Source: Halarcobacter ebronensis (GTDB lineage: Bacteria > Campylobacterota > Campylobacteria > Campylobacterales > Arcobacteraceae). Taken from it: a stretch of DNA of 64,000 bases. Both the position numbers and the translations under genes were made by a program. Every line of letters begins with the position of its first letter. Within the stretch, counting starts at the first letter, position 1. Below are positions 1 to 64,000 of this stretch, piece by piece. Location: the NCBI RefSeq assembly GCF_013201825.1, contig NZ_CP053836.1, forward strand, positions 2,170,001-2,234,000, in the 5' to 3' direction. The notes under the pieces are model-generated. The model saw nothing but the letters and a program-made list of their open reading frames with translations, was not told where the DNA came from and made no database searches.

Positions 1-1149
1 AAAAAGGCACTTCTTGACACAGCTAAATCTATGAGTGTAGGTTCTGTTTGGGATTTAAAAAATAGAGTAGGAACTTTAGCAAACAAAGTTTCAGGTAAAC
101 TTCAAAAAGCTATTAGCACTTTAGAAGATGGTGAAGAGTGGTTATTGGAGCCATCTTATGCTCAAAACAATGAATACATGTTAAAACCTGCAATCAAATG
201 GGGTGTAAAAGAGGGAAGCTTTATGCACATGAATGAGCTTTTTGGTCCAGTGTTAGCAGTAATGAAAGCCAAAGATTTAGAACATGCTGTTAAAATTGTA
301 AATGCAACTGGTTATGGTCTAACTTCTGGAATTGAATCATTAGATGAAAGAGAAGTTAATTATTGGAGATCTAATGTAAAAGCTGGAAATCTATATATTA
401 ATAGAGGAACAACAGGAGCAATTGTACTTAGACAACCATTTGGTGGGATGGCTAAATCAGCAATTGGTTCAGGAAGAAAAGCAGGAAGCTTAAACTATGT
501 AACACAGTTTATGAACTTTACTGAAATTTCAGAACCTAAAGCTTCTAAAAAATATAATAATGACTTAACTAGATTTATTGAAAATCTAAAAGATAATAAC
601 CTTGATAAAGATGATAAAATAAAACTACAAGCTGCACTTCAATCATATCTAGAGAGCTATGAAAATGAGTTTTCTAAAGAGAGAGATTATTGTAAAGTAA
701 GAGGTGAAGACAATATTTTTAAATATCTTCCTATAAAAAATGCTCTAATAAGAGTATCAAATGATGATTCACTTTTTGAAGTTATCTCAAGAATTCTTGC
801 AGCAAAAGTGTCAAAAGTACACTTTAGAGTATCTATTGATAACAATAAAAGAGTAGAAAATTTTTTAACAACTCATAAAAATGAACTTTTTGGACCTAGA
901 GATGCCTTTGCTGTTGAAAATACTAAAGAGTTTATGCAATCAATTCCACATTATGAAAAAGTTATTTACTCAGATATAACAAAAGTACCTGCTGAAGTTT
1001 TTGAAAAAGCTGCTAAAACTTTAACTTTCATTATAAGAGCAAAACCTATGATGGAGGGAAGAGTTGAACTTCTTAATTACTTTATAGAACAATCAATATC
1101 TCACTCATACCACAGATATGGAAACATCGGTGCAAGAGGAATAAAATAA
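1..1149 (+). CDS. putA: PutA-type L-glutamate gamma-semialdehyde dehydrogenase, C-terminal part (5' truncated by window edge)
   Basis: The frame is open from base 1, so the gene starts outside the window; 382 residues are visible. Visible residues about 60-175 are the end of an aldehyde dehydrogenase domain, with GYGLTSGIES, GNLYINRGTTGA and the PFGGMAKSAIGSG segment typical of PutA/P5C dehydrogenases. About 200 further residues follow, a C-terminal extension seen in long bifunctional PutA proteins. In that family the enzyme oxidises proline to glutamate through P5C and glutamate semialdehyde. The catalytic Cys and any proline dehydrogenase domain would lie upstream and cannot be seen, so bifunctionality is inferred. 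A strong hairpin overlaps the stop codon. A stand-alone P5C dehydrogenase is the main alternative. Confidence 0.8.
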   Translation, partial: KKALLDTAKSMSVGSVWDLKNRVGTLANKVSGKLQKAISTLEDGEEWLLEPSYAQNNEYMLKPAIKWGVKEGSFMHMNELFGPVLAVMKAKDLEHAVKIVNATGYGLTSGIESLDEREVNYWRSNVKAGNLYINRGTTGAIVLRQPFGGMAKSAIGSGRKAGSLNYVTQFMNFTEISEPKASKKYNNDLTRFIENLKDNNLDKDDKIKLQAALQSYLESYENEFSKERDYCKVRGEDNIFKYLPIKNALIRVSNDDSLFEVISRILAAKVSKVHFRVSIDNNKRVENFLTTHKNELFGPRDAFAVENTKEFMQSIPHYEKVIYSDITKVPAEVFEKAAKTLTFIIRAKPMMEGRVELLNYFIEQSISHSYHRYGNIGARGIK

Positions 1150-1170
1150 GAGGGGTTCCCCCTCTTATTT
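1144..1170 (+). terminator. Intrinsic terminator of putA
   Basis: Left arm AAATAAGAGGGG (1144-1155) and right arm CCCCTCTTATTT (159-170 of that kilobase) form a perfect 12-bp stem with a 3-nt loop. The left arm includes the TAA stop codon. An A/T-rich stretch follows, and the hairpin may work in both directions. Confidence 0.75.
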
Positions 1171-1190
1171 AAAAAAATAATTTATTTACC

Positions 1191-1219
1191 TTGATTTTAA
1201 TTAATTTTCCTTATATAAT
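1191..1219 (+). promoter_or_regulatory. Sigma70-like promoter of the GGDEF/EAL gene
   Basis: TTGATT (1191-1196) is followed after 17 bp by a perfect TATAAT (1214-1219), 40 bp upstream of the ATG at 1259. TTGATTTTAATTAA over the -35 resembles an FNR box with one mismatch, but its position suits a -35 element. Confidence 0.6.
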
Positions 1220-1258
1220 TGAAAATCACAATTCGTTTAGAAGAAACAAGGTATATGT

Positions 1259-3991
1259 ATGAAATTTTCTCTCTCTAAAATAAATTTTTTAAATCTTATT
1301 TGTACAATCCTAGTTTTTTCAATTGTAACTGCTTTTTTTATTTTTAAGTTTGTAGATGACTTTTATAACAGCCGTATGGACGATTTTGAGAAAAGATATA
1401 TTGAAAAAAATAAAATCCTAATCAAAAATGAAGTTGAAAGATCAATTCAAAGAGCAGAAATATTAAAAGATCTTGAATATGAAAACAATAAAAATAAATT
1501 AGAAGAAAAGATTGACTTTGTTCAAAAAGTTTTAGATAACAAATATATAAATACCAAAACAGCGGAAGAGTTTGTAAAAAGCTATAAAAAAGAGCTTGAT
1601 TTATATAAATGGGATAACGACACTGGATATATCTATATTTTTAACGATAAAGGAAAAGTTTTATATCATGGATATAATGAAACACTTCTTTCAAAAAATA
1701 TATTTAAGATTGCTAAAAATAATCCTGAATTAGACTCTTTTTTATCTGAAACTCTAAAAAAAGATGAAAATTATGGAAGTTATAAATGGCAAATGCCAAA
1801 TATAAATAACAATCAACTCTTCAAAAAATATGTGTATATAAAAAAATATCAGAGATTAAAAATTTTTATTGCAGCTGGTGTATATAAAAAGGAGATGGAT
1901 AAAAAATTAATTGATGTTTATATAAATGAGCTTAAAAAAGATAGGTTTGGAGAATCAGATTATGGCTACTTTTGGGTACAAAATACTGAAGCAAAAGTAG
2001 TTATGCATCCACAGTCCCCAGAACTTATTGGCAAAGATTTTGATTTTTTCAAAGAATATACCGAAAGTTATAATTTTGTTTCTGAAATTTCAAAAAAAGC
2101 ACTGGAGAATGGTTCTGGATATATTACATACAAATGGAAAAGAGTTGATAAAAATGGTGAATTAGATGAAAAAACTTCATATTATAGATTAATAAAAGAT
2201 TGGAATATAATTGTTGGTTCAGGGTTTTATTTAGGAGAGTTAAAATCTCTACTTTCTAATGAGAAAAAACAACTTAAAAGATTAATTAATATCTATGTAG
2301 TAAATACTTTAACAATCCTAGCTATTCTTACAATTATAAGTATAATTATTGGTATTTATGTTCACCACAATATAAAAAATATTGAAGATGAAAGAATTGA
2401 AAACTATAATATGCTTAAGCAATATAAACTAATATTGGATGAGACCTCTGTAGTTTCAAAATCTGATACAAAAGGTATTATTACTTATGTAAATGATAAT
2501 TTTGAAAAAGTTAGTGGTTATGATAAAAGTAACATCCTTGGCAAAAGTTATAGTGTGATTAAACACCCTGAAAATCCAAAAAGACTCTTTAAAGAGTTAT
2601 GGGAAATCATATCAAGAGGGAAAATATGGAAAGGTATCATAAAAAATCTCACAAAAGATGGTGCCACATATTATAATAAAACAACAATAGTGCCAATAAA
2701 AGACTCAAATGACCAAATAATAGAATATATTTCGTCTTCTATTGATGTAACAGAATTAATTGAAAATAAAACAAAACTAAATGACCTTTTTAGAAATGAC
2801 CCACTTACTGGACTTAGAAATAGAGTTAGCCTTATTAGTCATTTAGCAAGAAATGAAAATGCCCTATTAGCACTGATAAATATTGACAGATTTAAAGAGG
2901 TAAATGATAGCTTTAATCAAAATGTAGGAGATATGGTTATAAAAGAGCTTTCAAATAGACTCTTTGACTTTTTTTCTTATAACAAATATAAAATATATAG
3001 AGTACAAGCAGATATCTTTGCAATTCATCTAATAGATAATGATAACAAAAAGTTTATACAAAAAATTGAAAAGTTTATGGACACTGTTGGGAAAAAGCCA
3101 TACAAAATTGAAGATAAAAATTTTATTTTGACTTATACTTGTGGAGTAGCTGCAAGTAATAATAACCTATTTACTTATGCAGAAGTTGCTTTAAGTGAAG
3201 CAAAGAAGAAAAAAGTAAGAATCAAAGAGTATGATAACTCTATGAAAAGCATTGAAGGCTTTAGAAATAACTTACTTTGGGTTGAAAGACTTCATTTAGC
3301 ACTTGCAGAAAATAGAATTATTGCCCATTATCAGCCAATATATAACTATAAAACAGGAAAAATTGAAAAGTATGAAGCGCTTATGAGATTGGTTGAAAAT
3401 GGAAAAATTATCTATCCAAATGAGTATTTGAGTATCGCTAAAAAAACAAGACTCTATCCTGAACTTACCTATAAAATGGTTGAAAAAGTTATTAGTAAAT
3501 TCTCTTTAATAGATAAAGAGTTCTCTATAAATTTAAGTGTTGAAGATTTGATGAATGAAGAGCTAATGTCTTATCTTTATGATTTTGCAGAACAAAAAGA
3601 GGTTTTTTCTAAAATGGTATTAGAGATTGTAGAATCAGAAGAGATTGAAGACAGTACTTCAATTGCCACTCTTCTAAAAAGATTTAAAGATAGAGGATGC
3701 AAAATTGCTATTGATGACTTTGGAAGCGGTTATTCAAATTATGATTATCTTATTAAACTTCAAGCTGATTATATAAAAATAGATGGTTCAATTATAAAAC
3801 ATATTCTTGAGGATGAGAAAACCCAAACCCTTGTTAAATCAATTGTAAGTTTTGCTAAAAAATCTAATATAAAAGTAATAGCTGAATTTGTAAGCTCTAA
3901 AGAGTTGGATGAGTTATTAAAAGAGTTAGATATTGATTATGCTCAAGGTTTTTATCATGGTAAACCTATGGAAGAGTTGGTAGAGGCATAA
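1259..3991 (+). CDS. Membrane Cache-PAS-GGDEF(degenerate)-EAL protein, probable c-di-GMP phosphodiesterase
   Basis: 910 residues. Transmembrane segment at about 12-30; periplasmic region about 35-340 with two Cache-like lobes (GYIYIFNDKGKVLYHG and GYFWVQNTEAKVVMHP); second transmembrane segment about 345-370; PAS about 385-500 (KGIITYVNDNFEKVSGY); GGDEF-like about 505-660; EAL about 670-905. The GGDEF motif is lost: the site reads VQADIF, so cyclase activity is unlikely. The EAL domain keeps YEALMRL, the LEIVESE acid cluster, IDDFGSGYSN and DYIKIDGS, so c-di-GMP hydrolysis is plausible. The degenerate GGDEF may be a regulatory GTP or c-di-GMP sensor. The last 26 bp overlap tail-to-tail with the convergent histidine kinase gene. 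The ligand of the Cache region cannot be told. Confidence 0.88.
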   Translation: MKFSLSKINFLNLICTILVFSIVTAFFIFKFVDDFYNSRMDDFEKRYIEKNKILIKNEVERSIQRAEILKDLEYENNKNKLEEKIDFVQKVLDNKYINTKTAEEFVKSYKKELDLYKWDNDTGYIYIFNDKGKVLYHGYNETLLSKNIFKIAKNNPELDSFLSETLKKDENYGSYKWQMPNINNNQLFKKYVYIKKYQRLKIFIAAGVYKKEMDKKLIDVYINELKKDRFGESDYGYFWVQNTEAKVVMHPQSPELIGKDFDFFKEYTESYNFVSEISKKALENGSGYITYKWKRVDKNGELDEKTSYYRLIKDWNIIVGSGFYLGELKSLLSNEKKQLKRLINIYVVNTLTILAILTIISIIIGIYVHHNIKNIEDERIENYNMLKQYKLILDETSVVSKSDTKGIITYVNDNFEKVSGYDKSNILGKSYSVIKHPENPKRLFKELWEIISRGKIWKGIIKNLTKDGATYYNKTTIVPIKDSNDQIIEYISSSIDVTELIENKTKLNDLFRNDPLTGLRNRVSLISHLARNENALLALINIDRFKEVNDSFNQNVGDMVIKELSNRLFDFFSYNKYKIYRVQADIFAIHLIDNDNKKFIQKIEKFMDTVGKKPYKIEDKNFILTYTCGVAASNNNLFTYAEVALSEAKKKKVRIKEYDNSMKSIEGFRNNLLWVERLHLALAENRIIAHYQPIYNYKTGKIEKYEALMRLVENGKIIYPNEYLSIAKKTRLYPELTYKMVEKVISKFSLIDKEFSINLSVEDLMNEELMSYLYDFAEQKEVFSKMVLEIVESEEIEDSTSIATLLKRFKDRGCKIAIDDFGSGYSNYDYLIKLQADYIKIDGSIIKHILEDEKTQTLVKSIVSFAKKSNIKVIAEFVSSKELDELLKELDIDYAQGFYHGKPMEELVEA

Positions 3992-5417
3992 TTCTTTTGT
4001 AAAAAGTTATTATAAAACAAGCACCTTTGTAATCTTTCTCTTTATAAGTAAACTCTCTATTTTTTACTTCAACTAAACCTTTATGACGCTCTCTTATGAT
4101 TTTATCTACCATTGATAATCCAATTCCAGTTCCAATAGAGGGATATTTTGTTGTAAAGTATGGTTCAAAAATCCTATCCATAATATCTTCATTAACCCCT
4201 CCACCATTATCCAAAATAGTTAATTCCAACTCATTTCTATTTATTTTTTTTGTCTCTATAAAAATTACTCTTGAATTCTCTCTTTCATTAAGCAAAACCA
4301 AACTATCTTTGGCATTTTTAATTATATTAATCAAAGCTTGTTGTATCTCATTCTCATTTCCAAAAATTGTAATATCATCTTCAATTTTAGTTTCCAAAGT
4401 AATATTACTAGATTTCAAAGAGGCATTTACAAGATTTATTGTATTTTTAATAACATCTGAGATTTTTGTTTTTTTATAGTTTTGATCACCTTTTATAAAA
4501 TTTCTAAAATCATCAATTGTTTTTGAGAGATAATTAGCCTGTTCATGAACATTATGGGTAAAATTTCTTAAATCATTTTCTTCTATTTTATCCCCGTAAT
4601 CTAATTTTAGATTTATTCCACTTGCAATTGTGGTGATTACACTTAAAGGTTGTCTCCATTGGTGTGCAATATTACCAATCATCTCACCCATAGATATTAA
4701 CTTTGATTGTTCGTAAAATACCTTCTCTTTTTGTTTTATCTCCTCTTGCTCTTTTAATATCATCTCTTTTTGTTCAAATAATTTTTCTTCTAAACTCTCA
4801 TTTAACTCTTTTAGTTTCATTTCGGTATTTTTTATTTTAATTATTGAGGGAATAACTATTAAAATAGCTTCTAAAAAAATTGTAAATAATGTACCTAAAA
4901 GAATAAAAAGTTCTCTATTTTTTAATTCATTGGTATATTTTTCACTCTCCCTCTCAAATTTATTTACCGCATAATCAAGCTTTGGTAACAAAGTGTAGGA
5001 GTAGTTTTCTATTTGGGATATTATATTTGCATCATTATTGTTATTTAAATAGTTATCTAAAAGCTCAAAATATCCTCGAACCTCTTTGTCAAGATCTTTT
5101 TCATCTGTAAAATAGACATCTTTCATATTTTGAGTATTAAGATTATTTAATAAAAACTGATGTTCATCTTTCATTAATAAAATCAATTCTTCCAAATGAG
5201 ATAGTAATTTCTTATCTTTTGTCTCAAAAACTCGTTTTGCAATAAGGGTAGTCTTTTGGGAGAGCATTCTTTGTTTACCACTTATATTTATAAGTTTTGC
5301 ATAAATCTCTTGAGTAGTGATTATTTGATTCATCGTAAAATAGGCAAAAAATGCCCAAGAGATAAGAGATAAAAACACAATTGAGTATGTTACTTTTAAA
5401 CTAGACAAGTTTTCCAT
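3966..5417 (-). CDS. Membrane sensor histidine kinase with NarX/PilJ-type N-terminal domain
   Basis: 483 residues. Transmembrane segment about 9-30; periplasmic region with the P-box-like [20 protein letters not shown] at about 45-64, the type found in NarX and PilJ-type sensors; second transmembrane segment about 170-195; coiled coil about 200-240; dimerisation/phosphoacceptor segment [19 protein letters not shown], with the phosphorylated His in AHQWRQP. The ATPase domain has the N-box [31 protein letters not shown] and GTGIGLSM. All elements of an active kinase are present. No response regulator lies next to it, so the partner is unknown. It shares its P-box with the orphan sensor at 36965-37957; nitrate or nitrite as signal is only a guess. 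Its 3' end overlaps the EAL gene. Confidence 0.87.
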
Positions 5418-5504
5418 TTTGCACCATCATCTTATTTTACAGATTATTATTAGTAACAAAGCCTCATAATAAATAATTGTATAATAAATAAAATATGGTA
5501 GAAA

Positions 5505-6944
5505 TTAAATTAAAAAAGTAATTTTATTTTTTCCTTCATCTTTTGATTTGTACATAGCTTCATCAACTCTTGATAAAACTCTATCTTTAGTATCCTCTTC
5601 TGTCACCATTGTTAATCCAAAACTTGCTGTAACACTATATGAACAGATATCTTTTAGTTCATAATCATGTTCAAGTTCTGCTCTTATTTTTTCTGCTAAC
5701 TTCATGCAATCATCTACTGAAGAATCAATCAAAGCTATAATAAACTCTTCTCCACCCCATCTTGCAATCAAATCACTTTTTCTAACACTATTTTTTAATA
5801 TATTTGCAACTCTTCTTAAAACCAAGTCACCTGTTTGATGTCCCAATCTATCATTAATAAGTTTGAAATTATCCACATCAAAGAAAATCAAACCAATCTC
5901 ATTTGCTCTTCTTTTTTGAAGAAAAATATGATTATTTAATTTCTCTTCAAAATCTCTTCTATTTGGAATTTTTGTAAGGGTATCATATTGAGATAAATAC
6001 TCTAGTTTTCTACTATAGTTTTTTATAATATATGCAACTAAAAAAGAGATTATTATAGTTATAGAGATTGAAATAAGCAAGTTAAAATAGAATATTTGAC
6101 GTACATCACCAACAAAATCATCCAGTTTAGCCTCAACTGTTAAATAAAGATCTAGTTCAGGAATATATTTTGTATTTATAATATAAGTAGCTCCATCTCT
6201 TGAATACTCTAAAACATTTGTCTTTTTTGATAATATTATCTCTTTATTTTTTACCAATTCTTCATATTCATCAATATTTGTTCTACTATTTATCTGTCTT
6301 TCAGATAAAATCACCGCACCTTTGTTATTAAAAAAAGTAACAATAAATTTATGTTTAATTCTAAAAGATTTAAGTAAATCATCAATATATGAAATCTTTA
6401 AAGCAACTCCTGTTGCTCCTAAAAAATGGTAGTTACTGTCAAAAATTTTATAATTTATAAACATCATTAGGTTGTTTGATAACATTGCATTCATGTCCAA
6501 ATTAATTTCATGTTTATTCTCTATTCTTTTAAATTTGAAATACCATTTGTTATCATCTTTTGTATCTATTATTTTTTCCACAAAACCATCTTGTGTATAG
6601 TAATTTTTTGTTTTATCAGAGACTAAAAAAGCATTAAACATATCATATTTATTTTTTATTGTTTCTAAATATTTTGTGATTTTGTCACTGTTTCCTTCAT
6701 CATTAACAAGCCAATCTTGAACAAAGGTATCATTAGCCATTAAAGATGAGACTAAGTATGGTTGAATAATACTTTTTTGAATATCTGAATAAATGTTATC
6801 TAATGACAGAGGTAAGGCTTGATTTTTTAGTTGATTTTGCGCATTATTTAGAGATACAATATAATTAATAGTTGAAACTGTAACTGAAAGTATAATTAAT
6901 AAAGATGTGATTAAAATTACAACCATATATTTGGATTTTTTCAT
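5505..6944 (-). CDS. Membrane diguanylate cyclase with periplasmic Cache-like sensor
   Basis: 479 residues from the preferred ATG at 6944, which begins MKKSKYMVVILITSLL and follows an AAGAGA ribosome-binding-like sequence. The frame stays open to an ATG at 7001, but that codon has no ribosome-binding site and adds a non-typical tail. Transmembrane segments about 8-30 and 280-305 flank a periplasmic Cache-like region. The C-terminal GGDEF domain has DVDNFKLINDRLGHQTGD and an intact active site ARWGGEEF. RKSD five residues before it fits an RxxD inhibitory site, so product feedback is likely. The gene is divergent from the hemerythrin gene and shares with it the FNR-type box at 7011-7024. Confidence 0.87.
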   Translation of the reverse strand: MKKSKYMVVILITSLLIILSVTVSTINYIVSLNNAQNQLKNQALPLSLDNIYSDIQKSIIQPYLVSSLMANDTFVQDWLVNDEGNSDKITKYLETIKNKYDMFNAFLVSDKTKNYYTQDGFVEKIIDTKDDNKWYFKFKRIENKHEINLDMNAMLSNNLMMFINYKIFDSNYHFLGATGVALKISYIDDLLKSFRIKHKFIVTFFNNKGAVILSERQINSRTNIDEYEELVKNKEIILSKKTNVLEYSRDGATYIINTKYIPELDLYLTVEAKLDDFVGDVRQIFYFNLLISISITIIISFLVAYIIKNYSRKLEYLSQYDTLTKIPNRRDFEEKLNNHIFLQKRRANEIGLIFFDVDNFKLINDRLGHQTGDLVLRRVANILKNSVRKSDLIARWGGEEFIIALIDSSVDDCMKLAEKIRAELEHDYELKDICSYSVTASFGLTMVTEEDTKDRVLSRVDEAMYKSKDEGKNKITFLI

Positions 6945-7010
6945 TTTTTCTCTTTTAACTTTTTCCATAATTGTATTCAAATAAATTTTAAAAACTCCCA
7001 TTTTATGATA

Positions 7011-7052
7011 TTGATTACAATCAATAATTTTATTTATTTTAATGGATATAAT
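7011..7052 (+). promoter_or_regulatory. FNR/Crp-family box and -10 of the hemerythrin promoter
   Basis: TTGATTACAATCAA (7011-7024) is a perfect TTGAT-N4-ATCAA palindrome. A perfect TATAAT lies at 7047-7052, so the box centre is near -41.5 of the predicted start: class II activator geometry. A weaker TAAAAT on the minus strand (985-990 of the preceding kilobase) might let the same box act on the divergent cyclase gene. Confidence 0.7.
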
Positions 7053-7081
7053 TCAATTTAGAAATTTAAAAGGATATTTTT

Positions 7082-7522
7082 ATGCTAATTAATCAACAAA
7101 ATTTACCATTAGTTGCTATGGAATTTATGAATGAAGTTCACTTTGAAGATGTTGCTTTGTTAAATGAACTTTATGAATTAATTTTAGATTATGAAAAAAC
7201 TCCAAACAAAGATAATAGATATAAAATAAATGCCAAATATATGCAGTGGTGTAATCATACAATACTTCATTTCAAAGGTGAAGAGGAAGAGATGCTAAAA
7301 AAAGGTTTTCCTGTTTATATGATACATAAAGAGGAGCATGAAAATGCACTAAAAAGCATGAGTGATGTTTTTGAAAAATGGCAAGCAGATGAAGATATAA
7401 AATATTTAAAAGAGTATGTTTGTGAATTTACACCAAAATGGCTTGTTAATCATATTCAAACTATGGATACTGTAACTGCATTTTTTCTAAAAACGGGACA
7501 AAGTTTGTGCTCAATGGGATAA
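7082..7522 (+). CDS. Bacteriohemerythrin (non-heme diiron O2-binding protein)
   Basis: 146 residues, the normal single-domain length. The diiron ligand pattern is complete: H20 (EVHFED), H59 with H63 and E67 (HTILHFKGEEE), H82 and H86 (HKEEH), H124 and D129 (HIQTMD). Family members bind O2 reversibly and some handle NO. The protein is soluble with no signal peptide, so it is cytoplasmic. AAGGA lies 5-9 bp before the ATG. The gene is monocistronic between an FNR-type promoter and a terminator. The same operator type precedes the nap, hao and ygbA genes in this window, which suggests induction under low oxygen or nitrogen-oxide conditions (inference). Confidence 0.92.
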   Translation: MLINQQNLPLVAMEFMNEVHFEDVALLNELYELILDYEKTPNKDNRYKINAKYMQWCNHTILHFKGEEEEMLKKGFPVYMIHKEEHENALKSMSDVFEKWQADEDIKYLKEYVCEFTPKWLVNHIQTMDTVTAFFLKTGQSLCSMG

Positions 7523-7560
7523 AAAAGAGGAGATAGAAGAAAGCTGAATCTCCCCTTTTT
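7522..7560 (+). terminator. Terminator of the hemerythrin gene
   Basis: Left arm AAAAAGAGGAGAT and right arm ATCTCCCCTTTTT pair over 13 bp with one mismatch and end in a five-T run. The hairpin starts at the stop codon. Confidence 0.75.
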
Positions 7561-7652
7561 CTAATCAAAAGTATTGACATGTATGCTATATAAAATAATA
7601 GCAAAGAAATATAGTCTTAAAGAACCAAAACTGTATAAAAATTAACTATATT

Positions 7653-10007
7653 TTAAAAACTCTCCCACTCATCATCCTCTTTAATATTTGATGCTACTAC
7701 CTCACCACTTTTAGGTTCATTTTTTTTAGTGGTATTTTTATCTTTAAGTTCTACTTTGCTTTTTGATTCCTCTTTAGATTTCTCTTTTTTTATTGGTTCT
7801 ACTTTTTTGCTACTTGTATTTATAGTTTTGGCTTTTATACTATCTTTACCTATAAACCTTTTTTCATCTGCATTTCTAACAATAGCTAAAGCAATGTGTT
7901 GGGTTTGAACAGCAACCTCTTGGGTATGGGTTGCAACACTAGCATTCTCTTGGGTTTGTTGGTCAAGCTCAGTTACTGCATCATTTATCTGTTCAATTCC
8001 TGCTTGTTGCTCTTTTGATGACATCTCTATATCTTTTATAATTTGAATTGTTTTTATAATATTCTCATTTAGATCTTGATATCCATGTATCATCTTATCT
8101 GCAATACTTTTACCATCATTTGCTTTAGTAGTAGCATTTTCAACTAAGGCTTTAATCTCATTTGCTGCTTCTGCAGATCTTGAAGCTAGGTTTCTTACCT
8201 CTTGGGCAACAACTGCAAATCCTTTCCCTGCTTCTCCTGCTGTTGCTGCTTCAACTGCTGCATTAAGTGAAAGAATATTTGTTTGGAAAGCTATTTGATC
8301 AATAATAGTAATTGCTTCATTTATTGCTTCAACTTGATTATTAATCTCATCCATTGCTGTTGTTGTTTCAGAAGCTAGTTTCTCTCCACTATTTGCTGAT
8401 CTATTTAACTCTTCTGCATATTTTGACATTCTTACAACATTTTCTGTATTTTGTGTAATATTCCCTGTAATTTGTTCTAAGGCTGCTGCTGTCTCTTCTA
8501 AAGATGCTGCTGCTTCATTTGTTGAGTTACTTAATGATTCTACATTCTCCAATAGTATATCTGCACTCTCTTGCAGTGTTAATCCTATTGATTTATTCTC
8601 TACTAGCATCTCGTTTATGATTTCAGATAAAGAGTTTAATCCATTTAAAGTTTCACCACCAATTTTAGGAAGTCTATGAGTAAAATCCAACTCTTGGTAT
8701 TTTTCCAATGCAAATTTAATTTCATTCATATTAGGAGCAATTCTGTTACCTAAAAGTTCTAACATTTGATTAAAAATATCCTTTAACTCTTTTAATGACT
8801 CATTTTTAGTATCAAGTTCAACTTTTTTAGAGAGAATTCCATTTTTCACTTCATTTACAACTCTTTTAACATCATCTATTACCAAAGAATCTTGTTTTAA
8901 ACCATCTTCAATAGCTTGTAAATATTTGTTAAAGTTTGTTGATACTTCACCCAATTCATCTTTAGAAAGAACTTCTACTCGTGATCTAACATCATTACTA
9001 TGAAGAAGATTTAAAATACCATCATTTAATCTTTTTATTGATTTTGCAATATTAATAGGTATAACAATTGCAAAAAAGATTACACATAAAATAATTATTA
9101 TTGATACAGTTAAAGAGGCTTCCATAAGATTGCTATTCAATTTTGCAACTCTTGGACCAATATTATCTTGCTCTTCTTTTATTGATACTTTAATATCTTC
9201 AGTCATTTGAGCAATATTTTCCCCTAAAGAAGAGGTCTTATCAATAGTTTTATCTCTTTGCAAAAATATAGTTTCTAAATCTTTTAGACCTTTTTTGTAT
9301 TCTTCAACTAATTTTATAGCTTCTAAAAGCTTATTTTTTCTTGATACATTTGTAACTATATCTCTAATTTCAATAAGTTGCTCAAACAAATCATCTAAAT
9401 CTTTATTTGCTTTTTTTAAATCTTCACTATTTTTTGAGTTTTTATACTCCATTGCACTTAATCTACTTGAGATAATTGCTCTTATTGCAAATGCTGTTTC
9501 AATTGCAACTTCATTTTTTCCATCAATATCAGCAGTTACCATTATTGAATTTAATAATACTTCTATCTTTTTTCCAGTGCTTGTTAAAACAGATAAAACT
9601 AACTTATCTTGGCTTCTAGTTAATTTAATAAGCTTTTCAAAATCTTCTTTATACTTTATTAGGTTTTCATCTATCTGTTTTACTAAAGGGGCTCTTTTTG
9701 GATTTTCAATCTCTTTTAAAGCAACTTTTGTTAATTCGCTTATCTTTTTATAATAATCATTAAACTCTTTTATATCTACATCAGAAGAGGTATTTAAAAA
9801 ATCCTTAACATTCATTCTTAACATCAACATATTTGATTGAACACTACTTGCTAATAAACTATCCTTTGCCATTGCTCTATAGTTTTTAAAACCATCAGAA
9901 GATTCATCAATCCCACTCACACTATAAATAGATAAGAATGCAACAAATATTGAAACCATTGAAAAAGATGCTATCAACTTCATCTTTATACTTATATTTT
10001 TGAACAT
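7653..10007 (-). CDS. Methyl-accepting chemotaxis protein with C-terminal EWESF peptide
   Basis: 784 residues. Transmembrane segments about 10-30 and 300-320 bracket a long helical periplasmic sensor; HAMP-like and linker region follow. The signalling hairpin is recognisable from [10 protein letters not shown] through [18 protein letters not shown] and [20 protein letters not shown], with flanking methylation-helix heptads. After it comes a Lys/Ser/Glu-rich flexible tail of about 60 residues that ends DDEWESF. The aromatic-x-x-aromatic end resembles the NWETF peptide that tethers CheR and CheB on enterobacterial Tar/Tsr, so adaptation enzymes probably dock there (inference). The sensed ligand is unknown. 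The gene is single and abuts the CRISPR array. Confidence 0.93.
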
Positions 10008-10149
10008 ATTAATTCCTTTAATAGCTATTCAAAGGAGAATAACTATTTAATTAATTAATATCATGCATATTATTATTATTTTATTCAAAATAATTTTATG
10101 GATTAATTAAATTTAATTTAATTTAATAAATAGGATAACAATAAATAAA

Positions 10150-13082
10150 GTTTTAATCTACTCTCAAATCCCCATTTGATATAATAAGTAAAAATCCATT
10201 TTGTGTAAAGTGTGGGTTTTAATCTACTCTCAAATCCCCATTTGATATAATGTCAGTTTGAGATAATACCTAGCAAAGTAAGTTTTAATCTACTCTCAAA
10301 TCCCCATTTGATATAATAAAATAGTCTTGTTGTGCTATTTCAGTATTGTTTTAATCTACTCTCAAATCCCCATTTGATATAATCTATTGCATCAGCTATG
10401 TTTTTATAGTCTGGTTTTAATCTACTCTCAAATCCCCATTTGATATAATAATTTAAAAAGCTGGTCGAATTTTATATTGTTTTAATCTACTCTCAAATCC
10501 CCATTTGATATAATAAATGGTAATGCTTTAGTTAAAAACAGTATGTTTTAATCTACTCTCAAATCCCCATTTGATATAATGGGAGTGCCTAATTTTCAAT
10601 TGATTTGGAGGTTTTAATCTACTCTCAAATCCCCATTTGATATAATTATTAGGCTTTACTTGGATACTAGAGTTATGTTTTAATCTACTCTCAAATCCCC
10701 ATTTGATATAATCTTATCGAGGGAGGAAAGAAGGAATTAAGCGTTTTAATCTACTCTCAAATCCCCATTTGATATAATGTTACTTCATCTTTTATACTAG
10801 GGCTCGAGTTTTAATCTACTCTCAAATCCCCATTTGATATAATAGTGGTTAGCAGAGACTAAAACTTGGTATGGTTTTAATCTACTCTCAAATCCCCATT
10901 TGATATAATAGCCTATGAAATAGATAACTGTTACAAGGGGTTTTAATCTACTCTCAAATCCCCATTTGATATAATTAGAAATGAGAGAGATTAAGTTTAG
11001 AGCGGTTTTAATCTACTCTCAAATCCCCATTTGATATAATTTTTATATCGGTGGAAGTCCTGAAACTATGTTTTAATCTACTCTCAAATCCCCATTTGAT
11101 ATAATTAAAATCTCAAACATGGCAAGACATAGCCGGTTTTAATCTACTCTCAAATCCCCATTTGATATAATAAATGCAATTTCATTTTCCGGTACACCTC
11201 TGTTTTAATCTACTCTCAAATCCCCATTTGATATAATGTTTTTGCCAGGAACGGTTAAGCAATTAACGTTTTAATCTACTCTCAAATCCCCATTTGATAT
11301 AATTTCATCACAAGCCATTAATCCTATCTCATCGTTTTAATCTACTCTCAAATCCCCATTTGATATAATAGTACTTATGTAAGTTATAATGCACAATGGT
11401 TTTAATCTACTCTCAAATCCCCATTTGATATAATGAGATGGCTAAACAACTTGCAAAAGCAAGTGTTTTAATCTACTCTCAAATCCCCATTTGATATAAT
11501 ACTAGTTCTTGAGGTCCAATTAATACCATGTTTTAATCTACTCTCAAATCCCCATTTGATATAATCTTTATGATGAAGCTAAAAAAATTTCTTCTGTTTT
11601 AATCTACTCTCAAATCCCCATTTGATATAATTTCAGGACTTACAGGTGAAGTTATTGCAGTGTTTTAATCTACTCTCAAATCCCCATTTGATATAATGAG
11701 ATTTAATCGCTAATGCAAAAAAGCTATGTTTTAATCTACTCTCAAATCCCCATTTGATATAATATTAAATCTATACCCTACTTATTTGATATTGTTTTAA
11801 TCTACTCTCAAATCCCCATTTGATATAATTGCAGATTGAAAATAAAGGATAAAATACCGGTTTTAATCTACTCTCAAATCCCCATTTGATATAATATTTC
11901 GATTATTTAGGAAGCATACAACATAGTTTTAATCTACTCTCAAATCCCCATTTGATATAATATCCATAATAATCTCCTTATATAAATAATGGTTTTAATC
12001 TACTCTCAAATCCCCATTTGATATAATTTAGTGGAGTAAGTAAAGAAACATATACTGGTTTTAATCTACTCTCAAATCCCCATTTGATATAATATTATAA
12101 TGGTTGGATAGGGGTGTTGTGTGGTTTTAATCTACTCTCAAATCCCCATTTGATATAATGTTTTGCTGCTTCTTGTTCTGGGGTCAATGGTTTTAATCTA
12201 CTCTCAAATCCCCATTTGATATAATAGAATGGAAAAGCTAATAAATAAAGGAGAGGTTTTAATCTACTCTCAAATCCCCATTTGATATAATGAGTTTTAC
12301 TTCCATCTGTAAAAATTGATAGTTTTAATCTACTCTCAAATCCCCATTTGATATAATTTATGGACACGCTAAGAAGATAGCATATAAGTTTTAATCTACT
12401 CTCAAATCCCCATTTGATATAATGTGCAAGACTTACATATTTAACTAAAAACTGTTTTAATCTACTCTCAAATCCCCATTTGATATAATTTTAACTGCAG
12501 GAGTAGATACTCAACCAGGTTTTAATCTACTCTCAAATCCCCATTTGATATAATATGTTGTCTGTGCATAAAGTCCACCACCCAGTTTTAATCTACTCTC
12601 AAATCCCCATTTGATATAATTTTTCATCTGCATTAAAAGATACTATTGTTGTTTTAATCTACTCTCAAATCCCCATTTGATATAATTTTGTCTCAAACAA
12701 TTAATCAAAGAACTAAGTTTTAATCTACTCTCAAATCCCCATTTGATATAATATTATATAAAAGGAGTAATTCAATGTTACAGTTTTAATCTACTCTCAA
12801 ATCCCCATTTGATATAATATCCTCTCCAAAAAGTGAGATAGAAGCTATGTTTTAATCTACTCTCAAATCCCCATTTGATATAATTTTGCTATCATCCACT
12901 TATTACGCCTTACAGTTTTAATCTACTCTCAAATCCCCATTTGATATAATACTTATACAGAAATAGGGTATAAAATGTTGGTTTTAATCTACTCTCAAAT
13001 CCCCATTTGATATAATGCTTTTGAGAGTAGATCAACTATTGAGGCAGTTTTAATCTACTCTCAAATCCCCATTTGATATAAT
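10150..13082 (+). CRISPR. Type II-C CRISPR array, 45 repeats and 44 spacers
   Basis: The 36-bp repeat begins GTTTTAATCTACTCTC and ends CCATTTGATATAAT. I located 45 starts, the first at 10150 and the last at 13047; all copies read the same. Spacing is 66 bp (37 spacers of 30 bp) or 65 bp (7 spacers of 29 bp). The GTTTTA start gives the crRNA sense as the plus strand, opposite to the cas genes. Each repeat ends in TGATATAAT, an exact extended -10, so each spacer can be transcribed from its own promoter as in Neisseria and Campylobacter II-C systems. The anti-repeat at 14407-14440 matches both ends of the repeat. The spacer targets cannot be told without a search. The 142 bp before the first repeat is very AT-rich and holds no gene. 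Confidence 0.99.
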
Positions 13083-13097
13083 AGAGTAGCTTAAAAC
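13083..13097. repeat. Inverted partial CRISPR repeat after the last repeat
   Basis: AGAGTAGCTTAAAAC is the reverse complement of the first 15 bases of the repeat with one mismatch. It directly follows the last repeat, so a transcript could fold the last repeat's first 15 bases back onto it. The last spacer (13017-13046) also carries TTTGAGAGTAGAT, the reverse complement of repeat positions 8-20. Confidence 0.7.
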
Positions 13098-13130
13098 CAT
13101 TTATTTTAGGCTTTTATGGCATTTTTATTA

Positions 13131-13481
13131 CTAAAAAACAAGCACTGCTTGTGTTTGTTTTAGTAATTTTTTTTCTGGTTTTTCTCGATAATTCTCAATT
13201 ACTAGCATATTTTTATATTGTGCTTCTGTAATTTTTACTACTCTTATAGAACCACCAACTGGTGCTGCCAGTTCTATTTTTTTCTCATATTTTTGTGCTA
13301 TAACTAAACTTCTACAAAATCTTATATAAATAGAATACTGGAACATAATAAATCCCATTTCCAAAAGTTTTTTACGAAATTTTGTATATTTTTTTATATC
13401 TTTTTTTGTATTTGTGGGCATATCAAACATTGTAAATAAAACCATTTTTCTGTACCTGCTTATTTCTTCTATATTAGTCAT
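13131..13481 (-). CDS. cas2: CRISPR-associated endoribonuclease Cas2, type II
   Basis: 116 residues, somewhat longer than many Cas2 proteins but usual for type II loci. The N-terminal strand VLFTMFDMPTNTKKD carries the conserved Asp of the ferredoxin-like fold (FDMP), followed by the helix YTKFRKKLLEMGFIMFQYSIYIR. Cas2 dimers bridge two Cas1 dimers during spacer integration. The start overlaps the cas1 stop by 4 bp, so translation is probably coupled. The C-terminus is 49 bp from the last CRISPR repeat. No csn2 or cas4 is present, which fits subtype II-C. Confidence 0.97.
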   Translation of the reverse strand: MTNIEEISRYRKMVLFTMFDMPTNTKKDIKKYTKFRKKLLEMGFIMFQYSIYIRFCRSLVIAQKYEKKIELAAPVGGSIRVVKITEAQYKNMLVIENYREKPEKKLLKQTQAVLVF

Positions 13482-14350
13482 AATTCAAAAAGAGTTAACT
13501 CTTCACATTTTAATAAACAAATTGACTGATAATTTGCTACAATAGCTTTCATACAATTAGAAACTGTTACATTTTTACTATCATAAATAACTGTTTTATC
13601 CAAAAGCTTCAATAAATCAATTTTGATTTTACTATTTAATTCCATCTCTTTTTTTATATTTCTTACCACATAATCATCTACAATAGGGCGAAAAGGCTCT
13701 ATCAAATCATCTGCAAGATTAAAAGCATTAAGCTCACTGCTGTGATGTATACCAAAAGCTGGATTTAAACCATAAGCTACAAGATACCTACAAATGGAAC
13801 TTCTAAAAATGGCATAACCAAAATTTAAAATGGCATTATTTATATTTTCAGGATCATTTCTTGAAAACTCTTTTCCAAAGAGTTCTTTAAAATAGTATGC
13901 AGCAGCTGTAGCTTCTATATTTTCTTTATCATTTGATGTTATTCGAGAAATTAAAGAATCCAAATAATCACTGTTTTTATGAAGTTTTTTCAAAACTTTA
14001 GATTGATTATTCACTTTATGTATAATTATATTTTTCCAAATCTGATTTAACTTTGGTTTAGATACCTCTATTTGAGCTTTTTGTATTTTGGTTGTACGAC
14101 TGTTTTTATTGATACCTTGTAGAATAGAACTTGGCATAAACTTCTCATCACAAAAGATTACATTGATATCAGCTTTAGAAAGTTGGGACAGAAGAGCAGA
14201 GGTTATAGTGCTTTGTTGATTTTCTATGATTATGGTATCAATATCATCAAAGCAAACAGTCGTTTCATAGTCATCAATTTTTACGGATATAAGATTGTGT
14301 TTGTAACTTAGATATGATTTGTTTTTGATATATAATTTTTGAAGAGACAT
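13478..14350 (-). CDS. cas1: CRISPR-associated endonuclease Cas1, type II
   Basis: 290 residues, normal length. The N-terminal beta domain is about 1-75 and the catalytic helical domain follows. The metal ligands of the family fit the Glu in IEATAAAYYFKELFG, the His in GIHHSSELNAFNLADDL and the Asp in NLADDLIEPFRP. It is the integrase that inserts new spacers, together with Cas2. The ATG at 14350 is preceded by AAAGG at the right distance, but that ribosome-binding site lies inside a 14-bp hairpin whose last base is the A of the ATG. Expression of cas1 and cas2 may therefore be damped or tied to tracrRNA transcription. Confidence 0.97.
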   Translation of the reverse strand: MSLQKLYIKNKSYLSYKHNLISVKIDDYETTVCFDDIDTIIIENQQSTITSALLSQLSKADINVIFCDEKFMPSSILQGINKNSRTTKIQKAQIEVSKPKLNQIWKNIIIHKVNNQSKVLKKLHKNSDYLDSLISRITSNDKENIEATAAAYYFKELFGKEFSRNDPENINNAILNFGYAIFRSSICRYLVAYGLNPAFGIHHSSELNAFNLADDLIEPFRPIVDDYVVRNIKKEMELNSKIKIDLLKLLDKTVIYDSKNVTVSNCMKAIVANYQSICLLKCEELTLFEL

Positions 14351-14381
14351 TTTATAAACCTTTAAAAAAAGGTTTATAAAA
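14350..14381 (-). terminator. Hairpin at the tracrRNA 3' end that covers the cas1 ribosome-binding site
   Basis: Read on the minus strand, TTTTATAAACCTTT and AAAGGTTTATAAAA form a perfect 14-bp stem with a TTTT loop. The 3' arm holds AAAGG (the cas1 ribosome-binding site) and ends on the A of the cas1 ATG. There is no U-run after the stem, so it may be a weak terminator, a translational block, or both. Confidence 0.6.
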
Positions 14382-14440
14382 TTTTTGCGGGACTAAATCG
14401 TCCCTTGTTTTAATCAGACTATCAAATCCCCATTTGATAT
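14382..14440 (-). ncRNA. tracrRNA of the type II-C system
   Basis: The anti-repeat at 14407-14440 is complementary to the CRISPR repeat over 9 bp at the crRNA 5' side and 18 bp at the 3' side, split by an unpaired bulge of 6-7 nt, as in crRNA:tracrRNA duplexes. Downstream on the minus strand is GGGAC-GATTTA-GTCCC, a nexus-like hairpin, then an A/T tract and the hairpin at 14350-14381. The promoter must lie in the last codons of cas9 or just after; TATTAT at the cas9 stop is a possible -10. Orientation is the same as cas9 and cas1. The exact ends are not known; the 3' hairpin may belong to the RNA. Confidence 0.85.
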
Positions 14441-14457
14441 GGAAAAATTTTATAATA

Positions 14458-17400
14458 TTATTTCTTAAACTCTTCATAGGAAATATCTCCTTGATAATTT
14501 ATAAACACTTTTTTTGCAATTGTATCTTTATTTAAAGTTATTTGAAATTCATTTTTTGTATTAATTGATTTTAAAACCAATTTATTATTACCAGCTGATA
14601 TTTTTCCACCTCCATTAAATACATAATATTTTTTTGTATTATCTTTAAGGTTTTCTATTTCTAACAAATCTCCTTTAGAAATAGTGATTTTATCTTCATA
14701 ATTTTTTATTAAAGAAATCTTTGTTTCATATATTTTAGGTTCTATATTATTTTTAATAGATGAAAAATAGTTCAATCCTATTACTTGACCTTTTACAGTA
14801 TTATATAGATCCACGTTTAAAGTTGTATCATTGAGTTTTGCTACAAAAGGAGTTTGAGTTGATTTTAACTCATCATAAATATCTTTTGTAAGCCTTTTAA
14901 CTCTGGAAGTTTGAGTTTTATCTGTAATAATTATACTGTCAACTTTTGAAGCCTCTTTTGTTTTGATTTTAATATTTCTAATGATTTGTTTTTGTCCTTT
15001 GTTCGTTAGGAAAAAACAAGGTTGATTTTGTATATCTATTTGAATTTGTTTTTCATCGGTTAAAAGTTTCATTTTTTCTTTAATATCAATAGTTTCAGGA
15101 GTTTCAATATAATCTTTTTTATTGGGTAAATTGCCTTTTAACTCTTTTATTTGTTCTTCTAAATCTTTGATTTTTGTTCTAGTTTGAAGCAATATCTCTT
15201 TATAGTTTTCTATTGCATTTTTTATATTATTTTGTTTTGGTAAATCTAAAGATTTTATTAAATCTTCTACTCTTTTTTTCACTTCACTATCATTTACATC
15301 TTTTCCATTTTGGTCAAAAAGTAGATTTTTATCTATATTTTTTTTATCAATTTGGCAAAATATTTCTTTCTCTTCATCCCAATAAAGCTTAATATTCCCA
15401 TCTTTAAATCCCACGATATTATCTCTTTTTTTCATTATAGGGCAAATGTATAACTCATCATTTTCATATTTTGTAACTTTTTCTTTTACAAAATCAACCA
15501 AAGAGATACCCTCTTTAGTTTTAGGAAATCTTGCACTTAGATTTTCTAAAATAGCTTTTGTTTTAAAGCCGTTTTCATTTTGTTTAAAAAAGTCATTTAA
15601 TGCTTTTTTTGCTGAAGAGTTTAAAAGTGAAATAACAATAGCATCTATAGTATGATGATAGTTTGTAGTTCTGTCTTTTTTATCATTTTCATTTTTAGGT
15701 TGAACTTTATTTATTCCCCAAAGTCGTTTGAGTTCACTTATGGCTTTCCCTGTTACTCTTATTAATTTATCGTTTGTTTCACCTTTTCCATGCTCATTTT
15801 GCTTTGGATAGAGATAATGCTCTAAATAGTTTGCTATGATTTTTGTAGCACTTCTTGTGTCATTTAAAAATCTATCTTCAAGCTTCTCATTGTTCCAAAT
15901 ATTGTTTATATTATCTTCATTTGTTAACCAATTGATTTTACTCTTATTTAATAAATTTTCATTTACTCTATGCTGAAAATCTTCCCAAGCATTTTTTGAT
16001 TTTAGATAAGTTATTGGGTGTGTATCACTTTTATTTTGATTGTATTTTTTAAAAACCAAGATTTTATTTTTATATGAATTTATCCAAATCTTGCTTCGTG
16101 GAATAAAATGTTCAACTTCACTTACGGTTTCATCTAAAGCCTCTTCCAAAGTCATTGGATCTCCACTATAAAGACATCTTGCTTTTTGTTCAGTAAATAG
16201 TCTTGCTCGTTCAATATTTTTATTTGTAACTTCATATTTATTGGCTTCTAGTAATTTTTCAGCCTCTTTTATCTCTTTTCTACTATTTGCTTGAGATTCT
16301 TTTATATTATCTTCTTCTGTTTTTGAGTTTAATTCCCTTGCTGTTTCTATAATAATTTGGTCAATTTTTCCATATTTTTTTATCAAATCATTTATAAGTC
16401 TTCTAAGAATTGAGATAACTCTTTTTACATTTGGAGAAACTAGAGGTTGATAAAACAGATGTTCTACTTTAAAATTTTTTATATTTTTTTCAAGCCATTT
16501 TATATCATCTTTTGAGGGATTTAATGGAGGAAGATAATCATAAGGTGTTATATCCAAATATTTTCTAAAATATCCAAGTTGGGTTAAACTGTCTTGATAG
16601 GTTTTCCCATCTCTTAATTTTTGTAAAATTTCATCTATAAAAAGAAGTGAAAATGATGAATAAGCTTCTTTAGTCCCTTTATCAACTTTTGATAATCTGT
16701 CAATGGTTTCATCACTTAAAATATTTTGAATATCAACTTTTTTTATCTCTTTTACTATTTGGTCTTTATTTACAAAATAATGGATTTTTTCTAAAATTTT
16801 TGTATATAAATCTCTGTGTTTTTCAAAGATATCTATGTTTGCAGTTTTAAATATTTCTAAAAGTTGAGTATGCAGTTTTATATCTAAGATAGTGTCATCT
16901 TGTTTATCTGTTGTTTTTATTTTTATATTTTTAAGTCCTGCTTTATCAAATACATTTTTTGTATTAATTGTTTGTGTCGGTGGTTTTTTTAGCCAAAGTT
17001 CTATTGTATTTTCTATCTCTTCTTTTGACGGTGTAAATATTTCTCCTGTTTTATCATTAAAAATCAGTTCTTTTGAGTTTTCAATTCTTTGTCTAAGTGT
17101 AAATTCTATACTTGAAATATGTGATTTAGCAACTCTTTTTTGTGGATTTTGATGATAAATATTATAAAAACTACAATATCCCACCATATCTTCCATGCTT
17201 TTTAAAGGTCTTTGTTCAAATTGTCCTAAAGAGTTTTCATTTACTCCATATAAAAGCTTGTTTTTAAAAGTTTCATATTTTTCACTGTTTTCAAAAAGCT
17301 CAATATTGTTTTTTTGGCTATGTAATAACTTTTCTAACTCTTCTTCCCAAAATTCTCTACCTATTGAGTTGGTATAATCATCTTTTTTATTTCTAATTGC

Positions 17401-17952
17401 TACATTTATAAATCCATCTTTTTCAAGTTCTGTTTTTTTGTTTAGTAAAACTAAAGATGGTATAGTTAATTTGTTTTCTAAATAAATTGTTTTATTTTTT
17501 TTAATTGGTTCTGTTATAGCACCATCATCTTTTGATTCTTCTGTTTTAAATTGATTTGAATAACCTCTTCTTGAAATAATTGTATAAAGAGCAAAGGTAA
17601 ACTCATCTTTTGAAAGACTTTTGCCATTTACTGCTACTTCTCTTAATATATATGGATTTTGTTTTTGTGATAGTTTATTGAAGTATTTTATTGGTTGAGA
17701 AACAATTAATTTATCAGCAAAATTAAAATCACAAAGAAGTTTTCTAACTATTTGTTTTCTTCTACTATTTCTTTCATTTCTTCTTCGACCACTTCTGAAT
17801 TTTCTTCTATCTTCTGCTTTAATATATTCACTAAAAATAATACTATTTGAAGTTAACTCATTAAAAACTGTTTGTTCATTTTTTATTTCTATTTCATTTA
17901 AGGAAAAACCTATACTATTTGTACCAATATCTAAACCTAAAACTTTTTTCAT
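14458..17952 (-). CDS. cas9: Cas9 RNA-guided DNA endonuclease, subtype II-C
   Basis: 1164 residues, within the compact II-C range. RuvC-I: VLGLDIGTNSIGFS with D8. Arg-rich bridge helix: RRKFRSGRRRNERNSRRKQI near 55-75. RuvC-II: IIIETARELNS with E536. HNH: EVEHFIPRSKIWINSYKNK with H615, then YNQNKSD. RuvC-III: YHHTIDAIVIS with H767 and D770. PAM-interacting region is the last 250-300 residues. It cuts DNA matching the crRNA spacer with both nuclease domains. The residue before the HNH histidine is Glu614 where most Cas9 proteins have Asp, a conservative change of a metal ligand. The start is fixed by MKKVLGLDIG. Gene order cas9-tracrRNA-cas1-cas2-array gives II-C. The PAM cannot be deduced from sequence alone. 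Confidence 0.98.
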   Translation of the reverse strand: MKKVLGLDIGTNSIGFSLNEIEIKNEQTVFNELTSNSIIFSEYIKAEDRRKFRSGRRRNERNSRRKQIVRKLLCDFNFADKLIVSQPIKYFNKLSQKQNPYILREVAVNGKSLSKDEFTFALYTIISRRGYSNQFKTEESKDDGAITEPIKKNKTIYLENKLTIPSLVLLNKKTELEKDGFINVAIRNKKDDYTNSIGREFWEEELEKLLHSQKNNIELFENSEKYETFKNKLLYGVNENSLGQFEQRPLKSMEDMVGYCSFYNIYHQNPQKRVAKSHISSIEFTLRQRIENSKELIFNDKTGEIFTPSKEEIENTIELWLKKPPTQTINTKNVFDKAGLKNIKIKTTDKQDDTILDIKLHTQLLEIFKTANIDIFEKHRDLYTKILEKIHYFVNKDQIVKEIKKVDIQNILSDETIDRLSKVDKGTKEAYSSFSLLFIDEILQKLRDGKTYQDSLTQLGYFRKYLDITPYDYLPPLNPSKDDIKWLEKNIKNFKVEHLFYQPLVSPNVKRVISILRRLINDLIKKYGKIDQIIIETARELNSKTEEDNIKESQANSRKEIKEAEKLLEANKYEVTNKNIERARLFTEQKARCLYSGDPMTLEEALDETVSEVEHFIPRSKIWINSYKNKILVFKKYNQNKSDTHPITYLKSKNAWEDFQHRVNENLLNKSKINWLTNEDNINNIWNNEKLEDRFLNDTRSATKIIANYLEHYLYPKQNEHGKGETNDKLIRVTGKAISELKRLWGINKVQPKNENDKKDRTTNYHHTIDAIVISLLNSSAKKALNDFFKQNENGFKTKAILENLSARFPKTKEGISLVDFVKEKVTKYENDELYICPIMKKRDNIVGFKDGNIKLYWDEEKEIFCQIDKKNIDKNLLFDQNGKDVNDSEVKKRVEDLIKSLDLPKQNNIKNAIENYKEILLQTRTKIKDLEEQIKELKGNLPNKKDYIETPETIDIKEKMKLLTDEKQIQIDIQNQPCFFLTNKGQKQIIRNIKIKTKEASKVDSIIITDKTQTSRVKRLTKDIYDELKSTQTPFVAKLNDTTLNVDLYNTVKGQVIGLNYFSSIKNNIEPKIYETKISLIKNYEDKITISKGDLLEIENLKDNTKKYYVFNGGGKISAGNNKLVLKSINTKNEFQITLNKDTIAKKVFINYQGDISYEEFKK

Positions 17953-17965
17953 TTTAAACCTTATA

Positions 17966-18031
17966 ATTAGTTATTTATTATATTATCTTTTTATTTCTTT
18001 ATAAATGAAAATTATTAGTTATTTATTATAT
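17966..18031 (-). repeat. 18-bp direct repeat upstream of cas9 (possible tandem promoters)
   Basis: ATTAGTTATTTATTATAT occurs at 17966-17983 and again at 18014-18031, 48 bp apart. Read toward cas9 each copy contains TATAAT. They may be duplicated -10 elements or operator sites of the cas operon. Confidence 0.45.
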
Positions 18032-18051
18032 TTAGATGTGGAGGATAGAAT

Positions 18052-18100
18052 AAAAAAAGCCCTATGAAAAAAAATAAAATTCTCTTTCATAGGGCTTTTA
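18052..18100 (-). terminator. Bidirectional terminator between cas9 and the tRNA cluster
   Basis: AGCCCTATGAAA and TTTCATAGGGCT form a perfect 12-bp stem with A-tract and T-tract on either side. On the minus strand it ends the tRNA transcript with GGGCTTTTTTT. Confidence 0.8.
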
Positions 18101-18103
18101 AAA

Positions 18104-18180
18104 TGGAGCGGGAGACGAGACTCGAACTCGCGACAATCTGCTTGGAAGGCAGAAGCTCTAGCCAACTGAGCTACTCCCGC
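18104..18180 (-). tRNA. tRNA-Gly (TCC)
   Basis: 77 nt with encoded CCA. Acceptor GCGGGAG pairs with CTCCCGC, the anticodon stem is TCTGC/GCAGA and the loop CTTCCAA has anticodon TCC. All stems pair. Last of three tRNAs in a minus-strand cluster. Confidence 0.97.
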
Positions 18181-18224
18181 ATATATAAAATTTGAGGTAA
18201 ACTCAAATTCTAAAAAACCTAAAA

Positions 18225-18301
18225 TGGTGGGTCATGAAGGACTCGAACCTTCGACCACTCGGTTATGAGCCGAGTGCTCTAACCAGCTGAGCTAATGACC
18301 C
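18225..18301 (-). tRNA. tRNA-Met (CAT), elongator type
   Basis: 77 nt with encoded CCA. Acceptor GGGTCAT/ATGACCC, anticodon stem CTCGG/CCGAG and loop CTCATAA give anticodon CAT. The paired first base excludes a bacterial initiator. A lysidine-modified tRNA-Ile2 cannot be fully excluded. Confidence 0.92.
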
Positions 18302-18323
18302 ACACAACTAATCCGATGATTAG

Positions 18324-18414
18324 TGGCGGACAAGGAGGGATTCGAACCCTCGGTACCGTTGCCAGTACGCATCCTTAGCAGGGATGTGGTTTCAGCCAAC
18401 TCACCCACTTGTCC
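18324..18414 (-). tRNA. tRNA-Ser (GCT)
   Basis: 91 nt with encoded CCA and the long variable arm of class II tRNAs (GTACTGGCAACGGTAC). Anticodon stem CATCC/GGATG with loop CTGCTAA gives anticodon GCT. Confidence 0.97.
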
Positions 18415-18557
18415 TTCTTTTAGGGATGTAATTTTACTTTTATTGTTCTTAAATATATCTTAACTTTAGCCTAGATTTTTTATTTTTTTCACAAATACAA
18501 ATCATAATTATATTTTTAAGTTTCAAGGGTATATAATTCATATAGGAAGGATACTTT

Positions 18558-20045
18558 ATGGATCAAAAATTAAAGAAATCGTCTCCTTACATTGTAGGGT
18601 TTTTAATTTTATTATTTATATTTTCTTCTTACCTTATCTACAAAAATGAAGTTTATGAATTTAAAAAAAACTCATATTACAACACTTACAGAAATGTTGA
18701 ATATCTAAAAGAGTACTTTACAATTTCAGAATCATTTTTGTATTCAATGAAATATACCATTGAAGATAAACTAAAACTTGAATGTAATTGTTCTCATCCT
18801 TCATATATAAATCTACAATACAACAAAGAAAAAGATATCTATACTATTACTAATATAAAAGGTATAGAAGGGGAATCTAGTTTATGTGGAATTGGAAATC
18901 CCAAAACTTTTAAACAAGAGAGTATAAACGAAATAAATAGTTCTTTATATCTAAAACCTATTTTTCTTGCAGCAAAAGATGTTATCTTTGATTTAAAAAG
19001 GGTCTATTATAAATCCCTAAATGAATTTGTTTTTATCTATCCAGATTTTACTTTTCAAAATAGCAAAACATTAAAAAAATTGTATGAATGTAAAGAGTGG
19101 AAAAAATCAATTGAAAAGATGCAAACTAATAATAATTTTATTTTAACAGATTTAATAAAAGACCGTTTAGCAGATGGATACATTATTACTTTGATGATTC
19201 CTATTAAAAATAAAAACAGAATTAAAGGTGCAGTAGGTATTGATATTGAATTGAATACTTTTAATGACTTTATATCTGCTTTAAATTTGAAAGGAGAGAC
19301 TTATATTATAAATGACAAAAATAGAGTTATTGCTTCAAAAAATAAAAACTTTTTAAATAGCACATTAGATACGTCTAACAAAGATTTCATAAAATACCAA
19401 ATCTTAGAAAACCAATTATCATTAGTTCATATTATTGATAACTTTGAACTATTTAAAAATGCTTTTTTAAACAGCATTGGAAAGATTCTTATTCTTTTTC
19501 TTCTAATCTCTATTTTAATTATTCTAATCTATTTAAGAATATTGTCTTTAAAACTACAACATTTAGCAAATACTGATTCATTGACAAATCTACTTAATAG
19601 AAGAGCCATAGAGAGTGCAATAAACAAACAGATTGAAATAAGTAGAAGATATAAACAACCTCTCTCTTTTCTTTTAATAGATATTGATCATTTCAAAAAG
19701 TTTAATGACTCTTATGGACATGATATTGGAGACGAAGTTTTAGTTAAAATATCTAATCTTTTTAGATACCTAATAAGAAGTTGTGATATTGTAGGAAGGA
19801 TAGGAGGAGAAGAGTTTTTAATCTCTTTGGCAAATACCAATTTAGATGAGGCTTACATTCTTGCTGAAAGAATTAGAAAATTGGTAAATGAGATTACTAT
19901 TGACAATATAAATATGAATATTACAGTTAGTATTGGATGTACAACATTGAATAAAAATGATACTTACAAAACAATATTTAAAAGGGTTGATACACTAATG
20001 TATGAAGCAAAAAAAGGTGGGAGAGATAATACAATAAAGAGATAA
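18558..20045 (+). CDS. Membrane diguanylate cyclase with periplasmic sensor
   Basis: 495 residues. Transmembrane segment about 12-30; periplasmic region about 31-305 of the Cache type, with cysteines in ECNCSHP and SLCGIG that could form a disulfide; second transmembrane segment about 308-330. The GGDEF domain has DIDHFKKFNDSYGHDIGDEV and an intact GRIGGEEFL. RSCD five residues before it fits an RxxD inhibitory site. The product would be c-di-GMP. AGGAAGG lies 9 bp before the ATG, and TATAAT at about 18534 is a fair -10. The gene stands alone and meets pyrF tail-to-tail, with 6 bp between stop codons inside a likely shared terminator stem. Confidence 0.88.
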   Translation: MDQKLKKSSPYIVGFLILLFIFSSYLIYKNEVYEFKKNSYYNTYRNVEYLKEYFTISESFLYSMKYTIEDKLKLECNCSHPSYINLQYNKEKDIYTITNIKGIEGESSLCGIGNPKTFKQESINEINSSLYLKPIFLAAKDVIFDLKRVYYKSLNEFVFIYPDFTFQNSKTLKKLYECKEWKKSIEKMQTNNNFILTDLIKDRLADGYIITLMIPIKNKNRIKGAVGIDIELNTFNDFISALNLKGETYIINDKNRVIASKNKNFLNSTLDTSNKDFIKYQILENQLSLVHIIDNFELFKNAFLNSIGKILILFLLISILIILIYLRILSLKLQHLANTDSLTNLLNRRAIESAINKQIEISRRYKQPLSFLLIDIDHFKKFNDSYGHDIGDEVLVKISNLFRYLIRSCDIVGRIGGEEFLISLANTNLDEAYILAERIRKLVNEITIDNINMNITVSIGCTTLNKNDTYKTIFKRVDTLMYEAKKGGRDNTIKR

Positions 20046-20051
20046 AAGAGA

Positions 20052-20738
20052 TTAGATATTATCTAAAATCTTTTTTACTACCTCTTTAGGATTTTGTGCT
20101 TTATAAATTGGTCTTCCAACAACTATAAAATCAACTTGATTCTCTTTTGAAAAGGGAATATCTGCAACTCTTTTTTGATCTCCTGAATCTTCACCAAAAG
20201 GTCTTATCCCTGGACATAAAGTTATAAATTCATTTGAAGTACTATTTTTTATATCTAAACTTTCAAAAGCAGAACAAACAACACCATCAACACCCGATTC
20301 AAAGGTATCAATGGCAAGTTTTGTTGCTTTTGTTTTAATATCTTCATTATAAACTGCTTTAAACTCATCATTATCAAAAGAAGTAAGTGCAGTTACAGCT
20401 AAAACCAAAGGTTTATTTGGAATATTTTCTATTCTTTGCATAACTGTTTGCATAGCTCTTTTTCCCGAACTTGCATGAACATTAAACATATCTACAAGCC
20501 CAAATTGAGCTATCTCTTGAGCTGCATCAGCCATTGTATTTGGAATATCATAAAGCTTTAAATCCAAAAAGAGTTTAAAACTTGGATTTATAGCTTTTAA
20601 ATCTTCTAAAAAATTTTTTCCATCTCTAGTATAACTTCTAAGTCCAACTTTTAACCAAACATCAAAATCTTTTATCTGTTCAACTAATGCTAAATTTTCT
20701 ACTGCACTAGGCAAATCCAAAGACACACAAAGTTTCAC
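20052..20738 (-). CDS. pyrF: Orotidine 5'-phosphate decarboxylase
   Basis: 228 residues, the usual length. The catalytic Asp/Lys array is in [12 protein letters not shown] (DxKxxDI), preceded by WLKVG; the phosphate-binding end has CPGIRPFG and [10 protein letters not shown]. It makes UMP from OMP in pyrimidine synthesis. It is last of a minus-strand run kdsA-ribH-nusB-pyrF, with only 2 bp between nusB and pyrF. A hairpin (AGATTTTAGAT/ATCTAATCT, one bulge, then CTTTT) covers its stop codon and can serve the convergent gene too. Confidence 0.97.
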
Positions 20739-20740
20739 AA

Positions 20741-21139
20741 CTAAGCCTTTTTACTTACTTTATCAAGTAATCCATTTATAAACTTAGGAGCAGAATCTGA
20801 AGCTAGTTTTTTTGCTAACTCAATAGCTTCATTTATAACAATAGCTTTATCCAAACCTTTGAACATAATTTCAAAAATTGCAAGTCTTAGAATAGATTTT
20901 TCAACACTTCCTGTGTCATTTATTCCACCTTGAGTTAAATGGCTTATTAACTCTTCATCAATAGCTTCAATATTTTCAACAACACCGTTAAAAAGCTCTA
21001 AAGCAAACTCTTTTTGTTTGTTTCTAATCTTTTTTTCTTCTAAAATTTCATCTACAAATTTTGCTATACCTTCATTTCCTAAATCATAGGCATAAAGCAG
21101 ACCAATTACAGACTCTCTTGCTTGTGTTCTTGTTGCCAA
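20741..21139 (-). CDS. nusB: Transcription antitermination factor NusB
   Basis: 132 residues, all-helical and of normal length. [18 protein letters not shown] at the N-terminus is the RNA-binding helix, and the C-terminal half has [12 protein letters not shown] and [15 protein letters not shown], the NusB signature. With NusE (S10) it binds boxA RNA in rRNA leaders. The gene lies 1 bp after ribH, an arrangement common in Campylobacterota, and is probably co-translated with it. Confidence 0.97.
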
Positions 21140-21140
21140 A

Positions 21141-21611
21141 TTATTTTCCTAATTCACTATATAAATCTAACATCTCAATAATTGTAACCATTGCCTCTGC
21201 ACCTTTGTTTCCAACTTTGCTTCCAGCTCTCTCAATTGCTTGTTCAATAGTATCTGTTGTTAAAACCCCATTTGATACAGGTTTTCCATATTTTAATGTA
21301 ACTGTTGCTATTCCTTTTGTTGCTTCTGCTGAAATATAATCAAAATGAGGAGTTGCACCTCTAATAACTGCACCAACACAACAAACTGCATCATATTTTC
21401 CTGATGCTAACGCTTTTTCTAAAGCAAATGGAATTTCAAATGCTCCTGGTACTAAAATCAAATCTAAATTTTTTTCATCACCACCATGTCTTATAAAAGC
21501 ATCTTTTGCACCTTCAACCAATCTATCTGTTATTATATGATTAAATCTTCCATTTATAATAGCAACTTTTTCGTCACCTTTTAATCTTAATTTACCTTCT
21601 AAAATCTTCAT
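21141..21611 (-). CDS. ribH: 6,7-dimethyl-8-ribityllumazine synthase
   Basis: 156 residues, normal length. Substrate-binding segments are [29 protein letters not shown] and [14 protein letters not shown], with the catalytic His in PHFDY. It condenses the ribityl pyrimidine with dihydroxybutanone phosphate in riboflavin synthesis, usually as a hollow oligomer. It is 28 bp downstream of kdsA and 1 bp upstream of nusB. RibF at 31458 acts later in the same pathway. Confidence 0.97.
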
Positions 21612-21639
21612 TTATATTCTCCAAAAAATATGTAAGGCA

Positions 21640-22440
21640 TTAATTATACCCTAATGCCTCTTTAATAGCAAAAATCTCATTAACAGTTTTATAAAGTTCA
21701 TCTATTTGAAGCATATTTGGTCCATCACTTAAAGCAATAGAAGGATCATAATGAGTTTCAAAGAAAAAACCATCCACTCCAACAGCTGCAGCTGCTCTTG
21801 CCAAACTTGGAACAATTGCACTATTTCCACCAGTAGTCTCACCAGTGCTTGGAACTTGAGCTGAGTGAGTTGCATCAAAAATCACAGGAGCATACTCTCT
21901 CATAGCTATTAGATTTTTCATATCCACAACTAAAGCTCCATATCCAAAGGTATTTCCTCTTTCACAAAGCCAAACTCCGTTATCTTTTGAAGCTTGGAAA
22001 CTAACCTCATCAACACCTCTTGTTTTAAGTACTTTTTCAACTGGATGTTTCATACTATTTGCAGCTAAAAACTGCCCTTTTTTTATATTTACTTTACACT
22101 TTGTTTTTGCAGCTGCAACTAGAAGGTCTGTTTGTCTACATAAAAAGGCAGGAATTTGTAAAATATCCACAACTTCACCCACAGGTGCAGCTTGATAAGA
22201 TTCATGAATATCTGTTATTAATCTATAACCAAACTGCTCTTTTACCTCTTGAAATAGTTTTAACCCCTCTTCTAAACCTGGTCCTCTAAAAGAGCTAAGA
22301 CTTGTTCTATTTGCCTTATCAAAAGAGGCTTTAAAATAGAAATCTACTCTTTTATCTTCACTTAAAGGTTTTAACATCTCTGCAATTTTCATAACCTTGT
22401 CTCTATCTTCTAAAACACAAGGTCCTGTTAAAATAATCAT
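21640..22440 (-). CDS. kdsA: 2-dehydro-3-deoxyphosphooctonate aldolase (KDO-8-P synthase), metal-dependent type
   Basis: 266 residues. It condenses arabinose-5-phosphate with PEP to make KDO-8-P for lipopolysaccharide core. GPCVLED has a Cys (C8) where the metal-free E. coli type has Asn, and the other ligands fit His in FDATHSAQ, Glu in FFETHYDP and Asp in LSDGPNM, so this is a metalloenzyme. KASFDKANRTS and FRGPG are substrate loops. The start overlaps the upstream channel gene by 4 bp (ATGA), so translation is coupled. Confidence 0.97.
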   Translation of the reverse strand: MIILTGPCVLEDRDKVMKIAEMLKPLSEDKRVDFYFKASFDKANRTSLSSFRGPGLEEGLKLFQEVKEQFGYRLITDIHESYQAAPVGEVVDILQIPAFLCRQTDLLVAAAKTKCKVNIKKGQFLAANSMKHPVEKVLKTRGVDEVSFQASKDNGVWLCERGNTFGYGALVVDMKNLIAMREYAPVIFDATHSAQVPSTGETTGGNSAIVPSLARAAAAVGVDGFFFETHYDPSIALSDGPNMLQIDELYKTVNEIFAIKEALGYN

Positions 22441-24128
22441 TTTTTATTCCTTAAAAATATTGTTTTTCTCTCTTGTCCTGTGTATGCATAATAAAACTCA
22501 TAAAAATTTTGTGCAATATACTCTATCTCATCTTTTGCATTTTCATCACAAGCAAAAAGAATCTCATCACCCTCTTCTAAAGATGTGTTAAAATTAGGAA
22601 GAAGTATCTCTTCCTCTTCTTTTAGTATCAAAAGCGGTATTATATTATTTTTTTGTTCTCTATTATATAAAGAGTGATTAAAAACACCCAAATCTATCTC
22701 TTTGTTTTCTTTTAATGCGTCAAAAATTTGAGGAGCAGATTTTTTGTTAATTTTAATTTCATAAAGTAATGGATTCTCATCAATTATTTGAATTAAATCT
22801 TTTAAAAGTTTTGCTCCCCAAGAGTCATCTTTTTTACAAATCATTGAAATAAATTTATCAGAGAGTGGACTTATTAGAGCATTTGTAGTTTTATTTATCA
22901 AAATTCTTGCAGGCATAAAAATATGGTCAACTTTTGCATTTTTGAAAATTGAAAAATCATCCATCTCGTTTTCCCTTGCAATTGTCATAATTTTTGGATT
23001 AAGCTTTTTAGCTGTTGCTAATATAGAGAGATTTGTTGTATCATCATTCGTTGCAGAAATTATTGCAACTGCCTCTTTAACTCCCACATCAAGTAACATA
23101 TCTTTATCATCAGCATTTCCACATCTAATCTTAAAAGTATTATCTTGATTAAAACCTGTAACCTTTGATTTATCCAACTCAACAAACTCTGCTTCAATAC
23201 TACTTGATTTTAAGTTCTCATAAATATGTTGTCCCATTCTTCCATACCCACAAACAATATATTTCCCTTTGGGAAAAGATGGAAGATTTGTATTTAGATG
23301 ATCAATTTTATATATCCATTTTTCAAGCTTTAAAATATTTGGAGCATTTATAGCTAAAGCAATCTCATTTGAAATAATAGAAAAAGGATTGGCAATAATC
23401 TCAACATCCAAATCTCTTAAATTTTCACTGTGATTTGTTGTTGTTGATTTTATTGCAAGTCTTACATAAGAGTTTAAAAGTTTTGAAGTAAGTGCAATTC
23501 TAAGATTTAGAGCATCATCTTCAAAAATAGAGACTAAACCTTTGCAGTTACTCTTTTTTATTCCTGCTTCGATTAATGCCACTGGAGTAAAGGCATCGGC
23601 AACTAAAACTGGAACTGTTGGTGTAAAATTTTCTAAAATAAGCTCATTTGCCCTACTCTCATCTTTTTCAATAACAACAGTTCTAATACCTTGTTCCAAA
23701 GCCCTATTTATTATCTCACTACTTATTTGATTATAACCTAAAATAATAATGAATTTATCTTTTAATCCCTTTACTTGTCTTTTAAATTTAGACTTTTCCA
23801 TCTCTTTTAAAAAAAGCTTATCTTGAAAAAGACTAACTAATGAACCAATACCATAAAACCAACCAAGAACAGTTATGTAAATAGAGAAACTAACCCACAA
23901 TCTTTGAGGATAAGTAAAAGTATATGGTGTCTCACCAAAACCTATAGTTGAAGCTGTATAACTGATAAAATAGAAAGCATCAAAGATAGTCATATGATAA
24001 GGTTCTCCCTTATCATCTACCCCTTGAATTATTAGTAATCCAACTATAGCAATTGTATAAGTTACAACTATAACCAAAAAAGGTATTCTCATCCTTTGAA
24101 GGACAATAAATAAAGAGTTGTTTTTCAC
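22437..24128 (-). CDS. Potassium channel-like protein with two TrkA-N/RCK domains
   Basis: 563 residues. The two-helix pore is at about 12-110, with the selectivity filter STIGFGETP in place of TVGYGD. Two Rossmann-type TrkA-N modules follow: FIIILGYNQISSEII near 130 and YIVCGYGRMGQHIYE near 300, each with the glycine-rich nucleotide loop, then TrkA-C-like regions to the end. It probably gates K+ flow in response to nucleotide or ion binding. Helicobacter pylori HpKchA is a related shorter channel. It is followed by kdsA with a 4-bp overlap and preceded by a small membrane protein gene. Confidence 0.88.
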   Translation of the reverse strand: MKNNSLFIVLQRMRIPFLVIVVTYTIAIVGLLIIQGVDDKGEPYHMTIFDAFYFISYTASTIGFGETPYTFTYPQRLWVSFSIYITVLGWFYGIGSLVSLFQDKLFLKEMEKSKFKRQVKGLKDKFIIILGYNQISSEIINRALEQGIRTVVIEKDESRANELILENFTPTVPVLVADAFTPVALIEAGIKKSNCKGLVSIFEDDALNLRIALTSKLLNSYVRLAIKSTTTNHSENLRDLDVEIIANPFSIISNEIALAINAPNILKLEKWIYKIDHLNTNLPSFPKGKYIVCGYGRMGQHIYENLKSSSIEAEFVELDKSKVTGFNQDNTFKIRCGNADDKDMLLDVGVKEAVAIISATNDDTTNLSILATAKKLNPKIMTIARENEMDDFSIFKNAKVDHIFMPARILINKTTNALISPLSDKFISMICKKDDSWGAKLLKDLIQIIDENPLLYEIKINKKSAPQIFDALKENKEIDLGVFNHSLYNREQKNNIIPLLILKEEEEILLPNFNTSLEEGDEILFACDENAKDEIEYIAQNFYEFYYAYTGQERKTIFLRNKK

Positions 24129-24138
24129 AAAAAGCCTT

Positions 24139-24519
24139 TTATCTTTTTGATTTTAGTGTATCTCCAACATATAGAGCAACAGAGACAAAATTTGCTATTA
24201 AGGCACCACCAGATAATGAAATTATTATTCCAATAACTTCTTGATTTATTGTATACGCATAAAAAGCAATAGTCCAAATAGAAGCAGCAGCTATAAGTTG
24301 AATATCTGCAACTAGCGAGGTTGCAAGTAAAACTGAACCCATTTGCGTTTTATCTCCAAGTTTAAGAGTAGTTGCAATTATATTTACAACAATTGCAGCC
24401 ATTAACTCATACTTACTATGGTGTTCCAATGAGGTCATATCCCCATAAAAAAATCCAAAATTAAGTGTCATGGCTAAGATTATAAAAAAACCTGAAATTA
24501 CTTTATCTAAATTCATCAC
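24139..24519 (-). CDS. Small four-helix membrane protein (DUF6394-like)
   Basis: 126 residues with about four transmembrane segments (near 8-25, 37-55, 63-87 and 93-117) and short polar links. I recognise it only loosely as a DUF6394-type protein often next to TrkA/K+ channel genes. It ends 10 bp before the channel gene and is probably co-transcribed, so an accessory role in ion transport is a guess. No motif with a known reaction is visible. Confidence 0.7.
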   Translation of the reverse strand: MMNLDKVISGFFIILAMTLNFGFFYGDMTSLEHHSKYELMAAIVVNIIATTLKLGDKTQMGSVLLATSLVADIQLIAAASIWTIAFYAYTINQEVIGIIISLSGGALIANFVSVALYVGDTLKSKR

Positions 24520-24576
24520 TTCTCCTTCTCAAGTTAATTTAAATTTTATCAAATAGATGATTATAACAAGTTTTGT

Positions 24577-25461
24577 TTACTCTTTTTTACTTGATACAAA
24601 AATTCCACTAATAACAATCAATCCTATTCCAAATAGTATCCAAATATCTGGAAAACTATCCCCTAATAAAATCCCAATAAAAATAGAAAAGGCAATATTA
24701 GCATAAGATATTGTACCTATTATTCCTGCCTTTGCAACAGAATAAGCCTTTGTCATATAAACTTGCGCATAGGTTGAAACAATACCTAAAAGAATAATAT
24801 AGAGCCAATCACCACTTTGTGGCATAACAAATGTTGCAAAAATATAATCATAGTTTGCAACCGTATAAAATTCAGAAACAAACATTAATATAAGAGGTCC
24901 AAGTGTTCCAATTCCCATAAATGAAAGTACAATTGTTCTTCCATCATAATATTTTCTAAGTTCTCTAATTGAAGTATAAGCAAGCCCTGCTCCAACACCA
25001 CTTAAAATTCCCAACCAATCAGTTTTATCCAAAGAGCTTCCATCAAATTTTGTAATAAAAAGTATTCCAATAAAACCTATAAAAACTCCAAGCCAACCTT
25101 TAAAGCCTAACTTCTCTTTTACGAAAATATAAGCAAAAATAGCACTAAAGATTGTTGAAGTTTTAGAAAAAGTCATAGCTTCACCCAAAGGAATATTTGC
25201 AATATTATAAAAGAAAAAAAGAAGAGACAAAAATCCTACTGTTCCTCTAAAAATAAGAAGTAAAGGTTTTCCACCAATTTGTTTTAGGGGAGATCTATAA
25301 ATAGAGATTAATATTAAAATAACACCAAATACATTTCTAAAAAAAACTACTTCAAGTGAACTCATAGAGTCACTTAGCTCTTTTGCAAAAGCTCCCATAC
25401 AAGCAAACATAAAAGAGGCAAAAAGCATATATTTTATACCTAAAGATACATTTTCAGTCAT
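24577..25461 (-). CDS. EamA/DMT-family transporter
   Basis: 294 residues with about ten transmembrane segments in two EamA repeats. The first has FFRNVFGVILILISI and the GEAMTFSKTSTIFSAIFAYI region, the second LSGVGAGLAYTSIRELRKYY and AYSVAKAGIIGTISYANIAF. This is the layout of drug/metabolite exporters and the RhaT/SAM-transporter relatives. The substrate cannot be told. The gene looks monocistronic and is divergent from murA. Confidence 0.87.
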   Translation of the reverse strand: MTENVSLGIKYMLFASFMFACMGAFAKELSDSMSSLEVVFFRNVFGVILILISIYRSPLKQIGGKPLLLIFRGTVGFLSLLFFFYNIANIPLGEAMTFSKTSTIFSAIFAYIFVKEKLGFKGWLGVFIGFIGILFITKFDGSSLDKTDWLGILSGVGAGLAYTSIRELRKYYDGRTIVLSFMGIGTLGPLILMFVSEFYTVANYDYIFATFVMPQSGDWLYIILLGIVSTYAQVYMTKAYSVAKAGIIGTISYANIAFSIFIGILLGDSFPDIWILFGIGLIVISGIFVSSKKE

Positions 25462-25616
25462 TAATTTTCCTTAAATCAAAGATTGAATTTTATTTAGTTT
25501 CTTGTTAAATGATGATTATTAAATTAGCTAAATTACAAAATTAATATTTTTAGCTACATTAGGATAAAATGACGCAATTTTTTATAGATTTTTGGGAATA
25601 CCCTTTTAGGAAAAAA

Positions 25617-26882
25617 ATGGAATATTTAAAGATTACTGGTGGACAAAAATTAAATGGTGAGGTTACAATCTCAGGTGCAAAAAATGCTGCACTACCTCTA
25701 ATAGCTGCTACAATTTTAGCAAAAAATGAAGTTTCAATCTGTAATTTACCAGATGTTGTTGATATAAATACTCTTTTAAAACTTCTTGATAAACTTGGTG
25801 GAAAATTTACAAAATGTGAAGACTGTATCAAAATTGATACTTCAAAATTGAATAATACTACTGCAACTTACGATATTGTAAAGACAATGAGAGCTTCAAT
25901 TTTAGTTTTGGGTCCAATTTTAGCAAGATTTGGTCATTGTGAAGTTTCACTTCCAGGAGGGTGTGCTATTGGTCAAAGACCCGTAGATTTGCACCTTAAA
26001 GCCCTTGAAGCAATGGGAGCACAAATAAATATAAATCATGGATATATAGAAGCAACAGCTCCAAATGGTCTCAAAGGAACAAAAATTGTATTCGACAAAG
26101 TTACTGTTGGGGGAACTGAGAATACTGTAATGGCTGCTGCATTAGCACAAGGTGTTACTACAATTATCAATGCAGCAAAAGAACCAGAAGTTCAACAATT
26201 ATGTGAAGTAATTAATAACTCTGGAGTAAAAATAGAGGGAATTGGAACATCTACACTTGTAATTCATGGCTCAAACAAAGAACTTTTGCATATGAAAGAT
26301 TTTGATGTTATTCCAGATAGAATTGAAGCGGGAACATATATGTGTGCTGCTGCTATTACAAACTCAAAACTAAAAATTTGTAAAGTTTTACCTGTGCATT
26401 TAGAAGCTGTAATTGCAAAACTTGAAGAGATGAGTTTTGAGATAATACAAGATGAAAACTCTGTTACAGTTATGCCAACAGAAGAGATAAAACCTGTAAA
26501 TATAATTACAAGTGAATATCCAGGATTTCCAACTGATATGCAAGCACAGTTTATGGCACTTGCAACTCAAGCAAATGGAACAAGTACAATAGATGAAAGA
26601 CTATTTGAAAATAGATTTATGCATGTAAGTGAGCTTCTAAGACTTGGAGCAGACATACATCTAAATGGAAATATTGCAACAATAAATGGAACAAAAGGTC
26701 AACTAAATGGTACAGATGTAATGGCTACAGATTTAAGAGCTTCATCGGCATTAGTTTTATCTGCACTTGTTGCAAAAGGTGAAACTTCTATTCATAGAAT
26801 TTATCATTTAGATAGAGGGTATGAAGATTTAGAAGGGAAATTAAATAAAATTGGTGCCAATGTGGCAAGATATAAAGAGTAG
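25617..26882 (+). CDS. murA: UDP-N-acetylglucosamine 1-carboxyvinyltransferase
   Basis: 421 residues from the ATG at 25617, which follows TTTAGGA at 6 bp; the frame is open from an ATG at 25569, but those 16 codons are not conserved-looking. It transfers enolpyruvate from PEP to UDP-GlcNAc, the first step of peptidoglycan synthesis. [13 protein letters not shown] has the Lys/Asn pair, and [14 protein letters not shown] carries the active-site Cys (C116), so it is of the fosfomycin-targetable type. [11 protein letters not shown] and [11 protein letters not shown] are further family signatures. Confidence 0.97.
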
Positions 26883-26948
26883 ACTATTTTATAAATTAAG
26901 AATAAATTTTATAAAATAAGCCCGACATAAGCTTAAAGGTTATTAAAT

Positions 26949-28046
26949 ATGAAATTAGAAATATCACTTTTTAGATTTGATTATAAGTCAGATTATTTAC
27001 CATACTATACAAAAAACTTCATCAAAATAAAAAATGAAAAGACTCTGCAAGAGATTTTAAATACGATTAATGATGAAGCTCCTTTTGAGTATAGAAATAC
27101 TGACCACTTTTTATTGGTAGTAAATGGATATTATACTACAACAGCAACTACAATCTCAGATTTAGTAGAAGATTTTGGTACAGATTTAACTATTGAACCA
27201 ATCTCAATTAGAAGAGCTCATACTGATCTTTGCATAAATGATGCAGATTTTCAAGAGAGATTAAAAGTGTTAGCAGAGTTTATTGATGAAGAGGATATCA
27301 AAAAATATAATGAGTATAAAATATATTTCTATGCATCAAATACAATCAACTATGAGTATGATTATATTGGTGACGCAATACTACTTTTAGCATATGATTT
27401 AATCCAAAAAGATAACTCTAAAGAGAAAGATATTTTAGAAGCACTAAAAGAGTATGAGTGTGGAGCACAATTTCATACAAACCTAAAAAATAGAGTTTTC
27501 AATTTTGATAATGAAGTAGAGAATAAAATAGAAACAATTAGAGAAAAGCTTAAACTAATAAAACCTATAAAAGAACAAAATCTATTTTTAGACAAAAAAA
27601 ATAGTATAGATTTTGGAACTTTTGAAGATGATTATAAAATTAAACACAACTTTGAAGATTTTAATCTTGCATACTTTTCTGGACTTGAAAAAGATGTTCA
27701 AACACTTCAACTTTTAGAGAGTCTAAATGCAAAAATCATAGATACTCCATCTATGCACACAGATTTAGCTCTACAAACTTTTCATGTAAACTCTGATTTT
27801 TCTATAAAATTGGCTTCAACGGTAATGTTAGATGCTTTTGATAATAGTGCAGATCTATTAGTTGTAGATTGTGAAAATCTTTTTTATCTATTTGATTCAA
27901 ATAGAAAAGCAATGCAAAAAGTATCTGGAAGAGAGATAATTCTTCCTGTAATACATAAAAATGAACTTCAAAAACTTGTTTCTGGTGAACATGAAGCTGT
28001 AAAACCTCAACTTAAGAAGCATGTTATTGATCCAGAAATAATCTAA
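26949..28046 (+). CDS. Uncharacterised Campylobacterota protein (ferredoxin-like N-terminus, DUF5644/HdrB-like)
   Basis: 365 residues, no signal peptide or membrane segment. The N-terminal 90 residues (LEISLFRFDYKSDYLPYYTK, then a beta-rich stretch) resemble a ferredoxin-like fold, but there is no CxxC cluster motif. The C-terminal half has HTDLALQTFHVNSDFSIKLA and DAFDNSADLLVVDCENLFYLFD, which recall the CCG-type end of HdrB subunits without its cysteines. I remember similar proteins as DUF5644, with modest certainty. It is 66 bp after murA and 9 bp before the HNH-like gene, so the two are probably co-transcribed. The function is unknown. Confidence 0.65.
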   Translation: MKLEISLFRFDYKSDYLPYYTKNFIKIKNEKTLQEILNTINDEAPFEYRNTDHFLLVVNGYYTTTATTISDLVEDFGTDLTIEPISIRRAHTDLCINDADFQERLKVLAEFIDEEDIKKYNEYKIYFYASNTINYEYDYIGDAILLLAYDLIQKDNSKEKDILEALKEYECGAQFHTNLKNRVFNFDNEVENKIETIREKLKLIKPIKEQNLFLDKKNSIDFGTFEDDYKIKHNFEDFNLAYFSGLEKDVQTLQLLESLNAKIIDTPSMHTDLALQTFHVNSDFSIKLASTVMLDAFDNSADLLVVDCENLFYLFDSNRKAMQKVSGREIILPVIHKNELQKLVSGEHEAVKPQLKKHVIDPEII

Positions 28047-28055
28047 AGATTTATT

Positions 28056-28679
28056 ATGGTATTAGATGTCGATTTTATAATAGCAAGTCTACTTGTAATA
28101 TTGACTCTAATTCCACTTTATATCTATAGAAAAGAGATTTACAAAAAATTTTCTAGAAGTGGTAATACAGAAACTTTTATCAAAGATGTAAAAGTTTATC
28201 TTCAACAAAACTACCCAAAAATCCAATTTGATTTTTCTGTTTTAAATAAACATCAAAATGAAAAAGATGTTAAACTAAGAGAACTAATGATTGTTGAAGA
28301 ACTAGCTAGACAGTTTGCATATTTTGAATATGAACTTCATACACAAAAAGATACATCAAAAGATATGCATTGGAGTGGTTATGAGCAAAACTCAATACTT
28401 CAAAAAGATAATAAACTTCCTCCTGATTGGGCACAAAGAAAAAGTGTAGCTTGGAAAAGAGATAATGGTAAATGCAATAGATGTGGAACTCAAATTTCAC
28501 TTCCTGATGCAAATGCCCTTTTTGCAAAACAGATGAGAGATGGTGGAGGATTTAACCTTGAAAATATTGTTATTCTTTGTAATGATTGTAGTAAAATTAT
28601 CAAATCATCAAATCTTGAAAAAACAATAAAAGATCTTCCTTTATTAGATAAGCTTATTAAAAAAGTTGATAACTTTTAA
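28056..28679 (+). CDS. Membrane-anchored HNH-like zinc protein lacking the catalytic histidines
   Basis: 207 residues. A transmembrane helix spans about 6-23 (DFIIASLLVILTLIPLYIY) and the rest would face the cytoplasm. The C-terminal part has WAQRKSVAWKRDNGKCNRCG, then GGFNLENIVILCNDCSK, the frame of an HNH domain with two CxxC pairs. The usual HHI/DHI segment between them is replaced by ANALFAKQMRDGG and the final CH is CS. It may bind zinc without cutting DNA. Its 3' end overlaps the convergent secretin gene by 4 bp. It follows the 365-residue unknown gene closely. Confidence 0.75.
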   Translation: MVLDVDFIIASLLVILTLIPLYIYRKEIYKKFSRSGNTETFIKDVKVYLQQNYPKIQFDFSVLNKHQNEKDVKLRELMIVEELARQFAYFEYELHTQKDTSKDMHWSGYEQNSILQKDNKLPPDWAQRKSVAWKRDNGKCNRCGTQISLPDANALFAKQMRDGGGFNLENIVILCNDCSKIIKSSNLEKTIKDLPLLDKLIKKVDNF

Positions 28680-30109
28680 ATTCCAAAATACTCTTTTACC
28701 TCTTTACTATATTTTTGTTTAGTTGAACTATCTTCTACTCTATTCTCTTTTTTTTGTTTATCTTTTAATCTCTTTAAGGACTCTTCTAAAAATTTATCTT
28801 CCAAACTTTTAAGTTTTGCCAACTCTTCTCTTACATAAGTTAAATCTTTATTTGAAGGGATTATATATGGAGTAATTATGATTATTAAATTTTTACTATT
28901 TAACGTTGTTGCTCTATTTTTAAAAAGCTCTCCAATCAAAGGTACTTCACCAAGTAAAGGAACTTTTTCAACGCTCTTTTCATTTCGTTTTTCAGTTAAA
29001 CCACCAATTATAACACTCTCACCATTGTTTAAAATAGCTTCAGTTATTATCTGCTTTTTAGTAGTATCTGGATTTGCATTAATTGAGACTCTATTTTTTA
29101 TACTCTCAACTAAAGTATCAATTTTAAGAACTACTTTTTTCTCTTTAAAGACTCTTGGTTTTACTTTTAAAGTAAGTCCAATATCCTCTCTTTCATAGGT
29201 TATTGTTTGATTTCCACCATCTGTAACTGTTGTTCCTGTTTGTAAAGAGATTGTCTCTCCCACATAGATTTGGCTCTCCTTATTGTTTATACATAATAAA
29301 GAGGGTTCAGAGATAATATCCAAAGCATAAGTTCTGTTTAAAAGGTTCAGTGTTGCTCCTAAAGCTATTGTTGAAGTTACATTTGGTATTTCTAATCCAA
29401 TTGCTTGTGTATTTATAGCTATTGCATCTCCTGAATTTAGACTGTTTGAAAAAGTATATATTCCTCCTGAATAACTCTTTCCTCCCAAAATTCCATATTG
29501 TAAACCTATCTCTTCAACCATATTGTCATCAAGTTCAACAATCTTTGCCTTTACATAGATTTGTTCCCTTTGCTTATCCATCTTTTTAACTAACTCTTTT
29601 AACTCTTTAACCTCATCCTCTTTTCCACTTAAAATAACAACATTTAACTCCTCATCAATTGCAATTTTACAAGCCTCTTTATCCTCTTTTTTCAAAACTA
29701 TATTTTCTAAAACTGTTTGCAGATTTTTTGCTTCCACATTTGAAAGAAAGATTAACTCCTTAACTCTGTTTGAATTTTTAGTTATTCTATTTTGAATTTT
29801 ATCAATCTTTTTTACTCTAGTATTTTCATTTTTTACTACTTTTAAAATATCATTTTCCTTTATAAGTTCATATCCATTTGATTTTAAACTTATTTTCAAA
29901 ATATCTAAAAGTTCACTCTTCTTTATTGGTTTATTAGATACAAAATTAACAGAAGCATCAATTTTTTGTGTTGTAAGTATATTTTTGCCAATTACTTTTG
30001 ATGTAATTATAATAAGTTCATTTATTGTTAAACCTTTGATATTTACATCTATATAATCATTGCAAAAAGAGAAAGTGACAAAAAGAAGAAAAAAGAGTAA
30101 ATGTTTCAT
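28676..30109 (-). CDS. Secretin of type II secretion/pilus-like competence system (GspD/MshL/CtsD-like)
   Basis: 477 residues. Signal peptide at 1-16 (LLFFLLFVTFSFC); secretin N-terminal domains about 20-170; the beta-barrel secretin core carries GLTLKVKPRVF and the signature VPLLGEVPLIGELFKN, then NLIIIITPYII. The family forms the outer-membrane ring for pseudopili or pili. In Campylobacter a related secretin (CtsD) serves natural transformation. No other secretion gene is adjacent, so the exact machine is inferred. The C-terminal 50 residues are charged and coiled-coil-like. Confidence 0.9.
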   Translation of the reverse strand: MKHLLFFLLFVTFSFCNDYIDVNIKGLTINELIIITSKVIGKNILTTQKIDASVNFVSNKPIKKSELLDILKISLKSNGYELIKENDILKVVKNENTRVKKIDKIQNRITKNSNRVKELIFLSNVEAKNLQTVLENIVLKKEDKEACKIAIDEELNVVILSGKEDEVKELKELVKKMDKQREQIYVKAKIVELDDNMVEEIGLQYGILGGKSYSGGIYTFSNSLNSGDAIAINTQAIGLEIPNVTSTIALGATLNLLNRTYALDIISEPSLLCINNKESQIYVGETISLQTGTTVTDGGNQTITYEREDIGLTLKVKPRVFKEKKVVLKIDTLVESIKNRVSINANPDTTKKQIITEAILNNGESVIIGGLTEKRNEKSVEKVPLLGEVPLIGELFKNRATTLNSKNLIIIITPYIIPSNKDLTYVREELAKLKSLEDKFLEESLKRLKDKQKKENRVEDSSTKQKYSKEVKEYFGI

Positions 30110-30155
30110 TTTTAAACCTTTTTTAATAATGTAAAAAATTATATTATATAAAGGC

Positions 30156-30731
30156 TTATATTTTTATCTCTATATCTCTTGGAAGCTCATTTAATAAACT
30201 CTCTTTTTGTTCTTTTGTAGTTTGAAGTGTTAAAACAACACTATTTTGAAAATCTTTATTTGAAACAATAATATTTAAGCCATTTATCAAATACTCAACC
30301 TTTGATAGTTGAGAGTATGCAAAAGTTAAAATTAGTCTCTCTAGTTTTTCATATTTAATTAAATTTGCGCTTGAAATTACTTTATTAACCGCATCACTAT
30401 AGGCTCTTACTAATCCACCTGTTCCTAGTTTAACTCCACCAAAATATCGCACAGTTATTACTGCACTATTTATTATCTCATGGCCAGCTAATACATTTAA
30501 GCAAGGTTTTCCACTAGTACCCTTTGGCTCTCCATCATCACTTGAGTTTTCAACCACTTGATCAAACTCATTTAGATATCTATAGGCATATACAAAATGC
30601 CTAGCTTTAGGATGCTCTTGCCTTAACCTTTGCATTAGTTCGTTAAACTTCTCATAAGGGGTTAAATAGGCTATAAATTTTGATTTTTTCTCTTCGAAAG
30701 TTTGGGTATATTCATCTTTTACAAAATACAT
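30156..30731 (-). CDS. YigZ/IMPACT family protein
   Basis: 191 residues, normal for the family. The UPF0029 domain is clear: EEKKSKFIAYL, ARHFVYAYRY, SSDDGEPKGTSGKP and ITVRYFGGVKLGTGGLVRAY. A C-terminal DUF1949-like ferredoxin fold follows from about residue 130. The biochemical role is not settled; eukaryotic IMPACT binds GCN1. The gene is single, convergent side to the secretin gene and divergent from tlyA. Confidence 0.93.
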   Translation of the reverse strand: MYFVKDEYTQTFEEKKSKFIAYLTPYEKFNELMQRLRQEHPKARHFVYAYRYLNEFDQVVENSSDDGEPKGTSGKPCLNVLAGHEIINSAVITVRYFGGVKLGTGGLVRAYSDAVNKVISSANLIKYEKLERLILTFAYSQLSKVEYLINGLNIIVSNKDFQNSVVLTLQTTKEQKESLLNELPRDIEIKI

Positions 30732-30787
30732 TTTTAAATTTTACTCAAATAATCTGATTTAGAGCTTTTTTTTACTATAATTCCACC

Positions 30788-31495
30788 ATGAGATTAGACC
30801 TTTATCTTACAAACCATTTTGATATTCAAAGCAGAAATAAAGCGCATGAATTTATAAAAGCAAATAAAGTCAAAGTTGATGGAAAAGTTATTACTAAACC
30901 CTCTTTTGATATAGATGAAACTTCAAAAATTGAGCTTCTTGAAGAGGAGTTTTATGTAAGCCGTGCAGCTTACAAATTAAAATATTTTTTAGAAGAGATA
31001 AAAATAGAACTACAAAACTGTGAGGCTTTAGATATTGGTAGTAGCACCGGAGGTTTTACCCAAATACTTTTAGAAAATAGTGTTAAAAGTGTAACTTGTG
31101 TAGACGTTGGTTCAAACCAATTACATGAAAGAATTAAAGATGATAAAAGAATAACTTTTTTTGAGAATCAAGATATTAGAACTTTTAAAACAGATAAAAG
31201 TTTTGAAGTGGTAACTTGTGATGTCTCTTTTATCTCAATTTTAAATATTTTAAAAGATATTAATAACTTGGCAAAAGATAAAATTATTATTTTGTTTAAA
31301 CCCCAATTTGAAGTGGGTACAAATGTTAAAAGAGACAAAAAAGGTGTTGTAAAAGATAAAGAGGCTATATTTAAAGCCAAAGAAAGATTTATTGGGGAAA
31401 CAAAACTCTTAGGATGGAGTTTAATTAGTAGTTTGCCAAGTAAACTAGAAGGAAAAGATGGGAATGAAGAAGAGCTCTTCTATTTTAATAAATAA
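30788..31495 (+). CDS. tlyA: TlyA family rRNA (cytidine-2'-O)-methyltransferase
   Basis: 235 residues. An S4 RNA-binding domain is at 1-60 (MRLDLYLTNHFDIQSRNKA, VKVDGKVI), then an FtsJ-like methyltransferase with ALDIGSSTGGFTQILLE (SAM loop), VTCVDVG, VTCDVSFISI and LFKPQFEVG. The family methylates 16S and/or 23S rRNA; loss gives capreomycin resistance in species that have it. The older name is haemolysin A. The last 38 bp overlap the start of ribF, so the two are translated together. Confidence 0.95.
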   Translation: MRLDLYLTNHFDIQSRNKAHEFIKANKVKVDGKVITKPSFDIDETSKIELLEEEFYVSRAAYKLKYFLEEIKIELQNCEALDIGSSTGGFTQILLENSVKSVTCVDVGSNQLHERIKDDKRITFFENQDIRTFKTDKSFEVVTCDVSFISILNILKDINNLAKDKIIILFKPQFEVGTNVKRDKKGVVKDKEAIFKAKERFIGETKLLGWSLISSLPSKLEGKDGNEEELFYFNK

Positions 31496-32321
31496 AAAAA
31501 ATATTACTGCAATTGCATTGGGTGGTTTTGATGGAATGCATATTGCCCATCAAGAGTTATTTAAAAATCTTGGAACTAACGGGGGAATTGTATCAATTGA
31601 GTCAGATTATGCAAATTTGACGCCAAGAACATATAGACAAGAGTACTCTAAATATCCAATATACTACTATATTTTACAAAATATCAAACACCTTGATGGT
31701 AAAGAGTTTATTGCTCTTTTAAAAGAGGAGTATCCAAATCTTAAAAAGATAGTTGTTGGTTTTGATTTCTGTTTTGGTAAAAATAGAAAAAACTGCATAA
31801 ATGAATTAAAAGAGTTATTTGACGGAGAAGTTGTAGTTATTGATGAAGTAAAAATTGACGGTATTGCTGTACATTCAAGGGTTATTAGAGACTATATAAA
31901 TGATGGCAATATAAAAATGGCTAACAAACTTTTAGGGAAAGAGTATAAAATATTTGGAACTCAAATAAAAGGTCAAGGCTTAGGTTCTAAAAACTTTGTT
32001 CCAACTATAAATCTAAATGTAGAGAATTTTATACTCCCAACAGAGGGTGTTTATATTACAAAAACAATAATCAACGAAGAGGAGCTACCTTCTGTTACCT
32101 TTTTAGGACATAGGGTAAGTACAGATGGGAGTTTTGCTGTTGAAACTCATATTTTAGATAAAAATATAACAAATAGATTTTCACTTGTACAAATAAAATT
32201 TTTGGATAAACTAAGAGGAAACAGAAAATTTGATTCTTTTGAAGAGTTAAAAAAACAGATTGAAATGGATATAAAAGAGGCTAAAGAGTTTTTTCAATCA
32301 AAGAGTTCAATTGATAACTAA
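31458..32321 (+). CDS. ribF: Bifunctional riboflavin kinase/FAD synthetase
   Basis: 287 residues. The N-terminal FMN adenylyltransferase domain has [16 protein letters not shown] (HxxH-type nucleotide loop) and [12 protein letters not shown]; the C-terminal kinase domain has [13 protein letters not shown] (the PTAN-like loop) and EGVYITK. It turns riboflavin into FMN and then FAD. AAGGA lies 5 bp before the ATG at 31458 inside tlyA; a second ATG at 31464 is also possible. RibH, an earlier enzyme of the pathway, is at 21141. Confidence 0.95.
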
Positions 32322-32353
32322 TTATTAAACTTCATTTAGTTAAAATATCCCCT

Positions 32354-33064
32354 ATGACAGATAAAGTATTTGAAAAAGCAATTAACAAACAGTTTGAATT
32401 TGATGAAGAGGTTGCATCAGTATTTGATGATATGCTAAATCGTTCAGTCCCTTTCTATAAGGAGATGCAAAGGCTTACAATAAACTTTGGATTAAAGTTC
32501 TTAAATGAAAATGACAAAGTTTACGATTTGGGATGTTCTACAGCTTCTACATTAATAGAACTTGCAAAACATTCATCTTTCCCTCTTCAATTAATTGGGA
32601 TTGATAACTCTGAAGCAATGTTAGCAAGAGCTCAAAAAAAGGCAAATGCTTTTGGAGTAGCCATAGAACTTATTAATGAAGATTTACATAATATCTCTTA
32701 CGAGGAAGCAAAACTTATTATTTCAAACTATACTTTACAGTTTATAAGACCTCTTCAAAGAGAAAAATTAGTAAAAAAAATCTATAATAGCCTACAAAAA
32801 GATGGAGTCTTCATCTTTAGTGAAAAAGTAATCTCACAAGATAAGATACTTGGGAAACAGTCAATTGACGAGTATTATGAGTTTAAAAAAACTCAAGGAT
32901 ATAGTGAGTTTGAAATAGCACAGAAAAGAGAAGCTTTAGAGAATGTTCTAATTCCTTATACAGAAGAAGAGAATAAAAAGATGATTTTAGAAGCAGGATT
33001 TTCCCACTGCGAAACTATATTCAAGTGGGTAAACTTTGCTACATTTATAGCAATTAAAAAATAA
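32354..33064 (+). CDS. cmoA: Carboxy-S-adenosyl-L-methionine synthase
   Basis: 236 residues, usual length. [20 protein letters not shown] is the family hallmark, followed by the SAM-binding [29 protein letters not shown] and NYTLQFI. It makes carboxy-SAM from SAM and prephenate for CmoB, which modifies wobble uridine-34 in tRNAs. It is 32 bp after ribF in the tlyA-ribF-cmoA run. Three weak hairpins follow. Confidence 0.95.
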
Positions 33065-33162
33065 AGCCTTTTCTGAGGCTCTTTAGGTTTTGCTTCTTTT
33101 ATTAGGAATTTATTCCTAAACTAAAAAGAAGAAAAAATTAAAAGGTCCCTTTTTATAGGGAC
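33065..33162 (+). other. Three consecutive hairpins between cmoA and bcp
   Basis: AGCCT/AGGCT (33065-33080), TTAGGAAT/ATTCCTAA (33102-33119) and GTCCCT/AGGGAC (33145-33162). The first two may terminate cmoA. The third lies 10 bp before the AAGGAA of bcp and may be a leader structure. Confidence 0.45.
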
Positions 33163-33180
33163 TAATAAAAAGGAAATTAT

Positions 33181-33687
33181 ATGTTGGAAGTTGGACAAAC
33201 AGCACCAAGCTTTTGCGCACTAAACCAAGATGACATAGAGATTTGCTCTAGGGATCTGCTTGGGAAATGGATTGTATTATATTTTTATCCAAAAGATTTA
33301 ACTCCTGGTTGCACAAATGAAGCTTGTGACTTTACAACTGCTGAACCAGAGTTTGATGGTTTAGATGCAATTATTTTAGGAGTAAGTCCCGATGATACAG
33401 CAAAACACAGAAAATTTATAGAGAAATATAATCTTAGCATAACACTTCTTTCTGATACAAGCAGAAAGATGTGTGAAGATTATGGTGTTTGGCAACTTAA
33501 AAAATTTATGGGCAGAGAATCAATGGGTGTTGTAAGAACAACCTTTATTATAAATCCTGACGGCAAAATAGCTGCAATTTGGAATAAAGTAAATGTTAGA
33601 AAAACAAAAAGTGTAAAAGGTGAAAAAATTGAAGTTTTACACACAAATGAAGTTAAAGAAAAATTATCACAACTACAAGGAAAATAA
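33181..33687 (+). CDS. bcp: Thiol peroxidase of the Bcp/PrxQ type
   Basis: 168 residues. The active site DLTPGCTNEACDF has the peroxidatic Cys44 and resolving Cys49 five residues apart, the atypical 2-Cys pattern of Bcp. Further signatures are LYFYPKDLTPG, ILGVSPDD, SDTSRKMCEDYGVW and RTTFIINPDG. It reduces H2O2 and organic peroxides with thioredoxin. AAGGAA precedes the ATG by 6 bp. The next gene starts on its stop codon (TAATG), so the pair is coupled. Confidence 0.95.
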   Translation: MLEVGQTAPSFCALNQDDIEICSRDLLGKWIVLYFYPKDLTPGCTNEACDFTTAEPEFDGLDAIILGVSPDDTAKHRKFIEKYNLSITLLSDTSRKMCEDYGVWQLKKFMGRESMGVVRTTFIINPDGKIAAIWNKVNVRKTKSVKGEKIEVLHTNEVKEKLSQLQGK

Positions 33688-34766
33688 TGAAACTACTATT
33701 TAAAAGCACATTAGTACTATTTACGACGGCATTGCTTTCACAAGCATTTGCAAAGACAACTATTTGTTATAAAAAAGATTGGAATTCTCCTGCAACAATT
33801 GAAGTTGAAAAACTTGAAGGTGGAGAGTGTAAAGGTGAATTATCATATAGAGATATGCTTAAAAATGGATGGTTTCTAAAAGATATTAAAATAGAAAAAG
33901 GTAAAGATGGATTAAACTATATCTATACTCTAACAGATAAAAGAGTTGTAGAAATTGATAATGCTACTATACTAAAAAATGAATACAAAAAGTTAGATTA
34001 TAGACCTTTTGCAATCAAAATTTTAAATGTTACAGATGAAACTGCAACAATTAATGTTGGTAATTTAAGAGTTGGTCAAAGTGGTATTGTTCAACACTAC
34101 TATGAAGATAACAAAACACTTATTGTTTCAAATGCTTATGTAACTTCAAGTAATGAAACTGCTTCAACATTAAAGTTTTTCCCATTTACAGATTTAAAAC
34201 AAAATGCAATTCCTACCTCAAACAGAAAACCAGTAACTGGTGATGTAATCATAATGAACTATATGTACGACTCTTCATTGATTATTGCTCCTTCACAAGA
34301 TGCCTTTAGTGCAACAAGAGAGAAATATAAAGATAACAACTTCTTACACTCAGACCTTTTTGCAGCTAAACTAAAATCTGAAGGTATTCCAACTCCTCCT
34401 AAAGAGGTTATTCAAGAGTACGCAATCTCTCAAAACTTGGGAACAATTTTCTTTATTATAGATAGTACAATATATGTAGTAGACTCAAAAACTTTTGCAA
34501 TTTTAGATAAAGATACCATCTCTTATAACTATATTGAAAACAAAAGAATGCCATTTTATACAAGAGTTGAGAAAATTGAAAAAAATATCTTCACATCTAT
34601 GCTTGATTATAAAAGCTGGTTTGGTTTCCTAAATAAAATTTTTGGTGATGATACTAGAAGTGAAGATGAAAGATTACTTGAAAATGAGATTGCAGCTGGG
34701 GAACTTACTGTAAAAGGTGAAGTTTACAACAATTACTATGAAACAATGTTAGGTATAAAAAAATGA
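33687..34766 (+). CDS. Exported protein with PgbA-like (plasminogen-binding) N-terminal domain
   Basis: 359 residues. Signal peptide at about 1-22 (LVLFTTALLSQAFA). The region about 90-300 (RPFAIKILNVTDETATINVG, SSLIIAPSQDAFS, NLGTIFFIIDSTIYVVDS) resembles the N-terminal domain of Helicobacter PgbA, which was described as plasminogen-binding. The PgbA name in free-living relatives need not mean that activity; cell-envelope function is more likely. There is no long Lys-rich C-terminal tail. It overlaps bcp by 1 bp and glcD by 4 bp, an arrangement typical for Campylobacterota. Confidence 0.8.
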   Translation: MKLLFKSTLVLFTTALLSQAFAKTTICYKKDWNSPATIEVEKLEGGECKGELSYRDMLKNGWFLKDIKIEKGKDGLNYIYTLTDKRVVEIDNATILKNEYKKLDYRPFAIKILNVTDETATINVGNLRVGQSGIVQHYYEDNKTLIVSNAYVTSSNETASTLKFFPFTDLKQNAIPTSNRKPVTGDVIIMNYMYDSSLIIAPSQDAFSATREKYKDNNFLHSDLFAAKLKSEGIPTPPKEVIQEYAISQNLGTIFFIIDSTIYVVDSKTFAILDKDTISYNYIENKRMPFYTRVEKIEKNIFTSMLDYKSWFGFLNKIFGDDTRSEDERLLENEIAAGELTVKGEVYNNYYETMLGIKK

Positions 34767-36151
34767 TTGATGAAGCACATTTAGGTTACTTTATCTCTGT
34801 AGTTGGAGAAGATAATGTAAAGAGTGATAAAGCACATAAAATTGCTTATTGCTATGATGCTACAAAAGAGAGATTTGAACCAGATGCAGTTGTTTTTCCA
34901 AGGGATGAACAAGATGTATCAAAGATTGTAAAATATTGTAATGAACATAAAATCATTATAGTACCAAGGGGAGCTGGTAGCGGTTTTACTGGCGGAGCTC
35001 TTCCTGCAAATGGAGGGATTATTCTTTCCCTTGAAAGACATATGAATAAACTCTTAGAGATTGATATGCAAAACCTTGTGGGTGTAGTTCAACCAGGGCT
35101 TATTAATATGCAATTTCAAAAAGCTGTTGAAGAGGTGGGACTATTTTATCCTCCAGATCCAGCTAGTGAAGAGTACTCTACTTTGGGAGGGAATGTCTCT
35201 GAAAATGCAGGTGGAATGAGAGCTGCAAAATATGGAATTACAAAAGATTATGTAATGGCATTAAGAGCGGTTTTACCAAATGGTGAAATTATAACTTGTG
35301 GTAAAAAAACTATAAAAGATGTGGCAGGATACAATACTGCTGGTATTTTAATTGCAAGTGAAGGAACACTAGCTATTATTACTGAAATTACACTAAAACT
35401 AATCCCAAAACCAAAATTCAAACAAACTTATATGGGAGTTTTCCCTGGTGTAAATAAAGCTATGAATGCTGTTTTTAAATCTCTTGCAAGTGGTGCAAAT
35501 CCTGTTGCAATGGAGTTTTTGGATACTCTTGTAATAAAAGCATTAAAACAAAAATTTCCACAAGTTGAACTACCTGAAAATGCAGGAGGAATCTTAGTTG
35601 GTGATGTGGATGGTTCTTCTCAAGCGGAGATTGATTCACAAATAGAGACTTTAAAAGAGGCTTTTGCAAACTATGGTTCTATTGATTTTATAGTTGCAAA
35701 AGATGAAAACCATGCAAAATCTCTCTGGTTTGCTAGAAAAAATGCAAGTCCAGCAACAGCAATTTATGGTACAAAAAAGCTAAATGAAGATATCTCTGTT
35801 CCAAGATCAAAACTTCCAGAAGCTTTAGATGAAATATACAAAATTGGTGAAAAATATGGTTTTAACGTTCCTTGTTTTGGACATGCTGGAGATGGGAACA
35901 TACATGTAAATGTAATGGTTAAAGACAAAGAAAATCCTAAAGAGATGGAAGATGGACACAAAGCAATTGAAGAGATTTTCAAACTTGTGGTCTCAATGGG
36001 TGGAACACTTTCAGGAGAACATGGCATTGGACTTTCAAAAGCTCCATTTATGAATATTGCCTTTAGTGAAGCAGAACTTGAACTATTTAGAAGTATCAAA
36101 AAAGCTTTTGATCCAAACAATATTTTAAACCCATTTAAGATGGGGTTGTAA
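34763..36151 (+). CDS. glcD: FAD-linked oxidase, glycolate/D-lactate dehydrogenase type
   Basis: 462 residues. The FAD_binding_4 domain is about 35-210 (VFPRDEQDVSKIV, PRGAGSGFTGGALP, YSTLGGNVSENAGGMRA, YGITKDYVMALRAVLPNG) and the C-terminal FAD-oxidase domain about 215-460 (CFGHAGDGNIHVNV, GGTLSGEHGIGLSK). It oxidises a 2-hydroxy acid and passes electrons to the chain, as GlcD or D-lactate dehydrogenase. No partner glcE/glcF is adjacent. The ATG overlaps the upstream gene by 4 bp (ATGA). Confidence 0.93.
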   Translation: MIDEAHLGYFISVVGEDNVKSDKAHKIAYCYDATKERFEPDAVVFPRDEQDVSKIVKYCNEHKIIIVPRGAGSGFTGGALPANGGIILSLERHMNKLLEIDMQNLVGVVQPGLINMQFQKAVEEVGLFYPPDPASEEYSTLGGNVSENAGGMRAAKYGITKDYVMALRAVLPNGEIITCGKKTIKDVAGYNTAGILIASEGTLAIITEITLKLIPKPKFKQTYMGVFPGVNKAMNAVFKSLASGANPVAMEFLDTLVIKALKQKFPQVELPENAGGILVGDVDGSSQAEIDSQIETLKEAFANYGSIDFIVAKDENHAKSLWFARKNASPATAIYGTKKLNEDISVPRSKLPEALDEIYKIGEKYGFNVPCFGHAGDGNIHVNVMVKDKENPKEMEDGHKAIEEIFKLVVSMGGTLSGEHGIGLSKAPFMNIAFSEAELELFRSIKKAFDPNNILNPFKMGL

Positions 36152-36162
36152 AAGAATCTTAA

Positions 36163-36957
36163 ATGAGAGATTCAGATTTTGTAAAAAATCCACTTAGGAG
36201 TCTTTTAAAACTATTAGACTCCTTTTTTAATGACGACACAACATATTATGCCGCTAGTCTTAGTTTCTTTACAATCTTCTCAATACTTCCAATTTTTGCA
36301 CTTTTAATCTATATTATCTCAAGTTTAGAGATTGTTCAAGGTTATTTAGATATTTTTGTTAACTACACTTTTGATATTTTAAATCCAACACACTCAAAGG
36401 AGTTTGTTCAAGCTTTTAAAAACTATATCTCAAACTCAAACAAACTTGGAATAATAGGTATTTTATATATGCTTTTTGTTTTTATTATGTTTTTCAAAGA
36501 TTATGAGTATATTGTTAATAAAATCCATAAAGCAAAAAGAAAACCACTTTTTCAGTCATTTTTCTTTTATCTTGTTTTCTTAGTTACACTTCCACTTATG
36601 TTAGCAGCTCTAAATATTGCTTTATCATTTTATGATAACTCATTTTTCAACTGGTTTGTAACTTTTATCTTTGCTTGGATGATATTTTTTGGGCTTTTTA
36701 AATTAAGTGTAAATAGACCAATTACAATAAAAGCAGCTGCAATTTCATCACTGTTTACTCTAATTGTATTATCAATTACAAAAAACCTTTTTGTATATTA
36801 TGTTGTTTACAACAAAACATACACAACTATTTACGGCTCTTTGGCTATTTTACTCTTCTCATTTTTCTGGATTTATATCTCTTGGATAATCTATTTATAT
36901 GGTATAAAAATGTGCCATAAATTGAATATAAAAGAGGAGTTAGAGGCTAAAAAATAA
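36163..36957 (+). CDS. YihY/BrkB family inner-membrane protein
   Basis: 264 residues with about six transmembrane segments. The family signature is DDTTYYAASLSFFTIFSILPIFALL near the N-terminus and YGSLAILLFSFFWIYISWIIYLYG near the C-terminus. It was once called ribonuclease BN, which is wrong for this family; a transport role is suspected but unproven. It follows glcD by 11 bp and is convergent with the sensor gene. Confidence 0.93.
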   Translation: MRDSDFVKNPLRSLLKLLDSFFNDDTTYYAASLSFFTIFSILPIFALLIYIISSLEIVQGYLDIFVNYTFDILNPTHSKEFVQAFKNYISNSNKLGIIGILYMLFVFIMFFKDYEYIVNKIHKAKRKPLFQSFFFYLVFLVTLPLMLAALNIALSFYDNSFFNWFVTFIFAWMIFFGLFKLSVNRPITIKAAAISSLFTLIVLSITKNLFVYYVVYNKTYTTIYGSLAILLFSFFWIYISWIIYLYGIKMCHKLNIKEELEAKK

Positions 36958-36964
36958 AATTTAT

Positions 36965-37957
36965 TTAGACCTCTTGTTTTTCACAACTTTTAAGTAATAA
37001 ATCAAGCTGTTTTTTTAAATCATTTAATTTGTTTGTAGTTCTTAATAGATTTTCAGAAGATTCTATTGCTATATCTTCACTCCTGTCAATTCCCTTTATT
37101 ATGTCATTTTTATCACCCAATTCGACTATTATATCTTCAAACTCATCGGCTAAATCTTGCAATTTCTCTGATGCCATTCTTGATTGTTCTAATGCCGTTT
37201 GAGAGTAACCCATTGCAGAGTTCACTTTATTTATAAAGCAGTTTAAATTATCTGCCATTTCAACAAACTCTTTTTCTGTCTCAACATGAATTGGCTCAAG
37301 TTCTGTAATATCGTGTGAACCTATCTCTTTATATTTATCAATAAACTCTTTAGCATTTGCCTCAATTTGTTTTAACTGAATTAATGAATATAAAGCAAAA
37401 ATAAACATAAATGAAAAGGCCAAATATTGAAAGTTTTTAATAAAAGCTGTTTTTTGCTCAATATAATCTGTATAAAGTGTTACAATTTCATCAACCTCTT
37501 CAAGAAGTTTATTATTTGTCTGATACACATAACTTATAATTGAGTTTAATTCTTCAATATCATTTTTCAATAATGCATGTTTAAACTGATTAACATTTTT
37601 TTCAAAAGTATTCCAAAGAACAGTAACCTTTGAAATTTGCTCTGCAATTTTTTCAGTTGGAGCTTCTGAAATCTTTAATAAACTATTTCCATTTCTTAAA
37701 GTGTTAAGTCCAAATTTAAACTCATCAATTGCATTATCAATTTCAGTAAAATTGTTAGATCTTACTTGATATAAATAGAATACATTTTTTGTAATTCTTT
37801 GGGTAAGCATTCTTTGTTTACCTGCAATATTTACAATAGTTGCATCTTTTATATTTTTTTGGTTTAAATATATGGTAATAACAATAACACAAAAAATTGA
37901 GCTTAACAGTAACGCTCCAAGTATTTTAATCTTTTGTCCAACACCTATTCTCTTCAT
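36965..37957 (-). CDS. Orphan membrane sensor with NarX/PilJ-type P-box, no output domain
   Basis: 330 residues. Transmembrane segments at about 12-30 and 176-195 enclose a four-helix periplasmic domain. IVNIAGKQRMLTQRITKNVF (41-60) resembles the P-box that binds nitrate in NarX and occurs in PilJ-type sensors. The cytoplasmic part (about 200-330) is coiled coil without kinase, GGDEF, HAMP or MCP hairpin motifs. It lies 1 bp after the Crp/Fnr regulator gene, so the two form an operon beside nap. A nitrate or nitrite sensing role through an unseen partner is inferred. Confidence 0.85.
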   Translation of the reverse strand: MKRIGVGQKIKILGALLLSSIFCVIVITIYLNQKNIKDATIVNIAGKQRMLTQRITKNVFYLYQVRSNNFTEIDNAIDEFKFGLNTLRNGNSLLKISEAPTEKIAEQISKVTVLWNTFEKNVNQFKHALLKNDIEELNSIISYVYQTNNKLLEEVDEIVTLYTDYIEQKTAFIKNFQYLAFSFMFIFALYSLIQLKQIEANAKEFIDKYKEIGSHDITELEPIHVETEKEFVEMADNLNCFINKVNSAMGYSQTALEQSRMASEKLQDLADEFEDIIVELGDKNDIIKGIDRSEDIAIESSENLLRTTNKLNDLKKQLDLLLKSCEKQEV

Positions 37958-37958
37958 C

Positions 37959-38621
37959 TTATATTCCTAAATAGATACTTTTTAATTCATCAGGCTTTAA
38001 TATCTCAACATTTCCCTTATCTATAGTTATTGTCTCATTTCTAACTAATCTTTTTAATACTCTTGATAAGGTTTCTGGTTGAATGTGAAGTAATAACGCC
38101 ACTTCATTTCTTTTTAATTGATTAAACATAATTAAATCATTGGTTAACATAAATGCAACTTTTGAGGTAGCATCAAATACTAACTCTCTATTAACAATAC
38201 ACTGTAGTTGTTGATTTTTATGAATAAGTTCATTAATAAATTTAGAGACCATCTCATTTTGCATCAAAAACTCTTGTTTAAACCTTTTAAAATCTATAGA
38301 GAGAAGTAGACTATCTCTTAAAAACTCACTATTCGAAAAACAATTAATTTGGTTGTCATTAAGATTTGATAGTTCTGAAATCATTGAGTTTGGATAGACA
38401 TAATATAAAAAGATTTCATTATCATATTTATCAATTTTATAAACTTTTAAAAGACCATCAATTAAAAATAATAATCTATCAGTAGTTTCAGTTTCATAAT
38501 AAAGAATAGTATCTGAATTATATGAAGATATATCAGACATTGAGACAATTAGCTCTAACTCTTCATCGGACAAATGTGAAAAAAGACTAATAGATTTTAT
38601 TGCTTCTTTTGTATTAACCAT
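37959..38621 (-). CDS. Crp/Fnr-family regulator, probably of nitrogen-oxide metabolism
   Basis: 220 residues, normal length. The cyclic-nucleotide-type beta-roll is about 15-115, the dimer helix about 120-150 and the winged helix about 150-210 with RNEVALLLHIQPETLSRVLKRL as the recognition region. There is no N-terminal cysteine cluster, so it is not an O2-sensing FNR. Wolinella NssA/B/C are related Crp/Fnr proteins that answer to nitrate, NO or N2O. ETLSR is the typical Crp/Fnr recognition contact and would suit TTGA half-sites. A TATAAT lies only 5 bp from the ATG, so the mRNA may be leaderless. Confidence 0.92.
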   Translation of the reverse strand: MVNTKEAIKSISLFSHLSDEELELIVSMSDISSYNSDTILYYETETTDRLLFLIDGLLKVYKIDKYDNEIFLYYVYPNSMISELSNLNDNQINCFSNSEFLRDSLLLSIDFKRFKQEFLMQNEMVSKFINELIHKNQQLQCIVNRELVFDATSKVAFMLTNDLIMFNQLKRNEVALLLHIQPETLSRVLKRLVRNETITIDKGNVEILKPDELKSIYLGI

Positions 38622-38626
38622 CCTGT

Positions 38627-38695
38627 ATTATATATAAAAAATCTAAAATAATTATTGATTCTAATCAAATAAAAAAAATCTCAATCTGTTATAAT
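38627..38695. promoter_or_regulatory. Divergent promoters sharing one Crp/Fnr box
   Basis: TTGATTCTAATCAA (38655-38668) is a perfect palindrome. On the plus side TATAAT is at 38690-38695, 28.5 bp from the box centre. On the minus side TATAAT is at 38632-38627, 29.5 bp from the centre. Both fit class II activation at about -41. Confidence 0.7.
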
Positions 38696-38715
38696 TGAAA
38701 AAACTAAAGATAAAC

Positions 38716-39051
38716 ATGGAAATAGAAAAATTTAAAAATGAACTTAAAACTCTAAAAAATTTTATGGAGTTATATTGTAAACATAAACACAAAAATCAAT
38801 TGGTTTTTAATAAAAATATCTCCTATAAACAAGAGAGTCTTCCAATTGATTTAAACCTTTGCGAAGAGTGTCATACTTTAATAAACTATAGTATAGAAAG
38901 ACTACAAAACTGTCCCCACGAAATTAAACCAAAATGTAGAAAATGTCCAAATCCATGTTATGAAAAAAAAGAGTGGAAAAGCCTTGCAAAAGTAATGAGA
39001 TATAGTGGAATGAAACTCGGATTTATCAAAATTAAGAGATTTTTTAGTTAA
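38716..39051 (+). CDS. YgbA_NO-type protein (nitrous oxide-stimulated promoter family)
   Basis: 111 residues from the ATG at 38716; a TTG at 38695 overlaps the -10 hexamer and is rejected. The family pattern is clear: ELYCKHKH-like segment, LCEECHTLINYSIERLQNCP, then KCRKCPNPCYEKKEWKSLAKVMRYSGMK. Cysteine pairs suggest metal or cluster binding. In proteobacteria ygbA belongs to NO-responsive regulons and aids recovery from nitrosative stress. Here it lies between a Crp/Fnr gene and nap, with a shared FNR-type box, which fits that role. Confidence 0.88.
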   Translation: MEIEKFKNELKTLKNFMELYCKHKHKNQLVFNKNISYKQESLPIDLNLCEECHTLINYSIERLQNCPHEIKPKCRKCPNPCYEKKEWKSLAKVMRYSGMKLGFIKIKRFFS

Positions 39052-39139
39052 ACATTAAATTATTTTAAATATTATTTTTTTTCAATAAACCTTCATAAAA
39101 CACCACATTAAAGGCGTTTATAAATCTTTACTTAATTAT

Positions 39140-39181
39140 TTGACCTAAGTCAAAGCATAATGTATATTTAAGTGTTAAACT
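39140..39181 (+). promoter_or_regulatory. nap operon promoter with Crp/Fnr-type box
   Basis: TTGACCTAAGTCAA (39140-39153) is a perfect inverted repeat in its half-sites. 29.5 bp from its centre is TGTTAAACT, an extended -10 (39173-39181). This is class II geometry. The same half-sites recur before the hao operon at 46977. Confidence 0.7.
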
Positions 39182-39220
39182 TAGTTTGTTGGAAAGCAAA
39201 ATTTTAGAAGGAGAAGAAAG

Positions 39221-42031
39221 ATGTCACTTTCAAGAAGAGATTTTCTAAAAAGTTCTGCAGCAGCTTCAGCAGCAGCTGCAGTTGGTATGAGCGTACCAAG
39301 TAATCTTAGTGCAGCTGCATCAAATGCCGAGGCTGGCTGGAGATGGGACAAAGCAGCATGTAGATTCTGTGGTACAGGATGTGGAATTATGATGGCAACA
39401 AAAAATGGAAAAATTGTTGCAGTTAAAGGTGACCCAGCAGCACCTGTTAACAGAGGATTAAACTGTATTAAAGGGTACTTTAATGCAAAAATCATGTATG
39501 GGGCAGATAGATTAAAAACTCCACTTTTAAGAGTAAATGAAAAAGGTGAGTTTGATAAAAATGGGAAATTTGCTCCTGTATCTTGGCAAAGAGCTTTTGA
39601 TGAGATGGAAGTACATATCAAAAAAGCACTGAAAGCAAGTGGACCTGAAGGTGTTGGTGTATTTGCATCAGGACAATATACGGTTATGGAAGGTTATGCA
39701 GCGCAAAAAATGATGAAGGGTGGATTTAGATCAAATGCTATCGACCCAAATGCAAGACACTGTATGGCTTCAGCTGTTGTTGGTTTTTATCAAACCTTTG
39801 GTATTGATGAGCCAAGTGGTTGTTATGATGACATTGAACTTACTGATACTGTTGTATCTTGGGGTTCAAATATGGCAGAAATGCACCCTATTTTATGGTC
39901 AAGAGTAACAGATAGAAAACTATCTGATCCAAATAATGTAAAAGTTGTAAATATCTCAACTTACAGACATAGAACTTCAGACTTAGCAGATATGGAAATC
40001 ATCTTTACTCCAAATACAGACCTTGCTTTATGGAACTATATAGCTCACGAGATTGTATATAACTATCCAGAAGCAATTGATTGGGATTTTGTTAAAAAAC
40101 ATATTGTTTTTGCAGCTAGTCCGGTTAATATGGGTTATGGGATGAGAAGAGCTGATGAAAAATCTATTAAAGAGGGGAAATACTCTCCTAAAGAGATGGA
40201 AATTATCTCTAAAGAGATGAAAAAAGTTGTTTCTGAAACAGAAGCTCCTGCACTTGCTCCTTATGGATATAAAGCTGGTGATGTAATGGAAAACAAAGAC
40301 CAAGGTCTTAAACACTGGGAGATCTCTTTTGAAGAGTATAAAAAATTTCTTGCACCATATACAGTAGATTATGTTGCCGAAATTGCAAAAGGAAATCCTG
40401 ATGAAGATATTGAAGAGTTTAAGAAAAAACTTAAAACTTTAGCTTCATTATATATTCAAAAAAACAGAAAAGTTGTATCTTTTTGGACAATGGGTATGAA
40501 CCAACACACAAGAGGTACTTGGGTAAATACTTTAGCATATAATGTACACTTCTTATTAAATAAACAAGCAAAACCAGGTTCTGGTGCATTTTCACTAACT
40601 GGGCAACCAAGTGCATGTGGTACTGCAAGAGAAGTTGGAACATTTTGTCACAGATTACCTGCTGATATGATGGTTGCAAATGGTGACCATAGAAAAATAG
40701 TAGAGAATAGATGGAAAATTCCAGAAGGTACACTAAATCCTGTCGGAAATCAACATATAATGAAAATCCACAGAGATATTGAAGATGGTGTTATTAAATT
40801 TGCTTGGGTAAATGTATGTAATCCTTATCAAGATACAGCAAGTGCTAGTCACTGGATTAAAGCAGCAAGACAAATGGATAACTTTATTGTTTGTTCTGAT
40901 GGTTATCCAGGTATCTCTGCAAAAGTTTCTGACCTTATTTTACCTAGTGCTATGATTTATGAAAAATGGGGTGCATATGGAAATGCAGAGAGAAGAACAC
41001 AACACTGGAGACAACAAGTAATTCCAGTAGGCGATTCAATGAGTGATACTTGGCAATGGGTTGAGTTATCAAAAAGATTTACTGTTAAAGATTTATGGGG
41101 TGAATACACTCTAAGAAATGGTAAAAAACTTCCAGATGTGACTTCTAAAGCAAAAGAGTTAGGATATGATGAAAATACAACAATGTTTGATATTTTATTT
41201 GCTAACAATGAAGCAAAAAGTTACAAACTAGATTTAGAAGACCCTATCCAAAAAGGTTATGACAACACTGAAGGATTTGGTGATGCTAGAAATGTAGTTG
41301 GAAGTGATGGAGAGGTTTGGAAAGGGTATGGTTTCTTTATCCAAAAATATCTATTTGAAGAGTATGCTTGGTTTGGAAGAGGACACGCTCACGATTTAGC
41401 TGACTTTGATACTTACCATAGAGTTAGAGGACTTAAATGGCCAGTTGTTGATGGAAAAGAGACTCAATGGAGATTTAATGCAAAATATGACCCATATGCA
41501 AAAAAATATGGTCAAGAGACTGGTGATACAGATTTTGCATTTTATGGAAAAATTGCAAAAGCTCTTCCACAAGGAGACCTTTTAGGAATTAAAGACAAAA
41601 CTAAAAAAGCATTGAAAAACAAAGCAAAAATCTTTGCAAGACCATATATGGATCCACCTGAAAAACCAGATGAAGAGTATCCTTTATGGTTAAGTACGGG
41701 TAGGGTTTTAGAACATTGGCATAGTGGAACTATGACAATGAGAGTTCCTGAACTTTACAGAGCAGTTCCAGAGGCTTTATGTTATATGCACCCTGAAGAT
41801 GCTAAGAAAAATGACCTAATTCAAGGTGACCTTTGTTGGGTTGAATCTAGACGTGGAAAAGTTAAAGCTAGAGTTGAAACAAGAGGAAGAAATAGACCTT
41901 CTAGAGGATTGGTATTTGTACCATGGTTTGATGAAAAAGTTTTCATTAATAAAGTTTGTTTGGATGCGACTTGTCCACAATCAAAACAGACAGACTTTAA
42001 AAAATGTGCGGTAAAAATATATAAAGCATAA
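39221..42031 (+). CDS. napA: Periplasmic nitrate reductase catalytic subunit
   Basis: 936 residues. Twin-arginine signal [20 protein letters not shown]; [4Fe-4S] motif CRFCGTGCG with a later Cys in GLNCIKGYF; molybdenum ligand Cys in [10 protein letters not shown]; bis-MGD contacts such as [14 protein letters not shown] and NQHTRGTW. The length suits the long Campylobacterota form of NapA. It reduces nitrate to nitrite in the periplasm, fed by NapB and the NapGH quinol route. AGAAGGAG lies 8 bp upstream of the ATG. First gene of napAGHBF-x-LD. Confidence 0.98.
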
Positions 42032-42048
42032 AAGAAAGGAGTGCTGTC

Positions 42049-42876
42049 TTGAGCAGTCATGATCCTTTGAAAGAAAACGAAATGAAAAGTGAAGAGATAA
42101 GTGACAGAAGAAGATTCTTTCTAACAATGGCAAGAGCAGCAGGACTTGCTGCCCTTGGAGGACTTGTATGGAGTGCTTATGTTGATGAAGTTACAGCCTC
42201 ACAACTAACTCTTAGACCTCCTGGAGCTTTAGATGAAAAGGATTTTCTAAAAACTTGTATCAAATGTGGAATGTGCGTTGAAGCATGTCCATATGACACA
42301 CTAAAATTAGCAAAACCAGGTGATAATAAACCTCTTGGAACACCATTTTTTGAACCAAGAGAAGTCCCTTGTTATATGTGTGTTGATATTCCATGTGTTC
42401 CTGTTTGCCCTACTGATGCTTTGAGTTTAGACAAAGTAAGTACAAACGGACAACTAAATATCAACCAAGCTAAAATGGGTGTAGCTGTAGTTGATACAAA
42501 AAACTGCATTGCCTATTGGGGAATTCAGTGTGATGCTTGTTATAGAGCCTGTCCCTTATTAGATGTTGCTATTAAGTTAGAGTATGCACAAAACGAAAGA
42601 ACAGGAAAACACGCCTACTTAAAACCTATAGTAGATAGTGATTTTTGTACAGGATGTGGTCTTTGTGAAAGAGCATGTGTGACTGAAAAAGCCTCTATTT
42701 TTGTTCTACCAAGAGAAGTTGCTCTTGGAAAGGCTGGAGATTATTACATCAAAGGTTGGGATAAAAACGATGAGAAAAGATTGGAACATGCAACTAGCAA
42801 AACTACAAAAACTGAGATTAGCAAACATAAAGCTATAGACTCATTAAATGATATGAAAGGACTATTAGATGATTAA
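42049..42876 (+). CDS. napG: NapG, Tat-exported polyferredoxin of the nap quinol dehydrogenase
   Basis: 275 residues from a TTG start at 42049 supported by AAAGGAG 7 bp upstream; an ATG at 42082 is the alternative. Twin-arginine-type DRRRFFLTMARAAGLAALGG. Four [4Fe-4S] motifs: CIKCGMCVEACP, CYMCVDIPCVPVCP, CDACYRACP and CTGCGLCERACV. It carries electrons from NapH toward NapB. It is 17 bp after napA and overlaps napH by 8 bp. Confidence 0.97.
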   Translation: MSSHDPLKENEMKSEEISDRRRFFLTMARAAGLAALGGLVWSAYVDEVTASQLTLRPPGALDEKDFLKTCIKCGMCVEACPYDTLKLAKPGDNKPLGTPFFEPREVPCYMCVDIPCVPVCPTDALSLDKVSTNGQLNINQAKMGVAVVDTKNCIAYWGIQCDACYRACPLLDVAIKLEYAQNERTGKHAYLKPIVDSDFCTGCGLCERACVTEKASIFVLPREVALGKAGDYYIKGWDKNDEKRLEHATSKTTKTEISKHKAIDSLNDMKGLLDD

Positions 42877-43684
42877 AAATAGATTTTTAATCCTTAGAAG
42901 ATTAGTTCAAATATCGCTTATGGTTTTATACTTTGGTGCAAATGCTTGGGGATGGAATATATTAATTGGAAATCTAAGTTCATCAAAAATTTTAGGACTT
43001 ATTCCAATGAGTGATCCTTATGCAGTATTGCAAATGTTTGTTTCAGGAGCTATTATTGCTTCAGATATCTTTGTTGGTGCATTAATTGCCGTATTGTTCT
43101 ACTCAATAATAGGTGGTAGAGCATTTTGTTCTTGGGTTTGTCCTGTCAATATGATAACTGATTTAGCAAACTATATAAGAAGAAAATTTGGATTAAATAG
43201 AATCCAAAAAAAACAACCAGCAACTAGAAGTATGAGATATTGGATAATTGCTATAAGCTTAGTTATCTCAGCTATCTTTGGTGTAGCAGCATTTGAGTTT
43301 ATATCTCCAATATCAATGCTTCACAGAGGTATTATCTTTGGTTTAGGTTTTGGTTGGGCAGCAATTTTAATAATCTTCTTATTTGATCTTTTTGTTTTGA
43401 AAAATGGCTGGTGCGGACATATATGTCCTTTAGGAGGGTTTTACTCTCTAATAGGCAGATTTAGCCTTATTAGAGTAAGACACCAAGAAGAGAAGTGCAC
43501 ACTTTGTATGAAGTGTAAAGAGGTTTGTCCAGAGAGTCAAGTTCTGTTTATGGTTGGAAAATCATCAGGACAAGTTCTATCTGGAGAGTGTACAAACTGT
43601 GCAAGATGTGTTGAAGTTTGTGATGACGATGCATTAAACTTCTCTATTAGAGATTTATTAAACAGTAAAAATAAGGAGAGTTGA
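42869..43684 (+). CDS. napH: NapH, membrane quinol dehydrogenase subunit
   Basis: 271 residues with four main transmembrane segments, the two CxxxCP motifs FCSWVCPVNM and WCGHICPLGG, and two C-terminal ferredoxin motifs CTLCMKCKEVCP and CTNCARCVEVCD. It oxidises menaquinol and passes electrons to NapG. NapC is absent, as in the epsilonproteobacterial nap type. It overlaps napG and sits 1 bp before napB. Confidence 0.97.
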   Translation: MIKNRFLILRRLVQISLMVLYFGANAWGWNILIGNLSSSKILGLIPMSDPYAVLQMFVSGAIIASDIFVGALIAVLFYSIIGGRAFCSWVCPVNMITDLANYIRRKFGLNRIQKKQPATRSMRYWIIAISLVISAIFGVAAFEFISPISMLHRGIIFGLGFGWAAILIIFLFDLFVLKNGWCGHICPLGGFYSLIGRFSLIRVRHQEEKCTLCMKCKEVCPESQVLFMVGKSSGQVLSGECTNCARCVEVCDDDALNFSIRDLLNSKNKES

Positions 43685-43685
43685 T

Positions 43686-44321
43686 ATGAAACTTGTTACT
43701 AAACTTGGCTTTGGTTTAGCAGTAACTTCATTTATTGTATTTATAGGTTGTAGTCAAGCTCAACCAACATATTCAGAAGAGTCATTAGGTTTAAGAAAAG
43801 TTGATTTATACAGCGAAAGCAGTGTAATTCCAGATAAAACAGAGTATAACGAAACAGCTCCTAGTACAGGAGGAAAAACTCTTGATAGAGCGTTCCAAGA
43901 TGCTCCACCAATGATTCCTCACAGTGTAGATGGAATGTTACCTATTACAGTAGATAATAATCAATGTGTAGGATGTCACGCACCAGAAGTTGCTCCTTCA
44001 TTGGGTGCTTTGCCTTATCCACAATCACATATGATTAATTTTAGACCTGATACATCTTTGGCTGCTGATGGGAAAATTACAAAAAATGGTAAAGAGATTG
44101 ATAACACTTCTAGTGAAAAACTTGCAGATGTTTCAATTAAAAAACTAGCTAGCCTAAGTGGTGCTAGATTTAACTGTTCACAATGTCATGCTCCTCAAAG
44201 TAAAGGACAATTGGTTGAAAATACTTTCCAACCAGATTATACAACTGAAGATGGGGCTAAAAAATCAGATTGGAGTGGTTCTAAACTAACTGAAGGTTTA
44301 GATACTCTATTGGATAAATAA
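43686..44321 (+). CDS. napB: NapB, diheme cytochrome c subunit of nitrate reductase
   Basis: 211 residues, longer than many NapB proteins. Two heme sites, CVGCHAPEVAPSLG and CSQCHAPQ, with the conserved MIPHSVDGMLPITVDNNQC lead and PYPQSH. It donates electrons to NapA. The N-terminus has SFIVFIGCSQAQ, which resembles a lipobox with Cys as first mature residue, so a lipoprotein form is possible. It follows napH by 1 bp. Confidence 0.96.
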   Translation: MKLVTKLGFGLAVTSFIVFIGCSQAQPTYSEESLGLRKVDLYSESSVIPDKTEYNETAPSTGGKTLDRAFQDAPPMIPHSVDGMLPITVDNNQCVGCHAPEVAPSLGALPYPQSHMINFRPDTSLAADGKITKNGKEIDNTSSEKLADVSIKKLASLSGARFNCSQCHAPQSKGQLVENTFQPDYTTEDGAKKSDWSGSKLTEGLDTLLDK

Positions 44322-44322
44322 A

Positions 44323-44808
44323 ATGGATAGAAGAGAGCTTTTTAGCTCTCTTGCTAGCTCTAAAGAGCAAAAACAAGAGAGTTTGATTAGACCACCATAC
44401 TATAAAGAAATAGATTCTTTTCTCAAAGGGTGTAACACTTGTAATAAAGAGTGTGCCACCTCTTGCGAAGAGAATATTATTATAATAAAAGAGGATGGTA
44501 CACCAACTATCGATTTTTCAAAAGGTGGATGTACTTACTGTGATGATTGTGCAAAGAGTTGTCCAAATGAAGTATTAAGCGTTGAATATAAAAGAGTTAT
44601 TGATGTTAAAGTTGAAATAGATATACTAAAGTGTATGAGTTGGCATAATACAATGTGTTTTTCTTGCAAAGACCCTTGTTTGGATGATGCCATAAAATTT
44701 TTAGGAATGTTTAGACCGTCAATTGATGAAAAACTTTGTACAAATTGTGGTTTTTGTCTAAATATTTGCCCAAGTGATGCAATAAAAATAATCAATAAAA
44801 GGAGCTAA
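44323..44808 (+). CDS. napF: NapF-type ferredoxin
   Basis: 161 residues. Starts MDRRELFSSLASS, followed by four Cys-rich motifs: CNTCNKECATSC, CTYCDDCAKSCP, CMSWHNTMCFSCKDPC and CTNCGFCLNICP. NapF is cytoplasmic and helps NapA maturation or electron supply. There is no cleavable signal. It is 1 bp after napB and 1 bp before the small unknown gene. Confidence 0.94.
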   Translation: MDRRELFSSLASSKEQKQESLIRPPYYKEIDSFLKGCNTCNKECATSCEENIIIIKEDGTPTIDFSKGGCTYCDDCAKSCPNEVLSVEYKRVIDVKVEIDILKCMSWHNTMCFSCKDPCLDDAIKFLGMFRPSIDEKLCTNCGFCLNICPSDAIKIINKRS

Positions 44809-44809
44809 A

Positions 44810-45085
44810 ATGCCAATCAAATTTACTTCACATGTAGAACAAGATGAAAAAGAGAATTGGTATATTCAATTAACTGATCCAATAGGACACAAAAGTGCAA
44901 CTTGTAAAAGTTTGGATGAGTACAAAATTAAACTTGAAGAGTTTTCAAGTGATTATGGATTTGATATTGAAGTTGTTTGGAGTAAATCAAAAGATTTATC
45001 TTTGAAAAATATTGAAGATTTGAATGAAAAAATGGCTCTTTTACAAGAAGAGTATGAGACAGAAATTGCAGAACTCAACAGATAA
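44810..45085 (+). CDS. Small unknown protein inside the nap operon
   Basis: 91 residues, soluble, no cofactor motif. The first 60 residues look like a small alpha/beta domain (HVEQDEKENWYIQLTDPIGH), the rest a coiled coil (NIEDLNEKMALLQEEYETEIAELN). One Cys only. It is packed between napF (1 bp) and napL (11 bp), so it is co-transcribed with nap, yet it is not a canonical nap gene. An accessory or regulatory role is a guess. Confidence 0.8.
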   Translation: MPIKFTSHVEQDEKENWYIQLTDPIGHKSATCKSLDEYKIKLEEFSSDYGFDIEVVWSKSKDLSLKNIEDLNEKMALLQEEYETEIAELNR

Positions 45086-45096
45086 AAGGAGCTCTT

Positions 45097-46041
45097 ATGT
45101 TTAAACTTTTAATCTTAATAGTCCTAGGTTTAAATCTTTTTGCCCTTGAAAGTTTAATGCCAACTAAAAATTTTCAAACAACAGGAGATGTGCAAGATAT
45201 AAAGTATAAAAACAATAGACTCTATGCTGCAACAAGCAATGGTACAGTTGAAATTTTTGATACTACTACAAATGAAAAAATTCAAACAATAAAAATCCCA
45301 GATATAAAAGATTTTATGGGAGATTCAATTGCTTCTAAAATATACTCTATTGACTTGATTGATAATAAAATTTTAATAGTTGCACAAGGAATAAAAGGTT
45401 ATAGAGATATTTTTGTTTATGATAATGGCGCTTTAAAAAAAATTATTGATATAGAAAAAAAATATTATGTACAAAAAGCCTATTTTGTATCAGAAAATGA
45501 GATTGTCTTTGCCCTTTTAAGCAATCAAGTAGGTCTATACAATTTTAAAGAAGAGAAATTAAAATATTTAATACAAATAAGTGCCTCTTCGTTTTCAGAT
45601 TTTGTAATTGATGAAAACAAAAAAGAGTTAGTTAGTACAGATGAAAGTGGAATAGTTAGAATACTACAAATACAAAGTGGAAGAGTTACAAAAGAGTTAG
45701 AAGCTCTAAATTTGGACAGAGTCTATCAACTTGATTATAAAAATGGCATTATCTTAACAGCAGGACAAGATAGAAAAGCTGTTGTTTATGACAATCTTTT
45801 AGTCTACTCTTTGGATTTTGATTTTCTACTATATAGTTGTGGTCTAAGTCCAAATGCTTCTTTGGGAGCAATCGCTTTTAATGAGGAGAATGAAGTTTTA
45901 ATATTTAATACCAAAACAAAAAATTATCTATATAAACTTAGTGGTCAAGAGGCAACTGTTACAAAAATTCTTTTTATAGATAGTAATGAGATTTTTGTAA
46001 GTAGCGATAGTCAAAAAATAAATTACTTTAAAATTAAATAG
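45097..46041 (+). CDS. napL: NapL, periplasmic beta-propeller-like accessory protein
   Basis: 314 residues. Signal peptide about 1-17 (LLILIVLGLNLFALES). Repeated blades resemble WD40/PQQ-type propellers: NNRLYAATSNGTVEIFDT, SEIVFALL-like, KELVSTDESGIVRILQ and LTAGQDRKAVVYD. NapL is typical of Campylobacterota nap operons and supports nitrate reductase activity by an unclear mechanism. Position before napD is as expected. Confidence 0.9.
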   Translation: MFKLLILIVLGLNLFALESLMPTKNFQTTGDVQDIKYKNNRLYAATSNGTVEIFDTTTNEKIQTIKIPDIKDFMGDSIASKIYSIDLIDNKILIVAQGIKGYRDIFVYDNGALKKIIDIEKKYYVQKAYFVSENEIVFALLSNQVGLYNFKEEKLKYLIQISASSFSDFVIDENKKELVSTDESGIVRILQIQSGRVTKELEALNLDRVYQLDYKNGIILTAGQDRKAVVYDNLLVYSLDFDFLLYSCGLSPNASLGAIAFNEENEVLIFNTKTKNYLYKLSGQEATVTKILFIDSNEIFVSSDSQKINYFKIK

Positions 46042-46050
46042 GAGTTTAAG

Positions 46051-46434
46051 ATGAATATTTCAAGTATTGTAGTACAAACTGTACCAAAATATTTAGAACA
46101 AGTTTTAGAAGATCTAAAAAATTGTGAAGCTTGTGATTATCATTTACATGATGACAAAGGAAGAATTATTGTAACAATTGAAGGAAATGGCGTAAAAGAA
46201 GAGCTTGAAAAATTAAGAGTAATTGAAGCAATTCCCCATGTAATTTCAGCTGATATGCAAATGGCATATAGTGAAGATGAGTTGGATGAACATATCGAAA
46301 TACTTGAAAATTCAGATATGGTTCCTAAAATGTTAAATGATGACAATATCGATCCAGATAAAATTATCTACAGAGGTGATCTTAAAAGAAAAGATTTGGA
46401 AGGTTTTGCACAAGAGTTTGATAAGGTTGACTAA
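46051..46434 (+). CDS. napD: NapD, NapA maturation chaperone
   Basis: 127 residues. NISSIVVQTVPKYLEQVLEDL and GRIIVTIEGNGVKEELEKL are the ferredoxin-like NapD core, followed by VISADMQMAYSED. The last 35 residues are an acidic extension beyond the usual 85-90. NapD binds the NapA Tat signal until cofactor loading is complete. Its stop codon is directly followed by the ATG of the PAS gene. Confidence 0.95.
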   Translation: MNISSIVVQTVPKYLEQVLEDLKNCEACDYHLHDDKGRIIVTIEGNGVKEELEKLRVIEAIPHVISADMQMAYSEDELDEHIEILENSDMVPKMLNDDNIDPDKIIYRGDLKRKDLEGFAQEFDKVD

Positions 46435-46878
46435 ATGGAATTTAATGAAAGCGAATTTCTAATAGAGACTATAGTTCCTGAAAATGAGCTAATTATTTCA
46501 AGAACAGATTTAAGAGGTTTTATTACCTATGCCAACGAAACTTTTGCACAAATAAGTGGTTACTTAATTGATGAATTAGTAGGTAATCCACACAATCTAG
46601 TAAGACATCCAGATATGCCAAAAAGAGTCTTTAAACAGATGTGGGAAACACTACTAAAAGGTCAAAAATGGGAAGGAGTAGTGAAAAATCTTAGAAAAGA
46701 CAGAGGTTACTACTGGGTACATGCAACAATTAGCGGAGTCTATAAAGATGGAAAACTAATTGAATATAAATCAATAAGAACACCTATTGATTATCAAACT
46801 AAATTGAAACATCAAAAACTATATGATGAATACAGAAATCTTGACAATGAAAATATTAGAAGGGTAATCTACACTTAG
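46435..46878 (+). CDS. Single PAS-domain protein (Aer/CetB-like), translationally coupled to napD
   Basis: 147 residues, essentially one PAS fold: TDLRGFITYANETFAQISGY, NLVRHPDMPKRVFKQMWETL, GQKWEGVVKNLRKDRGYYWV. This is the Aer-type redox PAS that often binds FAD, and Campylobacter CetB is a similar stand-alone PAS that works with the CetA transducer in energy taxis. No gap separates it from napD, so it belongs to the nap transcript. A link between nitrate respiration and taxis is inferred. A small hairpin AGGGTA/TACCCT covers its stop codon. Confidence 0.88.
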   Translation: MEFNESEFLIETIVPENELIISRTDLRGFITYANETFAQISGYLIDELVGNPHNLVRHPDMPKRVFKQMWETLLKGQKWEGVVKNLRKDRGYYWVHATISGVYKDGKLIEYKSIRTPIDYQTKLKHQKLYDEYRNLDNENIRRVIYT

Positions 46879-46976
46879 AGTACCCTCTTCCAATTTCTCT
46901 AATAAAAATCAAACATATACTAAACTTTTCCTAAATTAAAACTATTACTTTTTTTATTTCAATTTACCCCTTTTTC

Positions 46977-47019
46977 TTGACCTAGGTCAACTTAAATGAA
47001 TATTCATTTAAGTTATAAT
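46977..47019 (+). promoter_or_regulatory. hao operon promoter: Crp/Fnr-type box, 22-bp palindrome and -10
   Basis: TTGACCTAGGTCAA (46977-46990) is a perfect palindrome. It is followed at once by a second perfect palindrome of 22 bp (46991-47012; half CTTAAATGAAT), then TATAAT at 47014-47019. The first box is centred near -42 of the predicted start. Confidence 0.7.
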
Positions 47020-47051
47020 TATTTTGGTGAATCTAACGGTAAAGGAGTACA

Positions 47052-47597
47052 ATGGAAGAGATCAAAAAATCTAAATCCAAAGTCATTGTTCCGTTATCAC
47101 TTGTTATAGTCGGGCTCATCCTTGGTCTGATTATTTCGTTTGGTAGCTCTATTGGGGTTAAACACACTAGCGACAAAAACTACTGTTCAAGTTGTCATAC
47201 TATGCAACCAGTGACTAATTCATATAAAATGGATGTTCATGGTGGTGCGGGAAAACATGGAATAGAAGTCAAATGTGTCTATTGTCACTTACCTCAAGAT
47301 TCAATGGCTAATTATTTAACTACAAAAGTTAAAACAGGTTTGCATGATTTATATGCAGAATATTTTAAAGATACTTCCAAAATAGATTGGCAAGCAATGA
47401 GAGAGCACAGAGAATCATTTACTTATGATAGTGCCTGTCTTAATTGTCATACCAATTTAAAAGACTCAACTGAGTCAAATCTAAAAGCATTAATTGCTCA
47501 TAGAAAGTATTTTTCTAAAACTACAGATAAAACATGTGTAGGTTGTCACCAAAATGTAGGACATAAAGATTTAGGTTTATACCTGCCTAAAAATTAA
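47052..47597 (+). CDS. haoC: NapC/NirT-family tetraheme quinol dehydrogenase for the octaheme cytochrome (HaoC/NrfH-like)
   Basis: 181 residues. One N-terminal membrane anchor (about 10-32) and four heme motifs: CSSCHTMQ (C45), CVYCHLPQ, CLNCHTNL and CVGCHQNV. It oxidises menaquinol and feeds a periplasmic multiheme enzyme. The partner gene 25 bp downstream is an octaheme HAO-type cytochrome rather than NrfA, so HaoC is preferred over NrfH. GGTAAAGGAG lies before the ATG. Confidence 0.9.
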   Translation: MEEIKKSKSKVIVPLSLVIVGLILGLIISFGSSIGVKHTSDKNYCSSCHTMQPVTNSYKMDVHGGAGKHGIEVKCVYCHLPQDSMANYLTTKVKTGLHDLYAEYFKDTSKIDWQAMREHRESFTYDSACLNCHTNLKDSTESNLKALIAHRKYFSKTTDKTCVGCHQNVGHKDLGLYLPKN

Positions 47598-47622
47598 GTC
47601 CAAATTTTTTAAAGGAGAAGTT

Positions 47623-48975
47623 ATGTTAAAAAAGTTGTTGTTATCAATGTTTGCTTCAAGTGTTATGCTGTTTGCTGCTAATGTTGGTGACCTAAGTTCA
47701 GTTAAAACTCTGAAAATAGACAGAGATATGACTAAAATGGGAAAAAGCTGTGTAGAGTGCCATGCTAAGGAGACTCCTGGTATGGTTAATGATTGGAAAG
47801 AGAGTAGACATGGTCATGTAGGAATCTCTTGTATTGATTGCCACCAAGTAAAAAAAGATTCGCCAATGGCAACTCAAGCATGTCCAGGTGTTAAAGGAAC
47901 TGATGTTTATATTTCACTATTAGTTACTCCTAAAACATGTGAAAGATGCCACCCTAGTGAAGTAAAAGAGTTCCAAGAAAGTGGACATGGAAGAGCTGGT
48001 CTTCAAGTTCATGCAAAAGATGGAATGCAAAAACTTATGAACCATTTTGAAGGTGCAGATAATCCACATACAAAAGGTTCTGCTGAAGCTACAGGATGTA
48101 TGCAATGTCATGGTAAAGTTGTTGAGTTAGGTAAAGATAATAGACCAACAGCAGAGACTTGGCCACAAGCTGGTATAGGTACAATCTATCCTGATGGAAG
48201 TGTTGGGAACTGTGCTTCATGTCATACAAGACACAAATTTTCAATTGCAGAAGCTAGAAAACCTGCTGCTTGTTCTTCTTGTCACTTAGGACCTGATCAT
48301 CCAGATAAAGAGATTTATGATAACTCTAAACATGGTCATATCTTTAATGCAGAAGGAAATGAGTGGAAATATGATAGTGCTCCTGATGCTTGGGAACCAG
48401 GTGATTATAGAGCACCAACTTGTGCTACTTGCCATATGAGTGGTATTGGAGATTTAAAAACTACTCACAATGTTAGTAGAAGATTAAAATGGAATCTATG
48501 GGCACCAAAATCTAACTTAAGAGATGGTGGTTTGGATAATGCTGTTAAAGTATGGAAAGAAGAAGGAAAATTCTCTAAAGGTAACCCTGTAGCTGGTCAC
48601 CCAGATGGTTCAGTTGCAGCAAGAGCTGAAATGGAAAAAGTATGTTCTTCTTGTCACAGTACTTTACATACTAAAAACTTCTTTGAAATGGCAGATAAAC
48701 ATGTAATTCTATATAATGAATCATATTTTGAACCTGCTAAAAAAATGTATGATGAGTTAAAAGCAAAAGGGTTAATTGCTCAAGATCCATGGACAGATGA
48801 ATTCCATAAAGTGTACTATCACTTATGGCATCACCAAGGTAGAAGAATGAGACAAGGGGCATTAATGAATGGACCAGATTATGCTCACTGGCATGGTGTA
48901 TTTGAACTTCAACAAGATATTAGAGAGTTGAAAAAAATATACGAACACAGAATGAAAACTGGAAAAATTGACTAA
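47623..48975 (+). CDS. haoA: Octaheme cytochrome c of the Campylobacterota hydroxylamine oxidoreductase family (epsilon-Hao)
   Basis: 450 residues with signal peptide about 1-19 (LLSMFASSVMLFAA). Eight CxxCH motifs at C43, C70, C106, C159, C197, C217, C267 and C341; no CxxCK, so it is not pentaheme NrfA. The end has WHHQGRRMRQGALMNGPDY and AHWHGVFELQ, typical of HAO-fold proteins. Characterised relatives in this phylum act as nitrite and hydroxylamine reductases and not as nitrifier HAO. With Nap it could complete nitrate to ammonium reduction. Whether the cross-linking Tyr of nitrifier HAO is absent needs an alignment. Confidence 0.92.
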   Translation: MLKKLLLSMFASSVMLFAANVGDLSSVKTLKIDRDMTKMGKSCVECHAKETPGMVNDWKESRHGHVGISCIDCHQVKKDSPMATQACPGVKGTDVYISLLVTPKTCERCHPSEVKEFQESGHGRAGLQVHAKDGMQKLMNHFEGADNPHTKGSAEATGCMQCHGKVVELGKDNRPTAETWPQAGIGTIYPDGSVGNCASCHTRHKFSIAEARKPAACSSCHLGPDHPDKEIYDNSKHGHIFNAEGNEWKYDSAPDAWEPGDYRAPTCATCHMSGIGDLKTTHNVSRRLKWNLWAPKSNLRDGGLDNAVKVWKEEGKFSKGNPVAGHPDGSVAARAEMEKVCSSCHSTLHTKNFFEMADKHVILYNESYFEPAKKMYDELKAKGLIAQDPWTDEFHKVYYHLWHHQGRRMRQGALMNGPDYAHWHGVFELQQDIRELKKIYEHRMKTGKID

Positions 48976-49003
48976 TATATAAGGGAGGAAACTCCCTTAT
49001 ATA
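48976..49003 (+). other. GNRA-capped hairpin between haoA and the isomerase gene
   Basis: TATATAAGGGAG and CTCCCTTATATA form a perfect 12-bp stem with a GAAA tetraloop one base after the haoA stop codon. No U-run follows, so it is more likely an mRNA-stabilising or attenuating element than a full terminator. Confidence 0.6.
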
Positions 49004-49024
49004 AATTCTTAACTAGGAATAATT

Positions 49025-49894
49025 ATGAAATATCTAATTGGCTTACTACTTCTAATATTTACAACAAATATATACGCAAAGGAGTTATTAGCGGTAGTTA
49101 ATGGAAATGAAATAACAACAGATGTTGCACATACAGATTTCTTTAATATGGATGTGGAACAAAAAAAGATTGCAATAAAAAGATTAGTTGAAAAAGAGTT
49201 AGCTATTGAATATGGTTTAAATAGCGATATGGTAAAAAGTAAAAAATTTATAGATACTTTTAATCATATTATTAAAGTAGAAAATGGTAAAGACTTAGCC
49301 TCTACATTAAAAGACAAAGAGAATAAATATACTAATGAACAATTAAGAAGTAAAAAAGGACTTCTTGCATTTGATATGATATTAGATGAAAAAGCACAAG
49401 AGTTAAAACCAGATACAAATACTCTAAAAAAATATTATGAAATTAATAAAAATAGATACGACACTAAAAAAATGTATGAATTACTTCATATAATAGTTAA
49501 TACAAAAGAAGAAGCTTTAGAAATTGAAAAAGCTTTAAACAATAGCACTGCTGTAATAAAAACATTTCAAGAAATAGCTTCAAAAAAATCATTAGCTCCT
49601 ACAAAAGATAAAAATGGTTATTTAGGGCAATTCGATTATGAAGCAATGCCAAAAGAACTTCAAGAAGCAGTTAAGAATTTAACAAGAAATCAATATAGTA
49701 AACCTTTTAAAACAGATTTTGGTTATGAACTTGTTTATGTAATGGGATACCAAGATGAAGTAAAAAGAGGCTATAAAGAGAGCCAAATCAATGTAAAAGA
49801 TGATTATACAAGAGAAAGTGTAATTAATTGGGCATTTGAACAAATTAATAAACTAAAAGAAAAAGCTGAAATAAAAATAATTTTTAAGGGGTAA
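49025..49894 (+). CDS. Periplasmic parvulin-type peptidyl-prolyl isomerase
   Basis: 289 residues. Signal peptide about 1-18 (LIGLLLLIFTTNIYA). A SurA-like N-terminal helical part is followed by a PpiC domain about 150-260: MYELLHIIVNTKEEALEIEK, SLAPTKDKNGYLGQF, FKTDFGYELVYVMGY. It assists folding of exported proteins. It is 49 bp after haoA in the same direction, so it may serve the multiheme proteins of this operon (inference). A 12-bp hairpin at 49922-49958 probably ends the unit. Confidence 0.88.
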   Translation: MKYLIGLLLLIFTTNIYAKELLAVVNGNEITTDVAHTDFFNMDVEQKKIAIKRLVEKELAIEYGLNSDMVKSKKFIDTFNHIIKVENGKDLASTLKDKENKYTNEQLRSKKGLLAFDMILDEKAQELKPDTNTLKKYYEINKNRYDTKKMYELLHIIVNTKEEALEIEKALNNSTAVIKTFQEIASKKSLAPTKDKNGYLGQFDYEAMPKELQEAVKNLTRNQYSKPFKTDFGYELVYVMGYQDEVKRGYKESQINVKDDYTRESVINWAFEQINKLKEKAEIKIIFKG

Positions 49895-49921
49895 AACTAT
49901 CCTAAAAAAATTACTCCTAAC

Positions 49922-49958
49922 TAAAATGGGGTTGAAGAATAATTTTAACCCAATTTTA
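49922..49958 (+). terminator. Probable terminator after the isomerase gene
   Basis: TAAAATGGGGTT and AACCCAATTTTA pair over 12 bp with one mismatch and a 13-nt loop. There is no long T-run. Confidence 0.5.
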
Positions 49959-50124
49959 GGGACTGTTAGAAATTCCGTGTAATCTGATAAAATACGAATA
50001 TCAAGGAATAATAAAAAAAGTACATGACTTCTTTTATCTCATTTCATGTTAAATAACATAAAAATAACTTACAGATTAATATTTATTTTGATATAGTATG
50101 TATATTTAATATTAAAGGAATTAT

Positions 50125-50991
50125 ATGAAAAAATATATTAAAACAGTAACTATTTCGACGCTTAGTCTTTTATCTTATGTGACTCAACCACTAATGGCAG
50201 CAGAACCACCTCCACAAATTATGAAACTACTGAATGACAATACACCACTAAAACCAACAAAAGTATTTGACAATGTTTATTCAATAGGGACAGTTAGTGT
50301 TAGTGCTTGGGCTATAAAAACTAGTGAAGGAATTATTCTTATTGATGCTATGTGGGATGATGATTCTGCAAAATTGATAATAAAAGATATGAAAGAACTT
50401 GGACTTGACCCAACACAATTAAAATACATATTAATCTCACATGGACATGGAGATCATTATGGTGGAGCAAATTATTTAAGAAATAAATACCATGCAAAAG
50501 TGGCAATGAGTAAAGTGGATTTTGATTTTATGCACTCATTAAATAAAGGACCTAATGGCCCTCGTTCACCTAAAACACCTGCTGATATATTTGTAAAAGA
50601 TGGTGATGTTATAACATTAGGGAATGAATCAGTAAAAATATTATTAACGCCAGGACATACACCAGGGGGAATTTCATTTATCTTCCCAGTTACAAATGAT
50701 GGGCAAAAACATACTGCAATTTTATGGGGTGGAACAGGTATTCCTCATGATATGAAAAGTAAATTAGCTTATCAAAAATCTGTTGCTCATTTTGAAGAAG
50801 AAGCTAGAAAAGCAAATGCAGATATAGAGTTAACAGCACATTTATTTATTGGTGATAACTTTGCAAAACTAGATAAAGTAAGAGATAGAAAAGAAGGAGA
50901 AAACAACCCTTTTATTCTTGGTCAAGATGGTATGAACAAGTACTTTAAAGAACTTCACAAATCTATAGATGATGCTATAAAAGAAAAATAG
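50125..50991 (+). CDS. Exported metallo-beta-lactamase-fold hydrolase, B3-like
   Basis: 288 residues. Signal peptide about 1-25 (STLSLLSYVTQPLMA). The metal site is complete for subclass B3: H106, H108, D110 and H111 in SHGHGDHYGG, H178 in TPGHTPGG and H239 in ELTAHLFIG. It could be a beta-lactamase or another periplasmic hydrolase of the fold; resistance is not proven by sequence. The gene stands alone with about 230 bp of intergenic DNA before it, including a possible insertion-sequence end, and 340 bp after it. Confidence 0.85.
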   Translation: MKKYIKTVTISTLSLLSYVTQPLMAAEPPPQIMKLLNDNTPLKPTKVFDNVYSIGTVSVSAWAIKTSEGIILIDAMWDDDSAKLIIKDMKELGLDPTQLKYILISHGHGDHYGGANYLRNKYHAKVAMSKVDFDFMHSLNKGPNGPRSPKTPADIFVKDGDVITLGNESVKILLTPGHTPGGISFIFPVTNDGQKHTAILWGGTGIPHDMKSKLAYQKSVAHFEEEARKANADIELTAHLFIGDNFAKLDKVRDRKEGENNPFILGQDGMNKYFKELHKSIDDAIKEK

Positions 50992-51331
50992 GAAAAGATA
51001 TCAATTCGGTTATAATATTTGTAGTTTTGCAAGGGCAATTCATAAACACTTAAATAACAAATTTAAAAAAATATACTAAAAAATATCTATAAGAAATGAA
51101 TTCTGCAAGATTAAATTCTTGTAGAATTCATTTCCCTGTTACTCTTTTGTAAAACTCTCTATCATACTGAACATTATTTTTATAAAAGTATAATTATAAA
51201 AAGGACTATAATTATAAAAGCAGTTTGGATATTTCTTTTCAAGCTATACTCATTTCATTCACATATAGCTTTTCATTAATAAGGATATCACAACAAATAA
51301 AAGCAAAGCAATTTGCTTTTATTTGTTGTTC
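50992..51331. other. Intergenic region with two strong hairpins
   Basis: No gene is visible. 51094-51133 has AAATGAATTCTGCAAGA against TCTTGTAGAATTCATTT, a 17-bp stem with one wobble pair that may terminate the hydrolase gene. TATAATTATAAAA occurs twice near 51190-51225. 51291-51328 is a second stem, described separately. Confidence 0.6.
51291..51328 (-). terminator. 17-bp perfect hairpin downstream of tRNA-Thr
   Basis: CAACAAATAAAAGCAAA (51291-51307) pairs fully with 51312-51328 around a 4-nt loop. It lies 3 bp from the tRNA 3' end and probably stops its minus-strand transcript. Confidence 0.6.
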
Positions 51332-51407
51332 TGGTGCCCACAACGGGATTTGAACCTGTAACCTCTCCCTTACCATGGGATTGCTCTACCGTTGGAGCTA
51401 TGCGGGC
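51332..51407 (-). tRNA. tRNA-Thr (GGT), structurally irregular
   Basis: 76 nt with CCA. Acceptor GCCCGCA/TGTGGGC and loop ATGGTAA give anticodon GGT. Irregular features: C instead of the near-universal A at position 14, an A/G mismatch at the top of the anticodon stem (ATCCC/GGGAG) and an A/C mismatch in the T stem (ACAGG/CCCGT). It lies beyond the rrn terminator. It may be a divergent or decaying copy; function is uncertain. Confidence 0.75.
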
Positions 51408-51425
51408 ATAAAGAAAGCAAAAAAA

Positions 51426-51471
51426 AAGCCTTATCACTAGTAACTTAAAGAAGTTAATAAAGATAAGGCTT
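51426..51471 (-). terminator. rrn operon terminator
   Basis: AAGCCTTATC and GATAAGGCTT form a perfect 10-bp stem; on the minus strand the right arm runs into seven or more T residues. It lies between 5S and tRNA-Thr. Confidence 0.8.
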
Positions 51472-51505
51472 AAATAATTTATTTTAGTATAAATAAATAC
51501 TCAAG

Positions 51506-51622
51506 AGCTGGCAGTGGCTTACGTTTCCACCCCCGTAGGGGGCAGTATTATCAGCGCAGAGGTGCTTGACTTCCAGGTTCGGAATGGAGCTGGGTATTTC
51601 CACCTCGCTATAACCACCAGCA
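51506..51622 (-). rRNA. rrf: 5S ribosomal RNA
   Basis: The terminal helix GCTGG/CCAGC closes about 117 nt, with the conserved internal segments (AGCGAGGTGGAAATACC and GAAGTCAAGCACCTC on the minus strand). It follows 23S on the minus strand. Ends are good to a few bases. A spacer hairpin TGAGTAAAGA/TCTTTACTCA lies between it and 23S. Confidence 0.95.
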
Positions 51623-51780
51623 ATATGAGTAAAGAAAGTATTTTAAAAAATATATCTCTTTACTCACATTATATAATGAGTTTAAATGTTAAATGTCTTT
51701 ATTGTTTTCTTTTATTCATATCATTTAGATATACACGCTTACGAGTTAAACTCAATAAGATAGTAAACCAAGAAATTAAA

Positions 51781-54662
<2,882 letters not shown>

Positions 54663-55033
54663 AGAATAAAATAACTTTCGTTATCTTACCTTTTTTGAAT
54701 AATTATTCCTTGGCTACTATCTTATTGAATTTAACAATTCAACAAAACAGTTGTGTCTATCTATTTATTTTCTTAAAAAAACTATTGTTCTTTCAAGTCA
54801 ACTTTTTTTTAGATATGAAATTTTATTTTTTTAAATCATCTTCATACGAAAGACAATTTAAACGAAAAAAATTAAAGACTTTAACATTATGTTTTTAAAT
54901 ATCATGCTAACTTAAAAAAACAAGTTTTTTCAAGGTAACGCTTTGGTTCTTTTAAAACCAAATATAAATCTTATCTATTTTAAGACTTATATTTAGTTTT
55001 TATAAACTCTTCTCTTGATTTGCTTCTAATAGA
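54663..55033 (-). other. Internal transcribed spacer between tRNA-Ala and 23S
   Basis: 371 bp without a gene. It holds a stem AAATATAAATCTTA/TAAGACTTATATTT near 54959-54993 (one mismatch) and AT-rich sequence that probably forms the 23S processing stem. I see nothing else in it. Confidence 0.7.
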
Positions 55034-55109
55034 TGGTGGAGATAAGCGGGATCGAACCGCTGACCTCCTGCGTGCAAGGCAGGCGCTCTCCCAGCTGAGC
55101 TATATCCCC
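55034..55109 (-). tRNA. tRNA-Ala (TGC)
   Basis: 76 nt with CCA. Anticodon stem CCTGC/GCAGG with loop CTTGCAC gives TGC. It lies in the 16S-23S spacer. Confidence 0.97.
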
Positions 55110-55145
55110 AACTATTATTCTATAATCTTTAGATTATCTAAATCA

Positions 55146-55222
55146 TGGTGGGCCTACCAGGACTTGAACCTGGGACCTCACGATTATCAGTCGAGCGCTC
55201 TAGCCAGCTGAGCTATAGGCCC
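55146..55222 (-). tRNA. tRNA-Ile (GAT)
   Basis: 77 nt with CCA. Acceptor GGGCCTA/TAGGCCC, loop CTGATAA with anticodon GAT. The anticodon stem CTCGA/TCGTG has one T/T mismatch. It lies in the 16S-23S spacer. Confidence 0.96.
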
Positions 55223-55366
55223 ATCTTCACCTATTTATTTAAATAATCTTTATAAACCGAACATGAATGACTTGCTACTTATGTAGCTTTTTGAGAAGAT
55301 AATTGTTTATCTTCTCTTCTCTTATGCTTATTAAGAAACGAATCTTAATAAGGTACATAATCTCTG

Positions 55367-56883
<1,517 letters not shown>

Positions 56884-57048
56884 AAATATTTATAGATTAT
56901 TTAATCTTGACTTTAATTCTATTACTATTGTAACAAAATCAAATCTCGTGTTAATAGACAAGGATATGTTATTCACATATTCTCTTGTATTTTTTTTGTC
57001 ATTTCATATTCGGTTTATAAAGATTATTTCTCTCTTAACAAACCTGAG

Positions 57049-57134
57049 TTTTTAAAGATCGTATCCCTTTAGAACTTTGTGTCGTTCCTCTGAAATTGGA
57101 CGGGAATTATAGACAAATTTTTTACCTTTGTCAA
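57049..57134 (-). promoter_or_regulatory. rrn promoter with perfect consensus and boxA-like leader element
   Basis: On the minus strand TTGACA (57134-57129), a 17-bp spacer and TATAAT (57111-57106) match the sigma70 consensus exactly. A GC-rich TCCCGTCC follows, as in stringently controlled promoters. GATCTTTAAAAA near 57049-57060 resembles boxA, the NusB target. The leader between 16S and this point (56884-57105) has no gene. Confidence 0.85.
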
Positions 57135-57197
57135 GAGTTTAAACTAAATTAAACCTTAAATTTTGAAAATTTTTTCAATATACCAATTTTTTGGCAT

Positions 57198-59588
57198 TTA
57201 TTCATAAATATAGAACTTACTTTTTGAGATTTTTGCAGAAGAAAGTGCAAAAAAAGACTTGTCTAATATTGTCTTTGCTTCACCCTTTGATAAAGCAATA
57301 GTAGATTTTATTGGATACTCTCTATTTTCAAAAGTTATTTTTATACTTTTTATATAATTAACTAACTCTTTAAAACCCTCTTTTTTATTTAATATTATTC
57401 CTATCTTTGGTCCAAATAATCTAAAAGCCTCATCTTTTTTATTTATCTGCTCTGCAATTGCTCTAAAGAATTCATTTGATTTTTTAACATTGTTTGACTG
57501 TGAAAACTCAACTAATGAGTCTAAATATATTTCAACAAAATTAATTTTTTTACTATCTAAGAGTCTTAATTCATTTTTCAATTTGTTTATATTTGGAAGT
57601 TTTGTAATAATATCACTATAAGATGGAATACTATTTATATATGACTTAAAAATGTTTCTAGAAATTAATTCAATAAAATCTCTATTCTCTTGAAATATTT
57701 TCATAAATGCTTTTTTATAGTATGAAGAGTAACAAATATTAAGTGCGTAATCATTGTATAATTCAATACTTTCACAATCGTACCCAATTTCTATCGTGTT
57801 TTTTTTACTTTTATCTTCTATTTTAGATCCAACAGTTTTAAAAAATATCTTTTCTGAAATTAGTTTTTCAAGTTCACTAAATAGCCAAAGGTCATCTTCT
57901 TTATTCATTGCTAATATCTCTTTTATAAGTTCTTGGGAACTTTTATATATCTCATTTTTTATTTTAAGATTTTCAATTTCAATATATCTATTTACAAAGT
58001 CACTTCCCATAAAATATAACTCATCATTTGTTAAATCAATATTTGATTCAAATTTTGTCATACAATAATTCTTTGCATAGTTTGTTACTATTTGCCTACT
58101 TATATTATTGAACTCTTTTTCTAAAAAGTCATCATTATCTAAGTTTTGATATATAAAATAGAAACTTTTTGATTTTTCTTGCGAAAGAAGGTTTATTTCA
58201 TATGAATAATATAGAGATAGACTTAAATATATTTTTCCATACATACTCATTAAGTGTGACATTACGTTGTTGTTCTCAATATATGTAATTATTTCATCTA
58301 TAATAGTATTGTTTTGAGTTTCAACTTTTAAAGATATATATTTTTGTATAACCCTGTCAATAATCTTTAATTTATAGAACTCATAGTAGTTATTATTATA
58401 CTTACAGTTATTAAGTAGTTGCCCTACTAATAAATCTAATTTCTTTTTTTCTATGGTATCAGTATATAAAACTAAATTGTGAATAGCTATTAACTCTACA
58501 TTAGATATAGTTTTTAGATTTATGAAATAATCTAACATATTAACACTCTCATCTAATATAGTATTTGTATTTTTGGCATAAATATATCTAAAGTTTTTTA
58601 GCAACTCATCCCTAAAGTCATCTATTGATTTACACTCAATTGTATGACTTTTTTTTACAGAGTTATTATATAAATTGTATATTTCATATAAACCATTCTC
58701 TTCTTTTAGCAATATAGTTTTCAAATGTAGTTTAACTTTTAACTTATAAATTAAAGTAAGTATGAGAGTTGATACTTTTTCTAAATAAATAACATAATAT
58801 TTATCATTTGAAGACAATAGTTTATATCCATCTTCTATTTTTTTAAACATCAATGCATATTTACTAATAACAGCATCTCTATTTTCTGTATCTATTTGAG
58901 TATAAGAAATATTTGTAAAATATAGTAGTTGTTTCCCAAGAACTGCATTTAAAAGCACTATTTGGAAATCTTCAAGTTTAACTTTGTTTTTTATATTTGA
59001 AATACTACTTGTGATTGAATCCAAAATCATAATTACATTTTTTCTTCTTTGAATATCTAAAGAGTTTATAATTGATATTTCATTTAATAACTCCAATAAA
59101 GTTAGATAAAAATGAAATGAAATATTAAATATCTGTTCATTGTTTCTTAAAAACTTTTCACAAACATCATTTTCATAACTATTTAATAGTCTCATTAACT
59201 CTTTTAGATCAATATGATTATCTTTTGTTAGAAAATAGTATTTTTCTCCATTAGAAAGTAAATTCATCAATATAAAAATCTCTTTAAAAAGGAAAATAGA
59301 GTTTTCACTGATTATAATTTTCATCTTTTGCTGAATATAGTTTAATAAATATATTTTGTAGTTGTGATTTGTTTTTATAAAACTTTTCAAATCTTCAGGT
59401 AGTTCTAAATTAAGTAAATAAAGTTTAGAGATAAACTTAGTTACTATCAAATAGTTATTTTCAATATTGTTCAATATTGTATTGTCTTTTTTTAAGTCAT
59501 ACTTTTCTATTAAATTTGTTACTTCCAAAGTATCACTGTCAAGGGGTAAAAGATTTGCACTATTTATATCTTCTAAAATTTCAAACAT
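57198..59588 (-). CDS. Large protein with degenerate GGDEF-like C-terminus, linked to type I secretion
   Basis: 796 residues, no signal peptide or membrane segment. The first 600 residues are Ile/Leu/Asn/Lys-rich, helical and unrecognised. About 635-795 resembles a GGDEF fold: YSDIITKLPNINKLKNELRL, IYLDSLVEFSQSNN, and FGPKIGIILN where GGDEF should be, then STIALSKGEAKTILDKSFFALSSAK. The catalytic motif is gone. It is last in the TolC-ABC-HlyD operon, 8 bp after hlyD. A regulatory role for the exporter or its adhesin, perhaps with c-di-GMP or GTP, is a guess. Confidence 0.8.
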   Translation of the reverse strand: MFEILEDINSANLLPLDSDTLEVTNLIEKYDLKKDNTILNNIENNYLIVTKFISKLYLLNLELPEDLKSFIKTNHNYKIYLLNYIQQKMKIIISENSIFLFKEIFILMNLLSNGEKYYFLTKDNHIDLKELMRLLNSYENDVCEKFLRNNEQIFNISFHFYLTLLELLNEISIINSLDIQRRKNVIMILDSITSSISNIKNKVKLEDFQIVLLNAVLGKQLLYFTNISYTQIDTENRDAVISKYALMFKKIEDGYKLLSSNDKYYVIYLEKVSTLILTLIYKLKVKLHLKTILLKEENGLYEIYNLYNNSVKKSHTIECKSIDDFRDELLKNFRYIYAKNTNTILDESVNMLDYFINLKTISNVELIAIHNLVLYTDTIEKKKLDLLVGQLLNNCKYNNNYYEFYKLKIIDRVIQKYISLKVETQNNTIIDEIITYIENNNVMSHLMSMYGKIYLSLSLYYSYEINLLSQEKSKSFYFIYQNLDNDDFLEKEFNNISRQIVTNYAKNYCMTKFESNIDLTNDELYFMGSDFVNRYIEIENLKIKNEIYKSSQELIKEILAMNKEDDLWLFSELEKLISEKIFFKTVGSKIEDKSKKNTIEIGYDCESIELYNDYALNICYSSYYKKAFMKIFQENRDFIELISRNIFKSYINSIPSYSDIITKLPNINKLKNELRLLDSKKINFVEIYLDSLVEFSQSNNVKKSNEFFRAIAEQINKKDEAFRLFGPKIGIILNKKEGFKELVNYIKSIKITFENREYPIKSTIALSKGEAKTILDKSFFALSSAKISKSKFYIYE

Positions 59589-59596
59589 TGCTTTTC

Positions 59597-60940
59597 CTAT
59601 CTCTCATGAAGTGAGTTTTGTTTAGTTTTTAATATAGGTTTCATTATAAAATCTAAAATTGTCTTTTTCCCTGTTTTTATATCAACAGAGGCAATCATCC
59701 CTGGAATAATAGGAAGTTTTTCACCATTTTTTTCTAAATAGTTTTTTTCTGTTCTAACCACAACTTTATAATAGCTCTTGTCATCCTTTGACTCTTTATC
59801 TTTTATACTATCTGCTGAAATCTCTACAATTTTTCCCTCTAATCCACCATAAATTGAAAAATCGTATGCAGTTATTTTTACTATTGCCTGTTGTTTAGGA
59901 TTTATAAATGCTATGTCTTTAGGATCTATTTTAGCTTCAACTAACAAAATTTCACTATCTGGAACAATCTCTATTAAATCCATACCAGATTTAATAACTC
60001 CTCCAATAGTATTCATATTTATCTGTTTAATAATTCCATTTACAGGTGAATGAAGAACTGTTTTTGAAAGTTTATCCTCTTCTGAAATCAATTTTGATTC
60101 ATACTTTTTTATTTCAGTATTAACTTTTTGTAACTCATTTAATACTTCTGATTTAAATATTTTTTCTTTTTCTATTTTTCTATTTTCAGCTTCTTTAATT
60201 GCTAAGATTAATCTAGGGATAGATAGTTTGGTTGATTTTAAATCCCCTTCTAATTGAGAATACTCTTTTTCAAGTTTAAGCAAATCTACATTTGGTCTGG
60301 CACCTTTTGCAACAAGTCTTGCTATTGTATCTTTCTCTTGTTCCAAAATTCCAAGACTTTTTCTAAGTTGATTTACTTTACTCTCTGCCTCTACTAACTC
60401 TTGTTTTTTTTGTTTATATTGTACATCCAAAATTGCAACTGAACTCTTCAATTCTTCAATTCTTTTTCTAAAAAGATTTTCATCTTCTCTTGCAAAAAAT
60501 TCTGCGGCAACCAAAACTTTTTTGGGAAACTCAAGTTTAGGTAGAGGTAAATCCAAATTTATATTAGTTTCTGCTTCAAGTCTTGTTTTTGTAATAAGAA
60601 GATGTAAATATGTTTTTTTATTTTCTTGAAGTGAAGCTTGAAATCTTGTAGTATCAATTTTCATCAAAGGCTGGTCTTTTTTAACTAATTGCCCCTCTTT
60701 TACTAAAATATCTGCAATTACTCCTCCATCAAGACTTTGCACTGTTTTGATTTTTTCAGAAGGGATAACTTTACCTTCACCCCTTGCAAGTTCATCAATA
60801 GGAGATAAAGCTGCCCAAAGAAGTGCAATTAAAAAGAAAAGTGCGATTAAAATAAAAAGAATCAACGCTTTTTGATTTATTGTAGCGTTCTCTTGTCCAT
60901 ATAAAGTATTAACAAATTTTGCATCTTCATCATTTTTCAT
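59597..60940 (-). CDS. HlyD-family membrane fusion protein of type I secretion
   Basis: 447 residues. One transmembrane segment about 27-47 (ALILFILIALFFLIALLWAA), then a lipoyl half GKVIPSEKIKTVQSLDGGVI, a long coiled coil about 120-290, the second lipoyl half VLHSPVNGIIKQINMNTIGG and a C-terminal beta barrel (GLEGKIVEISADSI, PIIPGMIASVDIKTGKKTIL). It bridges the ABC transporter and the TolC-type channel. It overlaps the ABC gene by 11 bp. Confidence 0.95.
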   Translation of the reverse strand: MKNDEDAKFVNTLYGQENATINQKALILFILIALFFLIALLWAALSPIDELARGEGKVIPSEKIKTVQSLDGGVIADILVKEGQLVKKDQPLMKIDTTRFQASLQENKKTYLHLLITKTRLEAETNINLDLPLPKLEFPKKVLVAAEFFAREDENLFRKRIEELKSSVAILDVQYKQKKQELVEAESKVNQLRKSLGILEQEKDTIARLVAKGARPNVDLLKLEKEYSQLEGDLKSTKLSIPRLILAIKEAENRKIEKEKIFKSEVLNELQKVNTEIKKYESKLISEEDKLSKTVLHSPVNGIIKQINMNTIGGVIKSGMDLIEIVPDSEILLVEAKIDPKDIAFINPKQQAIVKITAYDFSIYGGLEGKIVEISADSIKDKESKDDKSYYKVVVRTEKNYLEKNGEKLPIIPGMIASVDIKTGKKTILDFIMKPILKTKQNSLHER

Positions 60941-63125
60941 TTTGTTTTTCTCTTATTATCTTTTTTTTATCTTGAGCATTACTATTATTTGCAAAAGAAT
61001 TTACAACTTTTTGTTTAGGACCATCAGCAATAATTCTTCCATCATCAATAACAATTAATCTATCAATAATAGATAAAATAGAAGGTCTATGAGTAATTAT
61101 TATTACTGTTTTATCTTTTACTATATCTGCTAATTTTGATTTAAATGCCTCTTCACTTAAATCATCCATTGAGTTTGTTGGTTCATCTAAAATCAAAATA
61201 TTTGGATTTGATACAAGAGCTCTTGCAAGTGTTACAGATTGTCTCTCTCCTCCACTTAAACCATCACCTCTCTCCCCTACTTGCAAATCATATCCAGATT
61301 GATGTTTCCCTAAGAAATCATGAACTCCTGAGATTTTTGAAGCTCTTAATATCTCTTCATCCGTTGCAAATTGATCTCCAATTGTTATATTATCTTTTAT
61401 TGTTCCCATAAAAAGAAATGGTTCTTGAGGAACATATCCTATTGCCCTTCTTAAATCAGCAGGATCTATCTGTCTGAGTTCTGTGCTATCTATTAAAATT
61501 GAGCCCTCTGTTGGTTCATATAAATTCATCAAAAGTTTTGCAATTGTAGATTTTCCTGAACCAATTTTTCCAATTATTCCTACTTTCTCACCCTTTTTAA
61601 TTTTTAAATTAATATTTTTTAATACTTTAAAATTTTGTTCTTTATATGAGAAACTTACATCTTTAAAGATAATATCTCCATCAAGATCTGGTCTACTCAA
61701 ATAGTGTCGTTGATTTTCCCTTTCAACAGGCATTTTCATTATTTCATCTATATTATTTAAAGATATCATTGTTCTATCAAGTCTTACAATCATTCCAACA
61801 ATTTGTGAAACAGGAGAGATGACTCTTCCATTTAAAATCATAGCAGCAATAATTGCACCCATTGTAATATCACCTTCATTGGCTAATAAAACACCTGCTG
61901 CAACTATTCCTATACTAGAAAACTGTGAAATAAAACTTACAAAATATGTCACAATTTGTGCTAAATAGTGAGATTTATTACCATAATATGCAGTTTGGGA
62001 AATTGATTTATCCCAGTGGGTTTTCATTCTATTTTGCGCTCTTACACTCTTTATTATCTCAAGCCCTGTAACTGCTTCTGTTAAAACAGTCTGTTTTATT
62101 TGATCCTCTTTTGCTGACTTTAAAATTGTCTCTTTTAAAGGTTTTTGCATAAAATATGAAAAGAGTATTGATATTATTACAGTTGCTAAAGAAACAAAAC
62201 CTAAAGGACCTCCTATATAAAATATTATTCCTATAAAAAGAAGAACAAAAGGTAAATCAACAATTGCAGTTATTGTTGCGCTTGTAAAAAATTCTCTCAC
62301 ACTTTCAAAAGATTGAAGTCTACTTACAAACATACCAGTTGAAGATGGCTTAACATTTAATTTTATATTTAATAATTGATCAAATATTTTACTTGACATT
62401 CTTGTATCAGCACGTTGTCCTGCTTGTTCTATAAAATATGCCCTTAAAAGTTTTAGAATAAAATCAAATATTAATACTATAGCTATTCCAGTTACCAAAA
62501 CCCAAAGTGTATCAACAGCTTTATTTGGCAAAACTCTATCATATACATTCATTGTAAAAAGAGGAACTGCAATAACAAACAAGTTGATTAAAATTGCCGC
62601 AATAATTACAAGATAATAAATTTTGAGGTTTTTTTTCATTGTTGACCAAAACCACTTTCTATTATCTTCAATTACAATCTCTTTTTCTACTCTATTTTCA
62701 AAGTTATATGCAGGTTTTACAATAAAAATATTTCCAGAGAACTGTTTTTTAAAATCATTTAATGAAATTGTAATCTCGCCCTTACTTAATTCAGGGATTA
62801 CCACTTCTAGTTGATTTTTATTTATATCAATATTTAATATTATGCAAGCTTTATTTTTTTCCAAAAAAGCAACAGCTGGTAAAGACATATTATCAATCTC
62901 ATTAATCTCTCTTTTTATTGCTTTAGCAATTAGTCCAACTCTTTTTGCCGATTTAATAAACATTGATGGGCTCATTTGTGCCCCATGTATAGGAAGTCCA
63001 AATACTAAAGACTCTGAAGAAGTAGGTCTTTTATGATATTTAGCCAAAAAAAGTAGACACTCTAAAAGAGTATCCACTTCTCTGTTATCGACTATATCTT
63101 CAAATCCATCATCTAATTTTTCCAA
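60930..63125 (-). CDS. Type I secretion ABC transporter with C39-like domain (LapB-like)
   Basis: 731 residues. N-terminal 130 residues form a C39-like domain without the catalytic Cys (LVFGLPIHGAQMSPSMFIKS), so it recognises but does not cut its substrate, as in RTX and LapB exporters. Membrane domain about 165-450; ATPase domain with Walker A GKIGSGKSTIAKLL, signature LSGGERQSVTLARAL, Walker B LILDEPTNSMDD and H-loop IITHRPS. The likely cargo is a large repeat adhesin, not seen in the window. It lies 19 bp after the TolC-like gene. Confidence 0.95.
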   Translation of the reverse strand: MEKLDDGFEDIVDNREVDTLLECLLFLAKYHKRPTSSESLVFGLPIHGAQMSPSMFIKSAKRVGLIAKAIKREINEIDNMSLPAVAFLEKNKACIILNIDINKNQLEVVIPELSKGEITISLNDFKKQFSGNIFIVKPAYNFENRVEKEIVIEDNRKWFWSTMKKNLKIYYLVIIAAILINLFVIAVPLFTMNVYDRVLPNKAVDTLWVLVTGIAIVLIFDFILKLLRAYFIEQAGQRADTRMSSKIFDQLLNIKLNVKPSSTGMFVSRLQSFESVREFFTSATITAIVDLPFVLLFIGIIFYIGGPLGFVSLATVIISILFSYFMQKPLKETILKSAKEDQIKQTVLTEAVTGLEIIKSVRAQNRMKTHWDKSISQTAYYGNKSHYLAQIVTYFVSFISQFSSIGIVAAGVLLANEGDITMGAIIAAMILNGRVISPVSQIVGMIVRLDRTMISLNNIDEIMKMPVERENQRHYLSRPDLDGDIIFKDVSFSYKEQNFKVLKNINLKIKKGEKVGIIGKIGSGKSTIAKLLMNLYEPTEGSILIDSTELRQIDPADLRRAIGYVPQEPFLFMGTIKDNITIGDQFATDEEILRASKISGVHDFLGKHQSGYDLQVGERGDGLSGGERQSVTLARALVSNPNILILDEPTNSMDDLSEEAFKSKLADIVKDKTVIIITHRPSILSIIDRLIVIDDGRIIADGPKQKVVNSFANNSNAQDKKKIIREKQNEK

Positions 63126-63144
63126 TTAAAATCCGTTTAAATTA

Positions 63145-64000
63145 TTATTTTGAAGCATATTTCATCATATATGAATAAGGAAATTCATTTTTTGTCAATT
63201 GAACTACTTTATCCAAAGAGTCTTTTGTAGGAAGTTTATATACAACTACACTTGTGTAGCCTTTTGACTCTTCTAGTTTTATTTTATAACTATCACCTAA
63301 TAACTCTTTTGCTTTTTCAATATCTATTTTTGCACTATTTGTATCTTTATATGAAACTAAATAGAGTGCATAGTTTGTGCTTAAAGATGCTTCTGGTTTT
63401 TCAATTTTTGCTTCTGGTTTTTTGTTTTTTTCTTCAACTTTAGGTTTTTTAGGTGTTTCATCTGAAAGCATTTGTTGAATCTCTTCAGATGCAACATCTT
63501 CTTTTTTTACTTCTTTTTTTTGTACTATTGGTTTTGAATCTGTACAAACATCGTTGTTACTACTTAAAACAGCTTCTTCAAGATTTCCAAGATATTTAAA
63601 AATTTCAAAATATTTAGAATCTAACTCATACTCAACATCAATTATCTCTTTTCTAGCACTTACTAAATCTCTTTCAACATTTAATACATCTATAAAAGTT
63701 CTTGTCCCTGCTTCAAATTGATTTTTGTAACCAACTAAAATATCTTTGTTATCTACAATGTAACTTTCTAACTCTTTAATTCTTTTTTTAGCAGCTTGAT
63801 AACTATTGTATGCTGCTGTAACATTATCTACTACATCTTTAGTAACAGTATCAAGAGTTTTTTGTGCCTCTTCTAAAAAGATTCTCTCTCTTTGAGCAGC
63901 TGTTTTGTCTTTTGTTCCATTAAAAATATTGTATGATAATTCAATTCTTGCAGAATATACTTCTGTTACTTCATTTTGATTTAATAAGTCATCATCATAA
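63145..64000 (-). CDS. TolC-family outer membrane protein with C-terminal SPOR-like extension (5' part outside window)
   Basis: The frame is open from the window end to the stop at 63145; 284 residues are visible. The first about 140 are TolC-like: VYSARIELSYNIFNGTKDK, AAYNSYQAAKKRIKELESY, GYKNQFEAGTRTFIDVLNVE. A Lys/Glu/Pro-rich linker of about 65 residues follows, then an about 75-residue end (NYALYLVSYKDTNSAKIDIE ... YMMKYASK) that resembles a SPOR fold. SPOR domains bind denuded peptidoglycan. The gene starts the type I secretion operon seen here. A start at 63471 inside the frame would cut off the TolC part and is not real. Confidence 0.88.
   Translation of the reverse strand, partial: YDDDLLNQNEVTEVYSARIELSYNIFNGTKDKTAAQRERIFLEEAQKTLDTVTKDVVDNVTAAYNSYQAAKKRIKELESYIVDNKDILVGYKNQFEAGTRTFIDVLNVERDLVSARKEIIDVEYELDSKYFEIFKYLGNLEEAVLSSNNDVCTDSKPIVQKKEVKKEDVASEEIQQMLSDETPKKPKVEEKNKKPEAKIEKPEASLSTNYALYLVSYKDTNSAKIDIEKAKELLGDSYKIKLEESKGYTSVVVYKLPTKDSLDKVVQLTKNEFPYSYMMKYASK

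Follow-up and report, generated by a model that had tools for sequence, protein, structure and literature searches.

A predicted tracrRNA whose last helix holds the cas1 Shine–Dalgarno sequence in type II-C CRISPR loci of Halarcobacter ebronensis and its relatives

What occupies the space between cas9 and cas1 in the CRISPR locus of Halarcobacter ebronensis, and what might it mean for the start of cas1? The locus lies in a stretch of 64,000 nucleotides (contig NZ_CP053836.1, positions 2,170,001 to 2,234,000 of the forward strand), here called the window, and is a type II-C system with cas9, cas1 and cas2 and with neither csn2 nor cas4 alongside (Table 1). Its neighbours are a chemotaxis receptor, a diguanylate cyclase and pyrF, and a PADLOC check of the two nearest flanking genes returned no Cas call. 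On the minus strand, 107 nt separate cas9 from cas1, and this spacing is filled by the parts of a putative tracrRNA.

Table 1. Features of the type II-C locus (window coordinates, strand in brackets)
Feature	Position	Description	Evidence
cas9	14458..17952 (-); stop codon region 14460-14458	1164 aa, type II	NCBIfam TIGR01865, E 3.5e-115; PADLOC Cas9
cas1	13478..14350 (-)	290 aa, type II cas1	NCBIfam TIGR03639, E 2.8e-88
cas2	13131..13481 (-)	116 aa, overlaps the end of cas1	NCBIfam TIGR01573, E 2e-17
CRISPR array	10150..13082 (+)	45 repeats GTTTTAATCTACTCTCAAATCCCCATTTGATATAAT, in the inferred crRNA orientation; repeat end TATAAT	
-10-like box TAAAAT	14447..14452 (-)	predicted tracrRNA promoter, between cas9 stop and anti-repeat	
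tracrRNA anti-repeat	14407..14440 (-)	pairs with the crRNA repeat of the array (45 repeats)	
Nexus stem-loop GGGAC-GATTTA-GTCCC	14389..14404 (-)	kept in the six class-A rows	
Perfect 15-bp hairpin, loop TTTT	14349..14382 (-)	3' arm (14363-14349) comprises the cas1 SD and the A and T of its ATG	
AAAGG, cas1 Shine–Dalgarno sequence (SD)	14359..14363 (-)	in the hairpin 3' arm, 8 nt before the ATG (A 14350, T 14349)	

Anatomy of the cas9–cas1 gap

A first-pass annotation, made from the letters of the window, had placed a tracrRNA between cas9 and cas1, and both the proposal and its coordinates hold. Judged by its anatomy the gap is a sense-strand tracrRNA: the anti-repeat pairs with the crRNA repeat and is followed by a nexus and a 3' structure that are conserved, with compensatory changes, among the relatives described below. 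The anti-repeat core CAAATGGGGATTTGA has 45 copies in the array and one in the gap, and a search of the 3.17-Mb genome allowing up to one mismatch in 16 gave no further copy. A TA-N-N-A-T hexamer lies at a fixed distance from the anti-repeat in 11 of the 14 loci that share this layout, the other three having TATAAT 9 nt further up; in 400 kb of the window's genome 1.1% of positions match TANNAT, and the 14 members are related, so that their count is not one of independent cases. No Rfam family matched the locus (4227 families, gathering thresholds), no viral contig held an exact match to the 19-base anti-repeat pattern, and the PDB contained only distant Cas9s (best E 2.5e-39).

Downstream of the nexus a perfect hairpin had been described as having 14 bp and ending on the A of the cas1 ATG; it is indeed perfect, but comprises 15 bp and ends on the T. 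The proposed ribosome-binding site of cas1, AAAGG, was found within the 3' arm of this hairpin. The fold of positions 14450-14330 has a predicted energy of -30.6 kcal/mol (z = -4.37), equalled in none of 200 shuffles, and the 15-bp hairpin alone contributes a fold of -13.5 kcal/mol. For comparison with other genes we applied a simple ORF rule to the window and to 20 stretches of its genome, each of 20 kb, which gave 377 starts; the rule is imperfect and called the cas2 start at 13445 as against 13481 (36 nt off). Among these, the hairpin over the cas1 SD region is the longest perfect one, the runners-up having 11 and 9 bp, and 357 of the 377 have no perfect hairpin of at least 5 bp covering at least 5 nt of the region -14 to -5. 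The predicted accessibility of the cas1 SD (0.11) is the 11th lowest (median 0.48), 24% of the sampled starts lying at 0.35 or below; the cas9 start of the window has an accessibility of 0.46 and no SD hairpin. In leaders that sequester the SD, such as RNA thermometers and the expression platforms of riboswitches, the SD is paired in a helix. The cas1 SD is likewise paired in the predicted fold, but here the helix belongs to a predicted guide RNA.

Conservation in relatives and the layout of outgroups

Cas1 was searched for in overlapping sets of genomes: 104 from the family, 175 and 44 from two other families, 398 from the order and 397 from the class, the last two sets being samples of larger groups. 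Thirteen relatives, with Cas1 55–91% identical to that of the window, have its layout, giving 14 members with the window included; three named relatives (Arcobacter and Aliarcobacter records, Cas1 identity 73–91%) are not counted on top of genomes G059, G101 and G029, and the class-level search returned eight matches, none additional to the known members. All 14 carry the tracrRNA in sense orientation in the cas9–cas1 gap, which measures 104–133 nt. An SD-like tetramer begins at -11 to -13 before cas1 in every member, and the cas1 SD falls within the last predicted tracrRNA helix throughout, this helix being a hairpin in six members including the window (class A) and a pseudoknot in eight (class B). 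A different start site for cas1 was considered and dropped, as alignment to the window Cas1 begins at residue 1 in 14 of 14 (13 ATG, one GTG).

One class-A member, G012, carries a cas1 whose frame stops at 247 aa and which matches in two pieces (residues 1–221 and 220–290). Its cas9 is without an internal stop, its hairpin looks intact, and only three exact repeat copies were found beside cas1. The fold has thus been kept, at least for a while, without an intact cas1, and this is consistent with a main role of the hairpin in the tracrRNA.

On plasmids, no Cas1 was found at 1e-60; a threshold of 1e-5 gave 35 records, of which four were inspected and one, from Nicoliella (L107), was analysed. 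There, too, the tracrRNA lies in the cas9–cas1 gap, but the arrangement differs from that of the window in that the anti-repeat appears to run against the direction of cas1 (if the array strand beginning with GTTT is the crRNA strand) and the SD, GGGGGA, is free.

As outgroups we used 20 of 69 genomes with a more distant Cas1 (35–42% identical), selected by the length of their contigs. In all 20, cas1 overlaps cas9 or starts at most 21 nt after it (gap -38 to +21 nt, with starts chosen by script); a tracrRNA would not fit into such a gap, and the spacing would be suited to translational coupling of the two genes. Anti-repeats were found in 19 of the 20, either upstream of cas9 or between cas2 and the array, about half of them by eye; the array mask hid array-adjacent anti-repeats in about half of the outgroups, and G310 has no array. 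Gap length is therefore the stronger outgroup test, since the anti-repeats were partly masked and in part read by eye. Over the same stretch from -91 to +60, the median predicted accessibility of the cas1 SD is 0.14 in the clade as against 0.56 for the 20 outgroup starts (Mann–Whitney P 6e-5, a guide only because the rows are related). Closed starts do exist among the outgroups, one of them (G069) at 0.05 without this layout and three more at 0.15–0.23, and four class-B rows are given as 0.28–0.35 open by nested folding, which cannot represent a pseudoknot.

Two architectures of the terminal fold

In class A, an A/T-rich hairpin comes after the nexus GGGAC/GTCCC and has the SD in its 3' arm; the nexus of G012 reads GGGGC/GCCCC, an A-U to G-C double change. 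In class B the nexus loop is long and a small hairpin lies in the middle; the 3' strand (TCGGGA, TCGGAGT or TCGGGGC) pairs with the nexus loop to form the pseudoknot and holds the cas1 SD. This loop pairing was found in all eight rows, one of which (G345) was given a nexus stem of 3 bp by the script. Over the three class-B helices (nexus stem, middle hairpin and nexus loop with SD strand), 99.1% of alignment cells are paired, and double changes occur at five of 14 pairs, including two of the six pseudoknot pairs (G059 and G345). None of 500 shuffles scored as high, and sliding the partners by 1–3 columns left 22–64% of cells paired. For class A the values are 97.5% of cells and three of 20 pairs, reached by five of 500 shuffles, and carry less weight because the six rows are closely related. 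The three unpaired cells and one gap of class A all belong to G083, whose left arm is misplaced by MAFFT and which folds on its own into a 13-bp hairpin.

At least two switches between the classes fall on the Cas9 tree, so that the mode of pairing has been altered and the pairedness of the SD has not. The window and its sister G059 have Cas9 proteins that are 84% identical and yet differ in class, a simple hairpin as against a pseudoknot, which suggests replacement of the module or a wide tolerance by this Cas9.

The eight class-B members resemble the tracrRNA of Campylobacter-like type II-C systems and the CjCas9 guide in having a nexus stem, a middle hairpin and pairing of the loop with the 3' strand. 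In the window tracrRNA, as in class A generally, a search for this type of nexus-loop pseudoknot found A/T matches of at most 4 nt. Six outgroup tracrRNAs, which we take to be Campylobacter-like from their repeat letters, share the nexus-loop pseudoknot. The script found it in four; in G286, for which it returned nothing, and G426, for which it gave a tie of four, the pairs TCGGT/ACCGA and TGGT/ACCA were read by eye. Their RNAs, however, differ in position, being encoded on the other strand, between cas2 and the array, and in polarity: the loop is G-rich and the 3' strand (AACCG, AACCA, CCGTGC, ACCGAA, ACCA or ACCGA) is C-rich and without an SD. The reversed polarity is seen only in loci with cas1 downstream, and we take this as the strongest indication of a double role for these bases, in the tracrRNA and in cas1. 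With the SD inside the last helix of every member, it points to a single helix that would serve both tracrRNA folding and cas1 initiation.

By eye, three Campylobacter-like loci (L068, L069 and L073) have their tracrRNA between cas2 and the array, antisense towards the cas2 end, with the 3' pseudoknot strand adjoining the apparent cas2 stop codon.

Such a double assignment could have arisen by packing, the 3' strand of the tracrRNA having been reused as an SD for lack of space, with a helix that opens enough and no regulatory gain. The uniformly short gaps fit this explanation, as does the hairpin kept beside the broken cas1 of G012, and tracrRNA function alone would account for the class-B fold, given that the Campylobacter-like pseudoknots occur without a following gene start. 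Pairing of the SD in 14 of 14 members through two different architectures speaks against it. So does the stability of the class-A hairpins, which fold at -12.7 to -14.3 kcal/mol; as a rule, SD hairpins of this stability should cut initiation strongly. We regard packing alone as a real but lesser possibility. On balance it seems to us probable that the tracrRNA fold must open for cas1 to be translated and that it keeps this translation low, as judged from folding predictions that take no account of transcription speed, ribosomes or Cas9.

Termination, read-through and possible control of cas1

The hairpin had further been held to end the tracrRNA, a claim that stands weakly for the window; six of the eight class-B members have a better U-tract. 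In the window the stem contains two G-C pairs and is followed by GTCTCTTC, with four interrupted T in eight bases and no good U-tract. A terminator scan that required 3 or more GC pairs and 5 T in 8 bases gave no minus-strand site at this hairpin; it did find a canonical one at 18099-18055 and lists the nexus stem on the plus strand. A terminator for the opposite strand was also considered, because TTTTTGC follows the stem in that direction; it was rejected, as there are only two G-C pairs and the scan does not list it.

If the helix were mainly a terminator of the tracrRNA, its overlap with the SD would be a by-product and cas1 would be controlled by read-through and not by occlusion. This would agree with the T-rich tails of six class-B rows, which have 5–6 T in the next eight bases, three of them with six T in a row. 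In class A, the window included, the tail consists of cas1 codons 1–4, with 4–5 interrupted T in eight (three of the six rows have 5). T-rich tails are in any case modest evidence, since 13.8% of all 8-mers in the genome sample have at least 5 T. With the scan result for the window, these observations make termination as the main role of the helix improbable.

The layout, the helix, its conservation and compensatory changes, the placement of the SD and the loss of close cas9–cas1 linkage can all be read from the sequences themselves. We favour, with moderate confidence, the following model as a whole. The 107-nt gap would be a sense tracrRNA gene with a putative promoter of its own at the cas9 end, and its terminal fold would have a dual use, completing the tracrRNA and holding the cas1 SD. 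Transcripts that end or are cleaved at this fold would become tracrRNA. Those that extend beyond it, whether begun at the tracrRNA promoter or coming from cas9, would be cas1–cas2 mRNA with a folded tracrRNA as their 5' leader. Ribosomes would reach the cas1 SD only once the helix opens, so that cas1–cas2, and with them spacer acquisition, would be translated less than from an open leader and uncoupled from the translation of cas9; selection may have favoured this lowered translation. Occlusion of this kind would offer a reason for the loss of the close cas9–cas1 linkage seen in 20 of 20 outgroups, and a structural element of a guide RNA would physically contain the start site of the adaptation genes.

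We further infer that cas1 may be regulated, for example by Cas9 acting on the leader. Cas9, with or without crRNA, might bind the read-through leader, lock the helix and repress cas1–cas2, so that adaptation would fall when guide complexes are plentiful. We hold such locking to be unlikely, although several lines speak for it. The SD strand of class B is the pseudoknot strand, and the C. jejuni guide is reported to form a triple helix between its stem loops (PMC7737000, in the text available from it). Guide RNAs in the 5' leader allow Cas proteins to repress translation in the CARTRIDGE switches (PMC10115826, available text); those are engineered and mammalian, and the window leader is natural, bacterial and known here from its sequence. 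In type II-A systems, Cas9 with a long tracrRNA (tracr-L) is likewise a brake on cas genes and adaptation, by another route (PMC11417352, in the sections available): tracr-L guides Cas9 to promoter DNA and acts on transcription, whereas the RNA of the window is part of the mRNA itself, in cis, and its target would be translation or termination. Against locking, a leader paired with crRNA might also be cleaved by RNase III. A natural Cas9-responsive mRNA leader, in which the tracrRNA is the 5' leader of cas1–cas2 and bound Cas9 (with or without crRNA) hides the SD, is accordingly a tentative proposal that we would not expect to hold. If it did, immune capacity would feed back on the formation of memory at the level of single RNA molecules, each read-through RNA being either guide or cas1 mRNA and not both at once. 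The type II-A brake on acquisition acts on promoter DNA, and in the accessible parts of the literature cited here we found no minimal II-C counterpart.

A tracrRNA in the cas9–cas1 gap is already known from type II-A systems, in Bifidobacterium merycicum, Lactobacillus brevis, L. rhamnosus and Enterococcus faecalis (PMC4521832, PMC9204096, PMC10541446, PMC4894674, each in the part available). The placement is that of the window, but the window clade is II-C. The gap tracrRNAs of L. brevis are on the plus or the minus strand (PMC9204096, available part), so sense-oriented type II-A cases may exist. For a tracrRNA over the cas1 SD we found no prior report: no overlap of this kind was found in the available portions of PMC3656092, PMC3936727 and PMC5006608, nor was a tracrRNA covering the cas1 SD reported among the literature matches listed, as far as their accessible text goes, a scope outside which subscription papers mostly fall. 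Predicted structured RNAs in CRISPR operons are the subject of PMC9067536, which in its accessible text has one tracrRNA model, mostly from Bacteroidetes and near the start of cas9; the words Arcobacter and Campylobacter are absent from its main text.

Some smaller observations concern the array. An extra repeat of II-C arrays is dealt with in the available part of PMC12080349. A minus-strand ORF of 90 aa at window positions 12095-12367 consists of translated repeats and spacers (YIKWGFESRLKP repeated) and is no gene. The leader-end spacer (window 13017-13046) holds TTTGAGAGTAGAT, 13 bases that by eye are the antisense of the CRISPR repeat, and this spacer looks partly repeat-derived. Directly after the last, leader-end repeat, AGAGTAGCTTAAAAC (window 13083-13097) is complementary to bases 1–15 of the repeat with one mismatch, so that the last repeat would be able to fold back on its flank. 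By eye, similar letters follow the last repeat in G083, G101 and G012 and partly in G027, G059 and G072, and in other relatives they do not.
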